Positions 1 through 64,000 of a stretch of DNA of 64,000 bases are shown in pieces. The notes beneath the pieces were generated by a model. The model was not told the DNA's origin, did not search any database, and saw only the letters and a list, made by a program, of their open reading frames with translations. The DNA comes from Streptacidiphilus albus JL83. Its GTDB lineage: Bacteria > Actinomycetota > Actinomycetes > Streptomycetales > Streptomycetaceae. Made by a program: the position numbers and the translations under genes. The stretch lies in NCBI RefSeq assembly GCF_000744705.1, contig NZ_JQML01000001.1, forward strand, positions 1,426,001-1,490,000, read 5' to 3'. Each line of letters begins with the position of its first letter. The stretch's first letter is position 1.

Positions 1-596
1 CCGCCCCACCAGGCGTACGGCCGAGGGGTCGTGGTCCCCTCGTCGCCCTCGCGCGCGTGCCCCATGGCCGACGGGCGTTGCTCCGCGAGCCGGTTTTCGG
101 GCCGCTGTGTATGCACTATTGACGCAGCAGGGACGTGAGAGTTCACTTCCGCCGTGGAGAGAACGCTTTCCCGGCCGTCAGCCACCCACGGGGCGGCCGG
201 CGTCCACACACGCGCAACATGCAGCTGAGGCCGCAACGGGTGCCGAACCCGCTGTCGACTCCCGTCCGTACCCGGTCCACGGGCGGTACACCCCACGTGA
301 TCCCCGGAGCTCGACAACACCCGCTCCGAGGCTGAGAGCTGGGACTTCACCGGCGGCGCAGGCGCCGTCGGCACATCGGGCGCCACCCACCCCCAGTCCG
401 ACGGCGCCCGCACCTTCGCCGCGCACAACTCCGACCTGCCCACGGACGCGCCCGACGCCTCCACCGTCGGCGTGCCGCCGACAGCGCACCTGCAACGGGA
501 TCGGCGCCCAAGGATTCTACCTGGCCCGGGAGATGGGACAGCAAGCCGTCCGGACCCGGTGATCAGGGATAAGACCAGGAAGCAGAAGGAACAGCA
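1..596. other. Non-coding or decayed leader region
   Basis: No convincing gene is seen here. Positions 22-28 and 36-42 form a 7-bp GC-rich hairpin (CGAGGGG/CCCCTCG) that could end an upstream gene. On the plus strand, 301-500 reads as a protein-like stretch (SWDFTGGAGAVGTSG and on) that is open after a TGA at 298-300 but has no start codon or ribosome site, so it may be the remnant of a secreted protein. The promoter of the gene at 597 should lie in this region, but I see no clear -10/-35 pair. Confidence 0.4.
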
Positions 597-3449
597 ATGA
601 GGCACTTCTTCAACCCACGGCTGCCCGTGCCGTCACGCGGCAAGCCGAGTCGGCCCAGATCCCGCCCCAGGCTCCGGGCGGCTCTCGCCCTCGCTGCCCT
701 GTCGGCCGTGAGCATCGTCGGTGCGAACACTGCGGCGTATGCTGCTGCCGATGCCCCGTACGGGGGTACGGCGGCGGCGGTGCCGGGGACGGTGCAGGCG
801 GAGAACTACGACACCGGCGGTCAGGGCACGGCCTACAGCGTCACCGCCGTCAACGGCTCCGGCAACAGCTACCGCTCCGACGGCGTCGACCTGGAGGCCA
901 CCACCGACACCGGCGGCGGCTACGACCTGGGCTGGACCGGGGCCGGACAGTGGTTCAAGTACACCGTCAACGCCGCGGCGGCGGGCACCTACGCGGTCAG
1001 CCTGCGGCTCGCCGCACCCACCGCCGTCACCGACGCCCTCCACATCGCCAACGCCGCCGGAACCAACCTCAGCGGGAGCATCGCCGCCCCGGCCACCGGC
1101 GGCTACCAGACATGGACCACCGTCACCACCACCGTGACCCTGACCGCCGGTGCCCAGACGCTGACGCTGGACCAGGACAACCCCGGCTGGAACATCAACT
1201 ACCTCACCTTCGCCAACTCCGATGCCCCGTACGGCGGTACGGCGGCAGCGCTGCCGGGCACCGTGCAGGCAGAGAACTACGACACCGGCGGCCAGGGCAC
1301 CGCCTACAGCGTCACCGCCGTCAACGGCTCCGGCAACAGCTACCGCTCCGACGGCGTCGACCTGGAGGCCACCACCGACACCGGCGGCGGCTACGACCTG
1401 GGCTGGACCGGAGCCGGACAGTGGTTCAACTACACCGTCAACGCCGCCACCGCAGGCACCTACACCGTCAGCCTGCGCCTGGCCGCACCCACCGCCGTCA
1501 CCGACGCCCTCCACATCGCCAACGCCGCCGGAACCAACCTCAGCGGAAACATCAACACCCCCGCCACCGGCGGCTACCAGACCTGGACCACCGTCACCAC
1601 CACCGTCACCCTGCCCGCCGGCCAACAAACCCTCAGACTCGACCAGGACAACCCCGGCTGGAACATCAACTACCTCACCTTCGCCACCTCCGGCAGCGGC
1701 ACGCCCCCGCCGGCCACCGGCGGCAGCCTCGGCTCGAACGTGATCGTGTTCACCCCGAGCGAGCCGGAGGCCACGATCCAGAGCGAGTTGACCAGCCTGG
1801 GCAGCCAGCAGAACCCGAACCAGTTCGGCACCCAGCGCTACGAGCTACTCTTCGAGCCCGGCACCTACGGCACCGCGGCCAGTCCGCTGGACTTCCAGGT
1901 CGGCTACTACGAGGCGGTCGCGGGCCTGGGCCAGAACCCCGGCCAGACCGTGATCAACGGCACCATCGACTCCTACAACCAGTGCCCCGGCGGCGTGCAG
2001 ACCAACTGCAACGCCACCGACAACTTCTGGCGCTCCATCACCAACCTGACCATCAACGTCGCCGGTCTGACCGGCTGCTTCGCCGGCGACGAGGTATGGG
2101 CGTCCTCGCAGGACTCCCCGCTGCGTCGGGTGGACATCAACGGCAACACGACCCTGATGGACTTCTGCGACGGCTCGCCGGACTACGCCTCGGGCGGCTA
2201 CATCGGTGACTCGGACCTGAACGGCACGGTCACCAACGGCTCGCAGCAGCAGTACTTCACCCAGGACACCACGGTCGGCAGCTGGAGCAACGCCGTGTGG
2301 AACCAGGTGTTCTGCGGCGCCCCGGGCGCCCCGGCGCAGAGCTTCGCCGGCAACTCCGGTGACAGTGGCGGCCCGGCCTCCTACACCACGCTGGCCAACT
2401 GCCCGGTCTCCGAGCAGGAGCCCTACCTGTACCAGGACTCCTCGGGCAACTACGACGTGTTCGTCCCCTCGGTCCAGTCCAACACCAGCGGCCCGTCCTG
2501 GTCCGGCGGCAGCACCCCGGGCACCTCGCTCTCGGTGAACAACACCTTCTACGTCGTCAACGCGTCCAGCACCATCACGCAGATCAACGCGGCGCTGGCT
2601 GCGGGCGACAACCTGCTGTTCACCCCGGGTGTGTACAGCTACGCCTCGGCGATCAACGTGACCAAGGCGGACACGAAGATCATCGGCCTCGGCTTCGCCA
2701 CCCTGATCCCGACCGCCGGCAACGTGACGATGAACGTGGCGGACGTGCCGGGCGTCAATGTCTCCGGCCTGATCTTCGACGCCGGACCGGTCAACTCCCC
2801 GGTCCTGCTGCAGGTCGGCGCAGCGGGCTCGACGGCGAACAACGCCGCCGACCCGGTGACCGTCGACGACGTCTCCTTCCGGATCGGCGGCGCGGAGGCC
2901 GGCTCGGCGACCACCAGTTTCGTCGACGACAGCAACAACTCGATCATCGACGACGTGTGGGCCTGGCGGGCCGACCACGGCACCGGCGTGGGCTGGACGG
3001 CCAATACCGGCGCCAACGGCCTGATCGTCAATGGCAACAGCGTCTCCGCGTACGGCCTGGCCGTCGAGCACTACCAGGGCTACGAGGTCGAGTGGAACGG
3101 CCAGAACGGCGAGCTGCTCTTCTTCCAGAACGAGAACCCGTACGACGTGCCGTCCCAGTCCGCCTGGATGTCCAGTTCGACGCAGGACGGCTACCCGGCC
3201 ATCTACGTCCCCAACAGCGTCACCAGCTTCACCGGTTACGGCCTGGGCAGCTACTCCTACTTCGACCAGGGCGTCGCGATCGAGAACGCCATGGCGTTCC
3301 AGGTCCCGACCACCTCGGGCATTCATATGAACGACCTGCTGACCGTGTTCCTCAACGGCTCCGGCGGGATCGCCTCCGTGGTCGACGGCACCGGCGCGGC
3401 GGTGAGCTCCACCAATATCGGCCCCAGCGATGTGGTCTCGTTCAACTGA
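597..3449 (+). CDS. Secreted protein: two CBM6/35-like modules plus a beta-helix domain
   Basis: A 950-residue exported protein. Residues 1-50 are a long signal peptide: an Arg/Pro-rich n-region, a hydrophobic core near 28-44 and an AYA-type cleavage site near 49. Residues 52-208 and 209-365 are two nearly identical copies of a carbohydrate-binding module of the CBM6/CBM35 type (VQAENYDTGG, GAGQWF, GWNINYLTF). A Pro/Gly/Ser linker leads to a C-terminal ~570 residues with repeated short strands, as in right-handed beta-helix (pectin-lyase/GH55-like) glucan-active proteins. The start is supported by AGAAGGA 8 nt upstream. I infer polysaccharide binding and perhaps cleavage outside the cell; the exact glycosidase family and substrate cannot be named from the sequence alone. 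The gene ends just before a strong terminator. Confidence 0.85.
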   Translation: MRHFFNPRLPVPSRGKPSRPRSRPRLRAALALAALSAVSIVGANTAAYAAADAPYGGTAAAVPGTVQAENYDTGGQGTAYSVTAVNGSGNSYRSDGVDLEATTDTGGGYDLGWTGAGQWFKYTVNAAAAGTYAVSLRLAAPTAVTDALHIANAAGTNLSGSIAAPATGGYQTWTTVTTTVTLTAGAQTLTLDQDNPGWNINYLTFANSDAPYGGTAAALPGTVQAENYDTGGQGTAYSVTAVNGSGNSYRSDGVDLEATTDTGGGYDLGWTGAGQWFNYTVNAATAGTYTVSLRLAAPTAVTDALHIANAAGTNLSGNINTPATGGYQTWTTVTTTVTLPAGQQTLRLDQDNPGWNINYLTFATSGSGTPPPATGGSLGSNVIVFTPSEPEATIQSELTSLGSQQNPNQFGTQRYELLFEPGTYGTAASPLDFQVGYYEAVAGLGQNPGQTVINGTIDSYNQCPGGVQTNCNATDNFWRSITNLTINVAGLTGCFAGDEVWASSQDSPLRRVDINGNTTLMDFCDGSPDYASGGYIGDSDLNGTVTNGSQQQYFTQDTTVGSWSNAVWNQVFCGAPGAPAQSFAGNSGDSGGPASYTTLANCPVSEQEPYLYQDSSGNYDVFVPSVQSNTSGPSWSGGSTPGTSLSVNNTFYVVNASSTITQINAALAAGDNLLFTPGVYSYASAINVTKADTKIIGLGFATLIPTAGNVTMNVADVPGVNVSGLIFDAGPVNSPVLLQVGAAGSTANNAADPVTVDDVSFRIGGAEAGSATTSFVDDSNNSIIDDVWAWRADHGTGVGWTANTGANGLIVNGNSVSAYGLAVEHYQGYEVEWNGQNGELLFFQNENPYDVPSQSAWMSSSTQDGYPAIYVPNSVTSFTGYGLGSYSYFDQGVAIENAMAFQVPTTSGIHMNDLLTVFLNGSGGIASVVDGTGAAVSSTNIGPSDVVSFN
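750..1691 (+). repeat. 471-bp in-frame tandem duplication encoding the two binding modules
   Basis: Units 750-1220 and 1221-1691 are each 471 bp (157 codons) and begin with the same GATGCCCCGTACGG. Long runs are identical at the nucleotide level, including third codon positions. The copies differ mainly in the last third, for example SIAAP versus NINTP. This indicates a recent duplication or ongoing gene conversion. Confidence 0.95.
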
Positions 3450-3524
3450 CCCGATTCGCACCCGACCGAACCGGGGCTGCGGCCGATGACGCCGCGAAGA
3501 TCCGGGCCTGACCCCGACAACCAA

Positions 3525-3574
3525 GAAACCGGTTGTTCCGTACCGACTTCCGTCGGTGCGGAACAACCGGTTTC
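3525..3574. terminator. Bidirectional hairpin terminator between the CBM gene and tRNA-Leu
   Basis: Arms 3525-3547 and 3552-3574 pair over 23 bp with one T-G wobble and a 4-nt TTCC loop. The hairpin sits 76 bp after the stop of the plus-strand gene and 17 bp beyond the 3' end of the minus-strand tRNA, so it can end both transcripts. Confidence 0.9.
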
Positions 3575-3590
3575 GTCGGTGTTCCTCTGT

Positions 3591-3672
3591 GCGCGAGGGG
3601 GGACTTGAACCCCCACGCCCCGAAGGGCACTAGCACCTCAAGCTAGCGCGTCTGCCATTCCGCCACCCGCGC
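3591..3672 (-). tRNA. tRNA-Leu(GAG)
   Basis: An 82-nt class II tRNA on the minus strand. The 7-bp acceptor stem (GCGCGGG/CTCGCGC) has one G-T pair. The anticodon stem CTAGC/GCTAG encloses loop TTGAGGT with anticodon GAG. There is a long variable arm with a TTCG loop, and the T arm reads GGGGG-TTCAAGT-CCCCC. CCA is not encoded, as is usual in actinomycetes. Confidence 0.97.
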
Positions 3673-3915
3673 ATCGGGCTCGTCAGTCCGGCGTCTCCGT
3701 CGTGCTGACAGGGAAAACAATACCAAGGAAACGGAGTGCTTCTGACCGTGGTCCACCTCGGGCGACGGCTCCGTGCCTGCTCGGCGAGCAATCGACATCG
3801 CTGGTGACCGTCGAGAGCAGCCGGAAGAGGGTCCGCCCCGGACCGAGGCAGTCATCGGCAGCCAAGAAGTGGACACTTTACGCATCCGCAGCAGTACCCA
3901 GCGTGATCGAGAGGT

Positions 3916-4590
3916 GTGATGGCGGACGAGCCGACAGCGATGGCGCCAGAGACCGTCCGGGCTCGCACGCATCATGAGGATGGCGGCAGCGACATGCACG
4001 ACCCCGAATCCGTTCCCGTTCCGGCCACCGCGTCCGCGCCACCGCCGCCACCACCGGCTCCCGCGCCGCCCGCACCCGGGGTCGAGGGGGTGTGGCGCTT
4101 CGCCGCCCCGGCGGTGGAGGTGTCCGTCCCGCAGGCCCGGCACGCGGTGCGCGACCTGCTGATCGCCCAGGGGCTGAGCGGCCCGGCCCATGCCGAGCTG
4201 TTCGACGGCCTGCTGCTGATCGTCTCCGAGCTGGTCACCAACGCGGTCCGGCACGCGGCGCTGCTCTCGCCGCAGATCGTGGTCGAGGTGGTGATCGGCG
4301 GGGGCTGGGTGCGGCTCTCCGTGGAGGACAGCCACCCCTACCGGCCGAAGGCGCTGCAGAACGACTTCGGCCGGACCGGGGGACGCGGACTGCTGCTGGT
4401 GAAGGCGGTCAGCACGGGGGCCGGCGGCCTCTGCGACGTGGAGCGGACGGCCGGCGGCGGCAAGATCGTCTGGGCCTCGATGCCGCTGGCGTCCAGCGCC
4501 ACGGGCCCGGCCACGGCCCGCCCGGGCACGAGCCGCCCGGGGACGACCGGCCCGGGCGCGACCGTGCCGTCACCCGGCCGGTATCCCTGA
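3916..4590 (+). CDS. RsbW-like ATP-binding protein (HATPase_c_2)
   Basis: A 224-residue protein. The Pro/Ala-rich N-terminus is followed at about residues 60-195 by a GHKL ATPase fold of the anti-sigma/serine kinase type: the N-box SELVTNAVRHA, then GRTGGRGLLLVKAV corresponding to the G1/G2 lid. Streptomycetes carry many such proteins, which bind sigma factors or anti-anti-sigma partners; the partner here is unknown and no partner gene is adjacent. A GTG start at 3916 follows GAGAG; an in-frame ATG at 3994 is an equally possible start and would remove a low-complexity leader. The C-terminal tail is a Thr/Gly/Pro-rich repeat. Confidence 0.85.
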   Translation: MMADEPTAMAPETVRARTHHEDGGSDMHDPESVPVPATASAPPPPPPAPAPPAPGVEGVWRFAAPAVEVSVPQARHAVRDLLIAQGLSGPAHAELFDGLLLIVSELVTNAVRHAALLSPQIVVEVVIGGGWVRLSVEDSHPYRPKALQNDFGRTGGRGLLLVKAVSTGAGGLCDVERTAGGGKIVWASMPLASSATGPATARPGTSRPGTTGPGATVPSPGRYP

Positions 4591-4651
4591 CCGCCGACCT
4601 GCGCCCCGCTTCTGCAAAAACGTCACAGCACCCCCGCAGGACGGACCGGCC

Positions 4652-5779
4652 TCAGACCACGGCGCGCCACCAGTGGTCCAGCTTCGGCGGGTCCGCCACC
4701 TCGACCCGCTCGCCCGGCCGGGGGACGGCGATCCGCGCGCCCCGCTCGTCCGCGTCCACGCACAGCCGCTCGACCGGCTCGGACCAGTCGTGCAGACCGA
4801 GCACGAAGGTCCCCCAGTGCACCGGGACCATCAGGCCGGCCCGGACGTCCAGGTGGGTGCTGACGCCCTCCTCGGGCGTCATGTGGATGTCCTGCCAGTG
4901 CTCGCTGTAGGCGCCGATCTGCACCAGCGACAGGTCGAAGGGCCCGTAGGCGGCGCCGGTCTCGCGGAAGCCGTCGAAGTAGCCGGAGTCGCCGCTGTAG
5001 AAGACCCGGTGCTCCGCGCCGATGATCGCCCAGGAGCTCCAGAGCGTCCCGTTGTTGGCGAAGCCGCGCCCGGAGAAGTGGTGCGCGGAGGTGCAGACCA
5101 CCCGGAGCTCGCCGATCCGGGCCTCCTGCTCCCAGTCCAGCTCGGCGAACCGGTACCGCTCGATGCCCCAGCGCTCCAGATGGGCGCCGACGCCCAGCGG
5201 CACCAGGAAGCGGACGTCCGGCTGCTCGGCCGCGATCTCCTGGACGCTGTGCATGTCGAGGTGGTCGTAGTGGTCGTGCGAGATCACCACCACGTCGATC
5301 GGCGGCAGCTCGGCGATCTCCAGCGGCGGCCGGTGCATCCGGCGCGGCCCGACCGACTGGGTCGGCGAGCAGCGCTCGCTCCACACCGGGTCGAACAGCA
5401 CCCGGGCACCCTCGATCTCGACCAGGGTGGTCGAGTGCCCGAGCCAGGTGACCGCGAGCGTCTGCGAGGCCGGGCCTTCGGCGGTGACGTCCCTGACCAG
5501 CGGAATCGGCTGCGAGGGGTGGCGCAGCTCCTTGCCGAACAGCAGTTCGCGCACGATCGTCCGACCGGCCGGGGTCTCGTGCGCCCGCACCGCGCTCGGG
5601 GGGTTGTGGAAGACCCCGTCCCGGTAGCGCGGCGAGTTCCGCATCCGCTCCCCGCGCTCGCCCCGGGTCGGGTCGCCGCCCATCGCCGCGGGGATCTCCC
5701 GGGCGACCCATGCCGCCGTCCCTGCCGCCACCGCGCCCAGCGCCACCGCGATGGCGCCCACTCGTGCCCGCCGCATCAT
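4652..5779 (-). CDS. Membrane-anchored metallo-beta-lactamase-fold hydrolase (NAPE-PLD/UlaG-like)
   Basis: A 375-residue protein. Residues about 4-28 form one hydrophobic segment after RRAR, giving a signal anchor or cleavable signal. The metal-binding signature HDHYDH follows VVVIS in the middle of the protein, with later conserved blocks YSGDSGYFDGF and HWGTF typical of NAPE-PLD-like MBL hydrolases, a group active on phosphodiester or lipid-type substrates. The ATG ATG start is preceded by GGAGAGG. It lies 62 bp downstream of the M20 peptidase on the same strand, and a weak GC hairpin (5804-5810 with 5825-5831) sits between them. Substrate unknown. Confidence 0.85.
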   Translation of the reverse strand: MMRRARVGAIAVALGAVAAGTAAWVAREIPAAMGGDPTRGERGERMRNSPRYRDGVFHNPPSAVRAHETPAGRTIVRELLFGKELRHPSQPIPLVRDVTAEGPASQTLAVTWLGHSTTLVEIEGARVLFDPVWSERCSPTQSVGPRRMHRPPLEIAELPPIDVVVISHDHYDHLDMHSVQEIAAEQPDVRFLVPLGVGAHLERWGIERYRFAELDWEQEARIGELRVVCTSAHHFSGRGFANNGTLWSSWAIIGAEHRVFYSGDSGYFDGFRETGAAYGPFDLSLVQIGAYSEHWQDIHMTPEEGVSTHLDVRAGLMVPVHWGTFVLGLHDWSEPVERLCVDADERGARIAVPRPGERVEVADPPKLDHWWRAVV

Positions 5780-5841
5780 CAACTGCCTCTCCGTCAGAGC
5801 CTTGCCTCCGGAAGAACGCGCCTGCGGAGGCGGCCGTTCCC

Positions 5842-7212
5842 TCAGCCGACCGTGGTCAGGAAGTCGTCCAGTACCGCCGCGCCGAACTGCAGCGCCTCCG
5901 CCGGGACCCGTTCGTCCACGCCGTGGAACAGGCCCTGGAAGTCGTAGCCCGGCGGCAGCCGCAGCGGCGAGAAGCCGTAGCCGACGATACCGAGCCGGGA
6001 GAACTGCTTGGCGTCGGTGCCGCCCGACATGCAGAAGGGGACGACCGCCGCGCCCGGGTCGTGCGCCAGCAGGCTCTCCGCCATCGCCGCGAAGGTCGGC
6101 GAGTCGACCGGCGCGGTCAGCGCGGTCTCCTGGTGCAGGTAGGACCAGTCGACGTCGGGGCCGGTGAGCGCGTCCAGCGCGGCCTCGAACTCCGCCGCGA
6201 AGCCGGGCAGGGTCCGCCCGTCGACCTGGCCGGTGGCCAGTCCGGGGATCACATTGGTCTTGTAGCCGGCCTGCAGCACGGTCGGGTTGGAGCTGTTGCG
6301 GACGGTCGCGACGACCAGCTTGGCCGCCGCCGGGTCCAGCCGGGCCAGGTAGCCGTCGGCGTCGAAGGCCGGGTCGTCGACCTCGGCGGCGCTCAGCGGC
6401 ACCCCGGTCGCGGCGCCCAGGGCCAGCAGTGCGGCCCGGACGGTCGGGGTGATCCGCACCGGCCAGCGGTGCTCGCCGATCCGGGTCATCGCGGCCGAGA
6501 GCCTGGTCACCGCGTTGGCCGGATTCGGCTTGGAGCCGTGTCCGGCGGTGCCCCTGGCCTCCAGCCGCAGCCAGCCGGTGCCGCGCTCCCCCGCGCCGAC
6601 CGGGTAGAGCCGCTGCCCGGCCGCGGTGTGGACGGTGTAGGCGCCGGACTCGCTGATCCCCTCGGTGCAGCCCTCGAAGAGCTCGGGGTGGTGCCGGACC
6701 AGCCAGTCGGAACCGGCCGCCGCACTGTCCTCCTCGTCGGCGGTGAAGCAGAGCACGATGTCGCGGCGCGGCATCCGGCCCTCGCGGGCCCAGGCGCGGA
6801 CGACGGCGAGCATCATCGCGTCCATGCCCTTCATGTCGACGGCGCCGCGTCCCCACACCACGCCGTCGCGGATCTCACCGCTGAACGGATGCACGCTCCA
6901 GTCCTCGGCCTGCGCCGGGACCACGTCCAGATGGCCGTGGACCAGCAGCGCCGGCAGTTCCGGCTCGCTGCCGCCGATCCGGGCGACCACATTGGCGCGG
7001 CCGGGCGCGGACTCCAGCACCAGCGGCGAGAGCCCGGCCTCGGCCAGCCGCTCGGCCGCGTACTCGGCCGCCGGCCGCTCCTTGCAGTCGCCGCCGCCGC
7101 GGTTGGTGGTGTCGATCCGGATCAGCTCCGAGGTGAAGCGCACCGCCTCCTCGCCGCGCCGCGTCCCGTCCACCGTCGCGCCCTCGCTGCCCACTGCGCC
7201 TACCGCTGCCAT
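5842..7212 (-). CDS. M20 family metallopeptidase/deacylase
   Basis: A 456-residue dinuclear zinc hydrolase of the ArgE/DapE/CPG2 superfamily. Motifs in order: HGHLDVVPA (first metal ligand and catalytic Asp), WGRGAVDMKG (bridging Asp), TADEEDSAAAGSDW (catalytic Glu pair) and a dimerisation domain with GTAGHGSKP. These proteins remove acyl or aminoacyl groups from small peptides or amino acid conjugates in the cytoplasm; the true substrate cannot be read from the sequence. The start ATG has AGGAGAGG 9 nt upstream. It may be cotranscribed with the MBL-fold gene downstream. Confidence 0.9.
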   Translation of the reverse strand: MAAVGAVGSEGATVDGTRRGEEAVRFTSELIRIDTTNRGGGDCKERPAAEYAAERLAEAGLSPLVLESAPGRANVVARIGGSEPELPALLVHGHLDVVPAQAEDWSVHPFSGEIRDGVVWGRGAVDMKGMDAMMLAVVRAWAREGRMPRRDIVLCFTADEEDSAAAGSDWLVRHHPELFEGCTEGISESGAYTVHTAAGQRLYPVGAGERGTGWLRLEARGTAGHGSKPNPANAVTRLSAAMTRIGEHRWPVRITPTVRAALLALGAATGVPLSAAEVDDPAFDADGYLARLDPAAAKLVVATVRNSSNPTVLQAGYKTNVIPGLATGQVDGRTLPGFAAEFEAALDALTGPDVDWSYLHQETALTAPVDSPTFAAMAESLLAHDPGAAVVPFCMSGGTDAKQFSRLGIVGYGFSPLRLPPGYDFQGLFHGVDERVPAEALQFGAAVLDDFLTTVG

Positions 7213-7335
7213 GCCCGCACCTCTCCTGCCTGCGGCGCCGCGGCTACGACTGCCGCCGCGTCGCGGACTCCTCCGACTCCGCACGATCATGCCGCACGCG
7301 GACGCGCCCGCGCCCGCCGATAGAATCAGCGGTCT

Positions 7336-8973
7336 ATGACTGCCACCCTCGTCGCCAAAGACCTCACCACCGGACACGGTGACCGTGTCCTCTTCTCCGA
7401 TCTCGACCTGGTCGTCGCCCCCGGCGACGTGGTCGGGCTGGTCGGCGTCAACGGTGCGGGCAAGTCCACGCTGCTGCGCCTGCTGGCCTCGCTGGAGCCG
7501 CCCGAGTCCGGGACGGTGCGGCTGAGCCCGCCGACCGCGACCGTCGGCCACCTCCCGCAGGAGCCGGAGCGCCGTCCGGGCGAGTCGGTGCGGGCCTTCC
7601 TGAGCCGCCGGACCGGCGTCACCGCCGCCCAGGCGGAGCTGGACGAGGCCACCCAGGGCCTGGTCGACGGCGTCGCGGGCGCGGACGACGCCTACTCCAC
7701 CGCACTGGACCGCTGGCTCGACCTCGGCGGCGCGGACCTGGACGAGCGGGCCGAGGCGGTCGCCGCCGACCTGGGCCTCGGCATCAGCCTGGACCTGCCG
7801 ATGACCGCGCTCTCCGGCGGCCAGGCCGCGCGCGCCGGGCTGGCCTCGCTGCTGCTCAGCCGCTACGACGTGTTCCTCCTCGACGAGCCCACCAACGACC
7901 TGGACCTGGACGGCCTGGAGCGGCTGGAGTCCTTCGTCTCCGGCCTCCGCGCCGGCACCGTGCTGATCAGCCACGACCGCGAGTTCCTGACCCGGACGGT
8001 CACCCGGGTGGTCGAACTCGACCTGGCCCAGCAGCAGGTGAACCACTACGGCGGCGGCTATGCCGCCTACCTGGAGGAGCGCGAGACCGCCCGTCGGCAC
8101 GCCCGGGCCGAGTACGACGAGTACGCCGACACGGTCTCCTCGCTGGAGGCCCGCGCCCGCACCCAGCGCGCCTGGATGGAGAAGGGCGTCAAGAACGCCC
8201 GCCGCAAGGCCCCCGACAACGACAAGATCGGCAAGGCGATGCGGACCGAGTCGACGGAGAAGCAGGCCGCGAAGGCCCGGCAGACCCAGCGGCTGATCGA
8301 ACGCCTGGACGTGGTCGACGAGCCCCGCAAGGAGTGGGAGCTGCGGATGGAGATCGCCGCCGCGCCGCGCTCCGGCGCGGTGGTGGCGACCCTGCGCGGG
8401 GCCCGGGTCAGGCGCGGCGACTTCGCCTTCGGCCCGGTCGACCTGCAGATCGACTGGGCGGACCGGGTCGCGATCACCGGCGTCAACGGCTCCGGCAAGT
8501 CCACACTGCTGGCCGCCCTGCTGGGCCGGCTGCCGCTGGACGAGGGCCAGGCCTCGCTCGGCCCGGGCGTGGTGGTCGGCGAGGTCGACCAGGCGCGCGG
8601 ACTGTTCCTCGGCGAGGAGCCGCTGCTGGAGGCCTTCGGTGCGGCCGTCCCCGACCTGCCGCCGGCCGAGGTCCGCACCCTGCTCGCCAAGTTCGGGCTG
8701 CGCGCCGCGCACGTGCTGCGCACCGCCGCCACCCTGTCCCCCGGCGAGCGCACCCGGGCGGCGCTGGCGCTGCTCCAGGGACGCGGGGTCAACCTGCTGG
8801 TCCTGGACGAGCCGACGAACCACCTGGACCTGGCCGCCATCGAGCAGCTGGAGTCCGCGCTGGCCTCCTACACCGGCACCCTGCTGCTGGTCACCCATGA
8901 CCGGAGGATGCTGGAGGCGGTGGCCACGACCCGCCGGATCACCGTCGTGGACGGCCGGATCAGCGAGAGCTGA
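7336..8973 (+). CDS. ABC-F family ATPase
   Basis: A 545-residue soluble protein with two ABC cassettes and no membrane segments. Walker A motifs are GVNGAGKST and GVNGSGKST; signatures are LSGGQ and LSPGE; both Walker B motifs read LLDEPTN or VLDEPTN. The charged inter-cassette linker (about residues 235-330) is the ABC-F hallmark that reaches the ribosomal E/P site. ABC-F proteins act as translation factors or protect the ribosome from antibiotics; which applies here is open. A -10-like TAGAAT lies at 7321-7326, 9 nt before the ATG, and there is no good Shine-Dalgarno, so the mRNA is probably leaderless or nearly so. Confidence 0.92.
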   Translation: MTATLVAKDLTTGHGDRVLFSDLDLVVAPGDVVGLVGVNGAGKSTLLRLLASLEPPESGTVRLSPPTATVGHLPQEPERRPGESVRAFLSRRTGVTAAQAELDEATQGLVDGVAGADDAYSTALDRWLDLGGADLDERAEAVAADLGLGISLDLPMTALSGGQAARAGLASLLLSRYDVFLLDEPTNDLDLDGLERLESFVSGLRAGTVLISHDREFLTRTVTRVVELDLAQQQVNHYGGGYAAYLEERETARRHARAEYDEYADTVSSLEARARTQRAWMEKGVKNARRKAPDNDKIGKAMRTESTEKQAAKARQTQRLIERLDVVDEPRKEWELRMEIAAAPRSGAVVATLRGARVRRGDFAFGPVDLQIDWADRVAITGVNGSGKSTLLAALLGRLPLDEGQASLGPGVVVGEVDQARGLFLGEEPLLEAFGAAVPDLPPAEVRTLLAKFGLRAAHVLRTAATLSPGERTRAALALLQGRGVNLLVLDEPTNHLDLAAIEQLESALASYTGTLLLVTHDRRMLEAVATTRRITVVDGRISES

Positions 8974-9035
8974 GCCGGCCGCCAGGCCGCCCGACCGACG
9001 CCCGCCCGCCCCGGTCGGCGTGAACTGGTGTCCCG

Positions 9036-9617
9036 TCAGTTCGTGCTGACCGGAACGTACTTGTAGCCGACGCGGCGCACGGTCACCACGGAGTCCCGGT
9101 AGGGCGCGCCCAACTTGCGCCTCAGCCGGGCGACGTGGACGTCCACCGTGCGCCCGTCGCCGACATGGCCGTAGCCCCAGACGGCGGAGACCAGGTGGTC
9201 CCGGGTGTGCACCCGGTGCGGATACGCGGTCAGGTGGGCGAGCAACTCGAACTCCAAGTAAGTGAGTTCCAGCAGCTCGCCGTCCACCCGGGCGCTGCGC
9301 AGCTCCCGGTCCAGCACGATGCCGGCGTGGTCCGGACCGGCCGCAGCCGGCTCCGGCGCCACCGTCGGCGGGACCTCGCGGGCCGGGACGGCGGTCACGT
9401 CGAGCTCGGTGCCGACCGGTACCAGCACCAGGTAGCCGACCAGGCCGGGGTTGGGCAGGGAGTCCGGGAGCCGGTAGACCCCGGCCGGGACCTGCTCCTC
9501 CGGGACGGCGCGGAGCCGGGGGCCCGAGGGACCGACCAACCGGGTCAGCCCGGCCAGGTCGGTGAAGTCGGTCAGGTCGGCAGGGCTGACCAGGGCGAGC
9601 GGAGAGACGTTGGACAT
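9036..9617 (-). CDS. Winged-helix regulator with OmpR-type DNA-binding domain, no receiver
   Basis: A 193-residue protein. The last ~95 residues match the OmpR/PhoB effector domain: LTYLEFELLAHL, the recognition helix around TVDVHVARLRRKLG, and the wing VRRVGYKYV. The N-terminal ~95 residues are not a receiver domain (no acidic pocket or Lys) but a strand-rich segment (VYRLPDSLPNPGLVGYLVLVPVG), so control by phosphorylation is unlikely. It lies 69 bp downstream of the small gene at 9687-9836 on the same strand. Target unknown; the desaturase further upstream is a candidate. Confidence 0.85.
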   Translation of the reverse strand: MSNVSPLALVSPADLTDFTDLAGLTRLVGPSGPRLRAVPEEQVPAGVYRLPDSLPNPGLVGYLVLVPVGTELDVTAVPAREVPPTVAPEPAAAGPDHAGIVLDRELRSARVDGELLELTYLEFELLAHLTAYPHRVHTRDHLVSAVWGYGHVGDGRTVDVHVARLRRKLGAPYRDSVVTVRRVGYKYVPVSTN

Positions 9618-9686
9618 GGCAGGACTCGCTTTCGCACGGGAAGAGGACGCGGACGGTCTTCTGCGCGCGGGCGGTCGGAGGTGTGG

Positions 9687-9836
9687 TCAGCCGAGCCGCT
9701 GCGCGCCGGTCGCGCGACAACAGGTCTCGTCGAAGTGGAACGGCTGCCGGGACGGCCAGAACGGTTCGAGGTCGAGACGCCTCGTCCCCCCGTTCGGGGC
9801 TGCGTCGGTGGCATGCGGGTCCATGGGTCCATTCAA
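9687..9836 (-). CDS. Probable small protein, 49 residues, upstream of the winged-helix regulator
   Basis: This short frame begins at a TTG (9836-9834) with a strong GGGAGGGA six to seven nt upstream; an in-frame ATG at 9824 is an alternative but lies 17 nt from that site. Codon third positions are about 86% G/C, as in real genes around it. The product is Pro/aromatic-rich (DLEPFWPSRQPFHFDE) followed by a Cys-Cys pair near the C-terminus and has no membrane segment or signal peptide. I do not recognise the family. Its place directly before the winged-helix gene suggests a two-gene unit. Confidence 0.55.
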   Translation of the reverse strand: MNGPMDPHATDAAPNGGTRRLDLEPFWPSRQPFHFDETCCRATGAQRLG

Positions 9837-9889
9837 GCAGATCCCTCCCGCCGGGCAACAGTCACCCTGCGATCGGCAGTCCGTCACGC

Positions 9890-10963
9890 TCAGGAACGGA
9901 GCTCCGCGCCGACCTCGTGCATGTGGGCCAGGCCCTGCCGGTAGGACTCGACCAGGCCGGTCTCGGTGTAGGGGAGGCCGAGTCGGGCGCAGTGGGCGCG
10001 GATCAACGGCTGGGCGGCGCGCAGGTTGGGGCGCGGCATGCTCGGGAAGAGGTGGTGGTCGATCTGGTAGTTGAGGCCGCCCAGGAAGAAGTCGGTGAAC
10101 GGGCCGCCGCGGACGTTGCGCGAGGTCAGCACCTGGCGGCGGAGATGGCCCCAGCGGTCGCCGTCCGGGTCGGGCATCTCCATGCCCTTGTGGTTGGGCG
10201 CGAAGGCGGAGCCGAGGTGCAGGCCGAACAGGGCGTGGTGCAGCGCCGCGAAGGCGAGGGCGTGCAGCGGGTTCATCGCGCACAGCAGCAGCGCCGTGTA
10301 GCCGACCAGGTGGATCGCCAGCAGCGACCCCTCGACCAGCCGCTCGCGCGGGGACTGGTGCCGCAGGTGCTGGATGCCGGAGACCTTCAGCGCGACGCCT
10401 TCGAGCAGCAGCAGCGGGAAGAACAGCTTGGCCTGATGACGTGTCATCCAGCGGGCGAAGCCGACCCGTTCGGCGGCCTGGTGCTGGGTCCAGACCAGGG
10501 CGCCGACGCCCACGTCCGGATCCTTGTCGATGTGGTTGGGATTGGCGTGGTGGCGGTTGTGCTTGTCGGTCCACCAGCCGACGCCCATCCCCAGCAGCAG
10601 GTTGCCGTGCACCAGCCCGATGACCCGGTTCACCCGGCGGCCGGCGGCGATCTGCTGGTGCCCGGCATCGTGCCCGAGGAAGGCGGTCCGACCGCCGAGC
10701 ACGGCGGCCGGCAGGGCCAGCGCGAGCACCCACCAGGAGCCGCCGACCAGCAGCACTCCGGCCCAGGTCGCGGCGAGCAGCAGCAGGTTGAGGGCAATGC
10801 TGCGGGCGTACCAGCCGGTGCGCCGCTCCAGCAGACCGGCCGCCCGCACGCTGCGCAGCAGCGGACTGAACTCGTCGGCGCCCACGGCGCGCGCTGCGCC
10901 CCGGACGGCCGCACCTGGGTCGACCGTGCCTCGGACGGTGCTGTCGGCGGCCGTTGGCGGCAT
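9890..10963 (-). CDS. Fatty acid (acyl-CoA) desaturase
   Basis: A 357-residue integral membrane di-iron enzyme. The three histidine boxes are present: HDAGH, HNRHH (after WWTDK) and QIDHHLF. Hydrophobic hairpins surround them at about residues 55-105 and 200-245. These enzymes introduce a double bond into membrane acyl chains using O2 and an electron donor. Start chosen at the ATG with GAGGAG seven nt upstream. It diverges from the MFS gene at 11226. Confidence 0.93.
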   Translation of the reverse strand: MPPTAADSTVRGTVDPGAAVRGAARAVGADEFSPLLRSVRAAGLLERRTGWYARSIALNLLLLAATWAGVLLVGGSWWVLALALPAAVLGGRTAFLGHDAGHQQIAAGRRVNRVIGLVHGNLLLGMGVGWWTDKHNRHHANPNHIDKDPDVGVGALVWTQHQAAERVGFARWMTRHQAKLFFPLLLLEGVALKVSGIQHLRHQSPRERLVEGSLLAIHLVGYTALLLCAMNPLHALAFAALHHALFGLHLGSAFAPNHKGMEMPDPDGDRWGHLRRQVLTSRNVRGGPFTDFFLGGLNYQIDHHLFPSMPRPNLRAAQPLIRAHCARLGLPYTETGLVESYRQGLAHMHEVGAELRS

Positions 10964-11225
10964 GGGATCTCCTCGGATCGACGGTGCGGATGACCGTCGA
11001 CCGGCCCCCACAGCCAACCTAGGGACCGCGCTCCACGGCGACCATGGAGTGCCCACCCGGCCCGGCCGGGGGGTTACCCCCCGGTGCTGGCCCCCGTACT
11101 CCGCTGCGGGAAAGCGTCGCCTGCCTGCGTCACACTGCTTCCCTTCTAATCTGACGACCTGTTAGATAATCACCTGCGGATGACCGCCCTGGGCCCTCCG
11201 CGTCCCGAGTACCGAGGAGCCGCAC

Positions 11226-12866
11226 GTGTCCTCTGCCCAGGTCCCCACGTCCCCCGCATCCGACGCGCCACCACCGCCGCCACCGCCACCGGCCGTGCTG
11301 GAGAACGCGTCCCGACTCCGGATCTTCGGCGTGATCTTCGTCGTCGTCCTCTTCGCCGAGATAGCCGCGCTCCAGTACACGATGGTCGCCGCGGCGGCCC
11401 GGGACATCGCCCCCTCCTTCCCCGGGGTCGGCGCCAACATCAGTTGGATGGTCATCATCTTCGGCCTGGTGGGCGGCGCGACCACGCCGCTCTTCGGAAA
11501 GATGTCCGACCTGTGGGGCAAGCGGCTGATGATGCTGGTGTCCGGCGCCGCGTTCGCCGTCGGCACCCTGATCTGCGCCCTGACCGGCTCCTGGGCGCTG
11601 TTCCTGGTCGGCCGGGCGCTGGAGGCGGTCGCGATCAGTGCGCCCACCGTGGCCTACGGCCTGTTCCGCGACATCCTGCCGCGCCGCTACATCCCCGCCT
11701 CCATCGGCGTGATCGCCACCGGCCTGGGCATGTCCGCGCTGTTCGCGCCGCTGCTCGGCGGCTGGCTGCTGGACCACTACTCCTGGCGCTCGCTGTTCTG
11801 GTTCATGCTGATCTTCGTGCTGGTGATGGTCCCGCTGCTGTACTTCCTGGTCCCGGAGACCCCGCTGCGCAACGAGCAGAAGCTGGACGTCATCGGCGCG
11901 CTGCTGCTGGCGGTCGGCGTCGGCCTGATCCTGCTCTACCTGTCCAACGGCGCGACCTGGGGCTGGGGGCGGCCCACCGCCTGGGGCTGGCTGGTCGGCG
12001 GACTGGTGCTGCTGGTCGCGTTCGTCATAGTGGAGCGCCGCAGCGCGCAACCCATCATGGACCTGGAACTGCTGTTCTCACCCAAGGTGGTGATGGTGCT
12101 GCTGGCCGCGCTGATGGGCAGCATGGTGATCGGCATCCAGGGCTACTCCATCCCCTACATGCTGCAGACCCCGCACCGGGCCCAGCTCACCCACATGATG
12201 CTCGGCCAGGTGGTCGCGGGCTCCGGTGGCCGGGTCACCGCCGCGATGGAGCCGATCCTCCACATCGTCTTCAACGCCCCCCTCGCCTACGGCCTCGGCG
12301 CGACCCTGCTCGGCTACGGCCTGCACTCGGCGATCTTCTCCGGCGGCACCGGGATGCTGGCCGGCGGCGGCGCGGGCGAGTGGTCCCGCAAGGTCGGACC
12401 CCGGCTGCCACTGATCGGCGCGATGGCGACGTTCACCCTCTCCACCGTGCTGTACGCCTTCTTCTCCCACTCCGCCTGGCAGTACGCGTTGTTCGCGATC
12501 ATCTTCGGGCTCGGCTTCGGCGCCTTCTACGCCTCCGCCCCGAACCTGATCATCGAGGCGGTACCGGCCCGGCAGCAGGGCATCAGCGCCGGCATGCTCG
12601 GCGTCGTCAACAGCCTCGCGACCTCCGTCGGCACGGCGGTGCTCACCGCCTGCCTGGCCGCCAACCCGCTGAAGTTCAAGGTGGTCATCCCCGGCATCTC
12701 GGCGAAGCTGACCGGCGGCTACTACACCGTACCCAGCCTCTACAGCGACGCCGGCTACCGTGACGGCCTGCTGGTCGGCGCGGGCGCCGGGCTGATCGGA
12801 CTGGTGATCGCGCTGGCCATGCGCCACGGCCGCGCCCCCGCGACCGGCGGCGAGATCAGCGGCTGA
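11226..12866 (+). CDS. MFS transporter, DHA2 (14-TM drug exporter) type
   Basis: A 546-residue polytopic membrane protein with about 14 hydrophobic segments. The cytoplasmic loop GKMSDLWGKRLMM matches the MFS motif A, and the segment near MSALFAPLLGGWLLDHYSWRSLFW matches the motif C region of drug:H+ antiporters. The proline-run N-terminus is cytoplasmic. The GTG start has GAGGAG upstream. A 5-bp inverted repeat TCTAA-N12-TTAGA (11145-11166), about 60 bp upstream, may be an operator, but no regulator gene is adjacent. Substrate unknown. Confidence 0.9.
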   Translation: MSSAQVPTSPASDAPPPPPPPPAVLENASRLRIFGVIFVVVLFAEIAALQYTMVAAAARDIAPSFPGVGANISWMVIIFGLVGGATTPLFGKMSDLWGKRLMMLVSGAAFAVGTLICALTGSWALFLVGRALEAVAISAPTVAYGLFRDILPRRYIPASIGVIATGLGMSALFAPLLGGWLLDHYSWRSLFWFMLIFVLVMVPLLYFLVPETPLRNEQKLDVIGALLLAVGVGLILLYLSNGATWGWGRPTAWGWLVGGLVLLVAFVIVERRSAQPIMDLELLFSPKVVMVLLAALMGSMVIGIQGYSIPYMLQTPHRAQLTHMMLGQVVAGSGGRVTAAMEPILHIVFNAPLAYGLGATLLGYGLHSAIFSGGTGMLAGGGAGEWSRKVGPRLPLIGAMATFTLSTVLYAFFSHSAWQYALFAIIFGLGFGAFYASAPNLIIEAVPARQQGISAGMLGVVNSLATSVGTAVLTACLAANPLKFKVVIPGISAKLTGGYYTVPSLYSDAGYRDGLLVGAGAGLIGLVIALAMRHGRAPATGGEISG

Positions 12867-12935
12867 GCCCCCGGTCCCCGGGGGATCCGTCCCCGGGGAA
12901 TCTGCCCCGGGATCCCTCCCTGGGGATCCCCTCCC

Positions 12936-12980
12936 CTGAGAATCGCTCCCCTGAGAATCGCTCCCCTGAAGGTCGCTCCC
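12936..12980. repeat. 15-bp tandem repeat between MFS and CBM48-like genes
   Basis: Three copies of CTGAGAATCGCTCCC (12936-12950, 12951-12965 and an imperfect third at 12966-12980) follow several GGGGATCC-rich palindromic blocks at 12885-12930. The segment lies between convergent genes and may contribute to termination from either side. Confidence 0.85.
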
Positions 12981-12993
12981 CCGAGGGAGCCGC

Positions 12994-13299
12994 TCACCCC
13001 AGCCGCAGCAGGCTCCCCTGCGGATCCACCCGGTCCGCCGTGTCGTCGTCGAACCAGATCCCGCCGGTCGCGAGATACCGGAACCGGTGCTCGCCCGGCG
13101 GGAACGACAGCGTCACCGTCCGCGTCCCGTTGCGTCGGCGGACCAACTCCGCCGCGCCGGGCTGCCAGCCGTTGAAGTCCCCGACCACGCTCACCGTACC
13201 TTCGGGCTCGTCCGCCGCCAGCCGGAACGTCACCCTCGTCCGGCCGCCGAACAACCGCGTCCGCGTCAGCAACGCGACCACCCCTCTTCCCGCGTCCAC
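12994..13299 (-). CDS. CBM48/AMPK-type glycogen-binding-like protein
   Basis: A 101-residue protein with an early-set immunoglobulin-like domain: TFRLAADEPEGTVSVVGDFNGWQPG, then a basic segment, LSFPPGEHRFRYL and VDPQG. This is the isoamylase N-terminal/AMPK glycogen-binding fold, here standing alone. Such single-domain proteins are common in actinobacteria and probably bind alpha-glucan. A GTG start at 13299 has GGAG eight nt upstream; a second GTG at 13281 is possible. It is convergent with the MFS gene. Confidence 0.8.
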   Translation of the reverse strand: MDAGRGVVALLTRTRLFGGRTRVTFRLAADEPEGTVSVVGDFNGWQPGAAELVRRRNGTRTVTLSFPPGEHRFRYLATGGIWFDDDTADRVDPQGSLLRLG

Positions 13300-13401
13300 C
13301 CCGTCACTCCACCGGTCTCAACCGACAGCATGGCCGATCCCCGCCCGGCGGACCAGAGCGGCCCCTGTCGGTCCGTCCGAGCGCCGGGCTACCCTTCGGT
13401 A

Positions 13402-14190
13402 ATGAGCTCAGTCGACGCGTTCTACCTGCCCCTCGGCGACGACCGTTTCGCCTCCACCGTCCTCACCCGGGGACCGTGGAACATCGACTCCCAGCACGCC
13501 GGACCGCCCGCGGCGCTGCTCGGCCGGGCCGTCGAGCACCGCGCCGACGCCCGGCCCGGCTTCCGGGTCGCCCGGATGACCTTCGAGATCCTGCGCCCGG
13601 TGCCGATCGCCGAACTCACCGTCAGCACCAGGCTCGCCGAGGCCGGCCGCAGCGTCGAGCGGATCGAGGCCTCACTCGCCGGACCGGACGGACGGGTGGC
13701 GATGCGGGCCACCGCGCTGCGCATCCGGGTGGAGGACGGCGCGGCCCCGGCGGTCGACCTGCCGCTGACCGTTCCCGGCCCCGGCGGGCTCACCCCCGAC
13801 CCCTTCCAGGTCCGCTGGGACGAGGGCTACCACACCGCCATGGAGGTCCGCTTCGCCTCCGGTTCCTTCACCGAGCCCGGACCCGCCGTCTGCTGGTTCC
13901 GGATGCGCCACCCGCTGGTCGCGGACGAGGAGGTCTCCGGGCTGAGCCGGGTCCTGATCGCGGCGGACTCCGGCAACGGCATCTCCGGCGAGCTGGACAT
14001 GGCCAGGAACCTCTACGTGAACCCGGACCTGACGGTGCATCTGAGCCGCTACCCGGTCGGCGCCTGGGTCTGTCTGGATGCCCGCACCGGCATCGACCAG
14101 GCCGGTATCGGCCTGGCCTCCAGTCGGCTGTCGGACGAGAAGTCGGTGATCGGCCAGTCGGCGCAGAGCCTCTTCGTGACCAAGCGATGA
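13402..14190 (+). CDS. Acyl-CoA thioesterase, double hot-dog type
   Basis: A 262-residue protein resembling the TesB-like/4HBT_3 thioesterase family: an N-terminal hot-dog half with GGP-like segment SQHAGPPAALLGRAV and VARMTFEILRPVP, and a C-terminal half ending PVGAWVCLDARTGID with a GIGLASS stretch. It would hydrolyse acyl-CoA in the cytoplasm; chain length is unknown. No Shine-Dalgarno is present; TACCCT at 13390-13395 is six nt before the ATG, which suggests leaderless translation. Its stop overlaps the next start by 4 nt. Confidence 0.82.
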   Translation: MSSVDAFYLPLGDDRFASTVLTRGPWNIDSQHAGPPAALLGRAVEHRADARPGFRVARMTFEILRPVPIAELTVSTRLAEAGRSVERIEASLAGPDGRVAMRATALRIRVEDGAAPAVDLPLTVPGPGGLTPDPFQVRWDEGYHTAMEVRFASGSFTEPGPAVCWFRMRHPLVADEEVSGLSRVLIAADSGNGISGELDMARNLYVNPDLTVHLSRYPVGAWVCLDARTGIDQAGIGLASSRLSDEKSVIGQSAQSLFVTKR

Positions 14191-14807
14191 CAGCGCCCGC
14201 CGACACCGTGGAACTGCTGAGCTACCCCGAACAGCAGGTCCCGGCGGCGCTGCGGGTCCAGGTCCTGGCGCTCCAGCAGCTGGCCTGGCCCGACGCCCCG
14301 GACGACCCCGGCCACGAGCCCGGCCACGACCCGGGGCGCGACCCCGGCCACGACCCGCTGCTCGACCCGCAGTCGCTGCTGCTGGTCGGCGTCGCCGACC
14401 GCACCGTCGTCGCCGCGCTGGACGTCCTCTCCAAGGAGATCGTCCACGAGGGCCGCCGCTACGCCGCCTCCGGGCTGAGCCGGGTGGTCACCGCACCGGA
14501 CCGGCGCGGCCGGGGCCACGGCCGCCGGCTGGTCGCCGCCGCGCACGCGGCCGTCCGCGACGGCGGCGCCGACCTGGCCCTGTTCACCTGCGACACGCCG
14601 CTGCGCGGCTTCTACGAGAGCGCCGGCTGGCGGCACCTCCCGGGTACCTACTTGATCGGCGGCACGCCCGAGGAGCCCTTCCCCAGTTTCATGTTCGACA
14701 AGGTGACCATGGGCGACTTCTTCTCGCCCCTGGCCCGGGAGCACGCCGCCGACTTCCTCGGCCGGAACATCCGCCTGCACAGCGGTGCCATCGACAAGCT
14801 CTGGTGA
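14187..14807 (+). CDS. GNAT family N-acetyltransferase
   Basis: A 206-residue protein, translationally coupled to the thioesterase through an ATGA overlap. The acetyl-CoA site is visible as VTAPDRRGRGHGRRLV, matching the Q/RxxGxG/A pyrophosphate loop, followed by FTCDTPLRGFYESAGW, the usual C-terminal GNAT motif. Residues about 42-57 are a tetrapeptide repeat (GHEP, GHDP, GRDP, GHDP) encoded by a short repeated DNA unit and probably a surface loop of variable length. Substrate unknown. Confidence 0.85.
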   Translation: MTAPADTVELLSYPEQQVPAALRVQVLALQQLAWPDAPDDPGHEPGHDPGRDPGHDPLLDPQSLLLVGVADRTVVAALDVLSKEIVHEGRRYAASGLSRVVTAPDRRGRGHGRRLVAAAHAAVRDGGADLALFTCDTPLRGFYESAGWRHLPGTYLIGGTPEEPFPSFMFDKVTMGDFFSPLAREHAADFLGRNIRLHSGAIDKLW

Positions 14808-14959
14808 CGGTCTCGGCCGAGCCGGACGTCGACTCCCGCGCACGTCCGCCGGATCAGGGCGCTCGTGACGCGGGAGCGGCACGGCTGGTACCGGTCCCCG
14901 GGCAGCGGGCAGCGGCGGCAGGAGCAGCACCGCACCAACGCCCCTGGCATGATGCCTTC

Positions 14960-15376
14960 ATGCAGTTCAGTCAGAACTTCGCCACGACCTGCGCCGTGAC
15001 GATCCCGGTGCTGTCACTCGCGGCCGCGGTCAACATCCGGGAGGCACGCGAGCGACCGGTCAGACGCACGGGAAGGCGTGAGTACGCCGGGCGGTGGACT
15101 CGGGCTCGGGCAGCCGGGGTGCACCTGGCCGAGGAGGTTCGCTGGGCCCGGACCACGGCGGCAGGCTGGTTCTGCCTCCAGCTGTCCAGCGTGACGGCCG
15201 AGATGCTCTGCCTCTGGGCGCTGGCCAGTCCTGGCGACTTCGAACCTTCGGGCGCCCTCGGACTGGCGGCGCTCTGGTTCGTCCTCGTGGTCATCGCCGT
15301 GCAGATGCTGCTGCTCGTCGTGCGCCCGGCCGGAGTGACCGACGCTTCGGACAGACCCGGCCCGCGCAACTCCTGA
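14960..15376 (+). CDS. Small membrane protein, 138 residues
   Basis: I do not recognise the family. A short N-terminal hydrophobic stretch (CAVTIPVLSLAAAV), a basic amphipathic segment and two C-terminal membrane helices (around WFCLQLSSVTAEMLCLWAL and LAALWFVLVVIAVQMLLLVV) are visible. No ribosome site precedes the ATG; CATGAT at 14948-14953, six nt upstream, may be a -10 for a leaderless message. Codon use fits the host. Confidence 0.6.
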   Translation: MQFSQNFATTCAVTIPVLSLAAAVNIREARERPVRRTGRREYAGRWTRARAAGVHLAEEVRWARTTAAGWFCLQLSSVTAEMLCLWALASPGDFEPSGALGLAALWFVLVVIAVQMLLLVVRPAGVTDASDRPGPRNS

Positions 15377-15813
15377 GGGGCTGCGCCCGAAGGAGGATCT
15401 CCTCCGGTGCGTACCCTTCACTCTCACGCCAGTGCGGCTCGTGGCAGTACGGCCAGGGTTCACCGTCCGGCCACAGCATCGGCCCGCCGACGTGACTGTC
15501 GTCGGGCCGCCCCGGCAGGCACGACAGTCACGTCGTCGGGCCGCCCCGGCCTGGGGTGCAACCGGGTCGTCCGGGCTCGGTAGAGGGCCAGCTCCGGGAA
15601 CAGGGCCTCCACCGACACCGGCCTGGCCGGCGTGGTCCTCGTCATGCGCAGACCGTACGCGGTCGGGCGAACGACGCGCGAGCGGATTGCCACGAGCCCG
15701 CTGCGGACGCTCGCAATTCGTGGCCATCGCACCGCATTCAGCCTGTTGAGCGGCATATCCGGTGGCCTCGGACCTTGCTGGCCGACATCACAGCCAGCCC
15801 CTGGAGTGCCCGC
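15377..15813. other. Intergenic region with an inverted and a direct repeat
   Basis: No gene is convincing. A perfect 13-bp inverted repeat (15490-15502 with 15521-15533, 18-nt loop) overlaps a 17-bp perfect direct repeat CGTCGGGCCGCCCCGGC at 15500-15516 and 15534-15550. The structure could be a terminator for the upstream membrane-protein gene that has been partly duplicated. Confidence 0.75.
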
Positions 15814-16080
15814 ATGTCCATACGCACCAGGAATTCCCTCATCACCCTCGGCCAGGGCGTCCTGCTCATCACCGCCCTCACCGTCTATGACCTGTCCAAG
15901 CCCCACACGCACTTCGCGATCACGTGGCCGTTCGTCGTCCTGATCGTGCTGTGGCTCGGCATCACGGCCCGGCGATGGTGGCTGTACGGGCCATCCGCGA
16001 AGGCGGCCGAAAAGCGCGCCAAGGTGGAGGAGATCGCCGAGAAGAGGCGCGCGCGGCGGGCTCGCGGCATCACGCCGTAG
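15814..16080 (+). CDS. Small two-helix membrane protein, 88 residues
   Basis: Two membrane helices (about residues 9-25 and 35-53) are followed by a strongly charged Lys/Glu/Arg coiled-coil-like tail (AEKRAKVEEIAEKRRARRA). Ribosome site CTGGAG lies seven nt before the ATG. No family is recognised. The topology with a cytoplasmic basic tail resembles small membrane adaptor proteins, but this is only an analogy. Confidence 0.6.
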   Translation: MSIRTRNSLITLGQGVLLITALTVYDLSKPHTHFAITWPFVVLIVLWLGITARRWWLYGPSAKAAEKRAKVEEIAEKRRARRARGITP

Positions 16081-16410
16081 TGGTGTGGCGGCCGAGAACA
16101 GGACGTTCCTGCCCGTCGGCCGATCCGGTCACGACGGCAGCCGCGAGCTCGATCCAGCTCCAGCCCCTGTGCCACGGCTGATCCGTCTCGGAGCCGGTCC
16201 ACCGATCCCGAGCCGTCCAACTTCGCCTCCCGCAGCGGTGCGCGAACGGAACAATCAGCAGGCTGGTGGCAACGCCGCGCACGAACGCGAACCGGCACCC
16301 CGCCTGCCCTCGCCCTTGCCGCAGCCGGACCGGGGAGTCAGACCGTCAAGGAGCGGACACCCGGCTGCTCGGCGGGCGCAGCCGGAACGGCGACATGCCA
16401 GAATCCGACG
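16081..16410. other. Gap without a supported gene
   Basis: Short frames exist on both strands but none has a ribosome site, recognisable motif or consistent codon bias. The promoter of the next gene probably lies at its right end. Confidence 0.5.
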
Positions 16411-16863
16411 GTGACCCGCTACTACTCGGCCCCGTTGTGGCCGTACCGTATAGGGATGCTCCTCGGAGCAGCCATCGTGCTGCCGGCCGCCGGGGCACTG
16501 ATCGCCACCACCCCGTTCGGCCGAGGCACCGCAATCGGCTGCGTCCTCGTGGGCGGCGGACTGGTCCTGCTACGGCTCTGGTGGCGTCTGCACGACAAGC
16601 AGACGGGCCTCGGTCGCCGGTTCCAGATTGCGGCGGCGTGGCTGACTCTCGCCACGATCGCCGCGTTCGAGACCTCTCTGGTTCTGTTCCTCGGACAGTC
16701 TCCCGGCGATCCGATCGGGGCCTACGTTCCCTCCATCGCACTTGCTGGGGTGGCGGTTTGCTGCCTCACGGGTCGGATCGTCGTCGGCTTGAAGGGGCGC
16801 CGATTCATTCGTCCTTCGTTCGGCCCCCACAGCCGGTCTGCCCGGCGGGCACTCCCGCGCTGA
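16411..16863 (+). CDS. Four-helix membrane protein of unknown function
   Basis: A 150-residue protein with four predicted membrane helices (about residues 13-35, 40-56, 72-92 and 103-122) and a basic C-terminus. GTG start; CAGAAT at 16399-16404 is exactly six nt upstream and there is no Shine-Dalgarno, so the mRNA is probably leaderless. No family recognised. Its 3' end overlaps a doubtful minus-strand frame. Confidence 0.65.
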   Translation: MTRYYSAPLWPYRIGMLLGAAIVLPAAGALIATTPFGRGTAIGCVLVGGGLVLLRLWWRLHDKQTGLGRRFQIAAAWLTLATIAAFETSLVLFLGQSPGDPIGAYVPSIALAGVAVCCLTGRIVVGLKGRRFIRPSFGPHSRSARRALPR

Positions 16864-17146
16864 GAACGATCGCCGTGGTCACGGGCTGCTCGGGAGGCAA
16901 GCCGCCCTGGGGGTGGCCGAGACACCAGCCGTCAGCGGCTTCGTTGTCCGTGAACAGGGCGAACTCGACTGCGAACATCCGCTTCCCATCCCCCGACCCC
17001 GGTGTGACGCAGCCGAGGGTGACGGGCAACCGACCGGTCGCCCTGATCGCCTCCCAGGACGCCGGCAGCAGCGATATCCTTCCGTCGGCCTGGCCGGGAG
17101 AAATGGGGCCGCAGTCCGGTTGATCGTCCTGTACGGTGGGCGACAT
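16805..17146 (-). CDS. Doubtful hypothetical protein, 113 residues
   Basis: A minus-strand frame from the ATG at 17146 reads like a globular protein (ISLLPASWEAIRATGRLPVT, FAVEFALFTDNEAADGW), but it has no clear ribosome site and its 3' end overlaps the convergent membrane-protein gene by 59 bp. It could be a genuine gene or a broken one. The base composition here is a little lower in GC than the flanking genes. Confidence 0.35.
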   Translation of the reverse strand: MSPTVQDDQPDCGPISPGQADGRISLLPASWEAIRATGRLPVTLGCVTPGSGDGKRMFAVEFALFTDNEAADGWCLGHPQGGLPPEQPVTTAIVLSAGVPAGQTGCGGRTKDE

Positions 17147-17407
17147 CCAGGTGCGAGGGTGACGAGTTCTTCTCCTGCCAAGAGAGTGACCCGGCTTCAA
17201 ATCCCGCCCGGCGCTGCTGCGTCGGTAGCACAGCGGCCCAGAGCGCTGATGGCCGCGTCGCCGACCTCGAACTCTGGATACACAACTTCACGTGCGCCCT
17301 CCCGGTGCGAAGGCCCGAGGCTACTTCTGCAAAAGGTTCCGCCTCAGGCCGTCATTGACCTCGGGAGTACGTGCATCGGGGTGCCCGGTGCGACAGCTAC
17401 GGGTTCA
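17147..17407. other. Gap, probably element-derived, before the tRNA halves
   Basis: No gene is supported. The sequence runs directly into the 3' half of a tRNA at 17408 with no 5' tRNA half upstream, which is what the element side of a tRNA integration junction would look like. Confidence 0.4.
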
Positions 17408-17442
17408 TCAATGGGTCACGGGTTCGATTCCCGTCCGGTCGG
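17408..17442 (+). pseudogene. 3' half of a tRNA gene, from the anticodon stem to the discriminator
   Basis: The segment reads TCAAT (3' anticodon stem), a 5-nt variable region GGGTC, T stem ACGGG with loop TTCGATT and CCCGT, then 3' acceptor CCGGTCG and discriminator G. No matching 5' half lies upstream. All stems pair with the 5' half found just downstream at 17450-17482. It resembles lysine-type tRNAs, but the anticodon is not present. Confidence 0.85.
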
Positions 17443-17449
17443 CGCGAGC

Positions 17450-17482
17450 CGGCCGGTAGCTCAGTTGGTAGAGCAGTTGACT
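17450..17482 (+). pseudogene. 5' half of a tRNA gene, from the acceptor to the anticodon loop
   Basis: Reads acceptor CGGCCGG, TA, D stem GCTC with loop AGTTGGTA and GAGC, A, 5' anticodon stem GTTGA, and CT of the anticodon loop; tRNA identity is then lost. The acceptor pairs over 7 bp (one G-T) with CCGGTCG of the upstream 3' half, and GTTGA pairs with its TCAAT. Only 7 nt separate the two halves, so the order is reversed with respect to a normal tRNA. Confidence 0.85.
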
Positions 17483-17675
17483 ACAAACTCCCGTCGCCGA
17501 CCTTGATCTCGGGCACCCCGCTGCATGCCTTCCCCTCCCGTACGACCTCGCCATGACGGCCCATGACGTCGTACCCGAGCGGCAACCGCTCGCAACTGCC
17601 TGCCGCTGTGCGGCTTCCGCGAGAGCACCGGTGAGGTGAGCGCCGGCCGCCGCGATTGTCCGCCAGAATGGAGCC

Positions 17676-18488
17676 ATGACCAGCGCCACCACCCTCACTG
17701 TCAGCACTGCCAACGTGAACGGACTCCGGGCCGCCACCGGCAAGGGCTATGTCGAATGGCTCGCCGCCACCAAGGCTGACGTCGTCTGCCTCCAGGAGGT
17801 CCGCGCCGAAGCGCCGCAGCTCGCCGCGCATGTCCGCGAGCCCGAGGGCTGGCACACCCTGTGGGCCCCGTCCGTGGCCAAGGGCCGCGCGGGCGTCGGG
17901 CTGCTCTCCCGGACCGAGCCGCAAGCCCAGCGGGTCGGCTTCGGCTCGGCCGAGTTCGACACCACCGGCCGCTACGCCGAGTTCGACCTGCCCGGCCTGA
18001 CCGTCGCCAGCCTCTACCTGCCCTCGGGCGAGGTCGGCACCCCCCGCCAGGACGAGAAGGAGCGCTTCCTGGAGGAGTTCCTGGAGTACCTGAAGATCCT
18101 GCGTGCCCGCGCCGCCGCCGAGGGACGCGAGGTGCTGGTCTGCGGCGACTGGAACATCGCGCACCGCGAGGCCGACCTCAAGAACTGGAAGACCAACCAG
18201 AAGAACGCCGGTTTCCTCCCCGAGGAGCGCGCCTGGCTGAGCCGGGTCCTGGACGAGGCGGGCTACGTCGACGTCGTCCGCTCCCTGCACCCGGAGGCGA
18301 CCGGCCCGTACTCCTGGTGGACCTATCGCGGCCAGGCCTTCGACAACGACGCGGGCTGGCGGATCGACTACCACATGGCCTCCCCCGGCCTCGCCACCAA
18401 GGCCGTGTCGGCGGTGGTGGAGCGCGCCGCCACGCATGCCGAACGCTGGTCGGACCACGCGCCGGTCACGGTGACCTTCGAGCTGTGA
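17676..18488 (+). CDS. xth: Exodeoxyribonuclease III
   Basis: A 270-residue AP endonuclease/3'-5' exonuclease of the EEP superfamily, used in base-excision repair. Visible motifs: TANVNGLRAA at the N-terminus (metal-ligand Asn), CLQEVRA (metal-ligand Glu), DWNIAHREADLKN (catalytic Asp/Asn), GWRIDYHMAS and the C-terminal SDHAPV with the catalytic His. Length matches the family. CAGAAT at 17664-17669 is six nt before the ATG and there is only a GGAG too close to serve as a ribosome site, so it is probably leaderless. Confidence 0.95.
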   Translation: MTSATTLTVSTANVNGLRAATGKGYVEWLAATKADVVCLQEVRAEAPQLAAHVREPEGWHTLWAPSVAKGRAGVGLLSRTEPQAQRVGFGSAEFDTTGRYAEFDLPGLTVASLYLPSGEVGTPRQDEKERFLEEFLEYLKILRARAAAEGREVLVCGDWNIAHREADLKNWKTNQKNAGFLPEERAWLSRVLDEAGYVDVVRSLHPEATGPYSWWTYRGQAFDNDAGWRIDYHMASPGLATKAVSAVVERAATHAERWSDHAPVTVTFEL

Positions 18489-18523
18489 CGATTCGACGCG
18501 AGCCGACTGTTCGAGCTCTACTT

Positions 18524-18690
18524 CGACCTGTAAAGGGGCTCTGAACTGGGGTCTTTCAAATTTACCACAACGGCGTCGCTACAGGCCAAGGGTTTTCTGG
18601 CCTGCAGCGACGCCGCGTTTGGACCAACTGCACAGTAGTCAGGCGTCTCTCATGTGCACCGGATGTGACCCGAGATCGAACTCGGCGAGG
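18524..18690. repeat. Dispersed intergenic module, copy A
   Basis: Contains TACTTCGACCTGTA, GGGGCTCTGAACTG, a long hairpin (18571-18615) and CTCTCATGTGCACCGG followed by ATCGAACTC. The same parts in the same order recur at 22197-22370 and, less exactly, at 23311-23550; a related copy is at 49253-49408. Confidence 0.6.
18571..18615. terminator. Hairpin within module A, downstream of exonuclease III
   Basis: Arms 18571-18588 and 18598-18615 pair at 17 of 18 positions with a 9-nt loop and are followed by CGTTT. It lies 83 bp after the xth stop and is the likely terminator. Confidence 0.75.
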
Positions 18691-18741
18691 ACCAACTTCC
18701 GGGTCGGAGTCGAGCGGGCACACGCATCCCAGGTTTCGGCA

Positions 18742-18966
18742 TCAGCTCACCTTGTGCGCCATGACGTGGCACTAAGTACAGCTCGCGTATCCCGCAGACA
18801 GAAAAAGCGGGACATCTCGCCTCTTCGCCTCGGCGAATGCCTCAGGACACCAGGGCCACCAGTCGATCGGGTTGCTGGCGTGCTGCTGCAGATACGGCGA
18901 GCTCATGGCCCCAAGGCGGTTTACACGGAACAGGGTTGCACACCCAGCTCCCCCCGATCGGCGCAC
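18742..18966 (-). pseudogene. N-terminal remnant of a YyaL/DUF255 thioredoxin-domain protein
   Basis: The minus strand reads [19 protein letters not shown], then [20 protein letters not shown] and GYASCT, a clear match to the start of YyaL-type proteins (TSPYLLQHADNPVDWWPWG...). The normal CHWCH redox motif is broken: the Trp codon is TAG, after which CHVMAHK continues in the same frame until a TGA at 18744-18742. No start codon is intact, and the remaining ~600 residues of the family are absent. A decayed fragment. Confidence 0.85.
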
Positions 18967-19190
18967 CGCGACCGAAGCGCTCCACGCGACGCGGCCGACA
19001 CCTCGCTGTACTACGCCATCTCGTGGTCGGAAAGCTCTTTCCCTATCCGCCCGAATTCTCCAGACCCACGATGGATCGGAGGCTTCCTCGGAACCGCGAG
19101 TCGTCGCGGCAGCTCCGCTGGGGTGGGAGCTGCCGCCCCGTGCATGTGTCGACGGGCTTCGCGCCTTCTAACGCGTTCGGGAGTGCTCGT
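18967..19190. other. Gap without a supported gene
   Basis: Only short frames that are shadows of neighbours; no promoter or repeat is evident. Confidence 0.4.
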
Positions 19191-20552
19191 TCAGCGGTTG
19201 GTGCGGGTGATGGGCGGGGGTGCGTAGCGGCCGGTGGTGATGTCCGCGTGCGGGAGGTACTGGCGCAGGATGAGCCGGAAGAGGACGTCGGGTTCGGTGG
19301 TGGGGAGCCAGTTGGCTTCCTTGTCGTGGCCGGGGTTCTCGCGCTGGAGGTAGAGGGTGAGCCAGCCGTCCGCCTCGTAGTGCAGGTCCTTGTTGAGGCT
19401 GCCGAGGTGGTAGCGGTTGATCGGGTTCTCGACCAGGAAGCCCTGGGGGTTGAGGTACATGGTGACCGACCAGAAGGCGCCGACCGGGGGGAAGTGGTCG
19501 GGGCCGAAGTGCAGTTCGTGGGTGTGCTCGCCGGACAGCGGGTAGCCGTCGCCGTCGAGGATGGCGCCGACGTAGTACGCCTCGTCCGCGCTGTTGGCGA
19601 GCAGGCCGAGCTGGGCGATCTCCAGGCGGGAGAAGTAGTCGGTGCCCCAGTCGCCGATGGTGTCGGGGTCGACCAGGACCCAGCCGTTGCGCGAGGGTCC
19701 GGCGAAGGGCATCTCGGCGTACAGGTCGTGCAGGCCGTCTGCCACGGCACGCCGGAGCCCGTCCACCGCGGCCGGGTCCAGCGCGGCCGGGTCGAAGGCG
19801 CGGTGCGGGGCGATGCCCAGCGGGGCGAGCAGGCCCAGGACCCCGGCGTCGGCGGCCGGGGGCGGGGACGCGGCCAGGCAGTCGGCGAGCATCCGGTAGA
19901 AATCCAGGGGATCGCCGGCCGGGCTGCGGAAGTCGCGGGCGGGCGGGTTGGCGGCCGGGTCCGGCTTGGACGCGGTCGGGTCCGCCGGGCGCAGTGCGAT
20001 CCGCCCCTGCAGGGCGACGGCGGCGGGGACGTCGTCGTCCAGGATGGTGACCCGGGCCAGCAGGCAGATCAGCGCGGTGGGTGCGGTGATCACCCGGGTG
20101 ATCCCGTCGGGGACGGTGCCGCGCCAGCCGGGGCCGGTGAGCAGGAAGTCGCCGCCGTGGGTGTCGCCGGTGCGGGTGCCGACGTAGCCGAAGCTGTTGG
20201 TGTACATGTCCAGCAGTTGCACGGTGAAGTATCGGTCGTCGATGGCCGGGACGGTGAGCACCATCGCGCCGCCGCTGAGGTCGACGAAGGTGCGGGAGTA
20301 GGGGGCGTCGACGATGGGGGTGACGAAGTAGGTGTCGCGTGGTTCGGCGCGGCGCGGGGTGTGGTGGATCTCGTTGATGGCCCCCAGATGGGTGGGTGCG
20401 GTGGTGTCTACGTGCCACTCCCACAGGCTGCGGTGCATCTCCAGCAGCGGGAAGCCGTAGCGGAACGCGACTGTCCCGGCCCAGTGGCCCAGGTTCGCCT
20501 GCGCTTTCTCGTGCCCCTGCGTGATCTGCTGCACCAGTGACTGCGCGTCCAT
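19191..20552 (-). CDS. DUF1254/DUF1214 family protein
   Basis: A 453-residue protein. The DUF1254 part (about residues 30-170) contains YFVTPIVDAPYSRTFVDLSGG and PAIDDRYFTVQLLDMYTNSF; the DUF1214 part (about 330-440) contains FWSVTMYLNPQGFLVENPINRY and LYLQRENPG. No signal peptide is seen. The biochemical role of this widespread family is not established. Start chosen at the ATG with CGGAG six nt upstream. A C-terminal fragment of a second family member lies just upstream, so the locus once held two copies. Confidence 0.88.
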   Translation of the reverse strand: MDAQSLVQQITQGHEKAQANLGHWAGTVAFRYGFPLLEMHRSLWEWHVDTTAPTHLGAINEIHHTPRRAEPRDTYFVTPIVDAPYSRTFVDLSGGAMVLTVPAIDDRYFTVQLLDMYTNSFGYVGTRTGDTHGGDFLLTGPGWRGTVPDGITRVITAPTALICLLARVTILDDDVPAAVALQGRIALRPADPTASKPDPAANPPARDFRSPAGDPLDFYRMLADCLAASPPPAADAGVLGLLAPLGIAPHRAFDPAALDPAAVDGLRRAVADGLHDLYAEMPFAGPSRNGWVLVDPDTIGDWGTDYFSRLEIAQLGLLANSADEAYYVGAILDGDGYPLSGEHTHELHFGPDHFPPVGAFWSVTMYLNPQGFLVENPINRYHLGSLNKDLHYEADGWLTLYLQRENPGHDKEANWLPTTEPDVLFRLILRQYLPHADITTGRYAPPPITRTNR

Positions 20553-20592
20553 CTGCACTCCGATCGGGTGACGGCGGTGGTGAAGGCTCCCG

Positions 20593-20905
20593 CTAGGACC
20601 GGGCGGTGAGGTCACCGGGGCGCCAGCTGCCGTCGAAGGCCGGTTGGGCGGGGCCGTAGATCCGGAAGTGGCAGAACCAGCCCCGGCCGGGGACGGCCTG
20701 GATCCAGCGGCCCTCGGTGCCTTCCGGCCGGGTCGGACCGAAGTGCAGGTCGACGTGGTCGGCGCCGTCGGCCGGGGTGAGGTCCTCGAACAGGGAGCGC
20801 AGGGCGGCCTGGTCCTGCTCGGCGGTGACCTCGGAGCGGGTCTGGGCGTCGTAGCAGGTCACCGACCAGAACAGGCCCGCGGGGACTCCCGCCCGGGTCG
20901 CGCCT
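20593..20905 (-). pseudogene. C-terminal fragment of a second DUF1214 protein
   Basis: The minus strand reads GLFWSVTCYDAQTRSEV, LTPADGADHVDLHFGP and GRGWFCHFRIYGPAQPAFDGSWRPGD, the typical C-terminal half of DUF1254/1214 proteins. Upstream of GVPAG the similarity ends without any start codon, so about three quarters of the gene is missing. A GTG at 20862 could give an 89-residue product but falls inside a conserved strand (FWSV) and is not a credible start. Confidence 0.8.
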
Positions 20906-20918
20906 GACTGCGCTCGCG

Positions 20919-21227
20919 GTGACCTCGGCCGGTGAACTACTCACCGCCACCGAGAGTGGACAGCTGCTCCTGCTCTCCGTTCTCACCAGCCCTGCGCAGC
21001 CGACGGCTGGCACCCCGAGCAGCTACGAGCTTGCCAAAGCCGCAGCCACTACGTTCCTGGCCGCCACTTCCGAACTCCCCGCCGACGGCGACCTGGAGAC
21101 CGACCTCATCCTCACTGACGGCACCCGCACTTGGGCAGCCGATGATCTCTCGACACTGACCGAGTCCGACCCGACGGATCCCACCTGGCTACAGCTTCGC
21201 GCCGCCGTCAACAAGATCTTGACTTAG
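20919..21227 (+). CDS. Hypothetical protein, possibly the C-terminal end of a truncated gene
   Basis: A 102-residue frame from a GTG start: mostly helical, acidic, no signal or membrane segment (TESGQLLLLSVLTSPAQ, SYELAKAAATTFLAAT, TWLQLRAAVNKILT). The frame stays open upstream of the GTG (TALAV), directly at the point where the opposite-strand DUF1214 fragment breaks off, so this may be the tail of an incoming gene. GC is lower than in the flanks. Family not recognised. Confidence 0.4.
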   Translation: MTSAGELLTATESGQLLLLSVLTSPAQPTAGTPSSYELAKAAATTFLAATSELPADGDLETDLILTDGTRTWAADDLSTLTESDPTDPTWLQLRAAVNKILT

Positions 21228-21296
21228 GGTGCGTGATCGACGCTGATCTGCCCTGGATGTACGCGAGCGTCTTCCAGCGTCCTGCGGCACAGGACA

Positions 21297-21548
21297 CTAG
21301 AAGTAAGTGACCTGAACGACATGGATCTGCTCATGCCGGACGATGGTCAGATACTCGAACATGCCGCCTGGGACGTCGGCGGTTCTGCTCTTCGGGTTCT
21401 CACCCCGGTACAGGGTCCCGTCGAGGTAGAGGGCTGCCGCGGCTCGGACCAGCTCGTCAGCTCTGGCCTCGACTTCGGCGACGAAGGCCGGCGGTGCACC
21501 GCCGATCACGTATTTCTCTTCTGGGAGGTACTCCCACGCCCACGTCAT
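21297..21548 (-). CDS. RelE/ParE-like small protein, putative toxin
   Basis: An 83-residue protein (TWAWEYLPEEKYVIGGAP, ARADELVRAAAALYLDG, GGMFEYLTIVRHEQIHVVQVTYF). Size, helix-strand pattern and the C-terminal strand pair fit RelE/ParE-fold toxins. Its ATG overlaps the stop of the upstream DUF6247-type gene by 4 nt, so the two are translated together, as in toxin-antitoxin operons. No catalytic residues can be assigned with confidence, and toxicity is inferred from context. Confidence 0.6.
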   Translation of the reverse strand: MTWAWEYLPEEKYVIGGAPPAFVAEVEARADELVRAAAALYLDGTLYRGENPKSRTADVPGGMFEYLTIVRHEQIHVVQVTYF

Positions 21549-21898
21549 GCGCCCAACGCCCGGTAGGCGGCTCGGATGATCTCGGCAGCGGTGAGGGCGT
21601 GGCGCCGGGAGTCCTCGGGTTCCTCCTCCACCTGCATGAGGTACTCAGCTCGACGCAGCTTGAGGGCAATCTCGGGGTGCCGCTCGATCTCAACGATCAC
21701 GGCCCACCGCAGGAGGAACCCTCGGAGGGGATCGAGTGTGTCGGAGTCGATGGCCATGGTGATCGCTTCAGCCTGCTCAGCCTGCATCTCCAGCAGACGA
21801 TCCGAGGCCACGACCGCCAAGGCGGCCTTGAGGGCGGTGATGGTCCGCTCAGGGCGCGGGATCAGCTCTTCAGCGTGGTGCTCCGGCTGTGCGGTCAC
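21545..21898 (-). CDS. DUF6247-like protein, putative antitoxin partner
   Basis: A 117-residue helical protein (RPERTITALKAALAVVASDR, LRGFLLRWAVIVEIERHPEI, AAEIIRAAYRALGA) that matches my memory of the actinobacterial DUF6247 family, typically found next to RelE/ParE-like genes. GTG start with GGAGGACAC directly upstream. The gene comes first in the pair, as most antitoxins do. No DNA-binding motif is obvious, so autoregulation is uncertain. Confidence 0.6.
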   Translation of the reverse strand: MTAQPEHHAEELIPRPERTITALKAALAVVASDRLLEMQAEQAEAITMAIDSDTLDPLRGFLLRWAVIVEIERHPEIALKLRRAEYLMQVEEEPEDSRRHALTAAEIIRAAYRALGA

Positions 21899-22417
21899 GT
21901 GTCCTCCGTGCGTTTAGGCCGAGACCACGTTACAGCGCGACAAGCCCTCCGCTCAGCCGCTTGGGCTGGCGCGCCACCCTGTTCGCCTCACCCGCCCTTA
22001 GCACGCCGACCAGTGCCAGCGCCAACCACGGATAACCCTGCGTGGCGCTCGTCAGTACGCGGTCGACGCTGCGGTTCTCGTCACCGCTCAATACCTCTCA
22101 ACACGTCTCATTAGTTGGGGGTCCGGCGTGTGCACCGGTTGTGCACCGGTCCTCAGGCAGGCCACAAACATGCAGGTCAGGGGCATATTCATACTGTACT
22201 TCGACCTGTAGAGGTCTCCTGGACTGCGGAAATGTAGCCAGAGCGATGTGAATCGGTGCAGGTGAGGAGAGTCTCTGCCTGCACCGATTCGTTTCAATCG
22301 GAGGCGACGAGGCACTTCCGCAAGCTCTCATGTGCAATGTGTGCACCAAAATCGAACTCACTCCGGCGAGGCCCGCAGCCGTGAAGTCCTGCGGCCCGGG
22401 CGGTACATCGACCGGTC
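21899..22417. other. Intergenic region with repeat copies C and B
   Basis: No gene is supported. Copy C (22031-22150) contains CTCAATACCTCTCAACAC and TGTGCACCGGTTGTGCACCGG, which recurs at 49253-49330. Copy B (22197-22370) contains TACTTCGACCTGTA, a hairpin and CTCTCATGTGCAATG followed by ATCGAACTC, the same layout as 18524-18690. Confidence 0.6.
22250..22290. terminator. Hairpin of module B
   Basis: Perfect 13-bp arms 22250-22262 and 22278-22290, with extra GAGA/TCTC pairing inside the loop and GTTTC after the stem. It resembles the hairpins at 18571-18615 and 23483-23528. Confidence 0.75.
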
Positions 22418-22855
22418 TCAGACCGCCAGAACCTTGACCTTCACAGGGCTACCCGTTCGCCCAGCATCGGCTCGGTCCAGTCGATCGCCGAGGAGAGTGG
22501 AGATGTCGTCCACGTCCGAGGTCAGCACGGTCACCGGCTTGTCGACTGCGGCCAGCGCAGTGGCGACAACCATGGCGTCAATGGCGTATTTGTGCCCATG
22601 CAGACCCGCGCTCTTCAGAAGGTTCGACGCAGCCCTGGCCAGATCCTGTGTGAGAGGGACGGCCACCAGACGGGACAGCGCCCAGTCGAGCCTCGCGGAA
22701 TGCACTCCAACGCAGTCGGCCTCAACGACGGTGGCAGCCGCGATCACGACCCGGACGTCGTCCTGGGCGGCCACCACCAGACGCGCCGTCATCTTCCGAT
22801 CGGCACGCAGGTAGAGCGAGAGGGCCTCGCTGTCGAGCACCCAGGTCCCACTCAC
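22418..22855 (-). CDS. vapC: PIN-domain toxin VapC
   Basis: A 145-residue PIN-fold ribonuclease. Acidic active-site residues are visible: LDSEALS at the N-terminus, VVEAD in the middle, IDAMVVATA and TSDVDD near the C-terminus. VapC toxins cleave RNA, often tRNA or rRNA, when the antitoxin is lost. Its start overlaps the stop of vapB by 4 nt (ATGA). Confidence 0.88.
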   Translation of the reverse strand: MSGTWVLDSEALSLYLRADRKMTARLVVAAQDDVRVVIAAATVVEADCVGVHSARLDWALSRLVAVPLTQDLARAASNLLKSAGLHGHKYAIDAMVVATALAAVDKPVTVLTSDVDDISTLLGDRLDRADAGRTGSPVKVKVLAV

Positions 22856-23124
22856 GCGACCTCGCCACGCGGCACCGCGCCGTAGATCTCCTCGCGAGCC
22901 GCTCGGACCTCCTCAGGCGTGAGCGAACCGTGGATCTCCTCATTTGCCTGGATCATCGCCTGAAGATTGTCACGCTCTATCTGGCGCCGCACAGCCGCCT
23001 CGACATACGGCGAAACGCCACGCTTCCCCACGCGGTCGCGTACCGAATCGATGACACTGGCGTGAAAGGACACCGACACGGAAACGGTCGGATCCTGCTC
23101 AGGGGCGGGAGTGCTGTCAGCCAT
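22852..23124 (-). CDS. vapB: VapB-type antitoxin (ribbon-helix-helix)
   Basis: A 90-residue protein: an N-terminal strand VSVSVSFHASVIDSVRD with helices GVSPYVEAAVRRQIERDN fits a ribbon-helix-helix DNA-binding domain, and the acidic C-terminal helix (LTPEEVRAAREEIYGA) would wrap the toxin. First gene of the vapBC operon. The message appears leaderless: TAGAGT ends six nt before the ATG, inside a 21-bp palindromic operator. Confidence 0.85.
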   Translation of the reverse strand: MADSTPAPEQDPTVSVSVSFHASVIDSVRDRVGKRGVSPYVEAAVRRQIERDNLQAMIQANEEIHGSLTPEEVRAAREEIYGAVPRGEVA

Positions 23125-23130
23125 ACCAGA

Positions 23131-23153
23131 ACTCTAGCAAAACTTTTGCCAGA
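23131..23153 (-). promoter_or_regulatory. vapBC operator/promoter: 21-bp palindrome over the -10
   Basis: Positions 23133-23142 (TCTAGCAAAA) and 23144-23153 (TTTTGCCAGA) are inverted repeats around one C, with 9 of 10 pairs matching. On the minus strand the -10 hexamer TAGAGT (23136-23131) lies partly in the arm and six nt before the vapB ATG. Binding of VapB or VapBC here would block the promoter directly. Confidence 0.8.
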
Positions 23154-23583
23154 GCAAGAGCGGACAGATGTCGACGACCCGAATTGCCATCGATCGGGAT
23201 GCGCAACGCGCCGTTCGCCGATCGGGCGGACGCCCTCCGCACCAAGGGGAGACGATCAGTCGATTACCGCAAACCCACTGGTCAGAGCCCTCATCGAGCT
23301 GCACTTCGACATCTGAGCAGGTGGGCGACTCGACCCTTGTCGGACAAGGGTCGCGGCCCCGAGAAGGGGCTCTGACCTGCATTAATGCCACTCTGCATTG
23401 ATCGTTGATCATCACTGGTTTTCAGTCTCACGTGGAACGCGCGTGGAAGGTGATCTTGATTTCCTGACTGGCCGTCAGTAGCCACGGAGACCCTGCCGCT
23501 CACTACCGAGAGCGACAGGGTCTCCGTGTTGCACCGGGCATGTTCGACTCACCTTGATGTCGTGGCCTACCGGGCGAGTCACG
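23154..23583. other. Gap with repeat copies E and G
   Basis: No gene is supported. 23311-23385 (ACTTCGACATCTGAGCAGG ... GGGGCTCTGACCTG) aligns with parts of 18524-18555 and with 49337-49408. 23431-23455 carries a doublet (CGTGGAACG/CGTGGAAGG). The hairpin at 23483-23528 is followed by TTGCACCGG and TTCGACTCACC, similar to the end of modules A and B. Confidence 0.5.
23483..23528. terminator. Hairpin of module G
   Basis: CACGGAGACCCTG (23483-23495) pairs with 23516-23528; after one mismatch CGCT (23497-23500) pairs with AGCG (23511-23514). This 13+4 bp layout with one mismatch resembles the hairpin at 18571-18615. Confidence 0.75.
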
Positions 23584-23962
23584 TCAGATATGCGCGCGGA
23601 TCTGACGAACGGGATGCCCGAGAACGTCCCCGAGGGCCGTGAGGTCCTCCGCGCTGAACCAGCGGCGCTCCGGGTTCCATACGGCTATCTCGAAGCGTGC
23701 GAAGCCGCAGGGCCAGTCGTAGTCGAGCGCATCCAGTGAGGTCGCGGTGCCGCAGCACGGGACTTCGGTGACGAGGGTCGTAAACCCGCTCTCGGCGTGT
23801 TATTCGAGGAGGTCCGACCACCTGTTCCGCCACGGGTCGGCGGGCTGGTGGCCGGTGGTGAAGTGTTCGGCGGCTTGGAGGCGGGCCAGGATCTTGGGCA
23901 GGGACAGGTCGGAGGCCAGGCCGCTGCCGGAGTACCAGACCGGCTCCTGGCCGTGGTCGGGG
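23584..23962 (-). pseudogene. Conserved hypothetical protein with in-frame TAA and missing 5' end
   Basis: One minus-strand frame encodes PVWYSGSGLASDLSLPKILA, ADPWRNRWSDLLE, then TAA (23802-23800), then HAESGFTTLVTEVPCCGT, ALDYDWPCGFARFEIAVWNP and ALGDVLGHPVRQIRAHI before the true stop at 23586-23584. The two parts read as one continuous globular protein in the same frame, so the TAA probably replaced a Tyr codon. The 5' end runs without a start codon into the nickel permease gene. Family function unknown; I have only a general memory of such sequences in streptomycetes. Confidence 0.7.
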
Positions 23963-25111
23963 TCAGACCTCGTCCGCCGCGGTCAGCTCGCCGCCGCCGG
24001 CGAGTCCGGCGGTCCACTTCTCCTCGACGTTCCCGAAGCGCCAGATGAGCAGGGCGGCGGCCCAGGTGACGACGAACATGCCGACGATGACGAAGCCGGC
24101 CTTGTTGATGTCGAACCCGGCCATGTCGTCCCAGAACTGGCCCTTCAGGTTCAGCTCCTGGGGCAGCAGGCCCAGGACCTCGACGGTGCCGATGAAGAAG
24201 CAGATGGCCACGGACAGGCCGGTGATGGCAAGGTTGTAGTAGACCTTGCGGACCGGGTTGAGGAAGGCCCAGCCGTAGGCGACGTTCATGAAGCAGCCGT
24301 CGATGGTGTCCATCAGGCTCATCCCGGCGGTGAACAGGATCGGCAGCGCCATGATCGCGTACCAGGGGACGTGCTGGGTGGCCAGCAGCGCCGTGGTGGC
24401 CAGCAGCGCGACCTCGGTGGCGGTGTCGAAACCCATCCCGAAGACCACACCGACCGGGTACATCTGCCACGGCTTGCGAATTGCCCGCATCCACTTGCCG
24501 AAGAAGCGGTACATCAGCCCGCGCGCCTCCAACTGGGCCTCCAGCGCGGCTTCGTCGTACTCGCCCCGGCGCATGGAGCGGAACACCCGGACGATCCCGG
24601 CCAGGATCACGATGTTCAGCACCGCGATCAGGTACAGGAAGCTCGCCGAGACGACCGTCCCGAAGACCCCGCCGAACTGTTCCAGGCTGGAGTTGTCGTT
24701 GGAGACCGCCGAGTACACCGTCTTCTCCGCGAAGACGATGCCGACCCCGATCGCCACCACGATCGTGGAGTGGCCGAGGGAGAACCAGTAGCCGACGCTC
24801 AGGGGGCGCTGACCCTCACTCATGAGCTTGCGGGTGGTGTTGTCGATCGCCGAGATGTGGTCGGCGTCGAAGGCGTGCCGCAGCCCCAACGTGTAGGCCA
24901 GCACCGCTACGCCGACCCCCATCCCCTTGTAGTGCTGGGGCACCACCAGAAAGATGAAGATCCCGAAGCCGATGACGTGCAGCGCCACGATCGAGCCGAA
25001 CATCAGCGCCGCCCGCCGCCACTCCGCCGGACTGAGCGCCTGCTGCAACTGTCTGTACCGGCCGACCAGACCAGATCCGCCTGCCGGGGTCACGGTGCCG
25101 GACATCGCCAT
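23963..25111 (-). CDS. NiCoT-family nickel/cobalt permease
   Basis: A 382-residue membrane protein with about eight hydrophobic segments. The NiCoT signature RHAFDADHISAIDN lies in helix II, and the other family blocks are present: LGHSTIVV, GFDTATEVALL and TAGMSLMDTIDGCFM. These permeases import Ni2+ (and Co2+) with high affinity for urease, hydrogenase or Ni-superoxide dismutase. Start chosen at the ATG with AAGGAG six nt upstream rather than a longer upstream frame, because that longer version would place the operator inside the coding region. Confidence 0.93.
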   Translation of the reverse strand: MAMSGTVTPAGGSGLVGRYRQLQQALSPAEWRRAALMFGSIVALHVIGFGIFIFLVVPQHYKGMGVGVAVLAYTLGLRHAFDADHISAIDNTTRKLMSEGQRPLSVGYWFSLGHSTIVVAIGVGIVFAEKTVYSAVSNDNSSLEQFGGVFGTVVSASFLYLIAVLNIVILAGIVRVFRSMRRGEYDEAALEAQLEARGLMYRFFGKWMRAIRKPWQMYPVGVVFGMGFDTATEVALLATTALLATQHVPWYAIMALPILFTAGMSLMDTIDGCFMNVAYGWAFLNPVRKVYYNLAITGLSVAICFFIGTVEVLGLLPQELNLKGQFWDDMAGFDINKAGFVIVGMFVVTWAAALLIWRFGNVEEKWTAGLAGGGELTAADEV

Positions 25112-25166
25112 CGACTGCTCCTTCGCTGCCGCAGCCGGAGCAGGCCGGCTGACCGGGAGGTCCTTA

Positions 25167-25217
25167 TTGCACATTAAATGCAATAGCTAAAGATAGCCAG
25201 GAAGGGTCCCGCGTCAA
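25167..25217 (-). promoter_or_regulatory. Promoter and Nur-like box of the nickel permease
   Basis: On the minus strand TTGACG (25217-25212), a 16-bp spacer and TATCTT (25195-25190) form a good sigma-70-type promoter. At the expected transcription start lies TTGCATTTAATGTGCAA (25183-25167), which fits the tTGCaa-N5-ttGCAA consensus described for Nur, the nickel-responsive Fur-family repressor of Streptomyces. Binding there would shut off import when nickel is plentiful. Confidence 0.75.
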
Positions 25218-25317
25218 CCCTGCCCCCATCCAGCCCCGGACTGAGGCTCCTTGTGGGCTCTCGGTGACCACGGGGCGATTTCGTCGGACTGTCCGAGGGG
25301 GAGGTGGCGTCCGATGG

Positions 25318-28300
25318 TCACTGGCCCGTCCCCTCCATCTGCTGCGAGGTCATTCCGTGCCTCATCGCACCGGGCTCCGCCATCGTGGCCTGCATGATGC
25401 CCTGCATGGTGAGCGAGCCGGGCGGCCCCACCGGCGCGAACGCGTACACGGTCCCGGACCTGGCGAACATCAGGTCGATCGGGATGGTGGCACCGGGCTC
25501 GGCCGGCTGCGTCAGTCCGGACAGGACGATGCTGTCGCCGCCCGGGTCGAGCGTGACCGTGCCGTGGGCCGGGATGGTGATCCCGGGCAGGGCCTGGCCT
25601 GAGGCGGTGACCAGTCCGGCCCGGGCTGCGGACGGGGTGGAGATGCCGAGCAGCCGGTCCGGCGCGTCGCCGGCGTTCCGGATGACCAGGTAGCCGTGCA
25701 CCACGCCGTCGGCGGGCGGCTTCAGGTAGGCGTTGACCATGCCGAGTACCGGCACGCCCGGTGTGCGGTGGTCGGCGAACGTGAGCTCGCCGCCGACGAC
25801 CAGCAGCAGGGCCGCCAGCAGAGCCGCCCCGGGGAGCAGCAGTTGGCGTCTGCGGCGGCCGGCGGAGGCGGCACCGTAGGCTTCCAGCTCGGCAGCCTCC
25901 CGCTCCAGTTCCAGCAGTTCCGGCTCGTCCAACTCCTCTGTCCGTTGCCTGCCCGACGCGGGTTCGGCCGCACTGCCTCTCGCCCGGTCGCCCGGGTGGG
26001 CGGTCTCTTGGACTCGCACCGTCGGCGCAGCCGCCTCGCCCCACAGTGCCGGTCCCCGGCCCCGGGATCCGCCGCGGCGGGGGCCGCCGGCGGGGTCGGG
26101 GCGCCAGGTGCGCAGGCGCAGGCTGTTGGCGACGACCAGGACCGAACTGGCGGACATGGCCGCTGCGGCGAGCATCGGGTTGAGCAGGCCGACTGCGGCC
26201 AGCGGGATCAGCAGCAGGTTGTAGCCGAACGCCCAGACGAGGTTGGTCCTGATGGTGCCCAGGGTGCGCCGGGCCAGACGCACCGCGTCCGGCAGCGCCT
26301 CGATGTCGCCGCGGACCAGGGTGATCCCGGCCGCGCCGATCGCGGCGTCGGTGCCGCTGCCCATGGCGATGCCCAGGTCGGCGGCGGCCAGTGCAACGGT
26401 GTCGTTGACCCCGTCGCCGACCACGGCCACCACCCGTCCGACCTTCTGGAGGTCGGCGACGATCTGCTGCTTGCCCTCCGGCGTGGTCGCCGCGTGGACC
26501 TCGGTGATCCCCAGTTCGGCGGCCACCGCCCGGGCTGCGCCGTCCTGGTCACCGGTCACCAGGACGGGGCGCAGGCCCATCCGCTTCAGCCGGTGCACTG
26601 CACGCCAGCTACCGGGACGCACCCGGTCACCCACCGCCAGCACCGCGAGCGGATCCCCGTCCACGTCGACCACAACCACGGTGCGACCCGCCTGTTGAGC
26701 CGCCTCCAGGGCCGTGCCCAGTTCGGTCGGAAGTGCGGGGTGCTGGTCGGGGCGTACAACCTGGACCTGCCGGCCCTCGACCTGGGCGCTGACGCCTCGC
26801 CCGGCGGTGGCGCGGAAGCCGACCGCTTCGGGCAGGGCGGTGTCGCTCTCGCGTCGGGCCGCGGCGGCGATGGCCTGGCCGATCGGGTGCTCCGAATGGT
26901 GCTCGACGGCTCCGGCCAGGCGCAGCAGCAGCTGAGCGTCCTGACCGGCGACGACCGTGGTGGCGAGGAGTTCCATCCGACCACTGGTGAGGGTGCCGGT
27001 CTTGTCCAGGATGACGGTGTCCACCCGCCGCAGTGACTCCATTGCCTCGGGTCCCCGGACCAGGATGCCGAGTTGGGCTCCGCGTCCGGTGGCGGCCAGC
27101 AGTGCGGTGGGGGTGGCCAGCCCGAGTGCGCAGGGGCAGGCCACCACGAGGACGGCGACGGCCGCCGAGACCGCGTCGGGAGCGTTCGCCCCGGCGCCCA
27201 GCCAGAAGCCCAGCACGCAGACCGCGATGGCCAGCACCACCGGCACGAACACCCCGGCCACCGTGTCCGCCAGCCGCTGCGCCTTGGCCTTGCCCGCCTG
27301 GGCGTCGGTGACCAGGGCGGTGATGCGGGCGAGTCGGGTGTCGGCGCCGACCGCCGCGGCCCGCACCACCAGCGTCCCGCCGACGTTGAGGGTCGCCCCC
27401 GCGACCGGGTCCCCCGGTCCTGCTTCCACCGGGACGCTCTCCCCGGTCAGCAGGCTCAGGTCCAGCGCGGAGCTGCCCTCGACCACCACGCCGTCGGTGG
27501 CGACCTGCTCGCCCGGACGCACCACGAACTCGTCGCCCGGCAGCAGTCGGTCGATCGGTACGGTCCGCTCCTGGCCGTTCTGGCGCAGGCAGACGTCCTT
27601 GACGCCCAGCTCCGCCAACGAGCGCAGCGCCGATCCGGTGCGGTTCCGGGCCCGGCCCTCCAGCAGCCGGCCGGTCAGCACGAACAGCGGCACGGCGACC
27701 GCCGCCTCCAGGTAGATGTGCGCGCCGCCGCCGGTTCCCGCGGTCAGCGAGAAGCCCATCCGCATCCCCGGCTGCCCGGCTCCGCCGGCGAACAGCGCGT
27801 ACACCGACCAGCCGAAGGACGCGACCACGCCCAGGCTGACCAGGGTGTCCATGGTCGCCGTGGCGTGCCGCAGCGCCGCCCACGCCTGCCGGTGGAACGA
27901 CAGCGCGCCCCAGGAGACCACCGGGGCGGCCAGCGCGAAGCACAGCCACTGCCAGTTGCGGAACTGCAGGCCGGGCAGCATCGACAGCACGATCACCGGC
28001 ACGGCCAGCGCGGCCACCCCGAGCAGGCGCCTGACCCGCGCCGCTTCCTGCTCCGCTGCCGTGTCCGCGTCAGGCACAGTGTGCGCCGAATCGGCGGCGG
28101 GCTGCGCGCTGTATCCGGCCCGCTCGACCGCGGCGACCAGCTCTTCCAACGCGACGCCGGGCGGGTGCAGCACCCTGGCCCGGCCGGTGGCCAGGTTCAC
28201 CCCGGCGCTGACGCCGTCCAAACGGGCCAGCCGCTTCTCCACCCGGGCCACACAGGCGGCGCAGGTCATCCCGCCCACGATCAGATCCGTGGTCAGCAGC

Positions 28301-28350
28301 GCGCCGTCGCTCTCCTCCGGGGCCGGGCGTCCGACCGCGTCAGTGCTCAT
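25318..28350 (-). CDS. copA: Copper-exporting P1B ATPase continuous with a C-terminal PCuAC-like domain
   Basis: 1010 residues. Residues 20-85 are an HMA domain with GMTCAAC (Cys30, Cys33). The P-type core has TGES, the CPC metal site (VVACPCALGLATPTA), phosphorylated Asp in DKTGTLTS, EHHSEHPIG and GDGVNDT, ending near residue 755. After a charged Glu/Ala/Leu linker comes an extra membrane helix (about 835-860) and a PCu(A)C-like beta domain (about 862-976: VHGYLVIRNAGDAPDRLLG, IPAHGTVTLDPGGDSIVLSG). The usual His/Met ligands of PCuAC are not at their normal places, but the last 35 residues are Met-rich (MQGIM, MAEPGAMRHGM). Canonical CopA is ~750 residues. The frame is open throughout; no separate start with a good ribosome site is seen for the tail. 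The ATG overlaps the preceding gene by 4 nt. Confidence 0.88.
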   Translation of the reverse strand: MSTDAVGRPAPEESDGALLTTDLIVGGMTCAACVARVEKRLARLDGVSAGVNLATGRARVLHPPGVALEELVAAVERAGYSAQPAADSAHTVPDADTAAEQEAARVRRLLGVAALAVPVIVLSMLPGLQFRNWQWLCFALAAPVVSWGALSFHRQAWAALRHATATMDTLVSLGVVASFGWSVYALFAGGAGQPGMRMGFSLTAGTGGGAHIYLEAAVAVPLFVLTGRLLEGRARNRTGSALRSLAELGVKDVCLRQNGQERTVPIDRLLPGDEFVVRPGEQVATDGVVVEGSSALDLSLLTGESVPVEAGPGDPVAGATLNVGGTLVVRAAAVGADTRLARITALVTDAQAGKAKAQRLADTVAGVFVPVVLAIAVCVLGFWLGAGANAPDAVSAAVAVLVVACPCALGLATPTALLAATGRGAQLGILVRGPEAMESLRRVDTVILDKTGTLTSGRMELLATTVVAGQDAQLLLRLAGAVEHHSEHPIGQAIAAAARRESDTALPEAVGFRATAGRGVSAQVEGRQVQVVRPDQHPALPTELGTALEAAQQAGRTVVVVDVDGDPLAVLAVGDRVRPGSWRAVHRLKRMGLRPVLVTGDQDGAARAVAAELGITEVHAATTPEGKQQIVADLQKVGRVVAVVGDGVNDTVALAAADLGIAMGSGTDAAIGAAGITLVRGDIEALPDAVRLARRTLGTIRTNLVWAFGYNLLLIPLAAVGLLNPMLAAAAMSASSVLVVANSLRLRTWRPDPAGGPRRGGSRGRGPALWGEAAAPTVRVQETAHPGDRARGSAAEPASGRQRTEELDEPELLELEREAAELEAYGAASAGRRRRQLLLPGAALLAALLLVVGGELTFADHRTPGVPVLGMVNAYLKPPADGVVHGYLVIRNAGDAPDRLLGISTPSAARAGLVTASGQALPGITIPAHGTVTLDPGGDSIVLSGLTQPAEPGATIPIDLMFARSGTVYAFAPVGPPGSLTMQGIMQATMAEPGAMRHGMTSQQMEGTGQ

Positions 28351-28622
28351 CGTCCCTCCCCTGCGGCCGAGTTGACCGGCTGCGGAGCTGCAGCGCCCAT
28401 GCCCGACATGGACATCCCGGGCATACCCGGCATGGTTCCGCCGCCGTGGCCACTGGAACCCGGGAAGTCCCCCGGCGAGAGCGGACCGACCAGTCGGCCG
28501 ACCATGAACGACGCGGCGAACAGGAGCAGCAGGCCGACGAGGGCCGCCAGCAGCACACGGCGGGGAGCCGATCGGCCGCCGGCCGCGGACGGCTGCGGCG
28601 AGGGGCGAGGAGCGAGGAGCAT
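28347..28622 (-). CDS. Met-rich single-helix membrane protein next to copA
   Basis: A 91-residue protein: basic N-terminus, one membrane helix (about residues 22-42), then an external tail with TMPGMPGMSMSGMG and a HGGG segment. Methionine clusters of this kind bind Cu(I) in periplasmic or surface copper proteins. Coupled to copA by an ATGA overlap, so it probably works with the ATPase, for example by handing over or holding copper. Not a recognised family; role inferred from composition and context. Confidence 0.7.
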   Translation of the reverse strand: MLLAPRPSPQPSAAGGRSAPRRVLLAALVGLLLLFAASFMVGRLVGPLSPGDFPGSSGHGGGTMPGMPGMSMSGMGAAAPQPVNSAAGEGR

Positions 28623-28737
28623 GGTGTGGCCAGCTTCCGGGTCGGGAAGGGGTGATCGCGCGGCGCGCGAAGCAAGGACAGCGCGCCGGCGCGGGCAGGC
28701 GACAGCCAGCCTGTCGCCGCGGATATCAAAGGTCCAG

Positions 28738-28777
28738 AGGTGGTCCTGGTGGTGCACGTGCACCACCAGGACCACCT
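28738..28777. repeat. 40-bp perfect palindrome without loop
   Basis: Positions 28738-28757 and 28758-28777 are exact reverse complements, centred on GTGCACGTGCAC. It lies 7 bp beyond the stop of the DUF5134 gene and about 115 bp before the Met-rich gene. It may act as a terminator or processing site that separates the two halves of the copper locus, or as an operator. Confidence 0.95.
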
Positions 28778-28783
28778 GGCTGC

Positions 28784-29581
28784 TTACTGCAGCAGGATGA
28801 CCAGCATGAACGCCATCGTGACGCTCATGGCTATGTCGCAGCAGTTCGCGCCGCGGGGCGCGAGCAGGCTGCGAACCGGGCTCTGCGCCCGGCCTCGGCC
28901 TTCAGCGTCCGGACCGGAACCCGGCTCGGGTGCGGAGGCGTCGGCGTCGGTGTCGTCAGCCTCAGTCACCGCGCAGCACGCGCCGCCCAGCGCAGCAGAC
29001 TGCCCCGTGCCGCCCGCCTGCGGCGTGCCGCCGGAGGCCGCCAGCAGCGGAGTGCGGTCGATGACCATGACCGCATAGCCGCACAGGAACAGCGCCAGCA
29101 CCAACGCGAGGGTCGGGTAGTGGACGACCATGGACGCGGCCCCGCCCATGCCCCCGCCCATGCCCCCGCCCATGCCGCCGCCCATGCCGCCGCCCATGCC
29201 GCCGCCCGAGGACGAACCGGCGCCCGCCCCGGACGGGGCGAAGAACATGTAGAGCATCGCGCCGGACAGGACCAGGTGCGGGACGTGGTGCCGCAGCGTC
29301 AGCCGCGCCTGGTCGGCCCCGCGCCAGGCCAGGACCACCCGCCCGGCGAACCACAGGGTCGTCAGTGTGAACACGACCTTCCAGACCGTCGCGTTCAGCG
29401 GGTTCAGGTCGGATACCAGCATGCCCGCCATGGCCACCCCCATCAGCAGGTGGACGACGTCGCTGTCGTGCTCGACCCGCCGTCCGAGCCGACGGGCCAG
29501 AGCCAGGCGACCGGCGCAGTAGACGGCGGTGGCCAGCATGATCGCGGCGAAGATGTCCGCGAGCCAGTCGGGGATGTTCAC
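28784..29581 (-). CDS. DUF5134 family membrane protein with Gly-Met repeat loop
   Basis: A 265-residue protein with about six membrane helices. N-terminal helices (ADIFAAIMLATAVYCAGRLAL, VHLLMGVAMAGMLVSDLNPL) and HHVPHLVLSGAMLYMFF match DUF5134. Between helices lies a GGGM tetrapeptide repeat (about residues 125-150), a low-complexity Met loop that could bind copper. His and Met in the helices and Cys-Cys pairs near residues 205 and 250 are further candidate ligands. GTG start overlapping the previous stop by 4 nt. DUF5134 function is not established. Confidence 0.8.
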   Translation of the reverse strand: MNIPDWLADIFAAIMLATAVYCAGRLALARRLGRRVEHDSDVVHLLMGVAMAGMLVSDLNPLNATVWKVVFTLTTLWFAGRVVLAWRGADQARLTLRHHVPHLVLSGAMLYMFFAPSGAGAGSSSGGGMGGGMGGGMGGGMGGGMGGAASMVVHYPTLALVLALFLCGYAVMVIDRTPLLAASGGTPQAGGTGQSAALGGACCAVTEADDTDADASAPEPGSGPDAEGRGRAQSPVRSLLAPRGANCCDIAMSVTMAFMLVILLQ

Positions 29582-30588
29582 GAGGTCGTCCTCTCCAGGT
29601 CGCCGGTCGCCGACTGCGCGACGGCCTTCGGCTCGGTCGTCGGGTGGGTCGCGGGCCAGTAGGCGAGCGCGATCAGCGCCAGCAGCGGACCCGAGTTCGG
29701 GTCGGTGCCCTGGCCGCCGAACACGCCGCCCACCGCCTCACCGACCACCCAGATCACCGCGGACAGCACCAGGGCCAGCGCGATCAGCGCGCGCCACAGC
29801 CGGGGCGGCAGGAACACCGCCACGGCGACCAGGGCCAGCACGGCCGCCAGCCCTATGGAGGCGGCCAGACCGCGGTGGGCCACCAGCGACGCGGAGTGCT
29901 TGATGATCGCCCCGAGCCAGTCCGGCTGGCCGTCGGCCATACCGGCGATCATCGCGTTCATGTCCTGCGAGCCGGTGTTCCCCGACTCGAGCGTGAAGAA
30001 CACCAGGCTGCCCCAGAGCAGCAGCCACAGCCCCCGCGCGGCGGCGACACCGACCGGGCGAGCGGCGGGGAACGGGCCCTCACGGTCAGTGGGCCACAGC
30101 AGCACCGCGAGCAGAGCGTAGAGGATCACGCCGCCGGGCGCACCGGACAGCGGGCTGGCCCCGCCGGTCAGCACCCCGCCCAGGCCCTCGCCGAACCACC
30201 ACACGGCCAGCGACCAGCCCACGGAGGCAGCCAGGGCCGCGCGGACGGTGGGACGGCAGGCGATGCCCAACCCCAGCAGCAGCTGGATGGCGGCGAACGC
30301 CGCATTGGTGCCCACCGGGTGGTGCCCGATGATGCCCGCCGCCCAGGTGATCGAATGCGCCACCGCCGACGGGTTTCCCGGCGCGGTCGGGTCGATGATC
30401 TGGGTCGCGAACGCCTTGGTGAACATGAACGGCTGCAACTGCAGCAGACCGTCCAGCAACCACACCGCGGCCAGCGCCAGTTGCAGCAGCCGGCGCGTCT
30501 CGGCAGGGGTCCGTCGGACCCTCGGCGCGGAATCCGCCCGGCCGAAGGTGAAAGCGGCTCCGGGGCCGCCCGCAGTCAACTCACTCAT
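29578..30588 (-). CDS. Polytopic membrane protein of the copper gene set
   Basis: A 336-residue protein with about eight membrane helices. Conserved-looking blocks: LAAVWLLDGLLQLQPFMFTKAF, WAAGIIGHHPVGTNAAFAAIQ, WWFGEGLGGVLTGGASPLSG and ESGNTGSQDMNAMI. I believe such proteins accompany DUF5134 and copper genes in streptomycetes, but the family has no known activity. Start chosen at the ATG giving MSELTAGG; the ribosome site is weak. Confidence 0.7.
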   Translation of the reverse strand: MSELTAGGPGAAFTFGRADSAPRVRRTPAETRRLLQLALAAVWLLDGLLQLQPFMFTKAFATQIIDPTAPGNPSAVAHSITWAAGIIGHHPVGTNAAFAAIQLLLGLGIACRPTVRAALAASVGWSLAVWWFGEGLGGVLTGGASPLSGAPGGVILYALLAVLLWPTDREGPFPAARPVGVAAARGLWLLLWGSLVFFTLESGNTGSQDMNAMIAGMADGQPDWLGAIIKHSASLVAHRGLAASIGLAAVLALVAVAVFLPPRLWRALIALALVLSAVIWVVGEAVGGVFGGQGTDPNSGPLLALIALAYWPATHPTTEPKAVAQSATGDLERTTS

Positions 30589-31061
<473 letters not shown>

Positions 31062-31763
31062 TCACCCCACGAGAGCGGCCGCCGGAGGACCACGGCGGAC
31101 GACCACGTCCAACAGGGCGCACCGGCCGGGCTGCGGCAGCAGCCAGGCGTCGCGGGCGCGCGGGGGCACGGGAACGGTCGGCGTCCAGGTGCCGAACGCG
31201 AGTGCCAGCAGGAACAGCGCGAACCGCAGCACGGACGTCAGGGCTGCCGTCGCCACCACGCGTAGCACCGCGAACACCGATGCCTCGCCCCGGCGCAGCC
31301 ACCAGGCACTGATCAGACCGGCCGCCACGTGCACGGCCAGCATCCCCCACGGTCCGTGTCCCATGGGTGCCATGGTGTGGGTCGAACCCATCGGCATGGC
31401 ACCGCCCATACCGGCCATCGCCATCCCGGCCATGGCATGGGACGAGCCCATGTCCATCGGCATCGAGGCCCGCGCGCTCGCGGCAGCCGTCGTCGTGGAG
31501 GTTCCCGTCCAGGCCTGGGCCGACGAGAAGTAGAGGTGCAGCCCCAACTCACTCAGCAGCACAACGGTGGCGATGCCGGAGAAGGAGCGCTCCCGCCCGG
31601 TCAGGACCAGCGCCACTGCCAGCACCGCCGCATAGGCGACAACCAGAGCCCGGACCGGGATGCCCTGGCCGGACATCCACCAGTGCCCCGCCACCGACAG
31701 CGCCAGGCACACCGCGGCGAACAGCGCGGCGCGCATCAGGCGCAGAGACGATCCCAGGGGCAC
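31062..31763 (-). CDS. Membrane protein with a Met/His-rich external loop
   Basis: A 233-residue protein with about five membrane helices. The loop at about residues 98-135 is packed with Met and His (SMPMDMGSSHAMAGMAMAGMG, MPMGSTHTMAPMGHG), a copper-binding composition. Flanking helices (LRLMRAALFAAVCLALSV, FSGIATVVLLSELGLHLYF) resemble small metal-uptake membrane proteins but no family is certain. Starts at a GTG; an in-frame ATG (31737) is an alternative. First gene of the minus-strand copper set, though 470 bp separate it from the next gene. Confidence 0.75.
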   Translation of the reverse strand: MPLGSSLRLMRAALFAAVCLALSVAGHWWMSGQGIPVRALVVAYAAVLAVALVLTGRERSFSGIATVVLLSELGLHLYFSSAQAWTGTSTTTAAASARASMPMDMGSSHAMAGMAMAGMGGAMPMGSTHTMAPMGHGPWGMLAVHVAAGLISAWWLRRGEASVFAVLRVVATAALTSVLRFALFLLALAFGTWTPTVPVPPRARDAWLLPQPGRCALLDVVVRRGPPAAALVG

Positions 31764-31815
31764 AGTTCACCATGCTCCCACTCGTGGCAAGAGCGCCCCC
31801 TGCCGGGGTGGACAC

Positions 31816-32325
31816 CACGCAGGACAGGACTGCCGGAGCAGCTGTCGGCGGCCTTGCCGGTGGCAACCAAGCCAGCGACGATGTGGCCCAGGGTCCGGTC
31901 ACCGGGCGGTGAGTTGGCGGACCAGGACGAGCGATCGTCGTCGACTTCGCCCGCAGCGACTGCCGGCCCTGTCCCGCACGCGAGCAGTGCACCGCCTCAC
32001 GACGCGGCACCCGCATGCTCACGCTCAGCCCCGCGAACCCCACCAGGCCCTGACCGCCGCCCGCACCGAGCAGAAGACCGAGACCTGGCAGGCCGAGTAC
32101 GCCCTGCGCGCCGGGATCGAAGGCACCGTCAACCAGGCCCTGGACGTCACCGGAATCCGCTGGGCCCGCTACCGCGGCCTGCCCAAGGCCCGTCTCCAGC
32201 ATGCCTTCTCCGCCACCGCACTCAACGTCATCCGCCTCGACGCCCACTGGAGCGCCGAAGGGACCCCACCCGCCCTGTCACGCACCAGCAGACTCACCCG
32301 CCTCAGCTACCGCCTCACGGCATGA
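31816..32325 (+). pseudogene. 3' remnant of an IS1182-type transposase
   Basis: Frame 2 from 31931 encodes IVVDFARSDCRPCPAREQC (Cys-rich block), and frame 1 from about 32035 continues PREPHQALTAARTEQKTETW, YALRAGIEGTVNQALDVTGI and RYRGLPKARLQHAFSATALN, the C-terminal DDE region of IS1182-family transposases. The frames differ by one base near 32022-32036, a frameshift, and a TGA precedes the first block at 31910-31912. The N-terminal two thirds are absent. Not functional. Confidence 0.8.
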
Positions 32326-32343
32326 CCGAATAGAGCAGCAGAG

Positions 32344-32390
32344 TCTGCGGGAGGGGCAAAGCACCGTACCGGTGTTGACCCTCCCGCAGA
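32344..32390. terminator. Hairpin after the transposase remnant
   Basis: 12-bp arms TCTGCGGGAGGG (32344-32355) and 32379-32390, with an inner stem CACCG/CGGTG (32361-32373). It lies between the plus-strand remnant and the minus-strand AsnC gene and could end both, or be an IS end structure. Confidence 0.75.
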
Positions 32391-32479
32391 TGGAGCGCCC
32401 AGTGTGGAGTCCAGGCCGCCGAAGCGGGGGCCGTACATCCGCAAGACGGAGGTTTCACTCATGTCCGACACCACGCTGC

Positions 32480-33457
32480 CTACTGACCGGACCGACCCGC
32501 AGGTGCGTGGCCTGGCCGTTTCACGGCCCGGCCCACCAGCACCGTGTCGATACCGCTGATCGACAGCGGCGCAAGGTCCCGCGTGATGAAACGGTGCAGT
32601 TCCTCCAGGTCGCGCAGCCAGACGGCTGCGCTCAGGTTGGCAGTGCCGGTCAGGGCGATCACCCCGTGCACGGCCGGATGGGCAGCCAGTGCGCGCCCGG
32701 CGGCGTCCAGGTGCGCGGGTGGGACCTGGAGGTAGAGGTTGGCGTCAACCTCTAGCCCCAGACGGCGGGGGTCCACAATCACCTGGGTGAGCAGCGCCCG
32801 GTCGCGCAGGAGCGCGCCCAGGCGCCGCCGGACCGTGGACTCGGGATAGCCGGTGCGGGTGGCGAGGGCGGTGGCGGTGAGCCGTGCGTCGCCTTGGAGG
32901 GCGCGCGCCAGGGCCTGGTCGAGCGGGCTCAGCTCTGCTTCGGTTCTGCTCGGCGCCCCGGCAAGGGTGAGTTCGGCCCGTTCGGCGGCGGTGAGGGCAT
33001 CCAGCCGCCAGTCGGTGGCGTCCGCGTAGACGTGCAGTACCGTCTGCGCACTGACCGAGGTGATGGCGCTGGTGGCGGGCAGTTGCCGGAAGACCAGCCT
33101 GTCGCGCTGCCCGGCGGCGGCCGTCAGGACCGCGGCGACCTCTTCGCCGCCGGCGGACATGTCGACGAACGCGATGTCGGGGCGGGCGGCCAGGGCGGCG
33201 GTGATGGTGTCGAGCTTGCCCCGCAGCACCTTGATGCGCAGCAGCATCGTCGAGCCTGGCCCTTCACGCGGCGGCACGGCGACGACCTGGACGGCACCGC
33301 TTTCCAGCAGCGCCGCCAGTCGCCGGCCGGCCACACGCGCGCTGAGGCCGAGGACGCGGGCCGCGCGCTCCGCGGTCAATCGGGCGTCGCACTGCAGGGC
33401 CGCGATCAGCCGCCGATCGAGCTGATCCAGCAGCTCAGACTCCATGGAAGTGGTCAC
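32480..33457 (-). CDS. Lrp/AsnC-type regulator with two helix-turn-helix units
   Basis: 325 residues arranged as two AsnC-like halves: HTH at about 10-55 (LDQLDRRLIAALQCDARLTAERAARVLGLS) with a ligand-binding ferredoxin-like fold, and a second HTH at about 175-220 (LDQALARALQGDARLTATALATRTGYPESTVRRRLGALL) with its own RAM-like domain. Such double AsnC proteins respond to amino acids or related metabolites. It diverges from the IMPase-like gene at 33555 and probably controls it. GTG start; an ATG four codons later is possible. Confidence 0.85.
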   Translation of the reverse strand: MTTSMESELLDQLDRRLIAALQCDARLTAERAARVLGLSARVAGRRLAALLESGAVQVVAVPPREGPGSTMLLRIKVLRGKLDTITAALAARPDIAFVDMSAGGEEVAAVLTAAAGQRDRLVFRQLPATSAITSVSAQTVLHVYADATDWRLDALTAAERAELTLAGAPSRTEAELSPLDQALARALQGDARLTATALATRTGYPESTVRRRLGALLRDRALLTQVIVDPRRLGLEVDANLYLQVPPAHLDAAGRALAAHPAVHGVIALTGTANLSAAVWLRDLEELHRFITRDLAPLSISGIDTVLVGRAVKRPGHAPAGRSGQ

Positions 33458-33554
33458 AGGTGCAAGTTTCGCTCATCCTGCTTCCCACAGCGGTAGCTCT
33501 CGCCCATGGTACGGCCATGCTGGAGGCGTCAGCACCCGTGATTCGGAGGATCCC

Positions 33555-34343
33555 ATGACCGACGCCGCGCTCCTGCCCGCCATGCAACAGGCCGCTCGCA
33601 CCCTGGGCTCGTGGCTCGCACAGCTGGAACGCCCCCGGCCGGCCCGCACCATGTCCGACTTCAAAGACGTCTTCGATGCCGTGGACACCCCCGCAGCAGC
33701 GCTGCTGCACCAGCACCTGGACCCGCTGCTCCCCGGCGTTCCGTGGGCCGAGGACCTGTCCGCGCGTCCGCTGCCCGCCGGTGAGCTGTGGGTCGTGGAC
33801 GTGATGGACGGCGCCGTGCAGTACCTTCAGGGCCTGCCCCAGTGGTGCATCAGCATCACCCTGGTCCAGGACCGCGAGGCCGTGGCAACCGTCCTGCACA
33901 GCCCCGTGCTGGACGAGAGCTACACCGCGGCGCGCGGCCACGGCGCCCACCGCAACGGCGCCCCGATCGCCCCCTCGGACAAGCAGCACCTCGCGGTCAC
34001 CCTGCTGGCCACCAGCCAGCCCCCGTTCATCGCCGCACAGCCCGAGGCGGCAACAGCCGCAGGACGCTCCCTGAGCACCCTGCTGCCGCTGGTCGGAGCC
34101 GTCCGCAACCTCGGCCCCACCTCGTGGCAGATCGCCGACACCGCCGCAGGCCGCATCGACGCGTTCTGGCAGTACGGCCGCGACGACGAGAATCTCCTCG
34201 GCGCCACCCTGATCGCCCGCGAAGCCGGCGCCCTGGTCTCCGACGCTGCAGGTTCGACCTGGAAGGCCGGATCCCCAAGCTTCCTCGCCGCCCCGCCCGC
34301 CCTCCACCAGCAACTGCTCACCCTCATCGCCACCCCCAACTGA
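33555..34343 (+). CDS. Degenerate inositol monophosphatase family protein
   Basis: 262 residues with the IMPase fold: VVDVMDGAVQYLQGLPQWCISI takes the place of the usual DPIDGT motif, and WQIADTAAGRIDAFWQYGRDDENLLGATLIAREAGALVSD matches the C-terminal motif. In the metal-binding box Pro-Ile/Leu and Thr are changed (DVMDGA), and the GEE motif is WAED, so Mg-dependent phosphatase activity is doubtful. GGAGG five nt before the ATG. Divergent from the AsnC-type regulator; the pair may form a ligand-linked unit. Confidence 0.75.
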   Translation: MTDAALLPAMQQAARTLGSWLAQLERPRPARTMSDFKDVFDAVDTPAAALLHQHLDPLLPGVPWAEDLSARPLPAGELWVVDVMDGAVQYLQGLPQWCISITLVQDREAVATVLHSPVLDESYTAARGHGAHRNGAPIAPSDKQHLAVTLLATSQPPFIAAQPEAATAAGRSLSTLLPLVGAVRNLGPTSWQIADTAAGRIDAFWQYGRDDENLLGATLIAREAGALVSDAAGSTWKAGSPSFLAAPPALHQQLLTLIATPN

Positions 34344-34707
34344 CCACCGGAACGATCACACCAGCAGCGCCCCGCCCTGCGAGGACGTCAGAGAAACACG
34401 GCCCGCGCCCACCGCGCCCACTGCGCCCTCAGCCCCGAAAACGGGCGGAGAACCGGCGAATCGGTGGAGTTCCAGGTCTCGGGGGACTCTGCAATCAGCG
34501 TCCACCCGTTCCCGTAGTGATGGCCCAAGGCCCTTTGCACGGATGACCGCTTGAGTGGCCCGCAACCGGAACGCCGGTCGCGGGCCAATTTCGGCGACTC
34601 CTGTGGCTATGTGCCTGTCACGGGGCCGGCACCTGGACAGGCATCCTGCCGCTCTCGACCGGGCCTGCTCCCTCAGCAGCGGACAGGTGTGGAGAGTTGA
34701 CGTGTGG
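34344..34707. other. Gap without a supported gene
   Basis: No frame with motif or ribosome site. It ends where the first of several gene fragments begins. Confidence 0.4.
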
Positions 34708-34944
34708 TCAGCGACCAGTGGGAGTCCGACGGCCGGTCGTGGTGTCGGTGGCGGCCAGTGAGCCCAGCAGGGCCAGTGAGCGGGCCGACTCCGATCCGGG
34801 TTCGGCGTGGTAGACGACCACGAGCTGGTCGCTGGTGCCGGCCACGGCGAGCTTGTCGCGGTAGGGGTCCAGGTCCCCGACTTCCGGGTGGTGCAGGCGG
34901 CTGACGGCGCTCTCGCGGCGTCGCACGTCGTGCCGGGCCCACAG
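34708..34944 (-). pseudogene. C-terminal fragment of an MmyB-like XRE regulator
   Basis: The minus strand encodes LWARHDVRRRESAVSRLHHP, EVGDLDPYRDKLAVAGTSDQ and LVVVYHAEPGSESARSLALL, the end of the MmyB-type ligand-binding domain of streptomycete helix-turn-helix regulators. The reading frame breaks off at 34944, exactly where an unrelated fragment begins on the other strand. The DNA-binding half is missing. Confidence 0.8.
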
Positions 34945-34946
34945 CC

Positions 34947-35045
34947 GGCACCTCCTCCGTCGCCCACCTGCACGAGAACATCGCCGCCGCCGACCCGACC
35001 CTGCCCGCCGACGCGGTCGCCGAAGTCAACACCATCGGCCGGTAG
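34947..35045 (+). pseudogene. C-terminal fragment of an aldo/keto reductase
   Basis: Thirty-two codons (GTSSVAHLHENIAAADPTLP, ADAVAEVNTIGR) match the last cofactor-binding segment and tail of aldo/keto reductases, where the consensus is IPGTSSxxHLxEN. It starts without a start codon, 2 bp from the end of the MmyB-like fragment. Confidence 0.75.
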
Positions 35046-35144
35046 CCTGCTCTGCGCGTCGGTCCAGAGCGCTACGGCGTGCAGGCCAGTGCGCCCCGGC
35101 AGTCACCTGCAACAGGAATAAGCGTTTTCGTTTAGGCTGGCGGC

Positions 35145-35206
35145 ATGCCCCGCTTGAGCGAGGAGCGCCGTGAAGAGCGCCGCCGCAGGATCCTCACCAG
35201 GCCAGC
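35145..35206 (+). pseudogene. N-terminal fragment of a TetR regulator
   Basis: From ATG at 35145 the frame reads MPRLSEERREERRRRILT, the standard opening of TetR proteins, then leaves the TetR pattern (RPAPVW) where the next fragment begins in another frame. An AT-rich promoter-like stretch (GGAATAAGCGTTTTCGTTTAGG) precedes it, typical of the regulatory region of an intact TetR gene. Confidence 0.65.
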
Positions 35207-35701
35207 ACCGGTCTGGTCTACGACCACGACCTTCCGCACCCCGCCCGCGAGGACGACCCGGCAACGGCGACCCTCCCCTATCCCGCCAGCAAGATCGCGG
35301 CGGAGAACGAGCTCCGGGACAGCGGACTGCCCTGGAGCGTGCTGCGTCTCGGGTTCGTCTACGGCGACCAGGACGGGCACCTGCAGTCGGCGCCGCACCT
35401 GCTCGCCAACTGGAAGTGGCATCCTGCGCAAGCGCTGAGCCTGGTTCACCAGCGTGACATCGGCACGGCGGTGGAACTCGCCCTGACCGGGGCGTTCGAC
35501 AGACACATCGTCAACATCGCCGACGAGGCACCGATCACGGTATACGAGATCGCCGGTATCGTCGGGGCAGTCTACGAGCCGTCCAGCGAGCCCCTGCCGA
35601 GCCCGTGGATGGGCCGCATGGACGGTTCCCTCGCCCGCAGTCTCGGCTTCCAGCCCAGCGTCCCGACCGTTCACCAGGCCAGCCGGGAAGGGGCCCTGTA
35701 G
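35207..35701 (+). pseudogene. 5'-truncated extended-SDR (NAD-dependent epimerase-like) gene
   Basis: The frame 35207-35701 encodes 164 residues: TGLVYDHDLPHPAREDD, YPASKIAAENELRDSGLPWS with the catalytic YxxxK, VLRLGFVYGD and HQRDIGTAVELALTG, all typical of the second half of extended short-chain dehydrogenases. The N-terminal Rossmann GxxGxxG half is missing and is replaced by the TetR start in a different frame. An internal ATG or later start could still give a partial product without the NAD site. Confidence 0.75.
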
Positions 35702-35812
35702 CGACCTTTTCGTCCGGGACGCTTCGTTGCGGGCCCGGTAGACCGGCCCGGCCCCGCGAGACTCCCGTGGTACTCGTCAACCGGTGGACGCGACTACTGG
35801 ACACCCCCGGTC

Positions 35813-37369
35813 TCAGGTGGCGCCCATGGCGGCGTCCTCCAGGTCCAGGTCGTGCTGGAGGTTGCGGCGGGTGGTGTCGCTGACCTGGTGTTCGTCGTAC
35901 AGTCGGCGCAGTTCGGCGACCTGCAGGGCGATGACCTCGCGGCGCAGGCCGCGGTAGGAGGCCAGCAGTTCGGCGCTGTCGGGGACGGAGTCGGCGGGGG
36001 TGTCGTGGTCGTGGTCGAGCCGGGCGGTCAGGACGGCGCGGACGCGGGTGACGGCGGCCTCGGTGACGGATTCGAGGTCGGCGAGCTGGTCGAGGTGGTC
36101 CAGGCCGGCCCGGGCCAGGCGGCCGCGGGTGCGGGCCTGCTCGCGTTCGGTGTGCTCGGGTTCGACGGCCAGGCCGGAGCGTTTGACCACGCCGGCCAGG
36201 CTCAGTCCCTGGACGACCAGGGTGAGGACCACCACCGCCGTGGTCAGCACCAGGACCAGGGCGCGGCCCGGCAGCGGGCGGCCGTCGTCGGCGACCAGCG
36301 GGATCGACAGGGCGGCGGCCAGCGGCATCACACCCCGGGTCCCGGCCCAGGTCAGGACTCCGGCCACGCGCAGGGAGGGGCCCTGGCCGGGTTTGACGGC
36401 GGCCGACAGCGGCAGCATCCACGCGCTGCGCAGGGCGATCAGGACGGCGGCTATGGCGGCGGCCTGCAGCGGCCACAGGTGGCTGGCGCCGGGCAGCTCC
36501 CGCACCAGGGTGGGCAGTTCCAGGCCGACGATGCTGAAGACCACGCTCTCCAGGCCGAAGACGACCACGGAGTACACGGCGCCCAGTTGCAGCCGGATGC
36601 GGGCATCGGTGATCCGGTGCCCGGAGCGCCCCAGCAGCACTCCGGCGACCACCACGGCGGTGACGCCCGAGGCATGGACGCTCTCGGCCGCGACGTAGGC
36701 CGTGTAGGGAGTGACCAGGGCGATCACGGTCTCCAGGACCGGATCGGCGGTGCGGCGGCGCACCAGCACCACGACCCCGGCCACCGCCGCGCCGATCACG
36801 CTGCCGCCGCCGGCCAGGAGCAGGAACTCGCCGCCCGCGCCCTGCCATCCCACGGTGCCGGAGGCCACGGCGAAGCCGAGGGCGAGCTTGAACAGCACCA
36901 GCGAGGTGGCGTCGTTGAACAGGCTCTCGGCCTGGACCAGCACCTGGACCCGTCCGGGCAGGGAGAGCCGGCGCCCCAGGGCGGTCACCGCGACCGGGTC
37001 GGTGCTGGCCAGGACCGCGCCCAGGACGAACGCCATGGAGGCGCCGAGCGGGGTCAGCACCGAGGCCAGGACGCCGACTGCGGCGGCCGAGGCCAGCACC
37101 AGGCCGACCGCCAGCACGGTGACCGGCCGCCACACGGTGCGCAGGTCGCGCAGCGACAGTTCCTCGGCCGAGGCGTACAGCAGCGGAGGGAGCACGACCA
37201 GGCCGATGGTCTGCGGGGCGATGTGCAGGGCCGGGGCGCCGGGTATCAGGGCCACCGCCACACCCGCGATGACCAGCAGCGAGGGGGCGGGGATGCGCCA
37301 GCGCTGGGCCCCGGTGGCCACGGTGGTGCCCAGCACCACCAGGAACAGGACGAGAGCTACCGCGTGCAT
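35813..37369 (-). CDS. Na+/H+ antiporter (CPA1, NhaP/NHE type)
   Basis: 518 residues with about 12 membrane helices and a ~110-residue cytoplasmic tail of charged helices. Family motifs: LPPLLYASAEELSL, ASTDPVAVTALGRRLSLP and ESLFNDATSLVLFKLALG, containing the acidic pair used for ion exchange, and TWAGTRGVMPLAAALSIP. It exchanges Na+ (or K+) for H+ across the plasma membrane. ATG start at 37369 with AGGTG upstream; a longer start at 37411 is less likely. Confidence 0.9.
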   Translation of the reverse strand: MHAVALVLFLVVLGTTVATGAQRWRIPAPSLLVIAGVAVALIPGAPALHIAPQTIGLVVLPPLLYASAEELSLRDLRTVWRPVTVLAVGLVLASAAAVGVLASVLTPLGASMAFVLGAVLASTDPVAVTALGRRLSLPGRVQVLVQAESLFNDATSLVLFKLALGFAVASGTVGWQGAGGEFLLLAGGGSVIGAAVAGVVVLVRRRTADPVLETVIALVTPYTAYVAAESVHASGVTAVVVAGVLLGRSGHRITDARIRLQLGAVYSVVVFGLESVVFSIVGLELPTLVRELPGASHLWPLQAAAIAAVLIALRSAWMLPLSAAVKPGQGPSLRVAGVLTWAGTRGVMPLAAALSIPLVADDGRPLPGRALVLVLTTAVVVLTLVVQGLSLAGVVKRSGLAVEPEHTEREQARTRGRLARAGLDHLDQLADLESVTEAAVTRVRAVLTARLDHDHDTPADSVPDSAELLASYRGLRREVIALQVAELRRLYDEHQVSDTTRRNLQHDLDLEDAAMGAT

Positions 37370-37514
37370 GTACCGACACCTGTGTCCGCTACCGGAGGCG
37401 CCCGCGCACACCGCGTCAGGCCGTCCCCCGCGCCGACCAGACTTCCCGGCACACCAGAAGCCACTTTATCAACTTTTTAACACTGTTCGAAGCGGCTGTC
37501 AGGGCACGGAGTGA

Positions 37515-38021
37515 TCACGTCCAGCCGGGCAGGGCGAGTCCGGCGTAGGCGGTGGGGTCGATCTGAGCCTCGCCGGCGGCGTCGGCGAAGGCCTGCAATG
37601 CCTGGACCATGGCACCCCGGTGCTCGTGCGGCATGGCGGTCACGACCTTGGTGATCTCGGCCTGGCGGCGTTCGGTGACCGCGTGGACCACCCGGCGCCC
37701 GGCCTCGGTGGCCACCAGCCGCACCACCCGTCGGTCCGCGGGGTCCGCGGTGCGCTCGACCATGCCAGCCGTGCTCAGCCGGTCGACCATGCGCATCGCG
37801 GTCGAGGGGTTGACCGCGAGCAGCTCGGCCAGCCCGGAGAGGCTGGTTGCGCCGCCGGTGTCCAGGACGACCAGCATCCGGAACTGCGGGACGGTCAGCG
37901 TGTCCTCGACCGCGGCCAGCGAGCGCGCCGAGATCGCAACCAGCACCCGGGAGGCGGTCACGACGGCTGCGACCATCTCGTTGACCGGGGCGGGTTCCTG
38001 GGACGGCAGGAGTTCAGACAT
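37515..38021 (-). CDS. MarR family regulator
   Basis: 168 residues with a winged helix: LTVPQFRMLVVLDTGGATSL, SGLAELLAVNPSTAMRMVDRL and VERTADPADRRVVRLVATEAG containing the conserved D-x-R-x2 wing. MarR proteins are dimeric repressors released by small ligands or ions. It diverges from the ClC gene, and the palindrome at 38096-38108 in the shared region is the probable operator. No Shine-Dalgarno; TAGAAC (38034-38029) seven nt upstream suggests leaderless translation. Confidence 0.9.
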   Translation of the reverse strand: MSELLPSQEPAPVNEMVAAVVTASRVLVAISARSLAAVEDTLTVPQFRMLVVLDTGGATSLSGLAELLAVNPSTAMRMVDRLSTAGMVERTADPADRRVVRLVATEAGRRVVHAVTERRQAEITKVVTAMPHEHRGAMVQALQAFADAAGEAQIDPTAYAGLALPGWT

Positions 38022-38095
38022 GACAGCAGTTCTACCCCGCCGCGCGCCGGTACGGTGCCGCGGGCACCCCGCCCTTTCTTCTGCAAGTGCAAACA

Positions 38096-38108
38096 TTGCA
38101 TAATGCAA
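38096..38108. promoter_or_regulatory. Putative MarR operator over the ClC promoter
   Basis: TTGCATAATGCAA is a perfect palindrome (TTGCAT/ATGCAA around A). It contains CATAAT (38099-38104), the likely -10 of the ClC gene, six nt before its ATG. A related half-site TGCAAGTGCAAA lies at 38082-38093. Repressor binding would cover the start of transcription. Confidence 0.7.
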
Positions 38109-38110
38109 GA

Positions 38111-39946
38111 ATGAATGAGACTGCGAGCAGCGAACCCCGACCGGCCGACGGGCGAATAGCCCCGGCCGCGCCGATCACGCTCCAGCGAGGACTGGCGCGC
38201 CTGTCCGTGGGCCTGCGCGAGTCCAAGGGCGGCCTGGTGGTCCTCGCCCTGGCGGTGGGCGCCGGCGCGGGCCTGGGCGCCGTCGCGTTCCGCTGGATGA
38301 TCAAAACGTTCACGCTGCTGCTCTCCGGCCACACCGACTACTCCGCCGCCGGCCACGCCGCCAACCCCTACCTCCCCTGGCTGGGACGCTTCTTCGTACT
38401 CCTCGCCCCGGTTCTCGCCGGACTGATCTACGGACCGCTGGTCCAGCGCTACGCCCGCGAGGCCCGCGGCCACGGCGTGCCCGAGGTCATGTACGCCGTC
38501 GCCCGCCGAGGCGGCAAGATCGCCCCGCAGGTCGCCCTCGTCAAATCCCTGGCCTCCGCGCTGTGCATCGGCGGCGGCGGCTCGGTCGGCCGCGAGGGCC
38601 CGATCGTCCAGATCGGCTCCGCGCTCGGTTCCAGCCTGGGCGGCTGGGTGAAGGTCGCCGAGGACCGGCTCAAGGTCCTGGTCGCCTGCGGCGCCGCCGG
38701 AGGCATAGCCGCCACCTTCAACGCCCCCCTCGCGGGGGTGTTCTTCGCCATGGAGCTGATCCTCAACGACTTCACCGCCGAATCGTTCGGCATGGTCGTC
38801 CTGGCCTCCGTCACCGCCTCCGTCATCGGCCGCGCCGCCCTGGGCAACCACCCGTTCCTGCAACTGCCCGCCTTCCAGGTCCAGCACCTGACCCAGTACC
38901 TGCTGTTCGCCCTGCTCGGCCTGCTCGCCGGAGCCCTCGGCGTGGGCTTCAGCAAGGTCCTCTACCGGATCGAGGACGCCTGCGACGCGGTGTGGCGCGG
39001 CCCCGAATGGGCCCGCCCCGCCGTCGGCGGGCTACTGCTGGGCGTGCTGCTACTGGTCCTGCCCGAGATGTACGGCGTCGGCTACCCGGTCCTGGAGAAC
39101 GCGGTCGGCGGCAAGTACGTCATCGGCTTCCTGCTCGTACTGCTCGTCGGGAAGATCGTCGCAACCAGCCTGACCATCGGCATCGGCGGCTCCGGCGGCG
39201 TCTTCGCCCCCTCCCTGTTCATGGGCGCCATGCTCGGCTCCGCCTTCGGCGCCGCCGCCCACGACCTGATGCCCGGCATCGCCGGACCCGTCGGCGCCTA
39301 CGGCCTGATCGGCATGGGAGCCGTCTTCGCCGGAGCCGCCCGCGCCCCCATCACCGCCGTGATCATCCTGTTCGAACTCACCGGCGAGTACACCATCATC
39401 CTGCCCCTGATGACCGCCATCGTCCTCGCCACCATCGTCTCCCGAACGCTGTCCCGCGACACCATCTACACCGCCAAACTGCGCCGCCGCGGCATCGACC
39501 TCGACGCCCGCCCCGACACCTCCCCCTTCCACGGCATCACCGTCAGCGCCGTCATGGAACCCGTCCCCCCGGCCCTGCCCGAGGCCACGACGCTGACCGA
39601 TGCCGCAGACCAGCTGGCCGCCTCCCCCCACGGCGTCCTGCCCGTCCTGGCCACCGACGGCACCTACCTGGGCACAGCCACCGCCCGCCACACCGCCCAA
39701 GCCCTCGCCGAAGGCACCCACAACACCAGCACCGTCGCCACCATCACCCACCGCCCCGCCACCATCACCGCCGACAACGACCTCACCGACGCCCTCGACG
39801 CCCTGGTCAACGCAGCCGGAGCCGGACTCCCCGTACTGGACCCCACTCGCACCCGACTCACCGGCTGGATCACCTACGAATCCGTCCTGGCCTCCCTGCA
39901 CCACCCCGCCACCCGCACCGCCGAACCCGTCACTACGGCGAACTGA
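38111..39946 (+). CDS. ClC chloride channel/transporter with C-terminal CBS pair
   Basis: 611 residues. ClC selectivity-filter motifs in order: GHGVPE (GSGIP position), GREGPIVQIG, GGVFAPSLFMG and a Tyr-containing C-terminal helix. About 10-12 membrane helices occupy residues 40-455, then a CBS domain pair (about 480-600: AVMEPVPPALPEATTLTDAA ... ATITADNDLTDALDALV). It moves Cl- or exchanges Cl-/H+. Leaderless start: -10 CATAAT six nt before ATG and no ribosome site. Probably repressed by the divergent MarR. Confidence 0.92.
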   Translation: MNETASSEPRPADGRIAPAAPITLQRGLARLSVGLRESKGGLVVLALAVGAGAGLGAVAFRWMIKTFTLLLSGHTDYSAAGHAANPYLPWLGRFFVLLAPVLAGLIYGPLVQRYAREARGHGVPEVMYAVARRGGKIAPQVALVKSLASALCIGGGGSVGREGPIVQIGSALGSSLGGWVKVAEDRLKVLVACGAAGGIAATFNAPLAGVFFAMELILNDFTAESFGMVVLASVTASVIGRAALGNHPFLQLPAFQVQHLTQYLLFALLGLLAGALGVGFSKVLYRIEDACDAVWRGPEWARPAVGGLLLGVLLLVLPEMYGVGYPVLENAVGGKYVIGFLLVLLVGKIVATSLTIGIGGSGGVFAPSLFMGAMLGSAFGAAAHDLMPGIAGPVGAYGLIGMGAVFAGAARAPITAVIILFELTGEYTIILPLMTAIVLATIVSRTLSRDTIYTAKLRRRGIDLDARPDTSPFHGITVSAVMEPVPPALPEATTLTDAADQLAASPHGVLPVLATDGTYLGTATARHTAQALAEGTHNTSTVATITHRPATITADNDLTDALDALVNAAGAGLPVLDPTRTRLTGWITYESVLASLHHPATRTAEPVTTAN

Positions 39947-41057
39947 CCCCGCCCCCAGCTCTCCACGCAGCCATCACCTGGTACGGACATCCCACGGCTC
40001 CCACGTACCGAAGGGGCCCCGTGCGTACCAGCCCCAACTAGGGCGCGATTCGAGCCTTCCGCCGGGCTACGCGGGGTCCTGGCGGGCCGTGCATGGCGAG
40101 CGGTTCCAGACCCTCGACTGCGGACGTGTGGGACCTCCTTGGAAGACACGGCCCACACGGGCCTGGGGGGAGACATCGAGCGACATGGGGTGTCCTTGGC
40201 AGAGTGGATGGATGGTGCGGCGGCGGTCAGCAGGCGGCACGGGCGGCGTCGAGAGCAGCAGGACCCGGCCGGAAATCGGGGTCGACCGGCACGGCCAGGT
40301 CCTCACTTGCCGCCTGGTTCCCCCAGGCGGCGGCGTTCTTCAAGTAGAAGGCGACGGCCTGGGCCTGGAAGGCCGCCCAGTCCTTGGCGCTGGCCTCCAG
40401 CCCGGTCTGCATGCACCACCGAGGGTCGGGATGCCATCGCCGGCGGCGACTACCGCTGCGCGGTGCAGGTCCTGCCCTCGGCACGGCCCTGGCTGTCCCC
40501 GCAGCGCCGCTCATCCCCGTCGGCACTGCACACGCCGACGCCGGTCTGGTCAACTGCACCGGCGCCACCACCGTCTCCTACGGCGTGCACCCGTCACCTC
40601 TTCCACGGCCTTCAACACGCGGACGGTATAGGGAAATGTGCTGCAGACAGGTATCGGCCCGGAGCCAGCAGGACCTCGCCACCACCTACCAGGCGACGTT
40701 GGCGCCGGACCTTCGATGACGCTTGATGAATCTGGTTCTGGCCGGAAGTCCGTGAAAGGCCAGGTCAGTGGCCGGCATGACGAATCGTTTTCTTGCGGAA
40801 TCCCCCTGGTACGGGCCTGCGCGCGATGCCTTGAGGGAAGCGACCGAGAGGCTTTTGGCGCCACGGTACTGCGGACTGCCCCCGCACAGGGCACTTGGCG
40901 GTGCGGGGTGCGGTGGCATGCGTCGACGTGGCCGGGCGGCCCTGCACTGGGGGCCGTTCGGCCCTCGGGCATTCGACGCCCGGGGAGCACGATGACGGTA
41001 GAGCGTGCGGATGCGGTGCCCTCCGGGCACCCGGGGCGCATGTTCTGAGGAGAGATC
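39947..41057. other. 1.1-kb region with gene fragments only
   Basis: No intact gene is convincing. On the minus strand 40227-40412 encodes a 61-residue tail-like piece (DWAAFQAQAVAFYLKNAAAW, GNQAASEDLAVPVDPDF). On the plus strand about 40476-40610 reads as the signal-peptide region of a secreted protein (GTALAVPAAPLIPVGTAHAD, AGLVNCTGATTVSYG) and then loses its frame. The last 300 bp hold the promoter of the Asp23 operon; GTTTTC-N15-GGTAC at about 40787-40812 loosely resembles SigB-type promoters. Confidence 0.5.
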
Positions 41058-41552
41058 ATGACCGACACCATCACCAGGGCCGTTCCCGTCGAGGGCGCCG
41101 CCATCGGTACGGGCACCGACCTGCGCAACCGCACCACCCCCGCTTCCGCGCTGGCCGCGCCGCAGGCCCGGGGGCGCACGGCGATTGCGGACAGCGTGGT
41201 GGCGCAGATCGCCGGGATGGCCGCCCGTGAGGTCCCGGGCATCCACAGCCTGGGTGCGGGGATGAGCCGGGCCCTCGGTGTCATGCGCGACCATGTCCCC
41301 GGTGGCGGAACGAACTTCACCCGCGGGGTCAAGGTCGAGGTCGGTGAGCGCCAGGCGGCAGTGGACCTGGATGTGGTGGTCGAGTACGGCGTCGCGATCC
41401 TCGACATCGCCGCCGCCGCCCGCGCCCATGTGATCGCCGAACTGGAGCGCACGACCGGTCTGGAGGTCGTGGAGGTCAACATCGCGGTCGTCGACGTCCA
41501 CCTGCTTGAGGAGGAGGACGAGTCCGCACCCAGCGAGAGCCGCGTGAAATGA
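41058..41552 (+). CDS. Asp23/Gls24 family envelope stress protein
   Basis: 164 residues. The Asp23 domain (about residues 40-150) is clear: GRTAIADSVVAQIAGMAAREVPGIHSL, KVEVGERQAAVDLDVVVEYGV and TGLEVVEVNIAVVDVHL. In Gram-positive bacteria Asp23 proteins sit at the membrane through AmaP-type anchors and respond to cell-envelope stress. GAGGAGAG before the ATG. First of four genes that overlap or nearly touch. Confidence 0.92.
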   Translation: MTDTITRAVPVEGAAIGTGTDLRNRTTPASALAAPQARGRTAIADSVVAQIAGMAAREVPGIHSLGAGMSRALGVMRDHVPGGGTNFTRGVKVEVGERQAAVDLDVVVEYGVAILDIAAAARAHVIAELERTTGLEVVEVNIAVVDVHLLEEEDESAPSESRVK

Positions 41553-41812
41553 CCCGACCCCCGACCAACCGCACCGCCTGGCGCGAGCGCGCGTCGGACA
41601 CGGAGCCGCAACCAACACCTGGCGGCGCGGGGCACAGCGCCGGCATCGGCCTGCTGGCCGGGATGGCCTTGGGATTCGCCGGCTACTTCAGCGGCTTCTG
41701 GGCCTTCCTGCTGGTAGCCGTCCTGGGAGCGGTGGGGCTGGCAGTCGGCCTGATCCTGGATGGGCGCCTGGACCTGGGCACCCTGCTCGGGTCCCACAGC
41801 GGCCGGCGATGA
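41549..41812 (+). CDS. Small membrane protein of the Asp23 operon
   Basis: 87 residues: a polar N-terminus and two membrane helices (about 31-48 and 50-68; GIGLLAGMALGFAGYFSGFW, AFLLVAVLGAVGLAVGLILD). It resembles the DUF2273-type helical hairpin proteins found between Asp23 and AmaP genes in other bacteria. Starts within the asp23 stop (ATGA) and ends within the next start. Confidence 0.8.
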   Translation: MTRPPTNRTAWRERASDTEPQPTPGGAGHSAGIGLLAGMALGFAGYFSGFWAFLLVAVLGAVGLAVGLILDGRLDLGTLLGSHSGRR

Positions 41813-42813
41813 GCGCCGCTCTCGCGCCCCCGGACGAGCACCGGCCGCCAGTGGCGGCAGCAGATCGCGGGGTCACAAGCATCCACGATCATGCGGTCGC
41901 GCGTATCGCCGCCCGCGCTGCCCGAGAGGCACTGGCCCCGTACGCCGGGCCGGGGCGAAGCCCGCACGCGCCCCGCGCCCGGATCGCCACCAGCAGCGGA
42001 GCAGCGCGGGTGGCACTGCAGATCCACCTGCCCTACCCGCAGGACCTCTCAGCGATCTGCACCCGCCTGCAGGACGATGTCGCACACCGGTTGACGGAGT
42101 TGACGGGCTTTCAGGTCTCTGGGGTCTCCATCGACATCGAGCGCTTGACGGCAGAGCGCACCACCACGGCGGACAGCCCCGCCGTGGATCTCGACAAACC
42201 GCCGGCCCATCCCCGGGGCAGCGGTCCCACCCAGGTTGGCAGTGACGCCGGGGCGACGGCCGACAGCGCCCGGGTGCCGTACCGGTGGTGGTCAGCTCGC
42301 AGGACCCCCGCCGCGCTGACGGCCGTCCTGGTGATTGCCGCCTCCGCACTACTCGTCCACGACGTCGTGTCCACGGTCCAGGACCACCCGGCTCGTTGGG
42401 GCCGCGCAGCACTGATCCGGCACCTGGTCGAGCATCCGCTGGACAGCGCCTGGGTGATCGGCGCCGCCGCGCTGTGCACCGTACTCGGCCTGTCGCTGAT
42501 CACGCTGGCGCTCACGCCCGGTCGGCGTCGACTGCTGCCGCTGCGCCCGCAGGGACAGGGTCCGGCACCACGCGCTGCCCTGGACCGCGGCAGCGCCGCC
42601 GCAGCGTTGCGGGACTCCGCGATGGGTGTGCAGGGCGTCACCAGGGTGCGGGTGCGGGTACGTCGCCGGATCACCGTGCGGGCGGACACCGGCTTCGGCG
42701 ACGCGCAGCAGATCCGAACGGACCTGACCGAAGCCCTCAACCGTGCCCGCGACGGCCTGTGCCTGGCGCACCCGCCCCCGGTGACCGTCCGCACCCGACG
42801 ACGCCCGGTGTAA
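41809..42813 (+). CDS. Asp23-like plus DUF6286-type membrane protein
   Basis: 334 residues. N-terminal part (about 20-110) is a diverged Asp23 fold (VARIAARAAREALAPY, RIATSSGAARVALQIHLPYP, LTELTGFQVSGVSIDIERL). After a linker, two membrane helices (about 168-186 and 215-235) and a C-terminal alpha/beta domain (RDSAMGVQGVTRVRVRVRRR, ITVRADTGFGDAQQIRTDLT) like DUF6286. The fusion puts an Asp23-type module directly on a membrane anchor. Overlaps the preceding gene by 4 nt. Confidence 0.8.
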   Translation: MSAALAPPDEHRPPVAAADRGVTSIHDHAVARIAARAAREALAPYAGPGRSPHAPRARIATSSGAARVALQIHLPYPQDLSAICTRLQDDVAHRLTELTGFQVSGVSIDIERLTAERTTTADSPAVDLDKPPAHPRGSGPTQVGSDAGATADSARVPYRWWSARRTPAALTAVLVIAASALLVHDVVSTVQDHPARWGRAALIRHLVEHPLDSAWVIGAAALCTVLGLSLITLALTPGRRRLLPLRPQGQGPAPRAALDRGSAAAALRDSAMGVQGVTRVRVRVRRRITVRADTGFGDAQQIRTDLTEALNRARDGLCLAHPPPVTVRTRRRPV

Positions 42814-42869
42814 CCTCCTATGTCCTCATTTCCTCTTCAATCCGGTCAACGTCGTCCCTGGGACCTGCC

Positions 42870-43475
42870 ATGCGAGCGCAGCCTGTTGTCAACCGCGTCG
42901 TTCTGGCGTTGATCGGAGTGGTTTTGCTCGGTGGCGGGTCGCTGGCCTTGGCCGGCGGCCTGGACCTGTACCGGCGCTGGAACCTGCCAAGGCCCACCCG
43001 GTGGCTTCCGACCGGCCCCCGCGACGCCTTGGGCTTCCGGGCCCGCCACAGCGGCTTCACCACCTGGCCGTGGGCCTGGCCGGTAACGCTGACAGCACTG
43101 ACCCTGGTGGTCCTGCTGGGGCTGGTCTGGTTGCTGCGACAACTGCCCAGCAGCGGACCGCGCCGGGCCCTCGTGGGTGGGCCCGCCGCCACCGGCCCCG
43201 TCTGGGTGCGTGGTACCGCCGTGACCCAGGTGATCCGTGACCAGACCCTGGCCGTGCCCGGAGTCCAGCACGCCCGGGTACACCTGACCGGTCCCAGCGC
43301 CCATCCCCGGCTCCACCTCACTGTGGCCCTGATCCCGACCGCCTGCCCGCGCGAGGTCCTGGCCGCTCTGCAGTCCGGGCCGATCCACCACGCTCAACTG
43401 TCCACCGGCTGGACGCACCTGCCGGTCGAGATCCGATTGAGCATCGCCTCCCACCGGGCCCGGCGCACCCGCTGA
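42870..43475 (+). CDS. AmaP-like alkaline-shock membrane anchor protein
   Basis: 201 residues: two membrane helices (about 9-28 and 70-92) bracket a Trp/Pro-rich loop, then a cytoplasmic alpha/beta domain (VWVRGTAVTQVIRDQTLAVPGVQHARVHL). The layout matches AmaP, the membrane anchor of Asp23 in staphylococci. Last gene of the operon, 56 bp after the previous stop. Confidence 0.8.
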   Translation: MRAQPVVNRVVLALIGVVLLGGGSLALAGGLDLYRRWNLPRPTRWLPTGPRDALGFRARHSGFTTWPWAWPVTLTALTLVVLLGLVWLLRQLPSSGPRRALVGGPAATGPVWVRGTAVTQVIRDQTLAVPGVQHARVHLTGPSAHPRLHLTVALIPTACPREVLAALQSGPIHHAQLSTGWTHLPVEIRLSIASHRARRTR

Positions 43476-43651
43476 CCAGACCACGACCGTAAGCCCCCGG
43501 CCATGGTTGCTGCCACGGCCTTGGCCGGCGTAGCGGGGTACAGGGGGCGTGCTCCGATACATCAGATCCGGACGGCTGGAGCCGATGTGGCCGTGCCCGC
43601 CCCGTGCCCCCCGGAGCACGGGGCGGGCACGGCCACATCGGCGGGGTCGGG

Positions 43652-44755
43652 TCAGCCGAGGCGTGGCCGACGTCGGCGGCGGACGGCGCCGAACATCACG
43701 GCTCCGGCCCCGGTCAGTGCCGCTGCCCAGCCGAGTGCGGACGCCAGGTCGCCGGTGCCGGTGGGCGGCATGGTTCCCCCCTTCGATCTCGACCTTGATC
43801 CCGTCCAGGCCGCCGGCGCCATCAGGGTTCGTGCCCGGCAGCGGGTTGGGGTGTCCGAGTGCGCCGTGGCGGTGTTGAAGATGTCTGTCCCGTTGCCCCG
43901 GTAGGACTGCGAGAGCTTCACCGCGATCCGTTCGGTGACGCTCGCGCCGGGCAGGAGCGGATCGTGCACCGGGCAGGTGACCATCTGCCCCGAGGCACGA
44001 CACCCGGTCGGGGACCGGGCGAACACCAGTGCCTTGGGCAGCGGGTCGGTGACGAAGACGTTGCGTGCCGCGCTGGGGCCCCGGTTGGCGACCGTGATGA
44101 CGTAGTCGAACGGGTTCGACACCGTCACCGGCCTGCCGTTGGTCGGCGGCACCGCGTTCTTGGTGACCGTCAGGCCGGCCTGTGGCGGCAGGATGTCGGT
44201 CGTCCAGGTCCCGGTTGTCTGCGCCGGTCCGTTCGGCCCGGTGTAGGCGACCGTCACGGTGCCGGTCGTCCTGGCACCGCCCGGCGCGAGCGGATCCACC
44301 GGGAACCGCAGTGGGCCAGTGGTATAGACCAGGCCGCCGTTCACCAGCCCGCGGGGACGGGTACCGCCGGGCTTGAGGCCTGCCGGGATCTCGCAGGTGA
44401 TCCGGGTGCCCTTCGGGTCCTGCGCGCACTCGGTCGGCAGTTCGTCCTGCGTTCCGTGGAGGTACGTGGGGACCTCGATGGTGAGTACCGCCGGAGCCCG
44501 GGTAGTGGACGGGCCGAGGTTGACCACGTCGAACGCCTGGGTCCGGAACTCGCCGGGCCTGTGCGCCGCATGGCCGTCGCCGACCGCCAGCATGTCACCG
44601 ACCGGACAGACCTCGCTCTTGCCTTCCAAGGAGCAGTCCAGAGGCTGGCCGGTGTCGGCGTTGGAGAAGTTGATCAATGTCAATGCCGCGGGCAGGGTGT
44701 CGACGACCGAATAGAACCGTGCCGACTCCGACGGGCCCAGGTTCGTGATCGTCAC
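43652..44755 (-). CDS. DUF11-repeat surface protein, probably damaged
   Basis: 367 codons. Two DUF11/isopeptide-type repeats are visible (TITNLGPSESARFYSVVDTLP; PFDYVITVANRGPSAARNVFVTDPLPK). The C-terminus has MPPTGTGD, a membrane helix and RRRRR, the shape of a sortase LPxTG anchor with Leu replaced by Met. Two problems: the frame is open upstream of the GTG start with no signal peptide, so the 5' end may be missing, and between about 43795 and 43850 the expected sequence (PNPLPGTNPDGAGGLDGIKV) lies in another frame, i.e. two compensating frameshifts. Probably not a fully functional surface protein. Confidence 0.65.
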   Translation of the reverse strand: MTITNLGPSESARFYSVVDTLPAALTLINFSNADTGQPLDCSLEGKSEVCPVGDMLAVGDGHAAHRPGEFRTQAFDVVNLGPSTTRAPAVLTIEVPTYLHGTQDELPTECAQDPKGTRITCEIPAGLKPGGTRPRGLVNGGLVYTTGPLRFPVDPLAPGGARTTGTVTVAYTGPNGPAQTTGTWTTDILPPQAGLTVTKNAVPPTNGRPVTVSNPFDYVITVANRGPSAARNVFVTDPLPKALVFARSPTGCRASGQMVTCPVHDPLLPGASVTERIAVKLSQSYRGNGTDIFNTATAHSDTPTRCRARTLMAPAAWTGSRSRSKGGTMPPTGTGDLASALGWAAALTGAGAVMFGAVRRRRRPRLG

Positions 44756-44769
44756 CAGGTCCTCGACCC

Positions 44770-44864
44770 CGCGAGCCGGTCCTACCGCGACGGAGAGGTG
44801 TTCGTGGGCACGGTCAAGACCGCCGCTCCGTTCACCATGGAGATCGACCTCGGCAACGTTTGAC
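44770..44864 (+). pseudogene. C-terminal fragment, Uma2 endonuclease-like
   Basis: Reads SRSYRDGEVFVGTVKTAAPF and TMEIDLGNV before a TGA, similar to the tail of Uma2-family restriction-endonuclease-fold proteins. No start; it abuts the 5' end of the DUF11 gene on the other strand. The identification is tentative because the piece is short. Confidence 0.5.
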
Positions 44865-44894
44865 CTGTAGACAGGATCCTTCGACTTGGGACGA

Positions 44895-44977
44895 GTGACC
44901 GACCTCGACTTCGAGACGGTCTGCCAGGATCTGCTCAGCGATCTCCTCGGGTGCCGGTCGGAAATCTTCCCCCGTGG
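44895..44977 (+). pseudogene. N-terminal fragment, restriction endonuclease-like
   Basis: From GTG 44895 the frame reads VTDLDFETVCQDLLSDLLGC and RSEIFPRG, the usual opening of Mrr-type restriction endonucleases, then loses similarity as another protein-like frame begins at 44974. Too short to be active. Confidence 0.5.
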
Positions 44978-45057
44978 CCGACTACCACCGGATCATCGGC
45001 AACCACTCCGCGACGTTCCCGGCCCTCACCGAGGCGGACGTCGCCGAGATCCGAACG

Positions 45058-45864
45058 ATGTCAGTGGTCCACGGAACAATCGTCACTATGGAAAACCGAA
45101 TCTTTGAGGTCGCAGGTGCGGCCCTGTCCGTCGAGATCTCCGCCCACGAGGCGCTGCCGCCGCTGCTGCTCCTGCACGGCGGCATGGGCAGTACCGCTGA
45201 CTTCGCTGAACTCGTGCCGCTCCTCGCCGACGACTACCGGGTCATCTGCCCGGACAGTCGCGGGCACGGACGCTCCACGCTGGGCGACGTGCCGTTGAGC
45301 TATCAGCGTCTCGAACAGGACGCCCTCGCCGTCCTGGACGGGCTCGGCATCACGCGCGCAGATGTGATGGGGTTCAGCGACGGCGGCATCACCGGCCTCC
45401 GACTCGCCGCGCATCACCCCGACCGGGTCGGGACGCTGTTCACCATCGGCTCGGACTGGCAGTTGCCGGAGGCGAGCCGTGCGTTCAATTCGCGGGTCAC
45501 CCCGCAGTGGTGGCGTGACCGCAACCCGGACGGCCCGTACTCCGAGGCCGCCTATGCCGAGAAGAACCCGGAGCCCGACTTCGAGCGGCTGGTCACGGAG
45601 ACCGTGGCCATGTGGAGCGACAACACCGGCACACCCGGGTACCCCGGCGAGGACGTTCGGACCATCACCGCCCCGATCGTCATGATCCGCGGCACCGACG
45701 ACCATCTCTCCAGCCACGACCTTGCCATCGCCCTCCAAGCTGTTCATCCCGGGGCTGCACTGCACGAGTTCCCCGATGCCGGCCATGGGGTCGCCGCCAG
45801 CCGACCCGCAGAGGTTGCCACGATCATCCGCAGGGCACCCCGAATCCAAACCCCTGTCAGCTAG
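45058..45864 (+). CDS. Alpha/beta hydrolase
   Basis: 268 residues from the ATG at 45058. Oxyanion loop LLLHGGMGST, nucleophile elbow MGFSDGGITG (Ser), Asp in RGTDDHLSS and His in DAGHGVAAS complete the triad. Small-substrate esterase or lactonase activity is likely; no specific substrate. The frame is open upstream to a GTG at 44974 (ADYHRIIGNHSATFPALTEA), but that segment reads like the end of another truncated gene, so the shorter start with GAGATCC upstream is preferred. Confidence 0.8.
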   Translation: MSVVHGTIVTMENRIFEVAGAALSVEISAHEALPPLLLLHGGMGSTADFAELVPLLADDYRVICPDSRGHGRSTLGDVPLSYQRLEQDALAVLDGLGITRADVMGFSDGGITGLRLAAHHPDRVGTLFTIGSDWQLPEASRAFNSRVTPQWWRDRNPDGPYSEAAYAEKNPEPDFERLVTETVAMWSDNTGTPGYPGEDVRTITAPIVMIRGTDDHLSSHDLAIALQAVHPGAALHEFPDAGHGVAASRPAEVATIIRRAPRIQTPVS

Positions 45865-45953
45865 TGCTCTGACCGCCGAGGTTCGCCGGGTCCACTGACG
45901 GGGCGGCCCGTCGACCATGGGACGGCGGGCCGTCGAACCGGGCCGTACCGAGG

Positions 45954-46595
45954 TCAGCCGGCCTTGGCGGAGTCGAGATGACCGGTGTCACCGAGGCTGA
46001 CGACTTGGCGGTTGTGGAAGAAGTCGTCCTCGCGGAGCGTGGTGATGCTGCCCGGGCGCGCCCGGAAACTGGCATAGCCGACCGACTCGATCGGCATCTT
46101 GATCCAGGACGCCACGACGAGCGTCAGGGAGCCACCGTGCGTCACGATGATCTGGTGCTCGCACGGGCGCTGCAGGATCTCGTCCATGGCCGCGTAAATG
46201 CGCTGCGCCCACGCCGCCTTGGTCTCGCTACCCGCCACGCCCTCGTCGTGTTCCAGGCGCTCCCCGACAGCAGGTGGTGGGACGAAGCGCCGGTCCAGCC
46301 ACTCCTGCGGCTTTCCCTCCGCCTGGCCGTAGGACTTCTCCCGCAGCCTGCGATCAAGCTTCGGTTTCACGTCGAACAACTCGGCGGCCTCCTCGGCCGT
46401 CCGCCGGGTGCGCTGCAGATCCGAGGAGAACAACTCCACCTCGGCACCGTCCGGGACGTGGGCCCGCAGCGCCTGGGCAATGGAGACCGCGTCACGGACG
46501 CCGGCGGGCGTCAATTGCGAATCATGCCATCCGCCGACAACGCCCTCGATGTGGTGCTTCGCCTCCGGATGGGTGACGACGTAAAGAGTGCGCAT
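45954..46595 (-). CDS. Histidine phosphatase family protein
   Basis: 213 residues. The catalytic block reads [20 protein letters not shown], with the phosphohistidine in THPEA in place of the usual RHG, followed by [23 protein letters not shown] (second Arg) and VTHGGSLT (second His). This variant group of the phosphoglycerate-mutase-like superfamily is common in actinobacteria; substrate unknown. ATG with AAGGA nine nt upstream. Confidence 0.88.
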
Positions 46596-46646
46596 GGGTG
46601 ATGTCCTTCCGGTAGGTAGTGTCCTGCCTGATGGCCGTCCGCAACT

Positions 46647-47090
46647 ATGGAAGAGACGGCCGAGAACCATCAAACGGGTTCTCGGTGCGCGCAATTGTCA
46701 ATATCTGTGGACTGGGTCCCCGGTCCGCAGGGAGTCGTCGCTATGCTCGTCGCCCAGCGCGAGGCCATCGCGATCATGCAGGCCAACCCCGCGATCAGGG
46801 TCCGGCCGGGAACCGACGCCGGCTCCTACGAGGACATGCGGGAACGGGCCGTCACCGTGCTCTACGGAGAGCACCCCACACCCGACCGACGCGCCGCCCT
46901 CTACATCAGCCTCGCCGTCGCCGTCACGGTACCCGCCCTGGCCGATCTGCCCACCGACGCGCAGCGGGAGACCCTCACCCGCACCTGCACCCGCCTTTCA
47001 AAACCCGATGGCCCACCCGCGCCCGGACCCCTCACCGAGGAGGCCGGGTCGGTGGCCGGCTGCCGGTCGGGCGGCGGGGTGGTGGGTCAG
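46647..47090 (+). CDS. Hypothetical protein, 3' end uncertain
   Basis: From an ATG at 46647 the frame reads [40 protein letters not shown] and [20 protein letters not shown], a helical, protein-like sequence with host-type codon bias. It stays open to 47183 but beyond about 47085 it is antisense to the SnoaL-like gene, so the natural C-terminus is probably lost. No family recognised and no ribosome site, so it may be a remnant. Confidence 0.4.
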
Positions 47091-47443
47091 ACCTCGTTGT
47101 TCCACATGCGGAACTCGGTGCACCTGCCGTTCTTGTCGAACGTGACGGTCCAGAGGTTGGCGAAGGTACCGAGTTCCTTGTAGCGCCCGGTGCCCTCGAT
47201 CGCCGCGGTGTCACCGTTGATCACGAGGAGGGACCATTCGAAGTCCCAGCCGCCCTCCTGCCACGGCGTGCGGCTGAGCCAGCCCTCGATGATCGCCTCG
47301 CGGCCGACCCAGTCGGTCTCGTAGGGCCGTTCGTGGTACTCGGCCTGCGGGGTGAACAGCGCGGTGATGTCCTTCCTGCTGCTGGTGGTCCAGGCCCGGA
47401 CATAGCCCTCGACCCAGGCCTGTACCTGCTGTTCGGTCACCAT
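47087..47443 (-). CDS. SnoaL-like/NTF2-fold protein
   Basis: 118 residues with the cone-shaped NTF2-like fold: VEGYVRAWTTSSRKDITALF, PQAEYHERPYETDWVGREAI, WEGGW-type strand and GTFANLWTVTFDKNGRCTEF. Such proteins are polyketide cyclases, isomerases or ligand carriers; no catalytic residues can be assigned. It lies 43 bp downstream of the SDR gene on the same strand and may be cotranscribed with it. Confidence 0.85.
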   Translation of the reverse strand: MVTEQQVQAWVEGYVRAWTTSSRKDITALFTPQAEYHERPYETDWVGREAIIEGWLSRTPWQEGGWDFEWSLLVINGDTAAIEGTGRYKELGTFANLWTVTFDKNGRCTEFRMWNNEV

Positions 47444-47486
47444 CGCTACCGCCTTTCCCTGACGTGACGACGTCGCGCTGTTCTGT

Positions 47487-48230
47487 TCACCCTTGGGCCG
47501 TGGGACGGACGACGAGTTCGTTGACGTCCACCTCGGCAGGCCGGCTGATGGCGAAGTGGACGGCTTCGCCGATCGCGGCGGCGGGGATCGCGATGCCCAT
47601 CTGTCCCTGCACTGCGTCCCTGACGCCGCTGTCGCTGATGCCTCCGGTCAGCTCGCTCCGGGTCAGGCCGGGGCTGATCACGGTGACCCGCAGCTCCCGG
47701 CTCTCCTGACGCAACCCCTCGGACAGGGCCCGCACCGCGTGCTTGGTGGCGCTGTAGACGGCGGCGGTCGGATCCACGCGCAGCCCGGAGACGGAGGCGA
47801 TGTTCACGACGTGCCCGGCGCGCTGGGCCTGCATGATCGGCAGGACGGCGGCGATGCCGTGCAGCACCCCGCGCAGGTTGACGTCGATCATGCGGTTCCA
47901 CTCGTCGATCCGCAGCGCGTCCAGGCGTGACAGCGGCATCACTCCGGCGTTGTTGACCAGCACGTCGACGCACCCGTGGCGGCTGTGGGCGGCAGCGACG
48001 AAGGACTGCATGTCGGCCATGTCGGTGACATCCAGTTCGTGCGCCACGGCGCTGCCGCCGTGTGCCTCGATCTCCTTGGCGAGTACCGCCAGGCGGTCGG
48101 TGCGCCGTGCGCCGAGGACCACGTGGTGGCCCGCCGTGGCCAGCCTTCTGGCGGTGGCCTCACCGATTCCGCTGCTGGCCCCGGTGATCAGGACGACCTT
48201 GGGGGCGGCCGTCGCGGACGGGTACGTCAT
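47487..48230 (-). CDS. Short-chain dehydrogenase/reductase
   Basis: 247 residues, classical SDR: VLITGASSGIGEATARRLA (cofactor site), NNAGVMPLS, then IASVSG with the catalytic Ser and YSATKHA with Tyr and Lys. RRTDR after the second strand suggests NADP(H). ATG with GAGAGG upstream. Divergent from the XRE regulator at 48376, a common arrangement in which the regulator controls the reductase. Confidence 0.92.
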   Translation of the reverse strand: MTYPSATAAPKVVLITGASSGIGEATARRLATAGHHVVLGARRTDRLAVLAKEIEAHGGSAVAHELDVTDMADMQSFVAAAHSRHGCVDVLVNNAGVMPLSRLDALRIDEWNRMIDVNLRGVLHGIAAVLPIMQAQRAGHVVNIASVSGLRVDPTAAVYSATKHAVRALSEGLRQESRELRVTVISPGLTRSELTGGISDSGVRDAVQGQMGIAIPAAAIGEAVHFAISRPAEVDVNELVVRPTAQG

Positions 48231-48375
48231 GGGGGTGCCTCTCGGACTGTCGACGGCCGCGGTGACGGATGTGTCGGCCGTCGGTCCTGCCAGCATGTGC
48301 CCGATCGTGCGCAGGCGGCAGGACGGGTCTTCCTGGGTGCCCGACTCCTAGGAACGCGCGGCGTACGATCACCGC

Positions 48376-49185
48376 ATGAGCGGTAACGAACTGGGGCAGT
48401 TCCTGCTGGCGCGTCGCTCCCGTCTCAGCCCTGCCGACGTGGGCTTTCCCCGCTCGCAGGGGCGCCGGGTCAGCGGGCTGCGACGCGAGGAGGTCGCGGT
48501 CCTGGCCGGGGTCAGCGCCGACTACTACGCCCGTCTGGAGCAGGGCCGCGAGCGGCACCCCTCCGGCCAGGTGGTCGACGCCCTCGCCCGGGCCCTGCAC
48601 CTCGACACCGACGCCTGCTGGCACGCCTACCGCCTGGCCGGCCTCGTGCCGAAGCCCGACGTTTCCTCCCCCGCCGTGGAGCACGTCGCACCGGAACTGC
48701 TCGGGCTGATGGACGCCTTCCCGACCGCTGCGGCCTACGTGGTCAACCGCCGCCTGGAGGTCCTGGCCTCGAACCCCCTGGCCGACGCCCTGCTCTCCCC
48801 GCTCGCGGACCGGCGCGCCATGGCGCGTTCCCTCTTCTGCGACCCCGCGGCCCGGGACCTGTTCGCCGACTGGCACTCCGTGGCCAAGGACACCGTCGCC
48901 GCCCTGCGGCTGGCCCACGGCCACGATCCGCACGACCCCCGAACCGTCACCCTGATCGCCGACCTGCTCGCCGAGAGCGAGGATTTCGCGGCGCTGTGGA
49001 GCCAGCAGGACGTGGGCCGCCTGGGCAGCAGGACCAAGACGTTCAACCACCCCACGGCGGGTCGACTGACCCTCAGCTACCAGACCTTCGAGGTACAGGA
49101 CGCTCCCGGCCAGTACCTCCTGGTCGGCACCGCCGCGCCCGCGACCCCGGACGCCGCCCGCCTGACCCTGCTCGACCCCCGGTGA
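48376..49185 (+). CDS. XRE regulator with MmyB-like ligand-binding domain
   Basis: 269 residues. HTH at about 33-75 (GLRREEVAVLAGVSADYYAR, LEQGRERHPS), then the MmyB-type domain (about 100-265: AAYVVNRRLEVLASNPLADA, FNHPTAGRLTLSYQTFEVQD). These actinobacterial regulators usually control a divergent oxidoreductase, here the SDR. TACGAT (48364-48369) six nt before the ATG and no ribosome site suggest a leaderless message. Confidence 0.88.
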   Translation: MSGNELGQFLLARRSRLSPADVGFPRSQGRRVSGLRREEVAVLAGVSADYYARLEQGRERHPSGQVVDALARALHLDTDACWHAYRLAGLVPKPDVSSPAVEHVAPELLGLMDAFPTAAAYVVNRRLEVLASNPLADALLSPLADRRAMARSLFCDPAARDLFADWHSVAKDTVAALRLAHGHDPHDPRTVTLIADLLAESEDFAALWSQQDVGRLGSRTKTFNHPTAGRLTLSYQTFEVQDAPGQYLLVGTAAPATPDAARLTLLDPR

Positions 49186-49252
49186 ACGGAGGAGCAGTGG
49201 CCCCCGGTCCAGGTCACAGCCCGCATCGGGCGCCACCGAACGGCCTCCGAGC

Positions 49253-49408
49253 GGTACTCATCGCCGCTCAACGCTCGTCAACACTGGTCATCAGTCCATG
49301 CCTCGCAGTGTGCACCGGATGTGCACCGACCTCCGACTTCTGAGCAGGTAGGGCAAACCGACCCTTGCCCGACAAAAGCCGGAGCCTCAGAACATGCTCT
49401 GAGCTTGT
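49253..49408. repeat. Dispersed repeat, copy D
   Basis: Contains CGCTCAACGCTCGTCAACAC and TGTGCACCGGATGTGCACCG, like 22070-22150, followed by ACTTCTGAGCAGGTAGGGC and ACCGACCCTTG, like 23311-23345. A small hairpin (49386-49391 with 49398-49403) closes it. It links the two accessory stretches of the window. Confidence 0.6.
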
Positions 49409-49450
49409 CGTTTATGGTCGATGTGATCATCCGGGCCATGAGCGGCAAGG

Positions 49451-49981
49451 TCAGATGGTGATCCAGTATCGGCGCTTGGTGGACGTTCCGGCGGTGCGCA
49501 CGTCTTCCAGCACGCCGCCGTTGCGCTCGATGGTCCGCGCTGAGGCGAGATTGCCGTCGTCGCAGGTCACAAGGACCCGGTCCAGTCCGAGTCCACGCGC
49601 CTCGGGCAACACCGCCCCCAGGGCCCAGGTGGCCAGGCCTCGCCTTCTGGCGGAAGGCCGGATGCTGTAGCCGATGTGTCCGCCGACGTCGAGCAGGAAG
49701 TCGTTCAGGTAGTGCCGCAGGTCGATGGCTCCCAGGTAGGTGCCGTGCTCGACGATCCACCAGTGCGTGGCGTGGACGCGTTCCTCCCCGACGGGGACCG
49801 ACCGGTCCGACTGCTGACGCAGCCGCTCGACCCACGTCGAGAAGCCCTCGGGACTGTCGAGGTCGACATCAGGAGCCAGGCGTAGGCCGGTTCCGTCCTG
49901 GTGGGCGTCTGGAGGCCACTCCTCGCGCGCCGCGAGCCACGAGGAGTGCAGTCGATCAGTGGGTGCGATCAATTCCGGCAT
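49451..49981 (-). CDS. GNAT family acetyltransferase
   Basis: 176 residues. Acetyl-CoA loop IRPSARRRGLATWALGAVL (RRRGLA), then LVTCDDGNLASARTIERNGG, the usual C-terminal motif of RimJ/RimL-like GNATs. TATCGT at 49993-49988 lies six nt before the ATG with no Shine-Dalgarno, so leaderless initiation is likely. Substrate unknown. Confidence 0.88.
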   Translation of the reverse strand: MPELIAPTDRLHSSWLAAREEWPPDAHQDGTGLRLAPDVDLDSPEGFSTWVERLRQQSDRSVPVGEERVHATHWWIVEHGTYLGAIDLRHYLNDFLLDVGGHIGYSIRPSARRRGLATWALGAVLPEARGLGLDRVLVTCDDGNLASARTIERNGGVLEDVRTAGTSTKRRYWITI

Positions 49982-50254
49982 GAATCGACGATAACTGCAG
50001 GCAGTGGAGTGGTCTCCTTCTCAGCTTGCCGATTGTGCTCTTGTCCGCCGGCCACAGCGGTGGATGCTGTGGGCTGGCCGGTGCGTCGGGGTTTGGTGCC
50101 GGTCCTGTGGTGGGTTGGTCGGGTGTGGGCCGCGCCGGTGGCGAGGACGCGTCCGACGTCGTGGCGCGGGGCCTGGTGGCGGTTCTTCGAGCCGGCTGGG
50201 CGTCCGGGGCCGGGTTTGGTGGGTTTTTGAACTTGGGCCGGCGCGGGGGTCCTC

Positions 50255-50440
50255 GTGCACAGGTTCCTGAACCCCCGTCGGGACTCCGGCCGGACTTGCG
50301 GTGCCCGCCGCATCACTCGCGCCCTGGTCCGCACCGGCCATCGGGTGGCCAGGTGCACGGCGGAGCGCCTGATGCGCGAGCTGGGCCTCAAGGGCGTCAT
50401 CCGCAGGCGCAGGCGCACAGGGCGTTGTCGTCGGCCGACT
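50255..50440 (+). pseudogene. IS3-family transposase remnant (OrfB N-terminal part)
   Basis: Encodes ARRITRALVRTGHRVARCTA, ERLMRELGLKGVIRRRRRT, the conserved HTH_21 segment upstream of the rve integrase domain in IS3-family OrfB. The catalytic DDE domain is absent, and the surrounding sequence (49982-50250 and 50441-50654) has no intact frame. Confidence 0.75.
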
Positions 50441-50654
50441 CGGCGCACAGCCAGGCGGTGCGGGCTCTGCTCCCCCGCGGTGGGAGCTGCCGCGCCCTCT
50501 ACGAGTCTGGGCGACCGGCCCGGACTCGCCGTTCTTCGCAGGAGGTGCGCCATGCCCGGGCAACCGGTGGCCGACCTGGTGCTGACCGCAGGGGCCGGCT
50601 CCACATCGTCCGCACGCCCACCCGCCGGCCGGGCGTCACCCGTCGAGGCTTGGC

Positions 50655-51314
50655 TCAGCCCTTGGCGACCGCCGAGGCCCAGTCCAGGTTCACGCCCATC
50701 TGGGCGTACATGTCCGTGTAGCCGACGTAGCAGTCGAACTTCTCGATCTTGCCGTTGTGCAGGTACCAGAAGTCGGCGGTCGGCGCGTCGATCCTCGCGC
50801 CGGTCGGCTTGAGGGTGCCGGCCGGAGTCTGCAGCGGTCCCTCGAAGGTGCCCTGGATCGACAGTTCGAGGCTGATCTCGTCGCCGTTCACGGTGATGCT
50901 CTTCAGGTCGCGGTGGACGTCGGGGAAGATGGCGGCCATGGTGGTCAGGACGTCGCCGAGCGCCTTGCCCTGGTAGGTCTGGCCGGCGACCTCGTCGTTG
51001 AAGACGCCGTCACTGGTGAAGCTGTTGATGAACGCGTCGACGTTCAGGCTGTGGCCCTCCGCGTCGTGGTACGCGTTCAGGACGACTGCGAGATTGGCGA
51101 TCTCGTGCGCGGTCAGGTGGCGGTTGGTGAGCGGCAGCGCCGCCAGTTCGCCGGGGCTCAGGGCCGCGTGGGCCGCCGAGCCGCCGCCGGCGTGGCTCTG
51201 CGCGCTGCCGGCGGCCGGGCTTGCGGCCTGCGACGGTGCGGCGGCAATGGCGAGACCGCTCAGGCTCGCGACCGCGGCCGTGGTGACGATCGACTTCCAT
51301 CCGAGCGACTTCAT
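50655..51314 (-). CDS. Secreted SnoaL-like protein
   Basis: 219 residues. Signal peptide at residues 1-30 (KSIVTTAAVASLSGLAIAAA, cleavage near SQA). The mature part has a low-complexity Ser/Ala/Gly stretch, then an NTF2/SnoaL fold (AHEIANLAVVLNAYHDAEGH, TQGT-like strands, ADFWYLHNGKIEKFDCYVGY). GGAGGA upstream of the ATG. Divergent from a TetR gene, with operators in between, so it is probably repressed by that regulator. Exported members of this family are of unknown function. Confidence 0.85.
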   Translation of the reverse strand: MKSLGWKSIVTTAAVASLSGLAIAAAPSQAASPAAGSAQSHAGGGSAAHAALSPGELAALPLTNRHLTAHEIANLAVVLNAYHDAEGHSLNVDAFINSFTSDGVFNDEVAGQTYQGKALGDVLTTMAAIFPDVHRDLKSITVNGDEISLELSIQGTFEGPLQTPAGTLKPTGARIDAPTADFWYLHNGKIEKFDCYVGYTDMYAQMGVNLDWASAVAKG

Positions 51315-51389
51315 GTCGTGTTCCTCCGGGTTGGTTCTCGGGATCTGACGATCCGTCGAAGCAGTTGCGCGCCGAGTGCGGCACGTTAA

Positions 51390-51448
51390 AATCAATCGCT
51401 TGATTGACTGTATGAACGGCAGCGCAGACCTGTCAAGCGAATGATTGA
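51390..51448. promoter_or_regulatory. Two TCAA/TTGA palindromes upstream of the SnoaL-like gene
   Basis: 51390-51405 is AATCAA-TCGC-TTGATT, a perfect 6-bp inverted repeat; 51433-51448 is TCAAGCGAATGATTGA, which shares TCAAGCGA and TGATTGA with the reverse complement of the first. A third TCAA-N4-TTGA site lies at 51589-51600. Probable operators of the TetR at 51609. Confidence 0.65.
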
Positions 51449-51481
51449 TTTATGTGTTGCGGGGCGCCGTGCCCCGGACCC

Positions 51482-51513
51482 GGCGGCCCGGCGGCCCGGC
51501 GGCCCGGCGGCCC
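51482..51513. repeat. 8-bp tandem repeat (GGCGGCCC)4
   Basis: Four exact copies in the TetR/SnoaL intergenic region, between the operator sites. Confidence 0.9.
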
Positions 51514-51571
51514 GGCGACGACGACCCGACTCACGGGTGGACGACGGGCGGACCCGCCGCCGGACGGCCGC

Positions 51572-51601
51572 TTGACAGTAAATTAAATCAAGTGTTTGAA
51601 T
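51572..51601 (+). promoter_or_regulatory. Promoter of the TetR gene at 51609
   Basis: TTGACA (51572-51577), an 18-bp spacer and TTGAAT (51596-51601), seven nt before the ATG. The TCAAGTGTTTGA palindrome overlaps the -10, so autoregulation is likely and the message is probably leaderless. Confidence 0.65.
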
Positions 51602-51608
51602 ACTTCCC

Positions 51609-52241
51609 ATGGCGACAGAACGTGCAGATCAACGCCGCGAAGCCGGCCAGCGAACACGGGACGGGCTGCTGGCCGCCGCAGTGGAGCTGCTCGCGCGACA
51701 CGGCCAGGAGGGTGTGACCCTCCGCGAGGTCACGGATCACGCCGGAGCCAACGTCTCCGCGGTGAGCTACCACTTCGGGTCGCTGAGGACACTGTGCGAT
51801 GCGGCGATCGAGCACGCGCTGGAGCAGTACCTGGACGCGCAGATCGATGCGGTCGCCTCGCTCGACGACACGTCGGAGATCGAGGACCTGGCCGCGGCCT
51901 TCACCAGGCCGATGATGCGCGCGCTGGCGGCCGGCGGACCGGACCTGGCGGTCATCCGGACGGTGGCGCGGGTCGGGATCGACCCCCCCGAGGGCTGGGA
52001 CCGGCTGACGGCGAAGTTCCAGCAGTCCCGGCAGGACATCGTCCGCAAGCTCTCGGCGAGCCTTCCCGGGGTCGAGGAGCAGGAGTTGGACTTCCGCACC
52101 CGATGCGCGGCCGGTCTGCTGAACTGGCTCGCGCTGGCGCCCATCGGCGCCGAGTTGGCCGCCAAGCCCCCCGAGCAGATCGAACGGTGGCTGGTCCCCG
52201 TACTGGCCGGAGCATTCCGCGGCTCCCCGAACATCGGTTGA
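51609..52241 (+). CDS. TetR family regulator
   Basis: 210 residues. HTH at about 18-62: RDGLLAAAVELLARHGQEGV, TLREVTDHAGANVSAVSYHF, GSLRTLC. The C-terminal helical domain ends LAPIGAELAAKPPEQIERWL, resembling TetR_C domains of the AcrR/CerR group. Ligand unknown. Controls itself and the divergent secreted protein by context. Confidence 0.9.
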   Translation: MATERADQRREAGQRTRDGLLAAAVELLARHGQEGVTLREVTDHAGANVSAVSYHFGSLRTLCDAAIEHALEQYLDAQIDAVASLDDTSEIEDLAAAFTRPMMRALAAGGPDLAVIRTVARVGIDPPEGWDRLTAKFQQSRQDIVRKLSASLPGVEEQELDFRTRCAAGLLNWLALAPIGAELAAKPPEQIERWLVPVLAGAFRGSPNIG

Positions 52242-52301
52242 TCCGACCCGGCGCCCGCCGGAACACGGCCGGCCACCACGACAGCCGGCCGCACGGTCAC
52301 G

Positions 52302-53435
52302 TCACGAGTCGCGCCCGGCTCCGGTCATCAGGGCGAGCGTACTGTGGGGTGCATTGTCGTCGATCATGATCGAGTACATGTCGTCGTCGGCTGCTTCCAC
52401 GGCGGCGGCTCGGGCGAACATTCCCCGTTCGTGCTGCGCGAGCGCGGCCTCCATGTCGTCGGGGTGCGCAGCAAGGGCGTGGGCGAGCTCGGCCCCGTCC
52501 AGCATGGCCAGATTGGCGCCTTCACCGTTCGGCGCCCTGAGGTGGGCGGCGTCACCGATCAAGGTGACCCCCGTCGCGCGGTCCCAGCGGTGCCCGGCCG
52601 GCAGGGTGAAGATGGGGCGCAGGACCGGTGGGGTATCGCTGTGGGTGACCAGGGCGGTGAGTTCCGGGGCCCAGCCCTCGAACTCTGCTGCGACCCGGGC
52701 GGCCAAGGTGGCGGCGTCGGCGGTGTCGAGGGCGGCGAGCCAGCCCTGGGACTTCTTCAGCTGTGCGTATGTGTGCAGGGTTCCGCCGCCCTCGCGGTGG
52801 GCCAGCAGTCCCCTGCCCGGCGAGAGCGCGAACAGCGATCCGCCGCCGACCGCCTCCGCGCTGGCGGGGTGGCGGGTGTCGCCGTCGAACAGGAATGTCT
52901 CCACGCTGCAGACGCCGAAGTACTCGGGGGTGGCCTCGGAGAGCACCGGGCGCACGCGTGACCATGCGCCGTCGGCGCCGACGAGCAGGTTCGCGACCAC
53001 GGTGGCGCCGTTGGCGAAGCTCAATCCGTGGCGGTCGTCGCCGAGAGCCGTCACTCCGGTGACCTTGTGCCCCCATCGGACCGTGCCGGAGGCGAGGGAG
53101 TCCAGCAGCAGCTGCCGCAGTCCGCCGCGCGGTACCTCGGGGCGCTCGCCGGTGCCCTCGTCGGGCAGGTCGAGCAGCACGGTCCCCGCCCGGTCCATGA
53201 CCCGGTAGGACTCACGGCCGGCCAGGACGAGCCTGCGGAACCCCTCCGTCAGCCCGGCCGCCCCCAGCGCCCGTTGGCCGTTCCAGGGGTGGATGTCGAG
53301 CAGGCCGCCCTGGCGGCGCGCGTCCGGCGAGGCGTCCGCCTCGTAGACGGCGGCCCCGATGCCGTGCACCTGCAGCACCCGGGCCAGCACCAGACCGCCC
53401 AGACCGGCTCCGACGATCGTGACCGAGGTCGTCAT
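52302..53435 (-). CDS. FAD-dependent monooxygenase (TetX-like)
   Basis: 377 residues. Rossmann FAD site VTIVGAGLGGLVLARVLQ, then RRQGGLLDIHPWNG, the DG motif LLVGADGAWSRVR and VTLIGDAAHLRAPNGEGANL with the GD motif. This is a class A flavoprotein hydroxylase; the closest named type by motifs is TetX/kynurenine-hydroxylase-like. Substrate, and whether it modifies an antibiotic, cannot be told. GGAGG before the ATG. Divergent from a TetR gene with two matching operators. Confidence 0.9.
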   Translation of the reverse strand: MTTSVTIVGAGLGGLVLARVLQVHGIGAAVYEADASPDARRQGGLLDIHPWNGQRALGAAGLTEGFRRLVLAGRESYRVMDRAGTVLLDLPDEGTGERPEVPRGGLRQLLLDSLASGTVRWGHKVTGVTALGDDRHGLSFANGATVVANLLVGADGAWSRVRPVLSEATPEYFGVCSVETFLFDGDTRHPASAEAVGGGSLFALSPGRGLLAHREGGGTLHTYAQLKKSQGWLAALDTADAATLAARVAAEFEGWAPELTALVTHSDTPPVLRPIFTLPAGHRWDRATGVTLIGDAAHLRAPNGEGANLAMLDGAELAHALAAHPDDMEAALAQHERGMFARAAAVEAADDDMYSIMIDDNAPHSTLALMTGAGRDS

Positions 53436-53477
53436 GGTCCACCTCCACAAGCGCGTTCGATCCGCACCGGACGTGCA

Positions 53478-53526
53478 TTGGATCGTCACTCCAAAAAGCT
53501 AGCACGGCTTTGGATCGGCGATCCAC
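53478..53526. promoter_or_regulatory. Paired operators between FAD monooxygenase and TetR
   Basis: Site 1 (53478-53494) reads TTGGATCGTCACTCCAA; site 2 (53510-53526) reads TTGGATCGGCGATCCAC, with a perfect TGGATC-GGC-GATCCA core. The two share the same spaced half-sites, so one regulator, the TetR at 53546, would bind both and control both directions. Confidence 0.8.
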
Positions 53527-53545
53527 CCATGCGACACTGAGGACC

Positions 53546-54271
53546 ATGGTGAAGCGAACTCCGCAGGGATCTCCGCGGTCCCCGCGCCGCACGGACGGAC
53601 TCTCCAGGGAGGTGATCGTCCAGGCTGCCACCGAGCTCCTGGACGGCGGCGGCGAGGCGGCGCTGACGCTGCGCGCCCTCACGGTGCGCCTGAGCACCGG
53701 TTACGGGGCGATCTACCACCATGTCGCGGACAAGGGCGACGTGCTCGCGGCGGCCACCGACGATGTCATCACCCGCGTGCTGGCCCGGGTCGTCAGCGAC
53801 GTGGACCCCCGGGAGGCCCTGCGTCGCCTCGCTCTGGGCCTGTTCGACGCGATTGACGCACATCCCTGGGTCGGCGCCGAACTGTCCCGGGAGCCGTGGC
53901 GGCCCGCGCTTCTGGACTTCTACGAGAGCGTCGGCAGGCTGCTGGACGCGCTCGCCGTACCCGAGCGGGTGCGAGTCGACGCGGCCGGCGCGCTGGTGAA
54001 CTACGTGCTCGGCGTCGCCGGGCAGAACGCCGCGAACGCCCGCCGCCGCGCCGGCGGCGACACGGACCGAGCAGCCTTCCTCGACGACACCGCCGCGCGA
54101 TGGGCGCGGCTGGACCCCGGCAAGTACCCGTTCGTGCACGCCGCCGCGACGCAGTTGCGCGAGCACGACGATCGGGAGCAGTTCCTCGTCGGAGTGGACA
54201 TCTTCCTGGCCGGAATCGCCGCCCTGGCACAGCGGGCCACCACCAGCGACGGGACGCGCCTGCCCGAATGA
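53546..54271 (+). CDS. TetR family regulator of the FAD monooxygenase
   Basis: 241 residues. HTH at about 20-65 (SREVIVQAATELLDGGGEAA, LTLRALTVRLSTGYGAIYHH, VADKGDVL). The C-terminal domain (WVGAELSREPWRPALLDFYE, GVAGQNAANARRRAGGD) fits the TetR_C_13-like type. GAGG just upstream of the ATG. Operators at 53478-53526. Confidence 0.9.
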   Translation: MVKRTPQGSPRSPRRTDGLSREVIVQAATELLDGGGEAALTLRALTVRLSTGYGAIYHHVADKGDVLAAATDDVITRVLARVVSDVDPREALRRLALGLFDAIDAHPWVGAELSREPWRPALLDFYESVGRLLDALAVPERVRVDAAGALVNYVLGVAGQNAANARRRAGGDTDRAAFLDDTAARWARLDPGKYPFVHAAATQLREHDDREQFLVGVDIFLAGIAALAQRATTSDGTRLPE

Positions 54272-54302
54272 GCCGAGACAACCGGTCAGCCGAGGCAGCC
54301 GG

Positions 54303-54941
54303 TCAGCCGAGATAGCGCCGCAACAGGCGCTTGCACTCGGCGATCAGCGCGGGGTCGCCCTCGGGGTCGACGCGGAAGGCGAGCCGGAGCACCGCGTCGG
54401 CGCACTCCAGGGCGACCCGCAGGGCCAGTCGGGGGTTGGGCGTCGACTCGTCGGCGGGGCCGAGCAGCGGGCCCGTCAGGGCCCAGAGCCGGTCGGCCAC
54501 GGCGTGGTTGTTCTCCCGTTCGGGGTCCAGCAGGTGGATGCTCCCCTGGTCCTCCATCCCGATGGCGCCGAAGTCCACCACTCCGAAGCCGGGCACGGCG
54601 CGGTGCATGGCGACGTACTCCTCGACCGCCAGGTCGACCAGCGCGCCGATGTGTGAGGGGTGCTCTGCTTCGACGCGGCGGCTGAGCCGGTCGATGTAGT
54701 GCTCCAGGTTGCGTTCGGCGAGCGCGCCGACCAGTCCCTCGACGCCGGGGAAGAACTGGTAGAGCGTGCCGATCGGCACCTCGGCCCGGTGCGCCACCTC
54801 CTTGGTGGTGAGCGCGGTGTAGCCGACTTCGTCGAGGAGCTCCGCGCAGGCGTCGAGGATCCGCTCGAAGCGCTCCAGGCTGCGGCGCTGGACCGGGCGG
54901 CGGCGTACGGCGGAACCCGGCGCGGAGGCTGCTGTGTGCAT
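54303..54941 (-). CDS. TetR family regulator of the beta-glucosidase
   Basis: 212 residues. HTH: LERFERILDACAELLDEVGY, TALTTKEVAHRAEVPIGTLY, QFFPGVEGL. The acidic ligand domain includes GFGVVDFGAIGMEDQGSIHL. CAGAGT at 54953-54948, six nt before the ATG, points to a leaderless message. A 21-bp palindrome lies in the shared region with the GH1 gene; the likely inducer is a sugar or glucoside, inferred from the target. Confidence 0.9.
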   Translation of the reverse strand: MHTAASAPGSAVRRRPVQRRSLERFERILDACAELLDEVGYTALTTKEVAHRAEVPIGTLYQFFPGVEGLVGALAERNLEHYIDRLSRRVEAEHPSHIGALVDLAVEEYVAMHRAVPGFGVVDFGAIGMEDQGSIHLLDPERENNHAVADRLWALTGPLLGPADESTPNPRLALRVALECADAVLRLAFRVDPEGDPALIAECKRLLRRYLG

Positions 54942-54983
54942 GGTTCCACTCTGCCGGATCGGGTGTAGCGTTGGCGACCGAAT

Positions 54984-55004
54984 AACACGAGTACTACTCA
55001 TGTT
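54984..55004. promoter_or_regulatory. Operator between TetR and beta-glucosidase
   Basis: AACACGAGTA (54984-54993) and TACTCATGTT (54995-55004) form a 21-bp palindrome around one C with 9 of 10 pairs matching. It covers the region just before the GH1 ribosome site (AGGAG, 55005-55009). Confidence 0.8.
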
Positions 55005-55020
55005 AGGAGCACCTACGCCC

Positions 55021-56412
55021 ATGCCGCAGTCCGCTCAGCCCGCTCAGCCCGTGCAGCCCCCGCCGCTTCCCGCCTCCTTCCGCTGGGGAGCCTCCACCGC
55101 CGCCTACCAGATCGAGGGCGCCGCCGCCGAGGACGGCAAGGGCCCCTCCGTCTGGGACACCTTCACCGCGCGCCCCGACACGGTCAGGGACGGCCACACC
55201 GGTGACACCGCCTGCGACCACTACCACCGCTACCAGGAGGACGTGGCCCTGCTGAAGGGCCTCGGACTGGACGCCTACCGCTTCTCGGTCTCCTGGCCGA
55301 GGGTCCAGCCGACCGGCCGCGGACAGGTGAACGGCAAGGGCCTCGACTTCTACGACCGCCTGGTGGACGAGCTGCTCGCCAACGGCGTCGTCCCCACGCC
55401 CACGCTCTTCCACTGGGACCTCCCGCAGGCCCTGGAGGACGGCGGCGGCTGGCTCGACCGGGACACGGCGCACCGCTTCGGCGAGTACGCGGCCGTGGTC
55501 GCCGACCGCCTGGGCGACCGGGTGCAGCGCTGGATCACCCTCAACGAGCCCTTCATCCACATGGCCTTCGGCTACGCCTTCGGCGTCCACGCCCCCGGCC
55601 GCGCGCTGATGCTGGACGCGCTCCCGGTCGCCCACCACCAACTCCTGGGCCACGGACTGGCCGTGTCGGCGCTGCGGGCGCGCGGCGCCGAGGAGGTGAT
55701 GATCGCCAACAACTGCAGCCCGGTCCGGGTGGCCGACGGGGCCGGCCCGGCGGACCGGGCCGCCGCCGAGGCCTACGACACGCTGCACAACCGGCTGTTC
55801 AACGATCCGCTGCTGCTCGGCCGCTACCCCGACCTGTCCGCCTACGGCGTCGCCGAGCCCACCTGGGGCGGCGTGGTCAGGGACGGGGACCTGGAGACGA
55901 TCGCGGCGCCGCTGGACGGCCTCGGGCTCAACTACTACAACCCCAGCTGGATCACGGCCCCGGCCGAGGGCGGCGCCCTGCCCTTCGACCTGGTCGAGCC
56001 GGAGGAGGACTACCCCCGCACCGCCTTCGGCTGGCCGGTCGTCCCCGAGGCGCTGACCGAGCTGCTGGTCGGGTTCGCGGAGCGCTACGGCGACGCCCTG
56101 CCGCCGGTCCACATCACCGAGAGCGGCTGCTCCCAGCCGGACGAGCCGGTCGACGGCGAGGTGCTGGACCAGGCGCGGATCGATTACCTGCGCAGCCACA
56201 TCGACGCCGTCGCGGAGGCGGTCGCCCGGGGGGTGGACGTCCGGGCGTACTTCACCTGGTCGCTGCTGGACAACTTCGAGTGGGCCGAGGGGTTCCACCA
56301 GCGTTTCGGCCTGGTGCACGTGGACTTCGCGACCCAGCTCCGCACGCCCAAGGCGTCCTACGCCTGGTATCGGGACCGGATCGCGCGGCACCGTGTCGCC
56401 CGCGAGTCCTAG
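55021..56412 (+). CDS. Family 1 glycoside hydrolase, beta-glucosidase
   Basis: 463 residues, intracellular (no signal peptide). GH1 motifs: FRWGASTAAYQIEGAAAEDG at the start, WITLNEPFIH with the acid/base Glu in NEP, and VHITESGCSQ with the nucleophile Glu (ITENG consensus, here ITESG). C-terminal YFTWSLLDNFEWAEGFHQRF is the conserved aglycone-site block. It releases glucose (or other beta-linked sugar) from oligosaccharides. ATG at 55021 preferred; an in-frame ATG at 55000 lies inside the operator. Followed after 57 bp by a sugar-type MFS gene on the same strand. Confidence 0.95.
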   Translation: MPQSAQPAQPVQPPPLPASFRWGASTAAYQIEGAAAEDGKGPSVWDTFTARPDTVRDGHTGDTACDHYHRYQEDVALLKGLGLDAYRFSVSWPRVQPTGRGQVNGKGLDFYDRLVDELLANGVVPTPTLFHWDLPQALEDGGGWLDRDTAHRFGEYAAVVADRLGDRVQRWITLNEPFIHMAFGYAFGVHAPGRALMLDALPVAHHQLLGHGLAVSALRARGAEEVMIANNCSPVRVADGAGPADRAAAEAYDTLHNRLFNDPLLLGRYPDLSAYGVAEPTWGGVVRDGDLETIAAPLDGLGLNYYNPSWITAPAEGGALPFDLVEPEEDYPRTAFGWPVVPEALTELLVGFAERYGDALPPVHITESGCSQPDEPVDGEVLDQARIDYLRSHIDAVAEAVARGVDVRAYFTWSLLDNFEWAEGFHQRFGLVHVDFATQLRTPKASYAWYRDRIARHRVARES

Positions 56413-56469
56413 GGGCTACACTCGCGCAAACATGAGATGAGCTCACCTTGTCCCGAGTGAGGGAACCCG

Positions 56470-57762
56470 ATGCGCCGAGCCAGTGCCGACACGCCGCTCC
56501 GCCGCCGGACCGGGCTCGCCGAGGACAGCGGAGCGGCTGTCTTCGACGAGCCCCTGCAGCGGGTCCGTCCGGCCTGGACCGCCTCGCTCAGCCTGTCCAC
56601 CCTCGCCGTGTTCATGGCCTTCATGACGCCCATTCAGATCCTGCTGCCGCTCCAGCTCCAGCACATCGACGACGCCCAGAAGACCACCGCCCTCGCCTGG
56701 GTCACCGGCTTCGGCGCGCTGGTCGCGGTCGTGGCCAACCCGCTGGCGGGCGCGCTCTCGGACCGGACCAGCAGCCGCTTCGGCCGCCGCCGGCCGTGGA
56801 TCGTCGGCGGCGCGGTCTGGGGAGCGGCCGGGCTGATGCTCACCGCGGCCCAGCACACCGTGGTCGGCGTCGCCTTCGGCTGGTGCGTCGCCCAGGCCGG
56901 GCTGAACGCGATGCTCGCCGGCGTCAGCACGCCCATCGCCGACCGGGTACCGGTGGGCCAGCGCGCCGAGGTCTCCGGCTGGACCGGGATCATGCAGTCC
57001 TTCGGGCTGATCCTCGGGGCGCTGCTCACCACCCTGCTCTTCACCGGCGTCGAGTCCGGCTACGGCTCGCTGGCGCTGGTCACCCTGGTGCTGGCGCTGC
57101 CCTTCGCGCTGTTCTTCCACGAGCCGCCGCTGCCGCGCGAGTTGCGCCCCGCGCTGGACCCGCGGCAGATCCTGGCCGGCCTGTGGCTCAGCCCGCGCCT
57201 CCACCCGGACTTCGCCTGGGCCTGGCTGACCCGCTTCCTGATCAACCTCGGCAACGCCCTGGGCACGCTCTACCTGCTGTTCTACCTGACCGACTCGGTG
57301 CACTACGGCGACCCGGCCACGGGGGTGCTGATCCTGACGGTGATCTACACCCTCTGCGCGGCGGCCACCGCGATCCCGGTCGGGCGGATCTCCGACCGCA
57401 GCGGGCGCCGCAAGCGCTTCGTCCTGCTGTGCTGCGTGGTCATGGCCGCCGCCGCGGTGCTGCTGGCATTCGTCCACACCTGGACGGCGGCGATGGCCGC
57501 CGCCGCGATCCTCGGCGCCGGCTTCGGGATCTACCTCGCGGTGGACCAGGCCCTCGTCACCCAGGTGCTCCCGACGGCGCAGGACCGGGCCAAGGACCTG
57601 GGCGTGATCAACATCGCCAACTCCGGTCCCCAGGTGCTCGCCCCGGCCATCGCCGCCCCGATCGTCGCCCACGCCGGCGGCTACACCGGCCTCTACCTGG
57701 CCACGGCCATGGTCACCCTGGTCGGTGGGGCGCTGGTGCACCGGGTCCGCTCGGTCGACTAG
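56470..57762 (+). CDS. MFS transporter, sugar-permease-like
   Basis: 430 residues, 12 hydrophobic segments. GALSDRTSSRFGRRRPWIVG in the first cytoplasmic loop is typical of GPH/sucrose-type transporters, and GRISDRSGRRKRFVLLC is the second-half counterpart. GAGGG before the ATG. Its place behind the beta-glucosidase suggests uptake of the glucosidase substrate, as inference. Confidence 0.88.
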   Translation: MRRASADTPLRRRTGLAEDSGAAVFDEPLQRVRPAWTASLSLSTLAVFMAFMTPIQILLPLQLQHIDDAQKTTALAWVTGFGALVAVVANPLAGALSDRTSSRFGRRRPWIVGGAVWGAAGLMLTAAQHTVVGVAFGWCVAQAGLNAMLAGVSTPIADRVPVGQRAEVSGWTGIMQSFGLILGALLTTLLFTGVESGYGSLALVTLVLALPFALFFHEPPLPRELRPALDPRQILAGLWLSPRLHPDFAWAWLTRFLINLGNALGTLYLLFYLTDSVHYGDPATGVLILTVIYTLCAAATAIPVGRISDRSGRRKRFVLLCCVVMAAAAVLLAFVHTWTAAMAAAAILGAGFGIYLAVDQALVTQVLPTAQDRAKDLGVINIANSGPQVLAPAIAAPIVAHAGGYTGLYLATAMVTLVGGALVHRVRSVD

Positions 57763-57924
57763 CCGTGCCGACCCGTGCCTTCCGGCCGAGGGGAGGCGGC
57801 CGGCCGCGCGGCCGCCCGGCGGCGGCCGGCCTCGACGACGGGTGCGCGGCCCGGAACAATCCGGTCTCCCCCACCTCGATGCTGCCGTAGGGTGCGCGGG
57901 TTGTCGTGGTGGAGAGGTGGAGAG

Positions 57925-58926
57925 GTGGTGCGGAACGTGGCGCCCAGGGCAGTGACGCGGGAGCAGCTGGCGGGTGCGGCGCGGGCCGCGTTGGGCGGCG
58001 GGCGAAGGCTGGAGGCGGTCGAGCGGGTCTCGGGCGGCACCAAGAAGGGCGTGTACCGCCTGGTGCTGGACGACGCGACGACGGCGATCGCCTACCTGTG
58101 GGACGACGCCGAGAACTACTGGCCGGCGGCCGAGGGCGACGACGACCTGACCGACCCGTTCTCGCCCGGGCTGGGGCTCGATCTGTTCCAGGCCGCGCAC
58201 GCGCGGCTGGACGCGCTCGGCGTCCGGGTCCCGGCGCTCCGGCTCGTCGACCGCGACGGTGCCCACTCCCCGGCCGACCTGGCGATCGTCGAGGACCTCC
58301 GGGGCGAGAGCCTGGAGCAGTTGCTCGCCCGCGACCGGCGCGCCGCCGGTCCGGTGATGGCCCGGCTCGCGGAGTCGCTGACGGCGATGCGGGGCCACCG
58401 GGCTCCGGCGTACGGCAAGGTGGCCGTGGTCGACGCCGGAGGAACGTCGCGCGGTACGTCCTGCGCGGGGGTGGTCCTGGACCGGGCGCTGCGGGACCTC
58501 GCCGAGGCGGCCGCACGCGATCCGCGGATCGCGGGCGCCGCCGACCGGCTGGAGGAGCGGCTGCTGGGGCTGGCGGCGGCGGTGCGGCCGCGCGCGGAGT
58601 ACGCGGTGGTGCACGGCGAACTGGGGCCCGACCACGTGTTGGTGGACCCGGACGGCAACCCCGTGGTGATCGACGTCGAGGGCTTGATGTACTTCGACGT
58701 CGAGTGGGAGCACGTGTTCCTGCGGATCCGGCTGCACGACGCCTACCGGCCGCTGGAGGCGGACGGGCTGGACGAGGACCGGCTCGCGCTCTACACGCTC
58801 GCCCAGCGGCTCTCGCTGACGGCGGGGCCGCTGCGGCTGCTCGACGGGGACTTCCCCGACCGGGAGTTCATGGCCGGCATCGCCGAGTACAACCTGCAGC
58901 AGGCGCTGGAACTGGTCCGCGACTGA
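57925..58926 (+). CDS. Aminoglycoside-phosphotransferase-type kinase family protein
   Basis: About 333 residues from a GTG at 57925 (a second GTG at 57928 follows; GGAGAGG lies upstream in a repetitive GGTGGAGAG tract). The APH/choline-kinase fold shows as a glycine-rich N-lobe (GGTKKGVYRLVLDD), the catalytic loop VVHGELGPDHVLVDPDGNPV, in which Asp of the usual HGDLxxxN is Glu, and IDVEGLMYFDVEWEHVF with the Mg-binding Asp. The changed catalytic residue makes activity uncertain. Substrate unknown. Confidence 0.8.
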   Translation: MVRNVAPRAVTREQLAGAARAALGGGRRLEAVERVSGGTKKGVYRLVLDDATTAIAYLWDDAENYWPAAEGDDDLTDPFSPGLGLDLFQAAHARLDALGVRVPALRLVDRDGAHSPADLAIVEDLRGESLEQLLARDRRAAGPVMARLAESLTAMRGHRAPAYGKVAVVDAGGTSRGTSCAGVVLDRALRDLAEAAARDPRIAGAADRLEERLLGLAAAVRPRAEYAVVHGELGPDHVLVDPDGNPVVIDVEGLMYFDVEWEHVFLRIRLHDAYRPLEADGLDEDRLALYTLAQRLSLTAGPLRLLDGDFPDREFMAGIAEYNLQQALELVRD

Positions 58927-58961
58927 GGAGGTGAGGACTCCGGGGGCCGGGAGTTCCGGTG

Positions 58962-58998
58962 CCCGGACTACTGGGGCCCGGACTACTGGGGCCCGGAC
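58962..58998. repeat. 15-bp tandem repeat downstream of the kinase gene
   Basis: CCCGGACTACTGGGG occurs at 58962-58976 and 58977-58991, with a partial third copy to 58998. Intergenic, no coding role. Confidence 0.9.
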
Positions 58999-59061
58999 CG
59001 CTGTCCGCGCCGGAGCCGAATTCGGGAGCGGCGGGCCGACCGGACGTGGCACGGTGACGGC

Positions 59062-59649
59062 ATGAATCCGCCGACCGACGATCAGACCTCCTCCCGCCGA
59101 GGCCGAGTGACCATCCTGACGGGACCGCCCGGAGCCGGTAAGAGCACCGTGGCGGCGCTGCTGGCCGATCGCCTGACGCCCAGCGTCCACCTGCACGGCG
59201 ACGACTTCTGGCGCTGCATCAAGCAGGGCTGGATCCCGCCCTACCTGCCCGAGGCCCACCAGCAGAACCAGGTGGTCCTGCGGGTCCTGGTCGCGGCGGC
59301 GTTCGGCTACGCCGACGGCGGCTACCAGGTGATCCACGACGGCATCGTGGGCCCCTGGTTCATCGACCTCTTCCGCGCCGCGGCGGAGGAGCACGCGGTG
59401 CCGCTGGACTACGTCGTCCTGAGGCCGGATCAGCAGACCACGCTGGCCAGGGCGACCGGCCGCACCGGCGACGCGCTGACCGACCCCGAACCGGTCCGCT
59501 CGATGTACGGCCAGTTCAGCGACCTCGGCCGCTACGAGGCCCAGGTCCTGGACTCCACCGGGCTGACGGCCGGGGCGACCGCCGACAGCGTCCTGCGGGG
59601 CCTGGCGAAGGGTGTCTACCGCCTCGGCCCCGACGACGGCACCGGTTGA
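59062..59649 (+). CDS. Small P-loop kinase/ATPase (zeta-toxin/AAA_33-like)
   Basis: 195 residues. Walker A GPPGAGKST at about residues 21-29, HLHGDDFWR with a catalytic-type Asp, LRVLVAAAFGYADGGYQVIH and VIHDGIVGPWFID. Such enzymes phosphorylate small molecules or sugars; an adjacent partner antitoxin is absent, so a stand-alone kinase is more likely than a toxin. Confidence 0.82.
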   Translation: MNPPTDDQTSSRRGRVTILTGPPGAGKSTVAALLADRLTPSVHLHGDDFWRCIKQGWIPPYLPEAHQQNQVVLRVLVAAAFGYADGGYQVIHDGIVGPWFIDLFRAAAEEHAVPLDYVVLRPDQQTTLARATGRTGDALTDPEPVRSMYGQFSDLGRYEAQVLDSTGLTAGATADSVLRGLAKGVYRLGPDDGTG

Positions 59650-59751
59650 CCGGGCCGCGGTTCGCGGACGGGTCAGGTCGGAGATCCTGGGCAGGCGTTC
59701 GGTGTCCGCCCCAGCCGGGCGCGGACGGACGGATCCGACGCGGGAGTGACC

Positions 59752-60417
59752 ATGAGTGACATGACGCGGTACACCATCGACACCGAAGTCCGCTGCCAGG
59801 GCCAGGTCTCCGGACGGCTGGTACGCGTGGTGATCGATCCGGTGGCCGGGCGGCTGACCCATCTCGTGGTGGAGCCCGAGCACGGCCGGGACGTGGCACG
59901 ACTCGTGCCGATCGAACTGGCCGACGCCGCGAGCGCCGCGCCGGACATCCTGCTGACCTGCAGCGCAGCCGAGTTCGCGGCGCTGGACCCGGCCGAGGAG
60001 ACCGAGTTCCTGCCCGGCGGCGGCACCGAGTTCGGCTACCAGTCCGAGCAGGCCATGATGTGGCCCCACTACCTCCTGGGCGCGGCCGGTCTCGGCGGCG
60101 CCGTCCTGGCCGGCGACCTCGGCGGCGAGACCCGCCCGACCACCTACGACTGCGTTCCCAGGGGCGAGGTGCAGGTTCGCCGCGGGGAGCGGGTCGAGGC
60201 GACGGACGGCGAGATCGGCAAGGTCCAGGGGCTGATCATCGACCCGCGGGATCACGCGGTGACCCATGTCCTGCTCGAAGAGGGACACCTGTGGGGCAGG
60301 AAGACCGTCGCCATCCCGATCCGCACCGTGACCTACACGGACGGGAGCGTGCGGGTCGAACTGTCCAAGACGGAACTCGGCGACCTGCCGCCGGTGGACT
60401 TCGACCGGCGGAGCTGA
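59752..60417 (+). CDS. Two-domain PRC-barrel protein
   Basis: 221 residues. Two PRC-barrel-like units: TRYTIDTEVRCQGQVSGRLV, RVVIDPVAGRLTHLVVEPEH and, after a Gly-rich linker with short hydrophobic stretch, RGERVEATDGEIGKVQGLII, DPRDHAVTHVLLEEGHLW. Commonly near stress sigma factors in actinobacteria; role in stress or surface chemistry unproven. GGGAGTGACC before the ATG. Convergent with the sigma factor gene. Confidence 0.85.
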   Translation: MSDMTRYTIDTEVRCQGQVSGRLVRVVIDPVAGRLTHLVVEPEHGRDVARLVPIELADAASAAPDILLTCSAAEFAALDPAEETEFLPGGGTEFGYQSEQAMMWPHYLLGAAGLGGAVLAGDLGGETRPTTYDCVPRGEVQVRRGERVEATDGEIGKVQGLIIDPRDHAVTHVLLEEGHLWGRKTVAIPIRTVTYTDGSVRVELSKTELGDLPPVDFDRRS

Positions 60418-60449
60418 GCCGACGGGCAGCCGGGCGACGCGCCGCCCGG

Positions 60450-61328
60450 TCACTCCTCGTCGAGCAGCCGGGTGCGCAGCTGGCCCAGGGCCCGGGTCAG
60501 GATCCGGGAGACGTGCATCTGGGAGATCCCCAGCTCGGAGCCGATCTGGGACTGGGTCAGGTCCCCCGTGAAGCGCAGCGACAGGACGCTGCGCTCGCGG
60601 TCGGTCAGCTGGGCGATCAGGGGCTTGAGGGAGGTGACGTTGTCGATGCAGTCCAGGCCCGGGTCGGTGTGGCCGAGGCGCTCGACGAGGGTGCTGCCGT
60701 CGCCGGTGTCGTCGGCCAACTGGTCCAGGGAGTTGGTGGTGTAGCCGTTGGCGGCGATCAGGCCCTCGGTCACCTCCTCCCGGGTGAGCCGGAGTCGGCC
60801 GGCGAGTTCGGCCACGGTCGGGGGACGGTCCAGGGTCTGGGCGAGGTCGGCGGTGGCGCGGGCCAGGTGCAGCCGCAGCTCCTGCAGTCGGCGCGGGACG
60901 TGGACGCCCCAACTGGTGTCGCGGAAGAAGCGTTTGATCTCACCGACGATGGTCGGCAGGGCGAAGGTGGGGAACTCGATCGCCCGGTCCGGGTCGAAGC
61001 GGTTGATCGCCTTGATCAGTCCGATGGTGCCGACCTGGAGGATGTCCTCCAGCGGCTCGTCGCGGGTGCGGTACCGGGCCGCGGCGAACTTCACCAGCGT
61101 CATGTTGAGCTCGACCAGCGTGTTGCGGACGTCGGTGTGCTCGTGGGTGCCCTCCTCCAGGGTCGCCATCCGGGCGAACAGCGTCTTGGAGATGCGGCGG
61201 GCGTCGGCCGTGCTGACGAGGTGCGGGCGGGAAGGGACGGCGCCCCGGACCGGGGCCGCCCCGGCATCGGCGGGCACTGCGGTCCGCGCGGTCTCCACTG
61301 GCGGTGCGAGCTGGACGGTCTGGGGCAC
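60450..61328 (-). CDS. SigB/SigF/SigG-type RNA polymerase sigma factor
   Basis: 292 residues. Region 2 (ILQVGTIGLIKAINRFDPDR, FPTFALPTIVGEIKRFFRDT), region 3 (RATADLAQTLDRPPTVAELA) and region 4 (LTDRERSVLSLRFTGDLTQS, EIGISQMHVSRILTRALGQL-like) are complete. This stress/sporulation sigma group is controlled by anti-sigma kinases of the RsbW type. Start chosen at the GTG with GAGGAG six nt upstream. Confidence 0.92.
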   Translation of the reverse strand: MPQTVQLAPPVETARTAVPADAGAAPVRGAVPSRPHLVSTADARRISKTLFARMATLEEGTHEHTDVRNTLVELNMTLVKFAAARYRTRDEPLEDILQVGTIGLIKAINRFDPDRAIEFPTFALPTIVGEIKRFFRDTSWGVHVPRRLQELRLHLARATADLAQTLDRPPTVAELAGRLRLTREEVTEGLIAANGYTTNSLDQLADDTGDGSTLVERLGHTDPGLDCIDNVTSLKPLIAQLTDRERSVLSLRFTGDLTQSQIGSELGISQMHVSRILTRALGQLRTRLLDEE

Positions 61329-61657
61329 CCGGAACTCCTCGGCTGGGTCGTCCACGACGCGGCCGGGGTCCGGGGCAGCTGAAAAGCCGGTGGGGCTTGT
61401 CCATCCACACAGTAGCGCGGTACGCCGCGCAAAAGGGGGTACGGCCGCCTCGACCTGAGGTGCGGGCGCCGTGCGCCACCTGATGATCTCGGCCCCGGTT
61501 CCCGGTCCGGCCGGGGCGGAAGTCACCAAGTAGGTGCGGCTTCTTTGTTCCGCGCCCCGCGGATGCCCCAGCCTCTCAGTCATGACAATGACAACGGCGG
61601 GGGCCGGCCGCACCGCGTCGGCGCCCGCCGTCGGATCCTGACCGGGAGGGCGCGCGG

Positions 61658-62848
61658 ATGCGGGTCGATCTGCTCACCAAGGAGTACCCACCGGAGGTCT
61701 ACGGCGGGGCGGGGGTTCATGCCGGGGAGCTGGCAAGGGAGTTGCTGACCCGCGTCGATCTGCGGGTCCGCTGTTTCGGCGGGCCGCGGCCCGGGGTCGA
61801 GGCGACCTCGTACCCGGAGCCGGAGCTGACGGCGCAGGCCAACCCGGCGCTGCGGGCGCTCGCGGTGAACGTCGAGATGGCCGCCGCCTGCGCCGGCGCC
61901 GACGTGGTGCACAGCCACACCTGGTACGCGAACGCCGCCGGCCGTCTGGCGCAGGTGCTCCACGGCACCCCGCACGTGGTGACCCTGCACAGCCTGGAGC
62001 CGCTCCGGCCCTGGAAGGCCGAGCAGTTGGGCGGCGGATACGCCCTCTCGTCGCTGCTGGAGCGCACCGCGGTCGAGTCCGCGGACGCGGTGGTCGCCGT
62101 GTCCGCGGGGATGCGCCGGGACATCCTGGCGGTCTACCCGGAGGTGGCACCGGACCGGGTGCACGTGGTGCACAACGGGATCGACGCCACGGCGTACCGG
62201 CCCGACCGGGGCACCGAGGCGCTCGAACGGTTCGGGATCGACCCGGCGCGGCCGATCGTCCTCTTCGTCGGACGGGTGACCCGGCAGAAGGGCCTGCCGC
62301 AACTGCTGCGCGCCGCCTTCGAACTGGATCCCTCCGCGCAGCTCGTGCTCTGCTGCGGGCAGCCGGACACCCCGGAGGTGGCCGAGGAGACCGCCGAACT
62401 GGTGGCCGCCCTGAGCCGGACCCGCAGCGGAGTCTTCCGGATCGACGGCATGCTCGAACCGGCCCACGTGCGCCAGCTGATGACCTGGTCCACGGTGTTC
62501 GTCTGCCCCTCGCTCTACGAGCCGATGGGCATCGTCAACCTGGAGGCGATGGCCTGCGGGACGGCGGTGGTGGCCACCGCCACCGGCGGGATCCCGGAGG
62601 TGGTGGCGGACGGGGCGACCGGGCTGCTGGTGCCGATCAAGCAGGAGCAGGACGGCAGCGGCACCCCGCTGGACCCCGAGCGCTTCGCCGCGGACCTCGC
62701 GGCGGCGGTGAACGGACTGGTCCGTGACCCCGGGCTGGCCCGCACCATGGGCGCGGCGGGCCGGGTCCGGGCGACGGAGCAGTTCAGCTGGCAGCGGTGC
62801 GCGGAGCGCACCCACGACATCTACCGTTCGGTGCTGGGCCGGGGCTGA
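61658..62848 (+). CDS. glgA: GT4 glycogen/maltosyl-phosphate synthase
   Basis: 396 residues, GT-B fold. VDLLTKEYPPEVYGGAGVHA at the N-terminus, HSHTWYANAAG, VVHNGIDATAYRP, LFVGRVTRQKGLPQLLRAAF, and the C-terminal SLYEPMGIVNLEAMACGTAV with the EX7E catalytic motif. In actinobacteria this GT4 type makes alpha-glucan, in mycobacteria as maltose-1-phosphate synthase GlgM; both activities are possible. No strong ribosome site is seen before the ATG. Confidence 0.9.
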   Translation: MRVDLLTKEYPPEVYGGAGVHAGELARELLTRVDLRVRCFGGPRPGVEATSYPEPELTAQANPALRALAVNVEMAAACAGADVVHSHTWYANAAGRLAQVLHGTPHVVTLHSLEPLRPWKAEQLGGGYALSSLLERTAVESADAVVAVSAGMRRDILAVYPEVAPDRVHVVHNGIDATAYRPDRGTEALERFGIDPARPIVLFVGRVTRQKGLPQLLRAAFELDPSAQLVLCCGQPDTPEVAEETAELVAALSRTRSGVFRIDGMLEPAHVRQLMTWSTVFVCPSLYEPMGIVNLEAMACGTAVVATATGGIPEVVADGATGLLVPIKQEQDGSGTPLDPERFAADLAAAVNGLVRDPGLARTMGAAGRVRATEQFSWQRCAERTHDIYRSVLGRG

Positions 62849-62929
62849 CCGGCGCCCCCGACCAGGACACGTCAACTCCCACTCCTCCGCACCCTTGGCC
62901 TGCGTCGGTAATGATGTAATCATGTAGAC

Positions 62930-63457
62930 ATGAGTACGAGACGTGCGCCGGCCGAGACCCTGCGGGACTGGTTCGCCGAGCGCCTACCCGATGGACTGTT
63001 CGACGAACCCGTCAAGATCGTCTTTGATCGTGAAGAGATCACGGTGATCGGAAGCATCGCCGCCCCGACACCCGACCCCGGCGCCTCCGAGATCGAGCAG
63101 GCGGTCGCGACCGCCAACTGGATCAAGACCTTTCGTGAGCGCACACGTCAGACCCGCATCGAGATCGCCTCCGATGCGGAACACATATTCGGACGCAAGG
63201 TGTCCTGGGGTGTGACCTGTGGCGACATCACCCAGATGTTCTCCACCCTGTCCATTCCGGTGATGACCCGGCTCCGGCAGAGCGAACGCCGCCTGCTCGA
63301 CACCCTCGTGGACGCCGGAGTGGCCCGCAGTCGCAGCGACGCCCTCGGCTGGTGCGTCCGGCAGGTCGGCGAACACACGGAAACCTGGCTCTCCGATCTG
63401 CGGGAGGCGATGCGCCGGGTCGAGGAGGTGCGCGACGCGGGTCCGCACACACAGTAA
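62930..63457 (+). CDS. Conserved hypothetical protein, 175 residues
   Basis: Soluble alpha/beta protein: RDWFAERLPDGLFDEPVKIV, FDREEITVIGSIAAP, then two helices (EIEQAVATANWIKTFRERTR) and a C-terminal helix-turn-helix-like segment (RLRQSERRLLDTLVDAGVAR, SRSDALGWCVRQVGEHTETW). I recall similar streptomycete proteins without assigned function. ATGAT-GTA-ATCAT (62911-62923) lies just upstream and may be an operator for autoregulation. Confidence 0.75.
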   Translation: MSTRRAPAETLRDWFAERLPDGLFDEPVKIVFDREEITVIGSIAAPTPDPGASEIEQAVATANWIKTFRERTRQTRIEIASDAEHIFGRKVSWGVTCGDITQMFSTLSIPVMTRLRQSERRLLDTLVDAGVARSRSDALGWCVRQVGEHTETWLSDLREAMRRVEEVRDAGPHTQ

Positions 63458-63610
63458 AGTCGGCGGAAATTGGCAGCTCCGGCCGCTGCGGCCGATTTCT
63501 GACGATTGTTCGGACCCCCGCGGTCCGGAGGAATGGGCCAATCCGCTCCGCGCCCTCCGGGAGCACGTCTGTCACGAGGATCACGTTTACCGCCGCCGGT
63601 GGCCGCTGAT

Positions 63611-63638
63611 CTGACGAATAGGTAGCTTGGGCTATATT
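63611..63638 (+). promoter_or_regulatory. Promoter of the gene at 63740
   Basis: CTGACG (63611-63616), 16 bp, TATATT (63633-63638), in an otherwise GC-rich region, about 95 bp before the next start. Confidence 0.6.
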
Positions 63639-63739
63639 GGAGCGCTCCGGCCTCCGGTCTCCTGTCCCGCCAGGGCCGGCCTCCAACGGTTGGCCGGACT
63701 CGAAGATTGGCAGCATTCTCCGACGAACTGGAGCTCACG

Positions 63740-64000
63740 ATGTCAGCGAGTCAGTTACCGACCCCGACCGCAGTACGAGAGCGAACGGCGGAGCTGCTGC
63801 ACGGGTGCAGCGAGCTGGCTGAGTCCCTGGGACGGTCGGGCCCCGAGGCCGAGGTCGCCCGGCGGCTGCGCGACCGAGCGATCCGTCCGCTGACCGGCGT
63901 CCTCGCCGCCGGGCCCGCTCAGGACGGGGCCGCGCCCCACGGAACGGCGGCGTCCGCGACCTCGGCACTGCCCCTGAGCGATCGCCTCTGGGCGCTGGCG
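63740..64000 (+). CDS. N-terminal part of a gene cut by the window end
   Basis: 87 codons visible without a stop: SASQLPTPTAVRERTAELLH, ELAESLGRSGPEAEVARRLR, DRAIRPLTGVLAAGPAQDG, helical and Ala-rich, with GGAG six nt before the ATG. The opening resembles actinobacterial dynamin-like or other membrane-associated proteins, but the visible part is not enough for a call. Confidence 0.6.
   Translation, partial: MSASQLPTPTAVRERTAELLHGCSELAESLGRSGPEAEVARRLRDRAIRPLTGVLAAGPAQDGAAPHGTAASATSALPLSDRLWALA

Follow-up and report, generated by a model that had tools for sequence, protein, structure and literature searches.

Hand-over of Cu(I) from a P1B-type ATPase to a partner protein has been described for E. 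coli CopA, which passes Cu(I) to CusF through docking (PMC7558416). In the engineered CcoI-SenC fusion of Rhodobacter capsulatus, the C terminus of a P1B ATPase is linked to a copper chaperone of extracytoplasmic location through the chaperone's transmembrane (TM) helix. The fusion is active in vivo, both metal sites being required; it resembles the protein described here in this linkage but is man-made and carries a Sco-type chaperone whose intact copper site is needed for function (PMC8475189). The DUF1775 (YcnI)-PCuAC proteins of proteobacteria are natural fusions that likewise put a PCuAC domain into a copper protein, but the transporter is not part of the fusion (PMC8424229). For AccA of N. 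gonorrhoeae, the canonical ligand motif is essential, whereas the Met/His tail is dispensable (PMC13006917). We found no natural P1B-ATPase-PCuAC fusion in the literature that we searched, most subscription papers lying outside its coverage. For bacteria without a periplasm, little is known to date about the molecule that receives the Cu(I) delivered by CopA to the outer face. Here, we describe a fusion of this kind in a stretch of 64,000 nucleotides of Streptacidiphilus albus JL83 (the window, in whose numbering positions are given).

Domain structure of the fused reading frame

On the minus strand, positions 28350-25318 form one open frame of 1010 codons with no internal stop in an ORF scan of this Streptacidiphilus genome. 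The initial annotation had claimed that a single frame joins a complete P1B copper ATPase to a linker, a helix, and a PCuAC-like domain, and the uninterrupted ORF, the motifs, and the Pfam matches bear this out: HMA, E1-E2 ATPase, HAD hydrolase, and PCuAC domains all exceed the curated cut-offs. The 1010-residue product (25318-28350, minus strand, as are all features within it) begins as a CopA-type P1B-1 ATPase. An N-terminal heavy-metal-associated (HMA) domain occupies residues 23-80 (28111-28284; PF00403), with GMTCAACV at residue 27, and is followed by the E1-E2 ATPase actuator region at residues 255-426 (27073-27588; PF00122), within which lie TGES (residue 302) and CPC (residue 405). The HAD hydrolase P/N domains span residues 443-658 (26377-27024; PF00702) and contain DKTGT (residue 449) and GDGVND (residue 645). 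Homology to CopA ends with YN (GYN at residue 709), MSASS (AMSASS at residue 731), and NSLRLRTW, at residues ~707-752 (26094-26232), and orthologues stop soon after. With CPC in TM6, YN and MxxxS in TM7/8, TGES, DKTGT, and GDGVND all present, and a score of 503 bits against the copper-translocating ATPase profile TIGR01511 (cut-off 397), the CopA part is by its sequence a complete P1B-1 copper ATPase and a predicted Cu(I) exporter. The match to CopA (TIGR01511; structures 3rfu and 7r0g) is full length, including the CxxC of the HMA domain, but the fused protein adds ~260 residues past the last TM helix, made up of a linker, a coil, a ninth helix, and the PCuAC-like domain.

The appendage opens with a polar, Arg/Gly/Pro-rich linker at residues 753-805 (25936-26093), in which the GC3 contrast is reduced and the coding signal is weak (GC by codon position 0.85/0.68/0.80). 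A charged, acidic coil at residues 806-835 (25846-25935) leads into the extra TM helix at residues 836-860 (25771-25845), which was identified by hydropathy and is predicted to run N-in/C-out by the positive-inside rule, with RRRRQ at residue 832 just before the hydrophobic segment at residues 836-854. In the established topology of P1B ATPases, the C terminus of CopA is cytoplasmic; with RRRR ahead of the added helix, the PCuAC-like domain is therefore predicted to face outward. This domain, at residues 876-968 (25447-25725), matches PF04314 with an E value of 6e-20 (71.5 bits, gathering cut-off 29.4), and the solved PCuACs closest to it in sequence by phmmer are 3zja from Streptomyces (6e-11) and 1x9l (1e-10). 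Of the four canonical PCuAC Cu(I) ligands (HXnMX21/22HXM), none is retained, the positions being occupied by V / gap / S / V, as they are in the closest relative, Streptacidiphilus sp. 4-A2. The protein ends in a Met-rich tail at residues 980-1010 (25321-25413), whose 31 residues include six Met and one His; given how frequent Met is in the protein as a whole, this enrichment has a P of about 5e-6. The six Met and the His are all retained in 4-A2. The earlier claims of an additional membrane helix after CopA, a PCuAC domain that lacks the His/Met ligands, and a Met-rich C-terminal end thus agree with what we found. AlphaFold was applied to two sequences of the tail and to the full-length protein; with pLDDT values of 33 and 38, the models are too poor for judging fold or placement. 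The appendage resembles the ECuC / PCu(A)C chaperones of Streptomyces (3zja; PF04314) in its domain, for which the profile and phmmer matches predict the same fold, a cupredoxin-like beta barrel, and in its predicted extracytoplasmic orientation. In contrast to these separate secreted or anchored proteins, the fused domain is without their ligand motif, is covalently joined to an ATPase, and is held by an internal TM anchor.

Reliability of the junction and selection on the appendage

The locus lies inside one 9.9-Mb contig of an assembly that is 98% complete. Of the other forward frames, one is interrupted at codons 714 and 876 and open in the interval, while the third is stop-free from ~680 to the end. 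Because no forward frame contains a stop between residues 714 and 876, one indel cannot split the genes ahead of the helix: no single shift stops CopA before it, and a single sequencing indel is not easily possible as the origin of the fusion. Streptacidiphilus sp. 4-A2 (G013, locus L066) has the same domain order, a tail 76% identical to that of the fused protein, and no stop between the halves, with its PCuAC in a different frame. Its linker is longer by 92 nt, one base under 31 codons; the coding-position GC of this extra sequence follows the CopA frame, and the register shifts where the PCuAC frame starts. We rejected 4-A2 as proof of separate genes because its assembly (76% complete) shows at least roughly a dozen 1-nt gaps in 6 kb and its copy of this copA gene is itself frameshifted midway. 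The 4-A2 protein is probably also fused, although it does not amount to independent proof. We conclude that the natural CopA-PCuAC fusion is real and lineage-specific; among the genomes examined, it is intact in one only, that of this Streptacidiphilus, a soil actinomycete.

We computed dN/dS between the fusion strain and 4-A2 and obtained 0.15 for the CopA core, 0.46 for the PCuAC domain, and 0.29 for the Met tail. The appendage is thus under purifying selection, which is strongest on the Met tail, its best-conserved part. For the linker, the value of 0.73 in the CopA frame, compared with 1.65 and 1.29 when the other frames are read, comes from few codons and weakly supports evolution as coding sequence in the CopA frame.

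Separate genes in relatives and the origin of the fused domain

Of 150 Streptomycetaceae genomes sampled, 49 contained the orthologous CopA. At 38 of 46 Streptomycetaceae loci (20/26 loci fetched with flanks and 18/20 further loci, L075 and L076 being inspected closely), the TGA stop of CopA overlaps the start of a separate PCuAC ORF in an RTGA sequence (ATGA or GTGA), and we infer translational coupling from these overlaps. None of the coupled loci examined encodes a fused protein, which indicates that the fused state is derived and rare. At one locus (L090), a separate PCuAC lies a little downstream of CopA, and in a handful of loci no PCuAC follows CopA; these include Streptacidiphilus G012, whose CopA orthologue ends in ...LWGGADG and is followed by a DUF929 gene. 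Upstream of the fused gene, positions 28347-28775 of the minus strand encode a small single-TM protein with a Met-rich extracytoplasmic end (TMPGMPGMSMSGMG), and the stop of this gene overlaps the CopA start. Most orthologous loci likewise carry, just 5' of CopA, a small TM protein whose end is rich in Met and His; judging from gene order, the Met-rich TM peptide, CopA, and PCuAC form a conserved cassette in Streptomycetaceae. The initial annotation had named separate genes in related genomes as an observation that would speak against the fusion. Such genes do exist, but they place the fusion as a derived state of a conserved pair rather than overturning it, and the conservation of that pair supports a functional link between the pump and a PCuAC-type domain.

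The coupled pairs resemble the fused protein in their orthologous CopA, the type of adjoining domain, and the upstream Met-rich TM peptide, but they consist of two ORFs in different frames, and their PCuAC belongs to another clade and has HxH and Asp residues. In the coupled PCuACs found 3' of copA (L086-L111 and L112-L129), the canonical motif is missing too; most have a conserved RHxHxG and, where the third ligand would be, an Asp, which hints at a metal site of a different kind.

In the PCuAC tree, all coupled PCuACs form one clade (100/97), and the fused pair lies elsewhere: the fused domain groups inside a family of free-standing, membrane-anchored PCuACs found only in Streptacidiphilus, whose acidic coil and TM helix are also present in the fused protein. 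This placement rejects the idea that the fused domain is the coupled partner minus its stop. The fused PCuAC belonging to a different lineage, the CopA-PCuAC link would have formed a second time, so that the association seems to have arisen twice, via two PCuAC lineages. Among 394 genomes of the family and 296 of the class, we found no similarly close homologue of the fused PCuAC outside Streptacidiphilus, and a plasmid search returned ordinary separate PCuACs only and no fusion. The arrangement in G012 had raised the idea that a DUF929 gene was lost from between CopA and PCuAC; we dropped it, the gene 5' of the free-standing PCuACs encoding an unrelated His-containing protein. The free-standing Streptacidiphilus PCuAC always lies behind a 246-residue TM protein (L078:6427-7856 and other flanks) that contains HIHAH and HTHDETGIIHIE motifs, lacks a Pfam match, and may be a metal-binding partner.

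Possible role of the tethered domain and its neighbors

We favor, with a probability of roughly 50%, a lineage-specific fusion in which the tethered PCuAC-like module docks or accepts exported Cu(I) via the Met tail and passes it on. An accessory Streptomycetaceae CopA, usually part of a three-gene cassette, would here have become one polypeptide with an anchored PCuAC-like module of the Streptacidiphilus type. CopA would export Cu(I) across the membrane, and the cytoplasmic coil and added helix would keep the PCuAC-like domain next to the exit site on the outer face, where it may dock or briefly take Cu(I) via the Met-rich tail; the Met-rich partner or some other acceptor at the surface would then receive the Cu(I). 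Topology, proximity to the exit site, and copper transfer are all predicted here. Selection on the appendage, the docking of CopA with CusF, and the working CcoI-SenC fusion together favor a tethered acceptor or docking domain. Since AccA needs its barrel motif and not its tail, we do not file the fused domain with the canonical PCuAC chaperones, and the loss of all four ligands likewise argues against a canonical metallochaperone role. Most likely, then, the domain is tethered at the exit side as an acceptor of Cu(I) or a docking module and is not a canonical CuA chaperone.

The main rival to Cu(I) acceptance by the tethered module is that the domain binds no copper and acts as a structural or docking module, stabilizing CopA, dimerizing, or recruiting another protein, whether the Met-rich partner or a target enzyme, in which case closeness to the exit site would serve assembly and not metal transfer. 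The V / gap / S / V ligand positions fit this explanation, the motif being essential in a true PCuAC (AccA; PMC13006917), and the free-standing relatives are degenerate too, so the family may have switched role. Nonetheless, the six tail Met residues are retained in the most constrained part of the appendage and the same CopA clade is tied to PCuACs in most relatives, and we judge a metal-free module improbable on balance. It is also conceivable, but unlikely in our estimation, that the open frame yields two proteins, with a free PCuAC started from internal GTG778 or TTG807, or that the junction is an assembly error. Both codons are in frame, the 4-A2 halves are out of frame with each other, and the genes are separate in relatives, but neither codon has a well-placed ribosome-binding site, one indel is insufficient across the stop-free interval of residues 714-876, and the 4-A2 shift is seen in a gapped, incomplete assembly with a copA frameshift, where 92 nt is 31 codons minus one base.

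A neutral or decaying accident, in which stop loss fused CopA to an adjoining degenerate paralogue with no new function, would suit a fusion that is rare and confined to a single lineage, with a domain dN/dS three times the CopA value. However, dN/dS stays below 1 across the tail, with its minimum in the Met tail, and 4-A2 keeps the same order at 76% identity, and we regard such an accident as very improbable.

The natural fusion and the RTGA coupling in most relatives point to one specific class of candidate acceptor and suggest that the pump and an outside-facing PCuAC-type domain cooperate. CopA-PCuAC linkage appears to have come about through two distinct PCuAC lineages, and a ligand-less PCuAC-like domain stays under selection beside a copper exporter. 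More tentatively, and with considerable doubt on our part, we postulate that CopA-linked PCuAC-like proteins are a distinct, non-canonical class of exit-side acceptors dedicated to P1B-1 ATPases and recruited at least twice, once as an overlapping gene pair and once as a fusion. In the fused form, the Met tail would replace the Cu(I) site of the barrel, and Cu(I) export and first acceptance would take place inside one polypeptide. The fusion offers a covalent system in which Cu(I) hand-over can be probed by trimming the tail.

Several neighboring genes lie on the same strand. Directly 3' of the fusion, 23963-25183 encodes a NicO-type nickel/cobalt transporter (PF03824, 3e-98), and further on, 22418-23124 holds two overlapping small ORFs that by eye look like a PIN-type toxin and antitoxin, without a Pfam match at the 0.01 level. 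The gene run that holds the fusion also includes 28784-29581, which encodes a DUF5134 membrane protein with a tandem GGGM repeat, shorter in 4-A2 (~36 nt gap). At 31062-31763, the copper gene run encodes a membrane protein rich in Met and His; the gene is intact here, while its 4-A2 counterpart has many 1-nt gaps. In L075 and L076, a similar protein lies 3' of the CopA-PCuAC pair.
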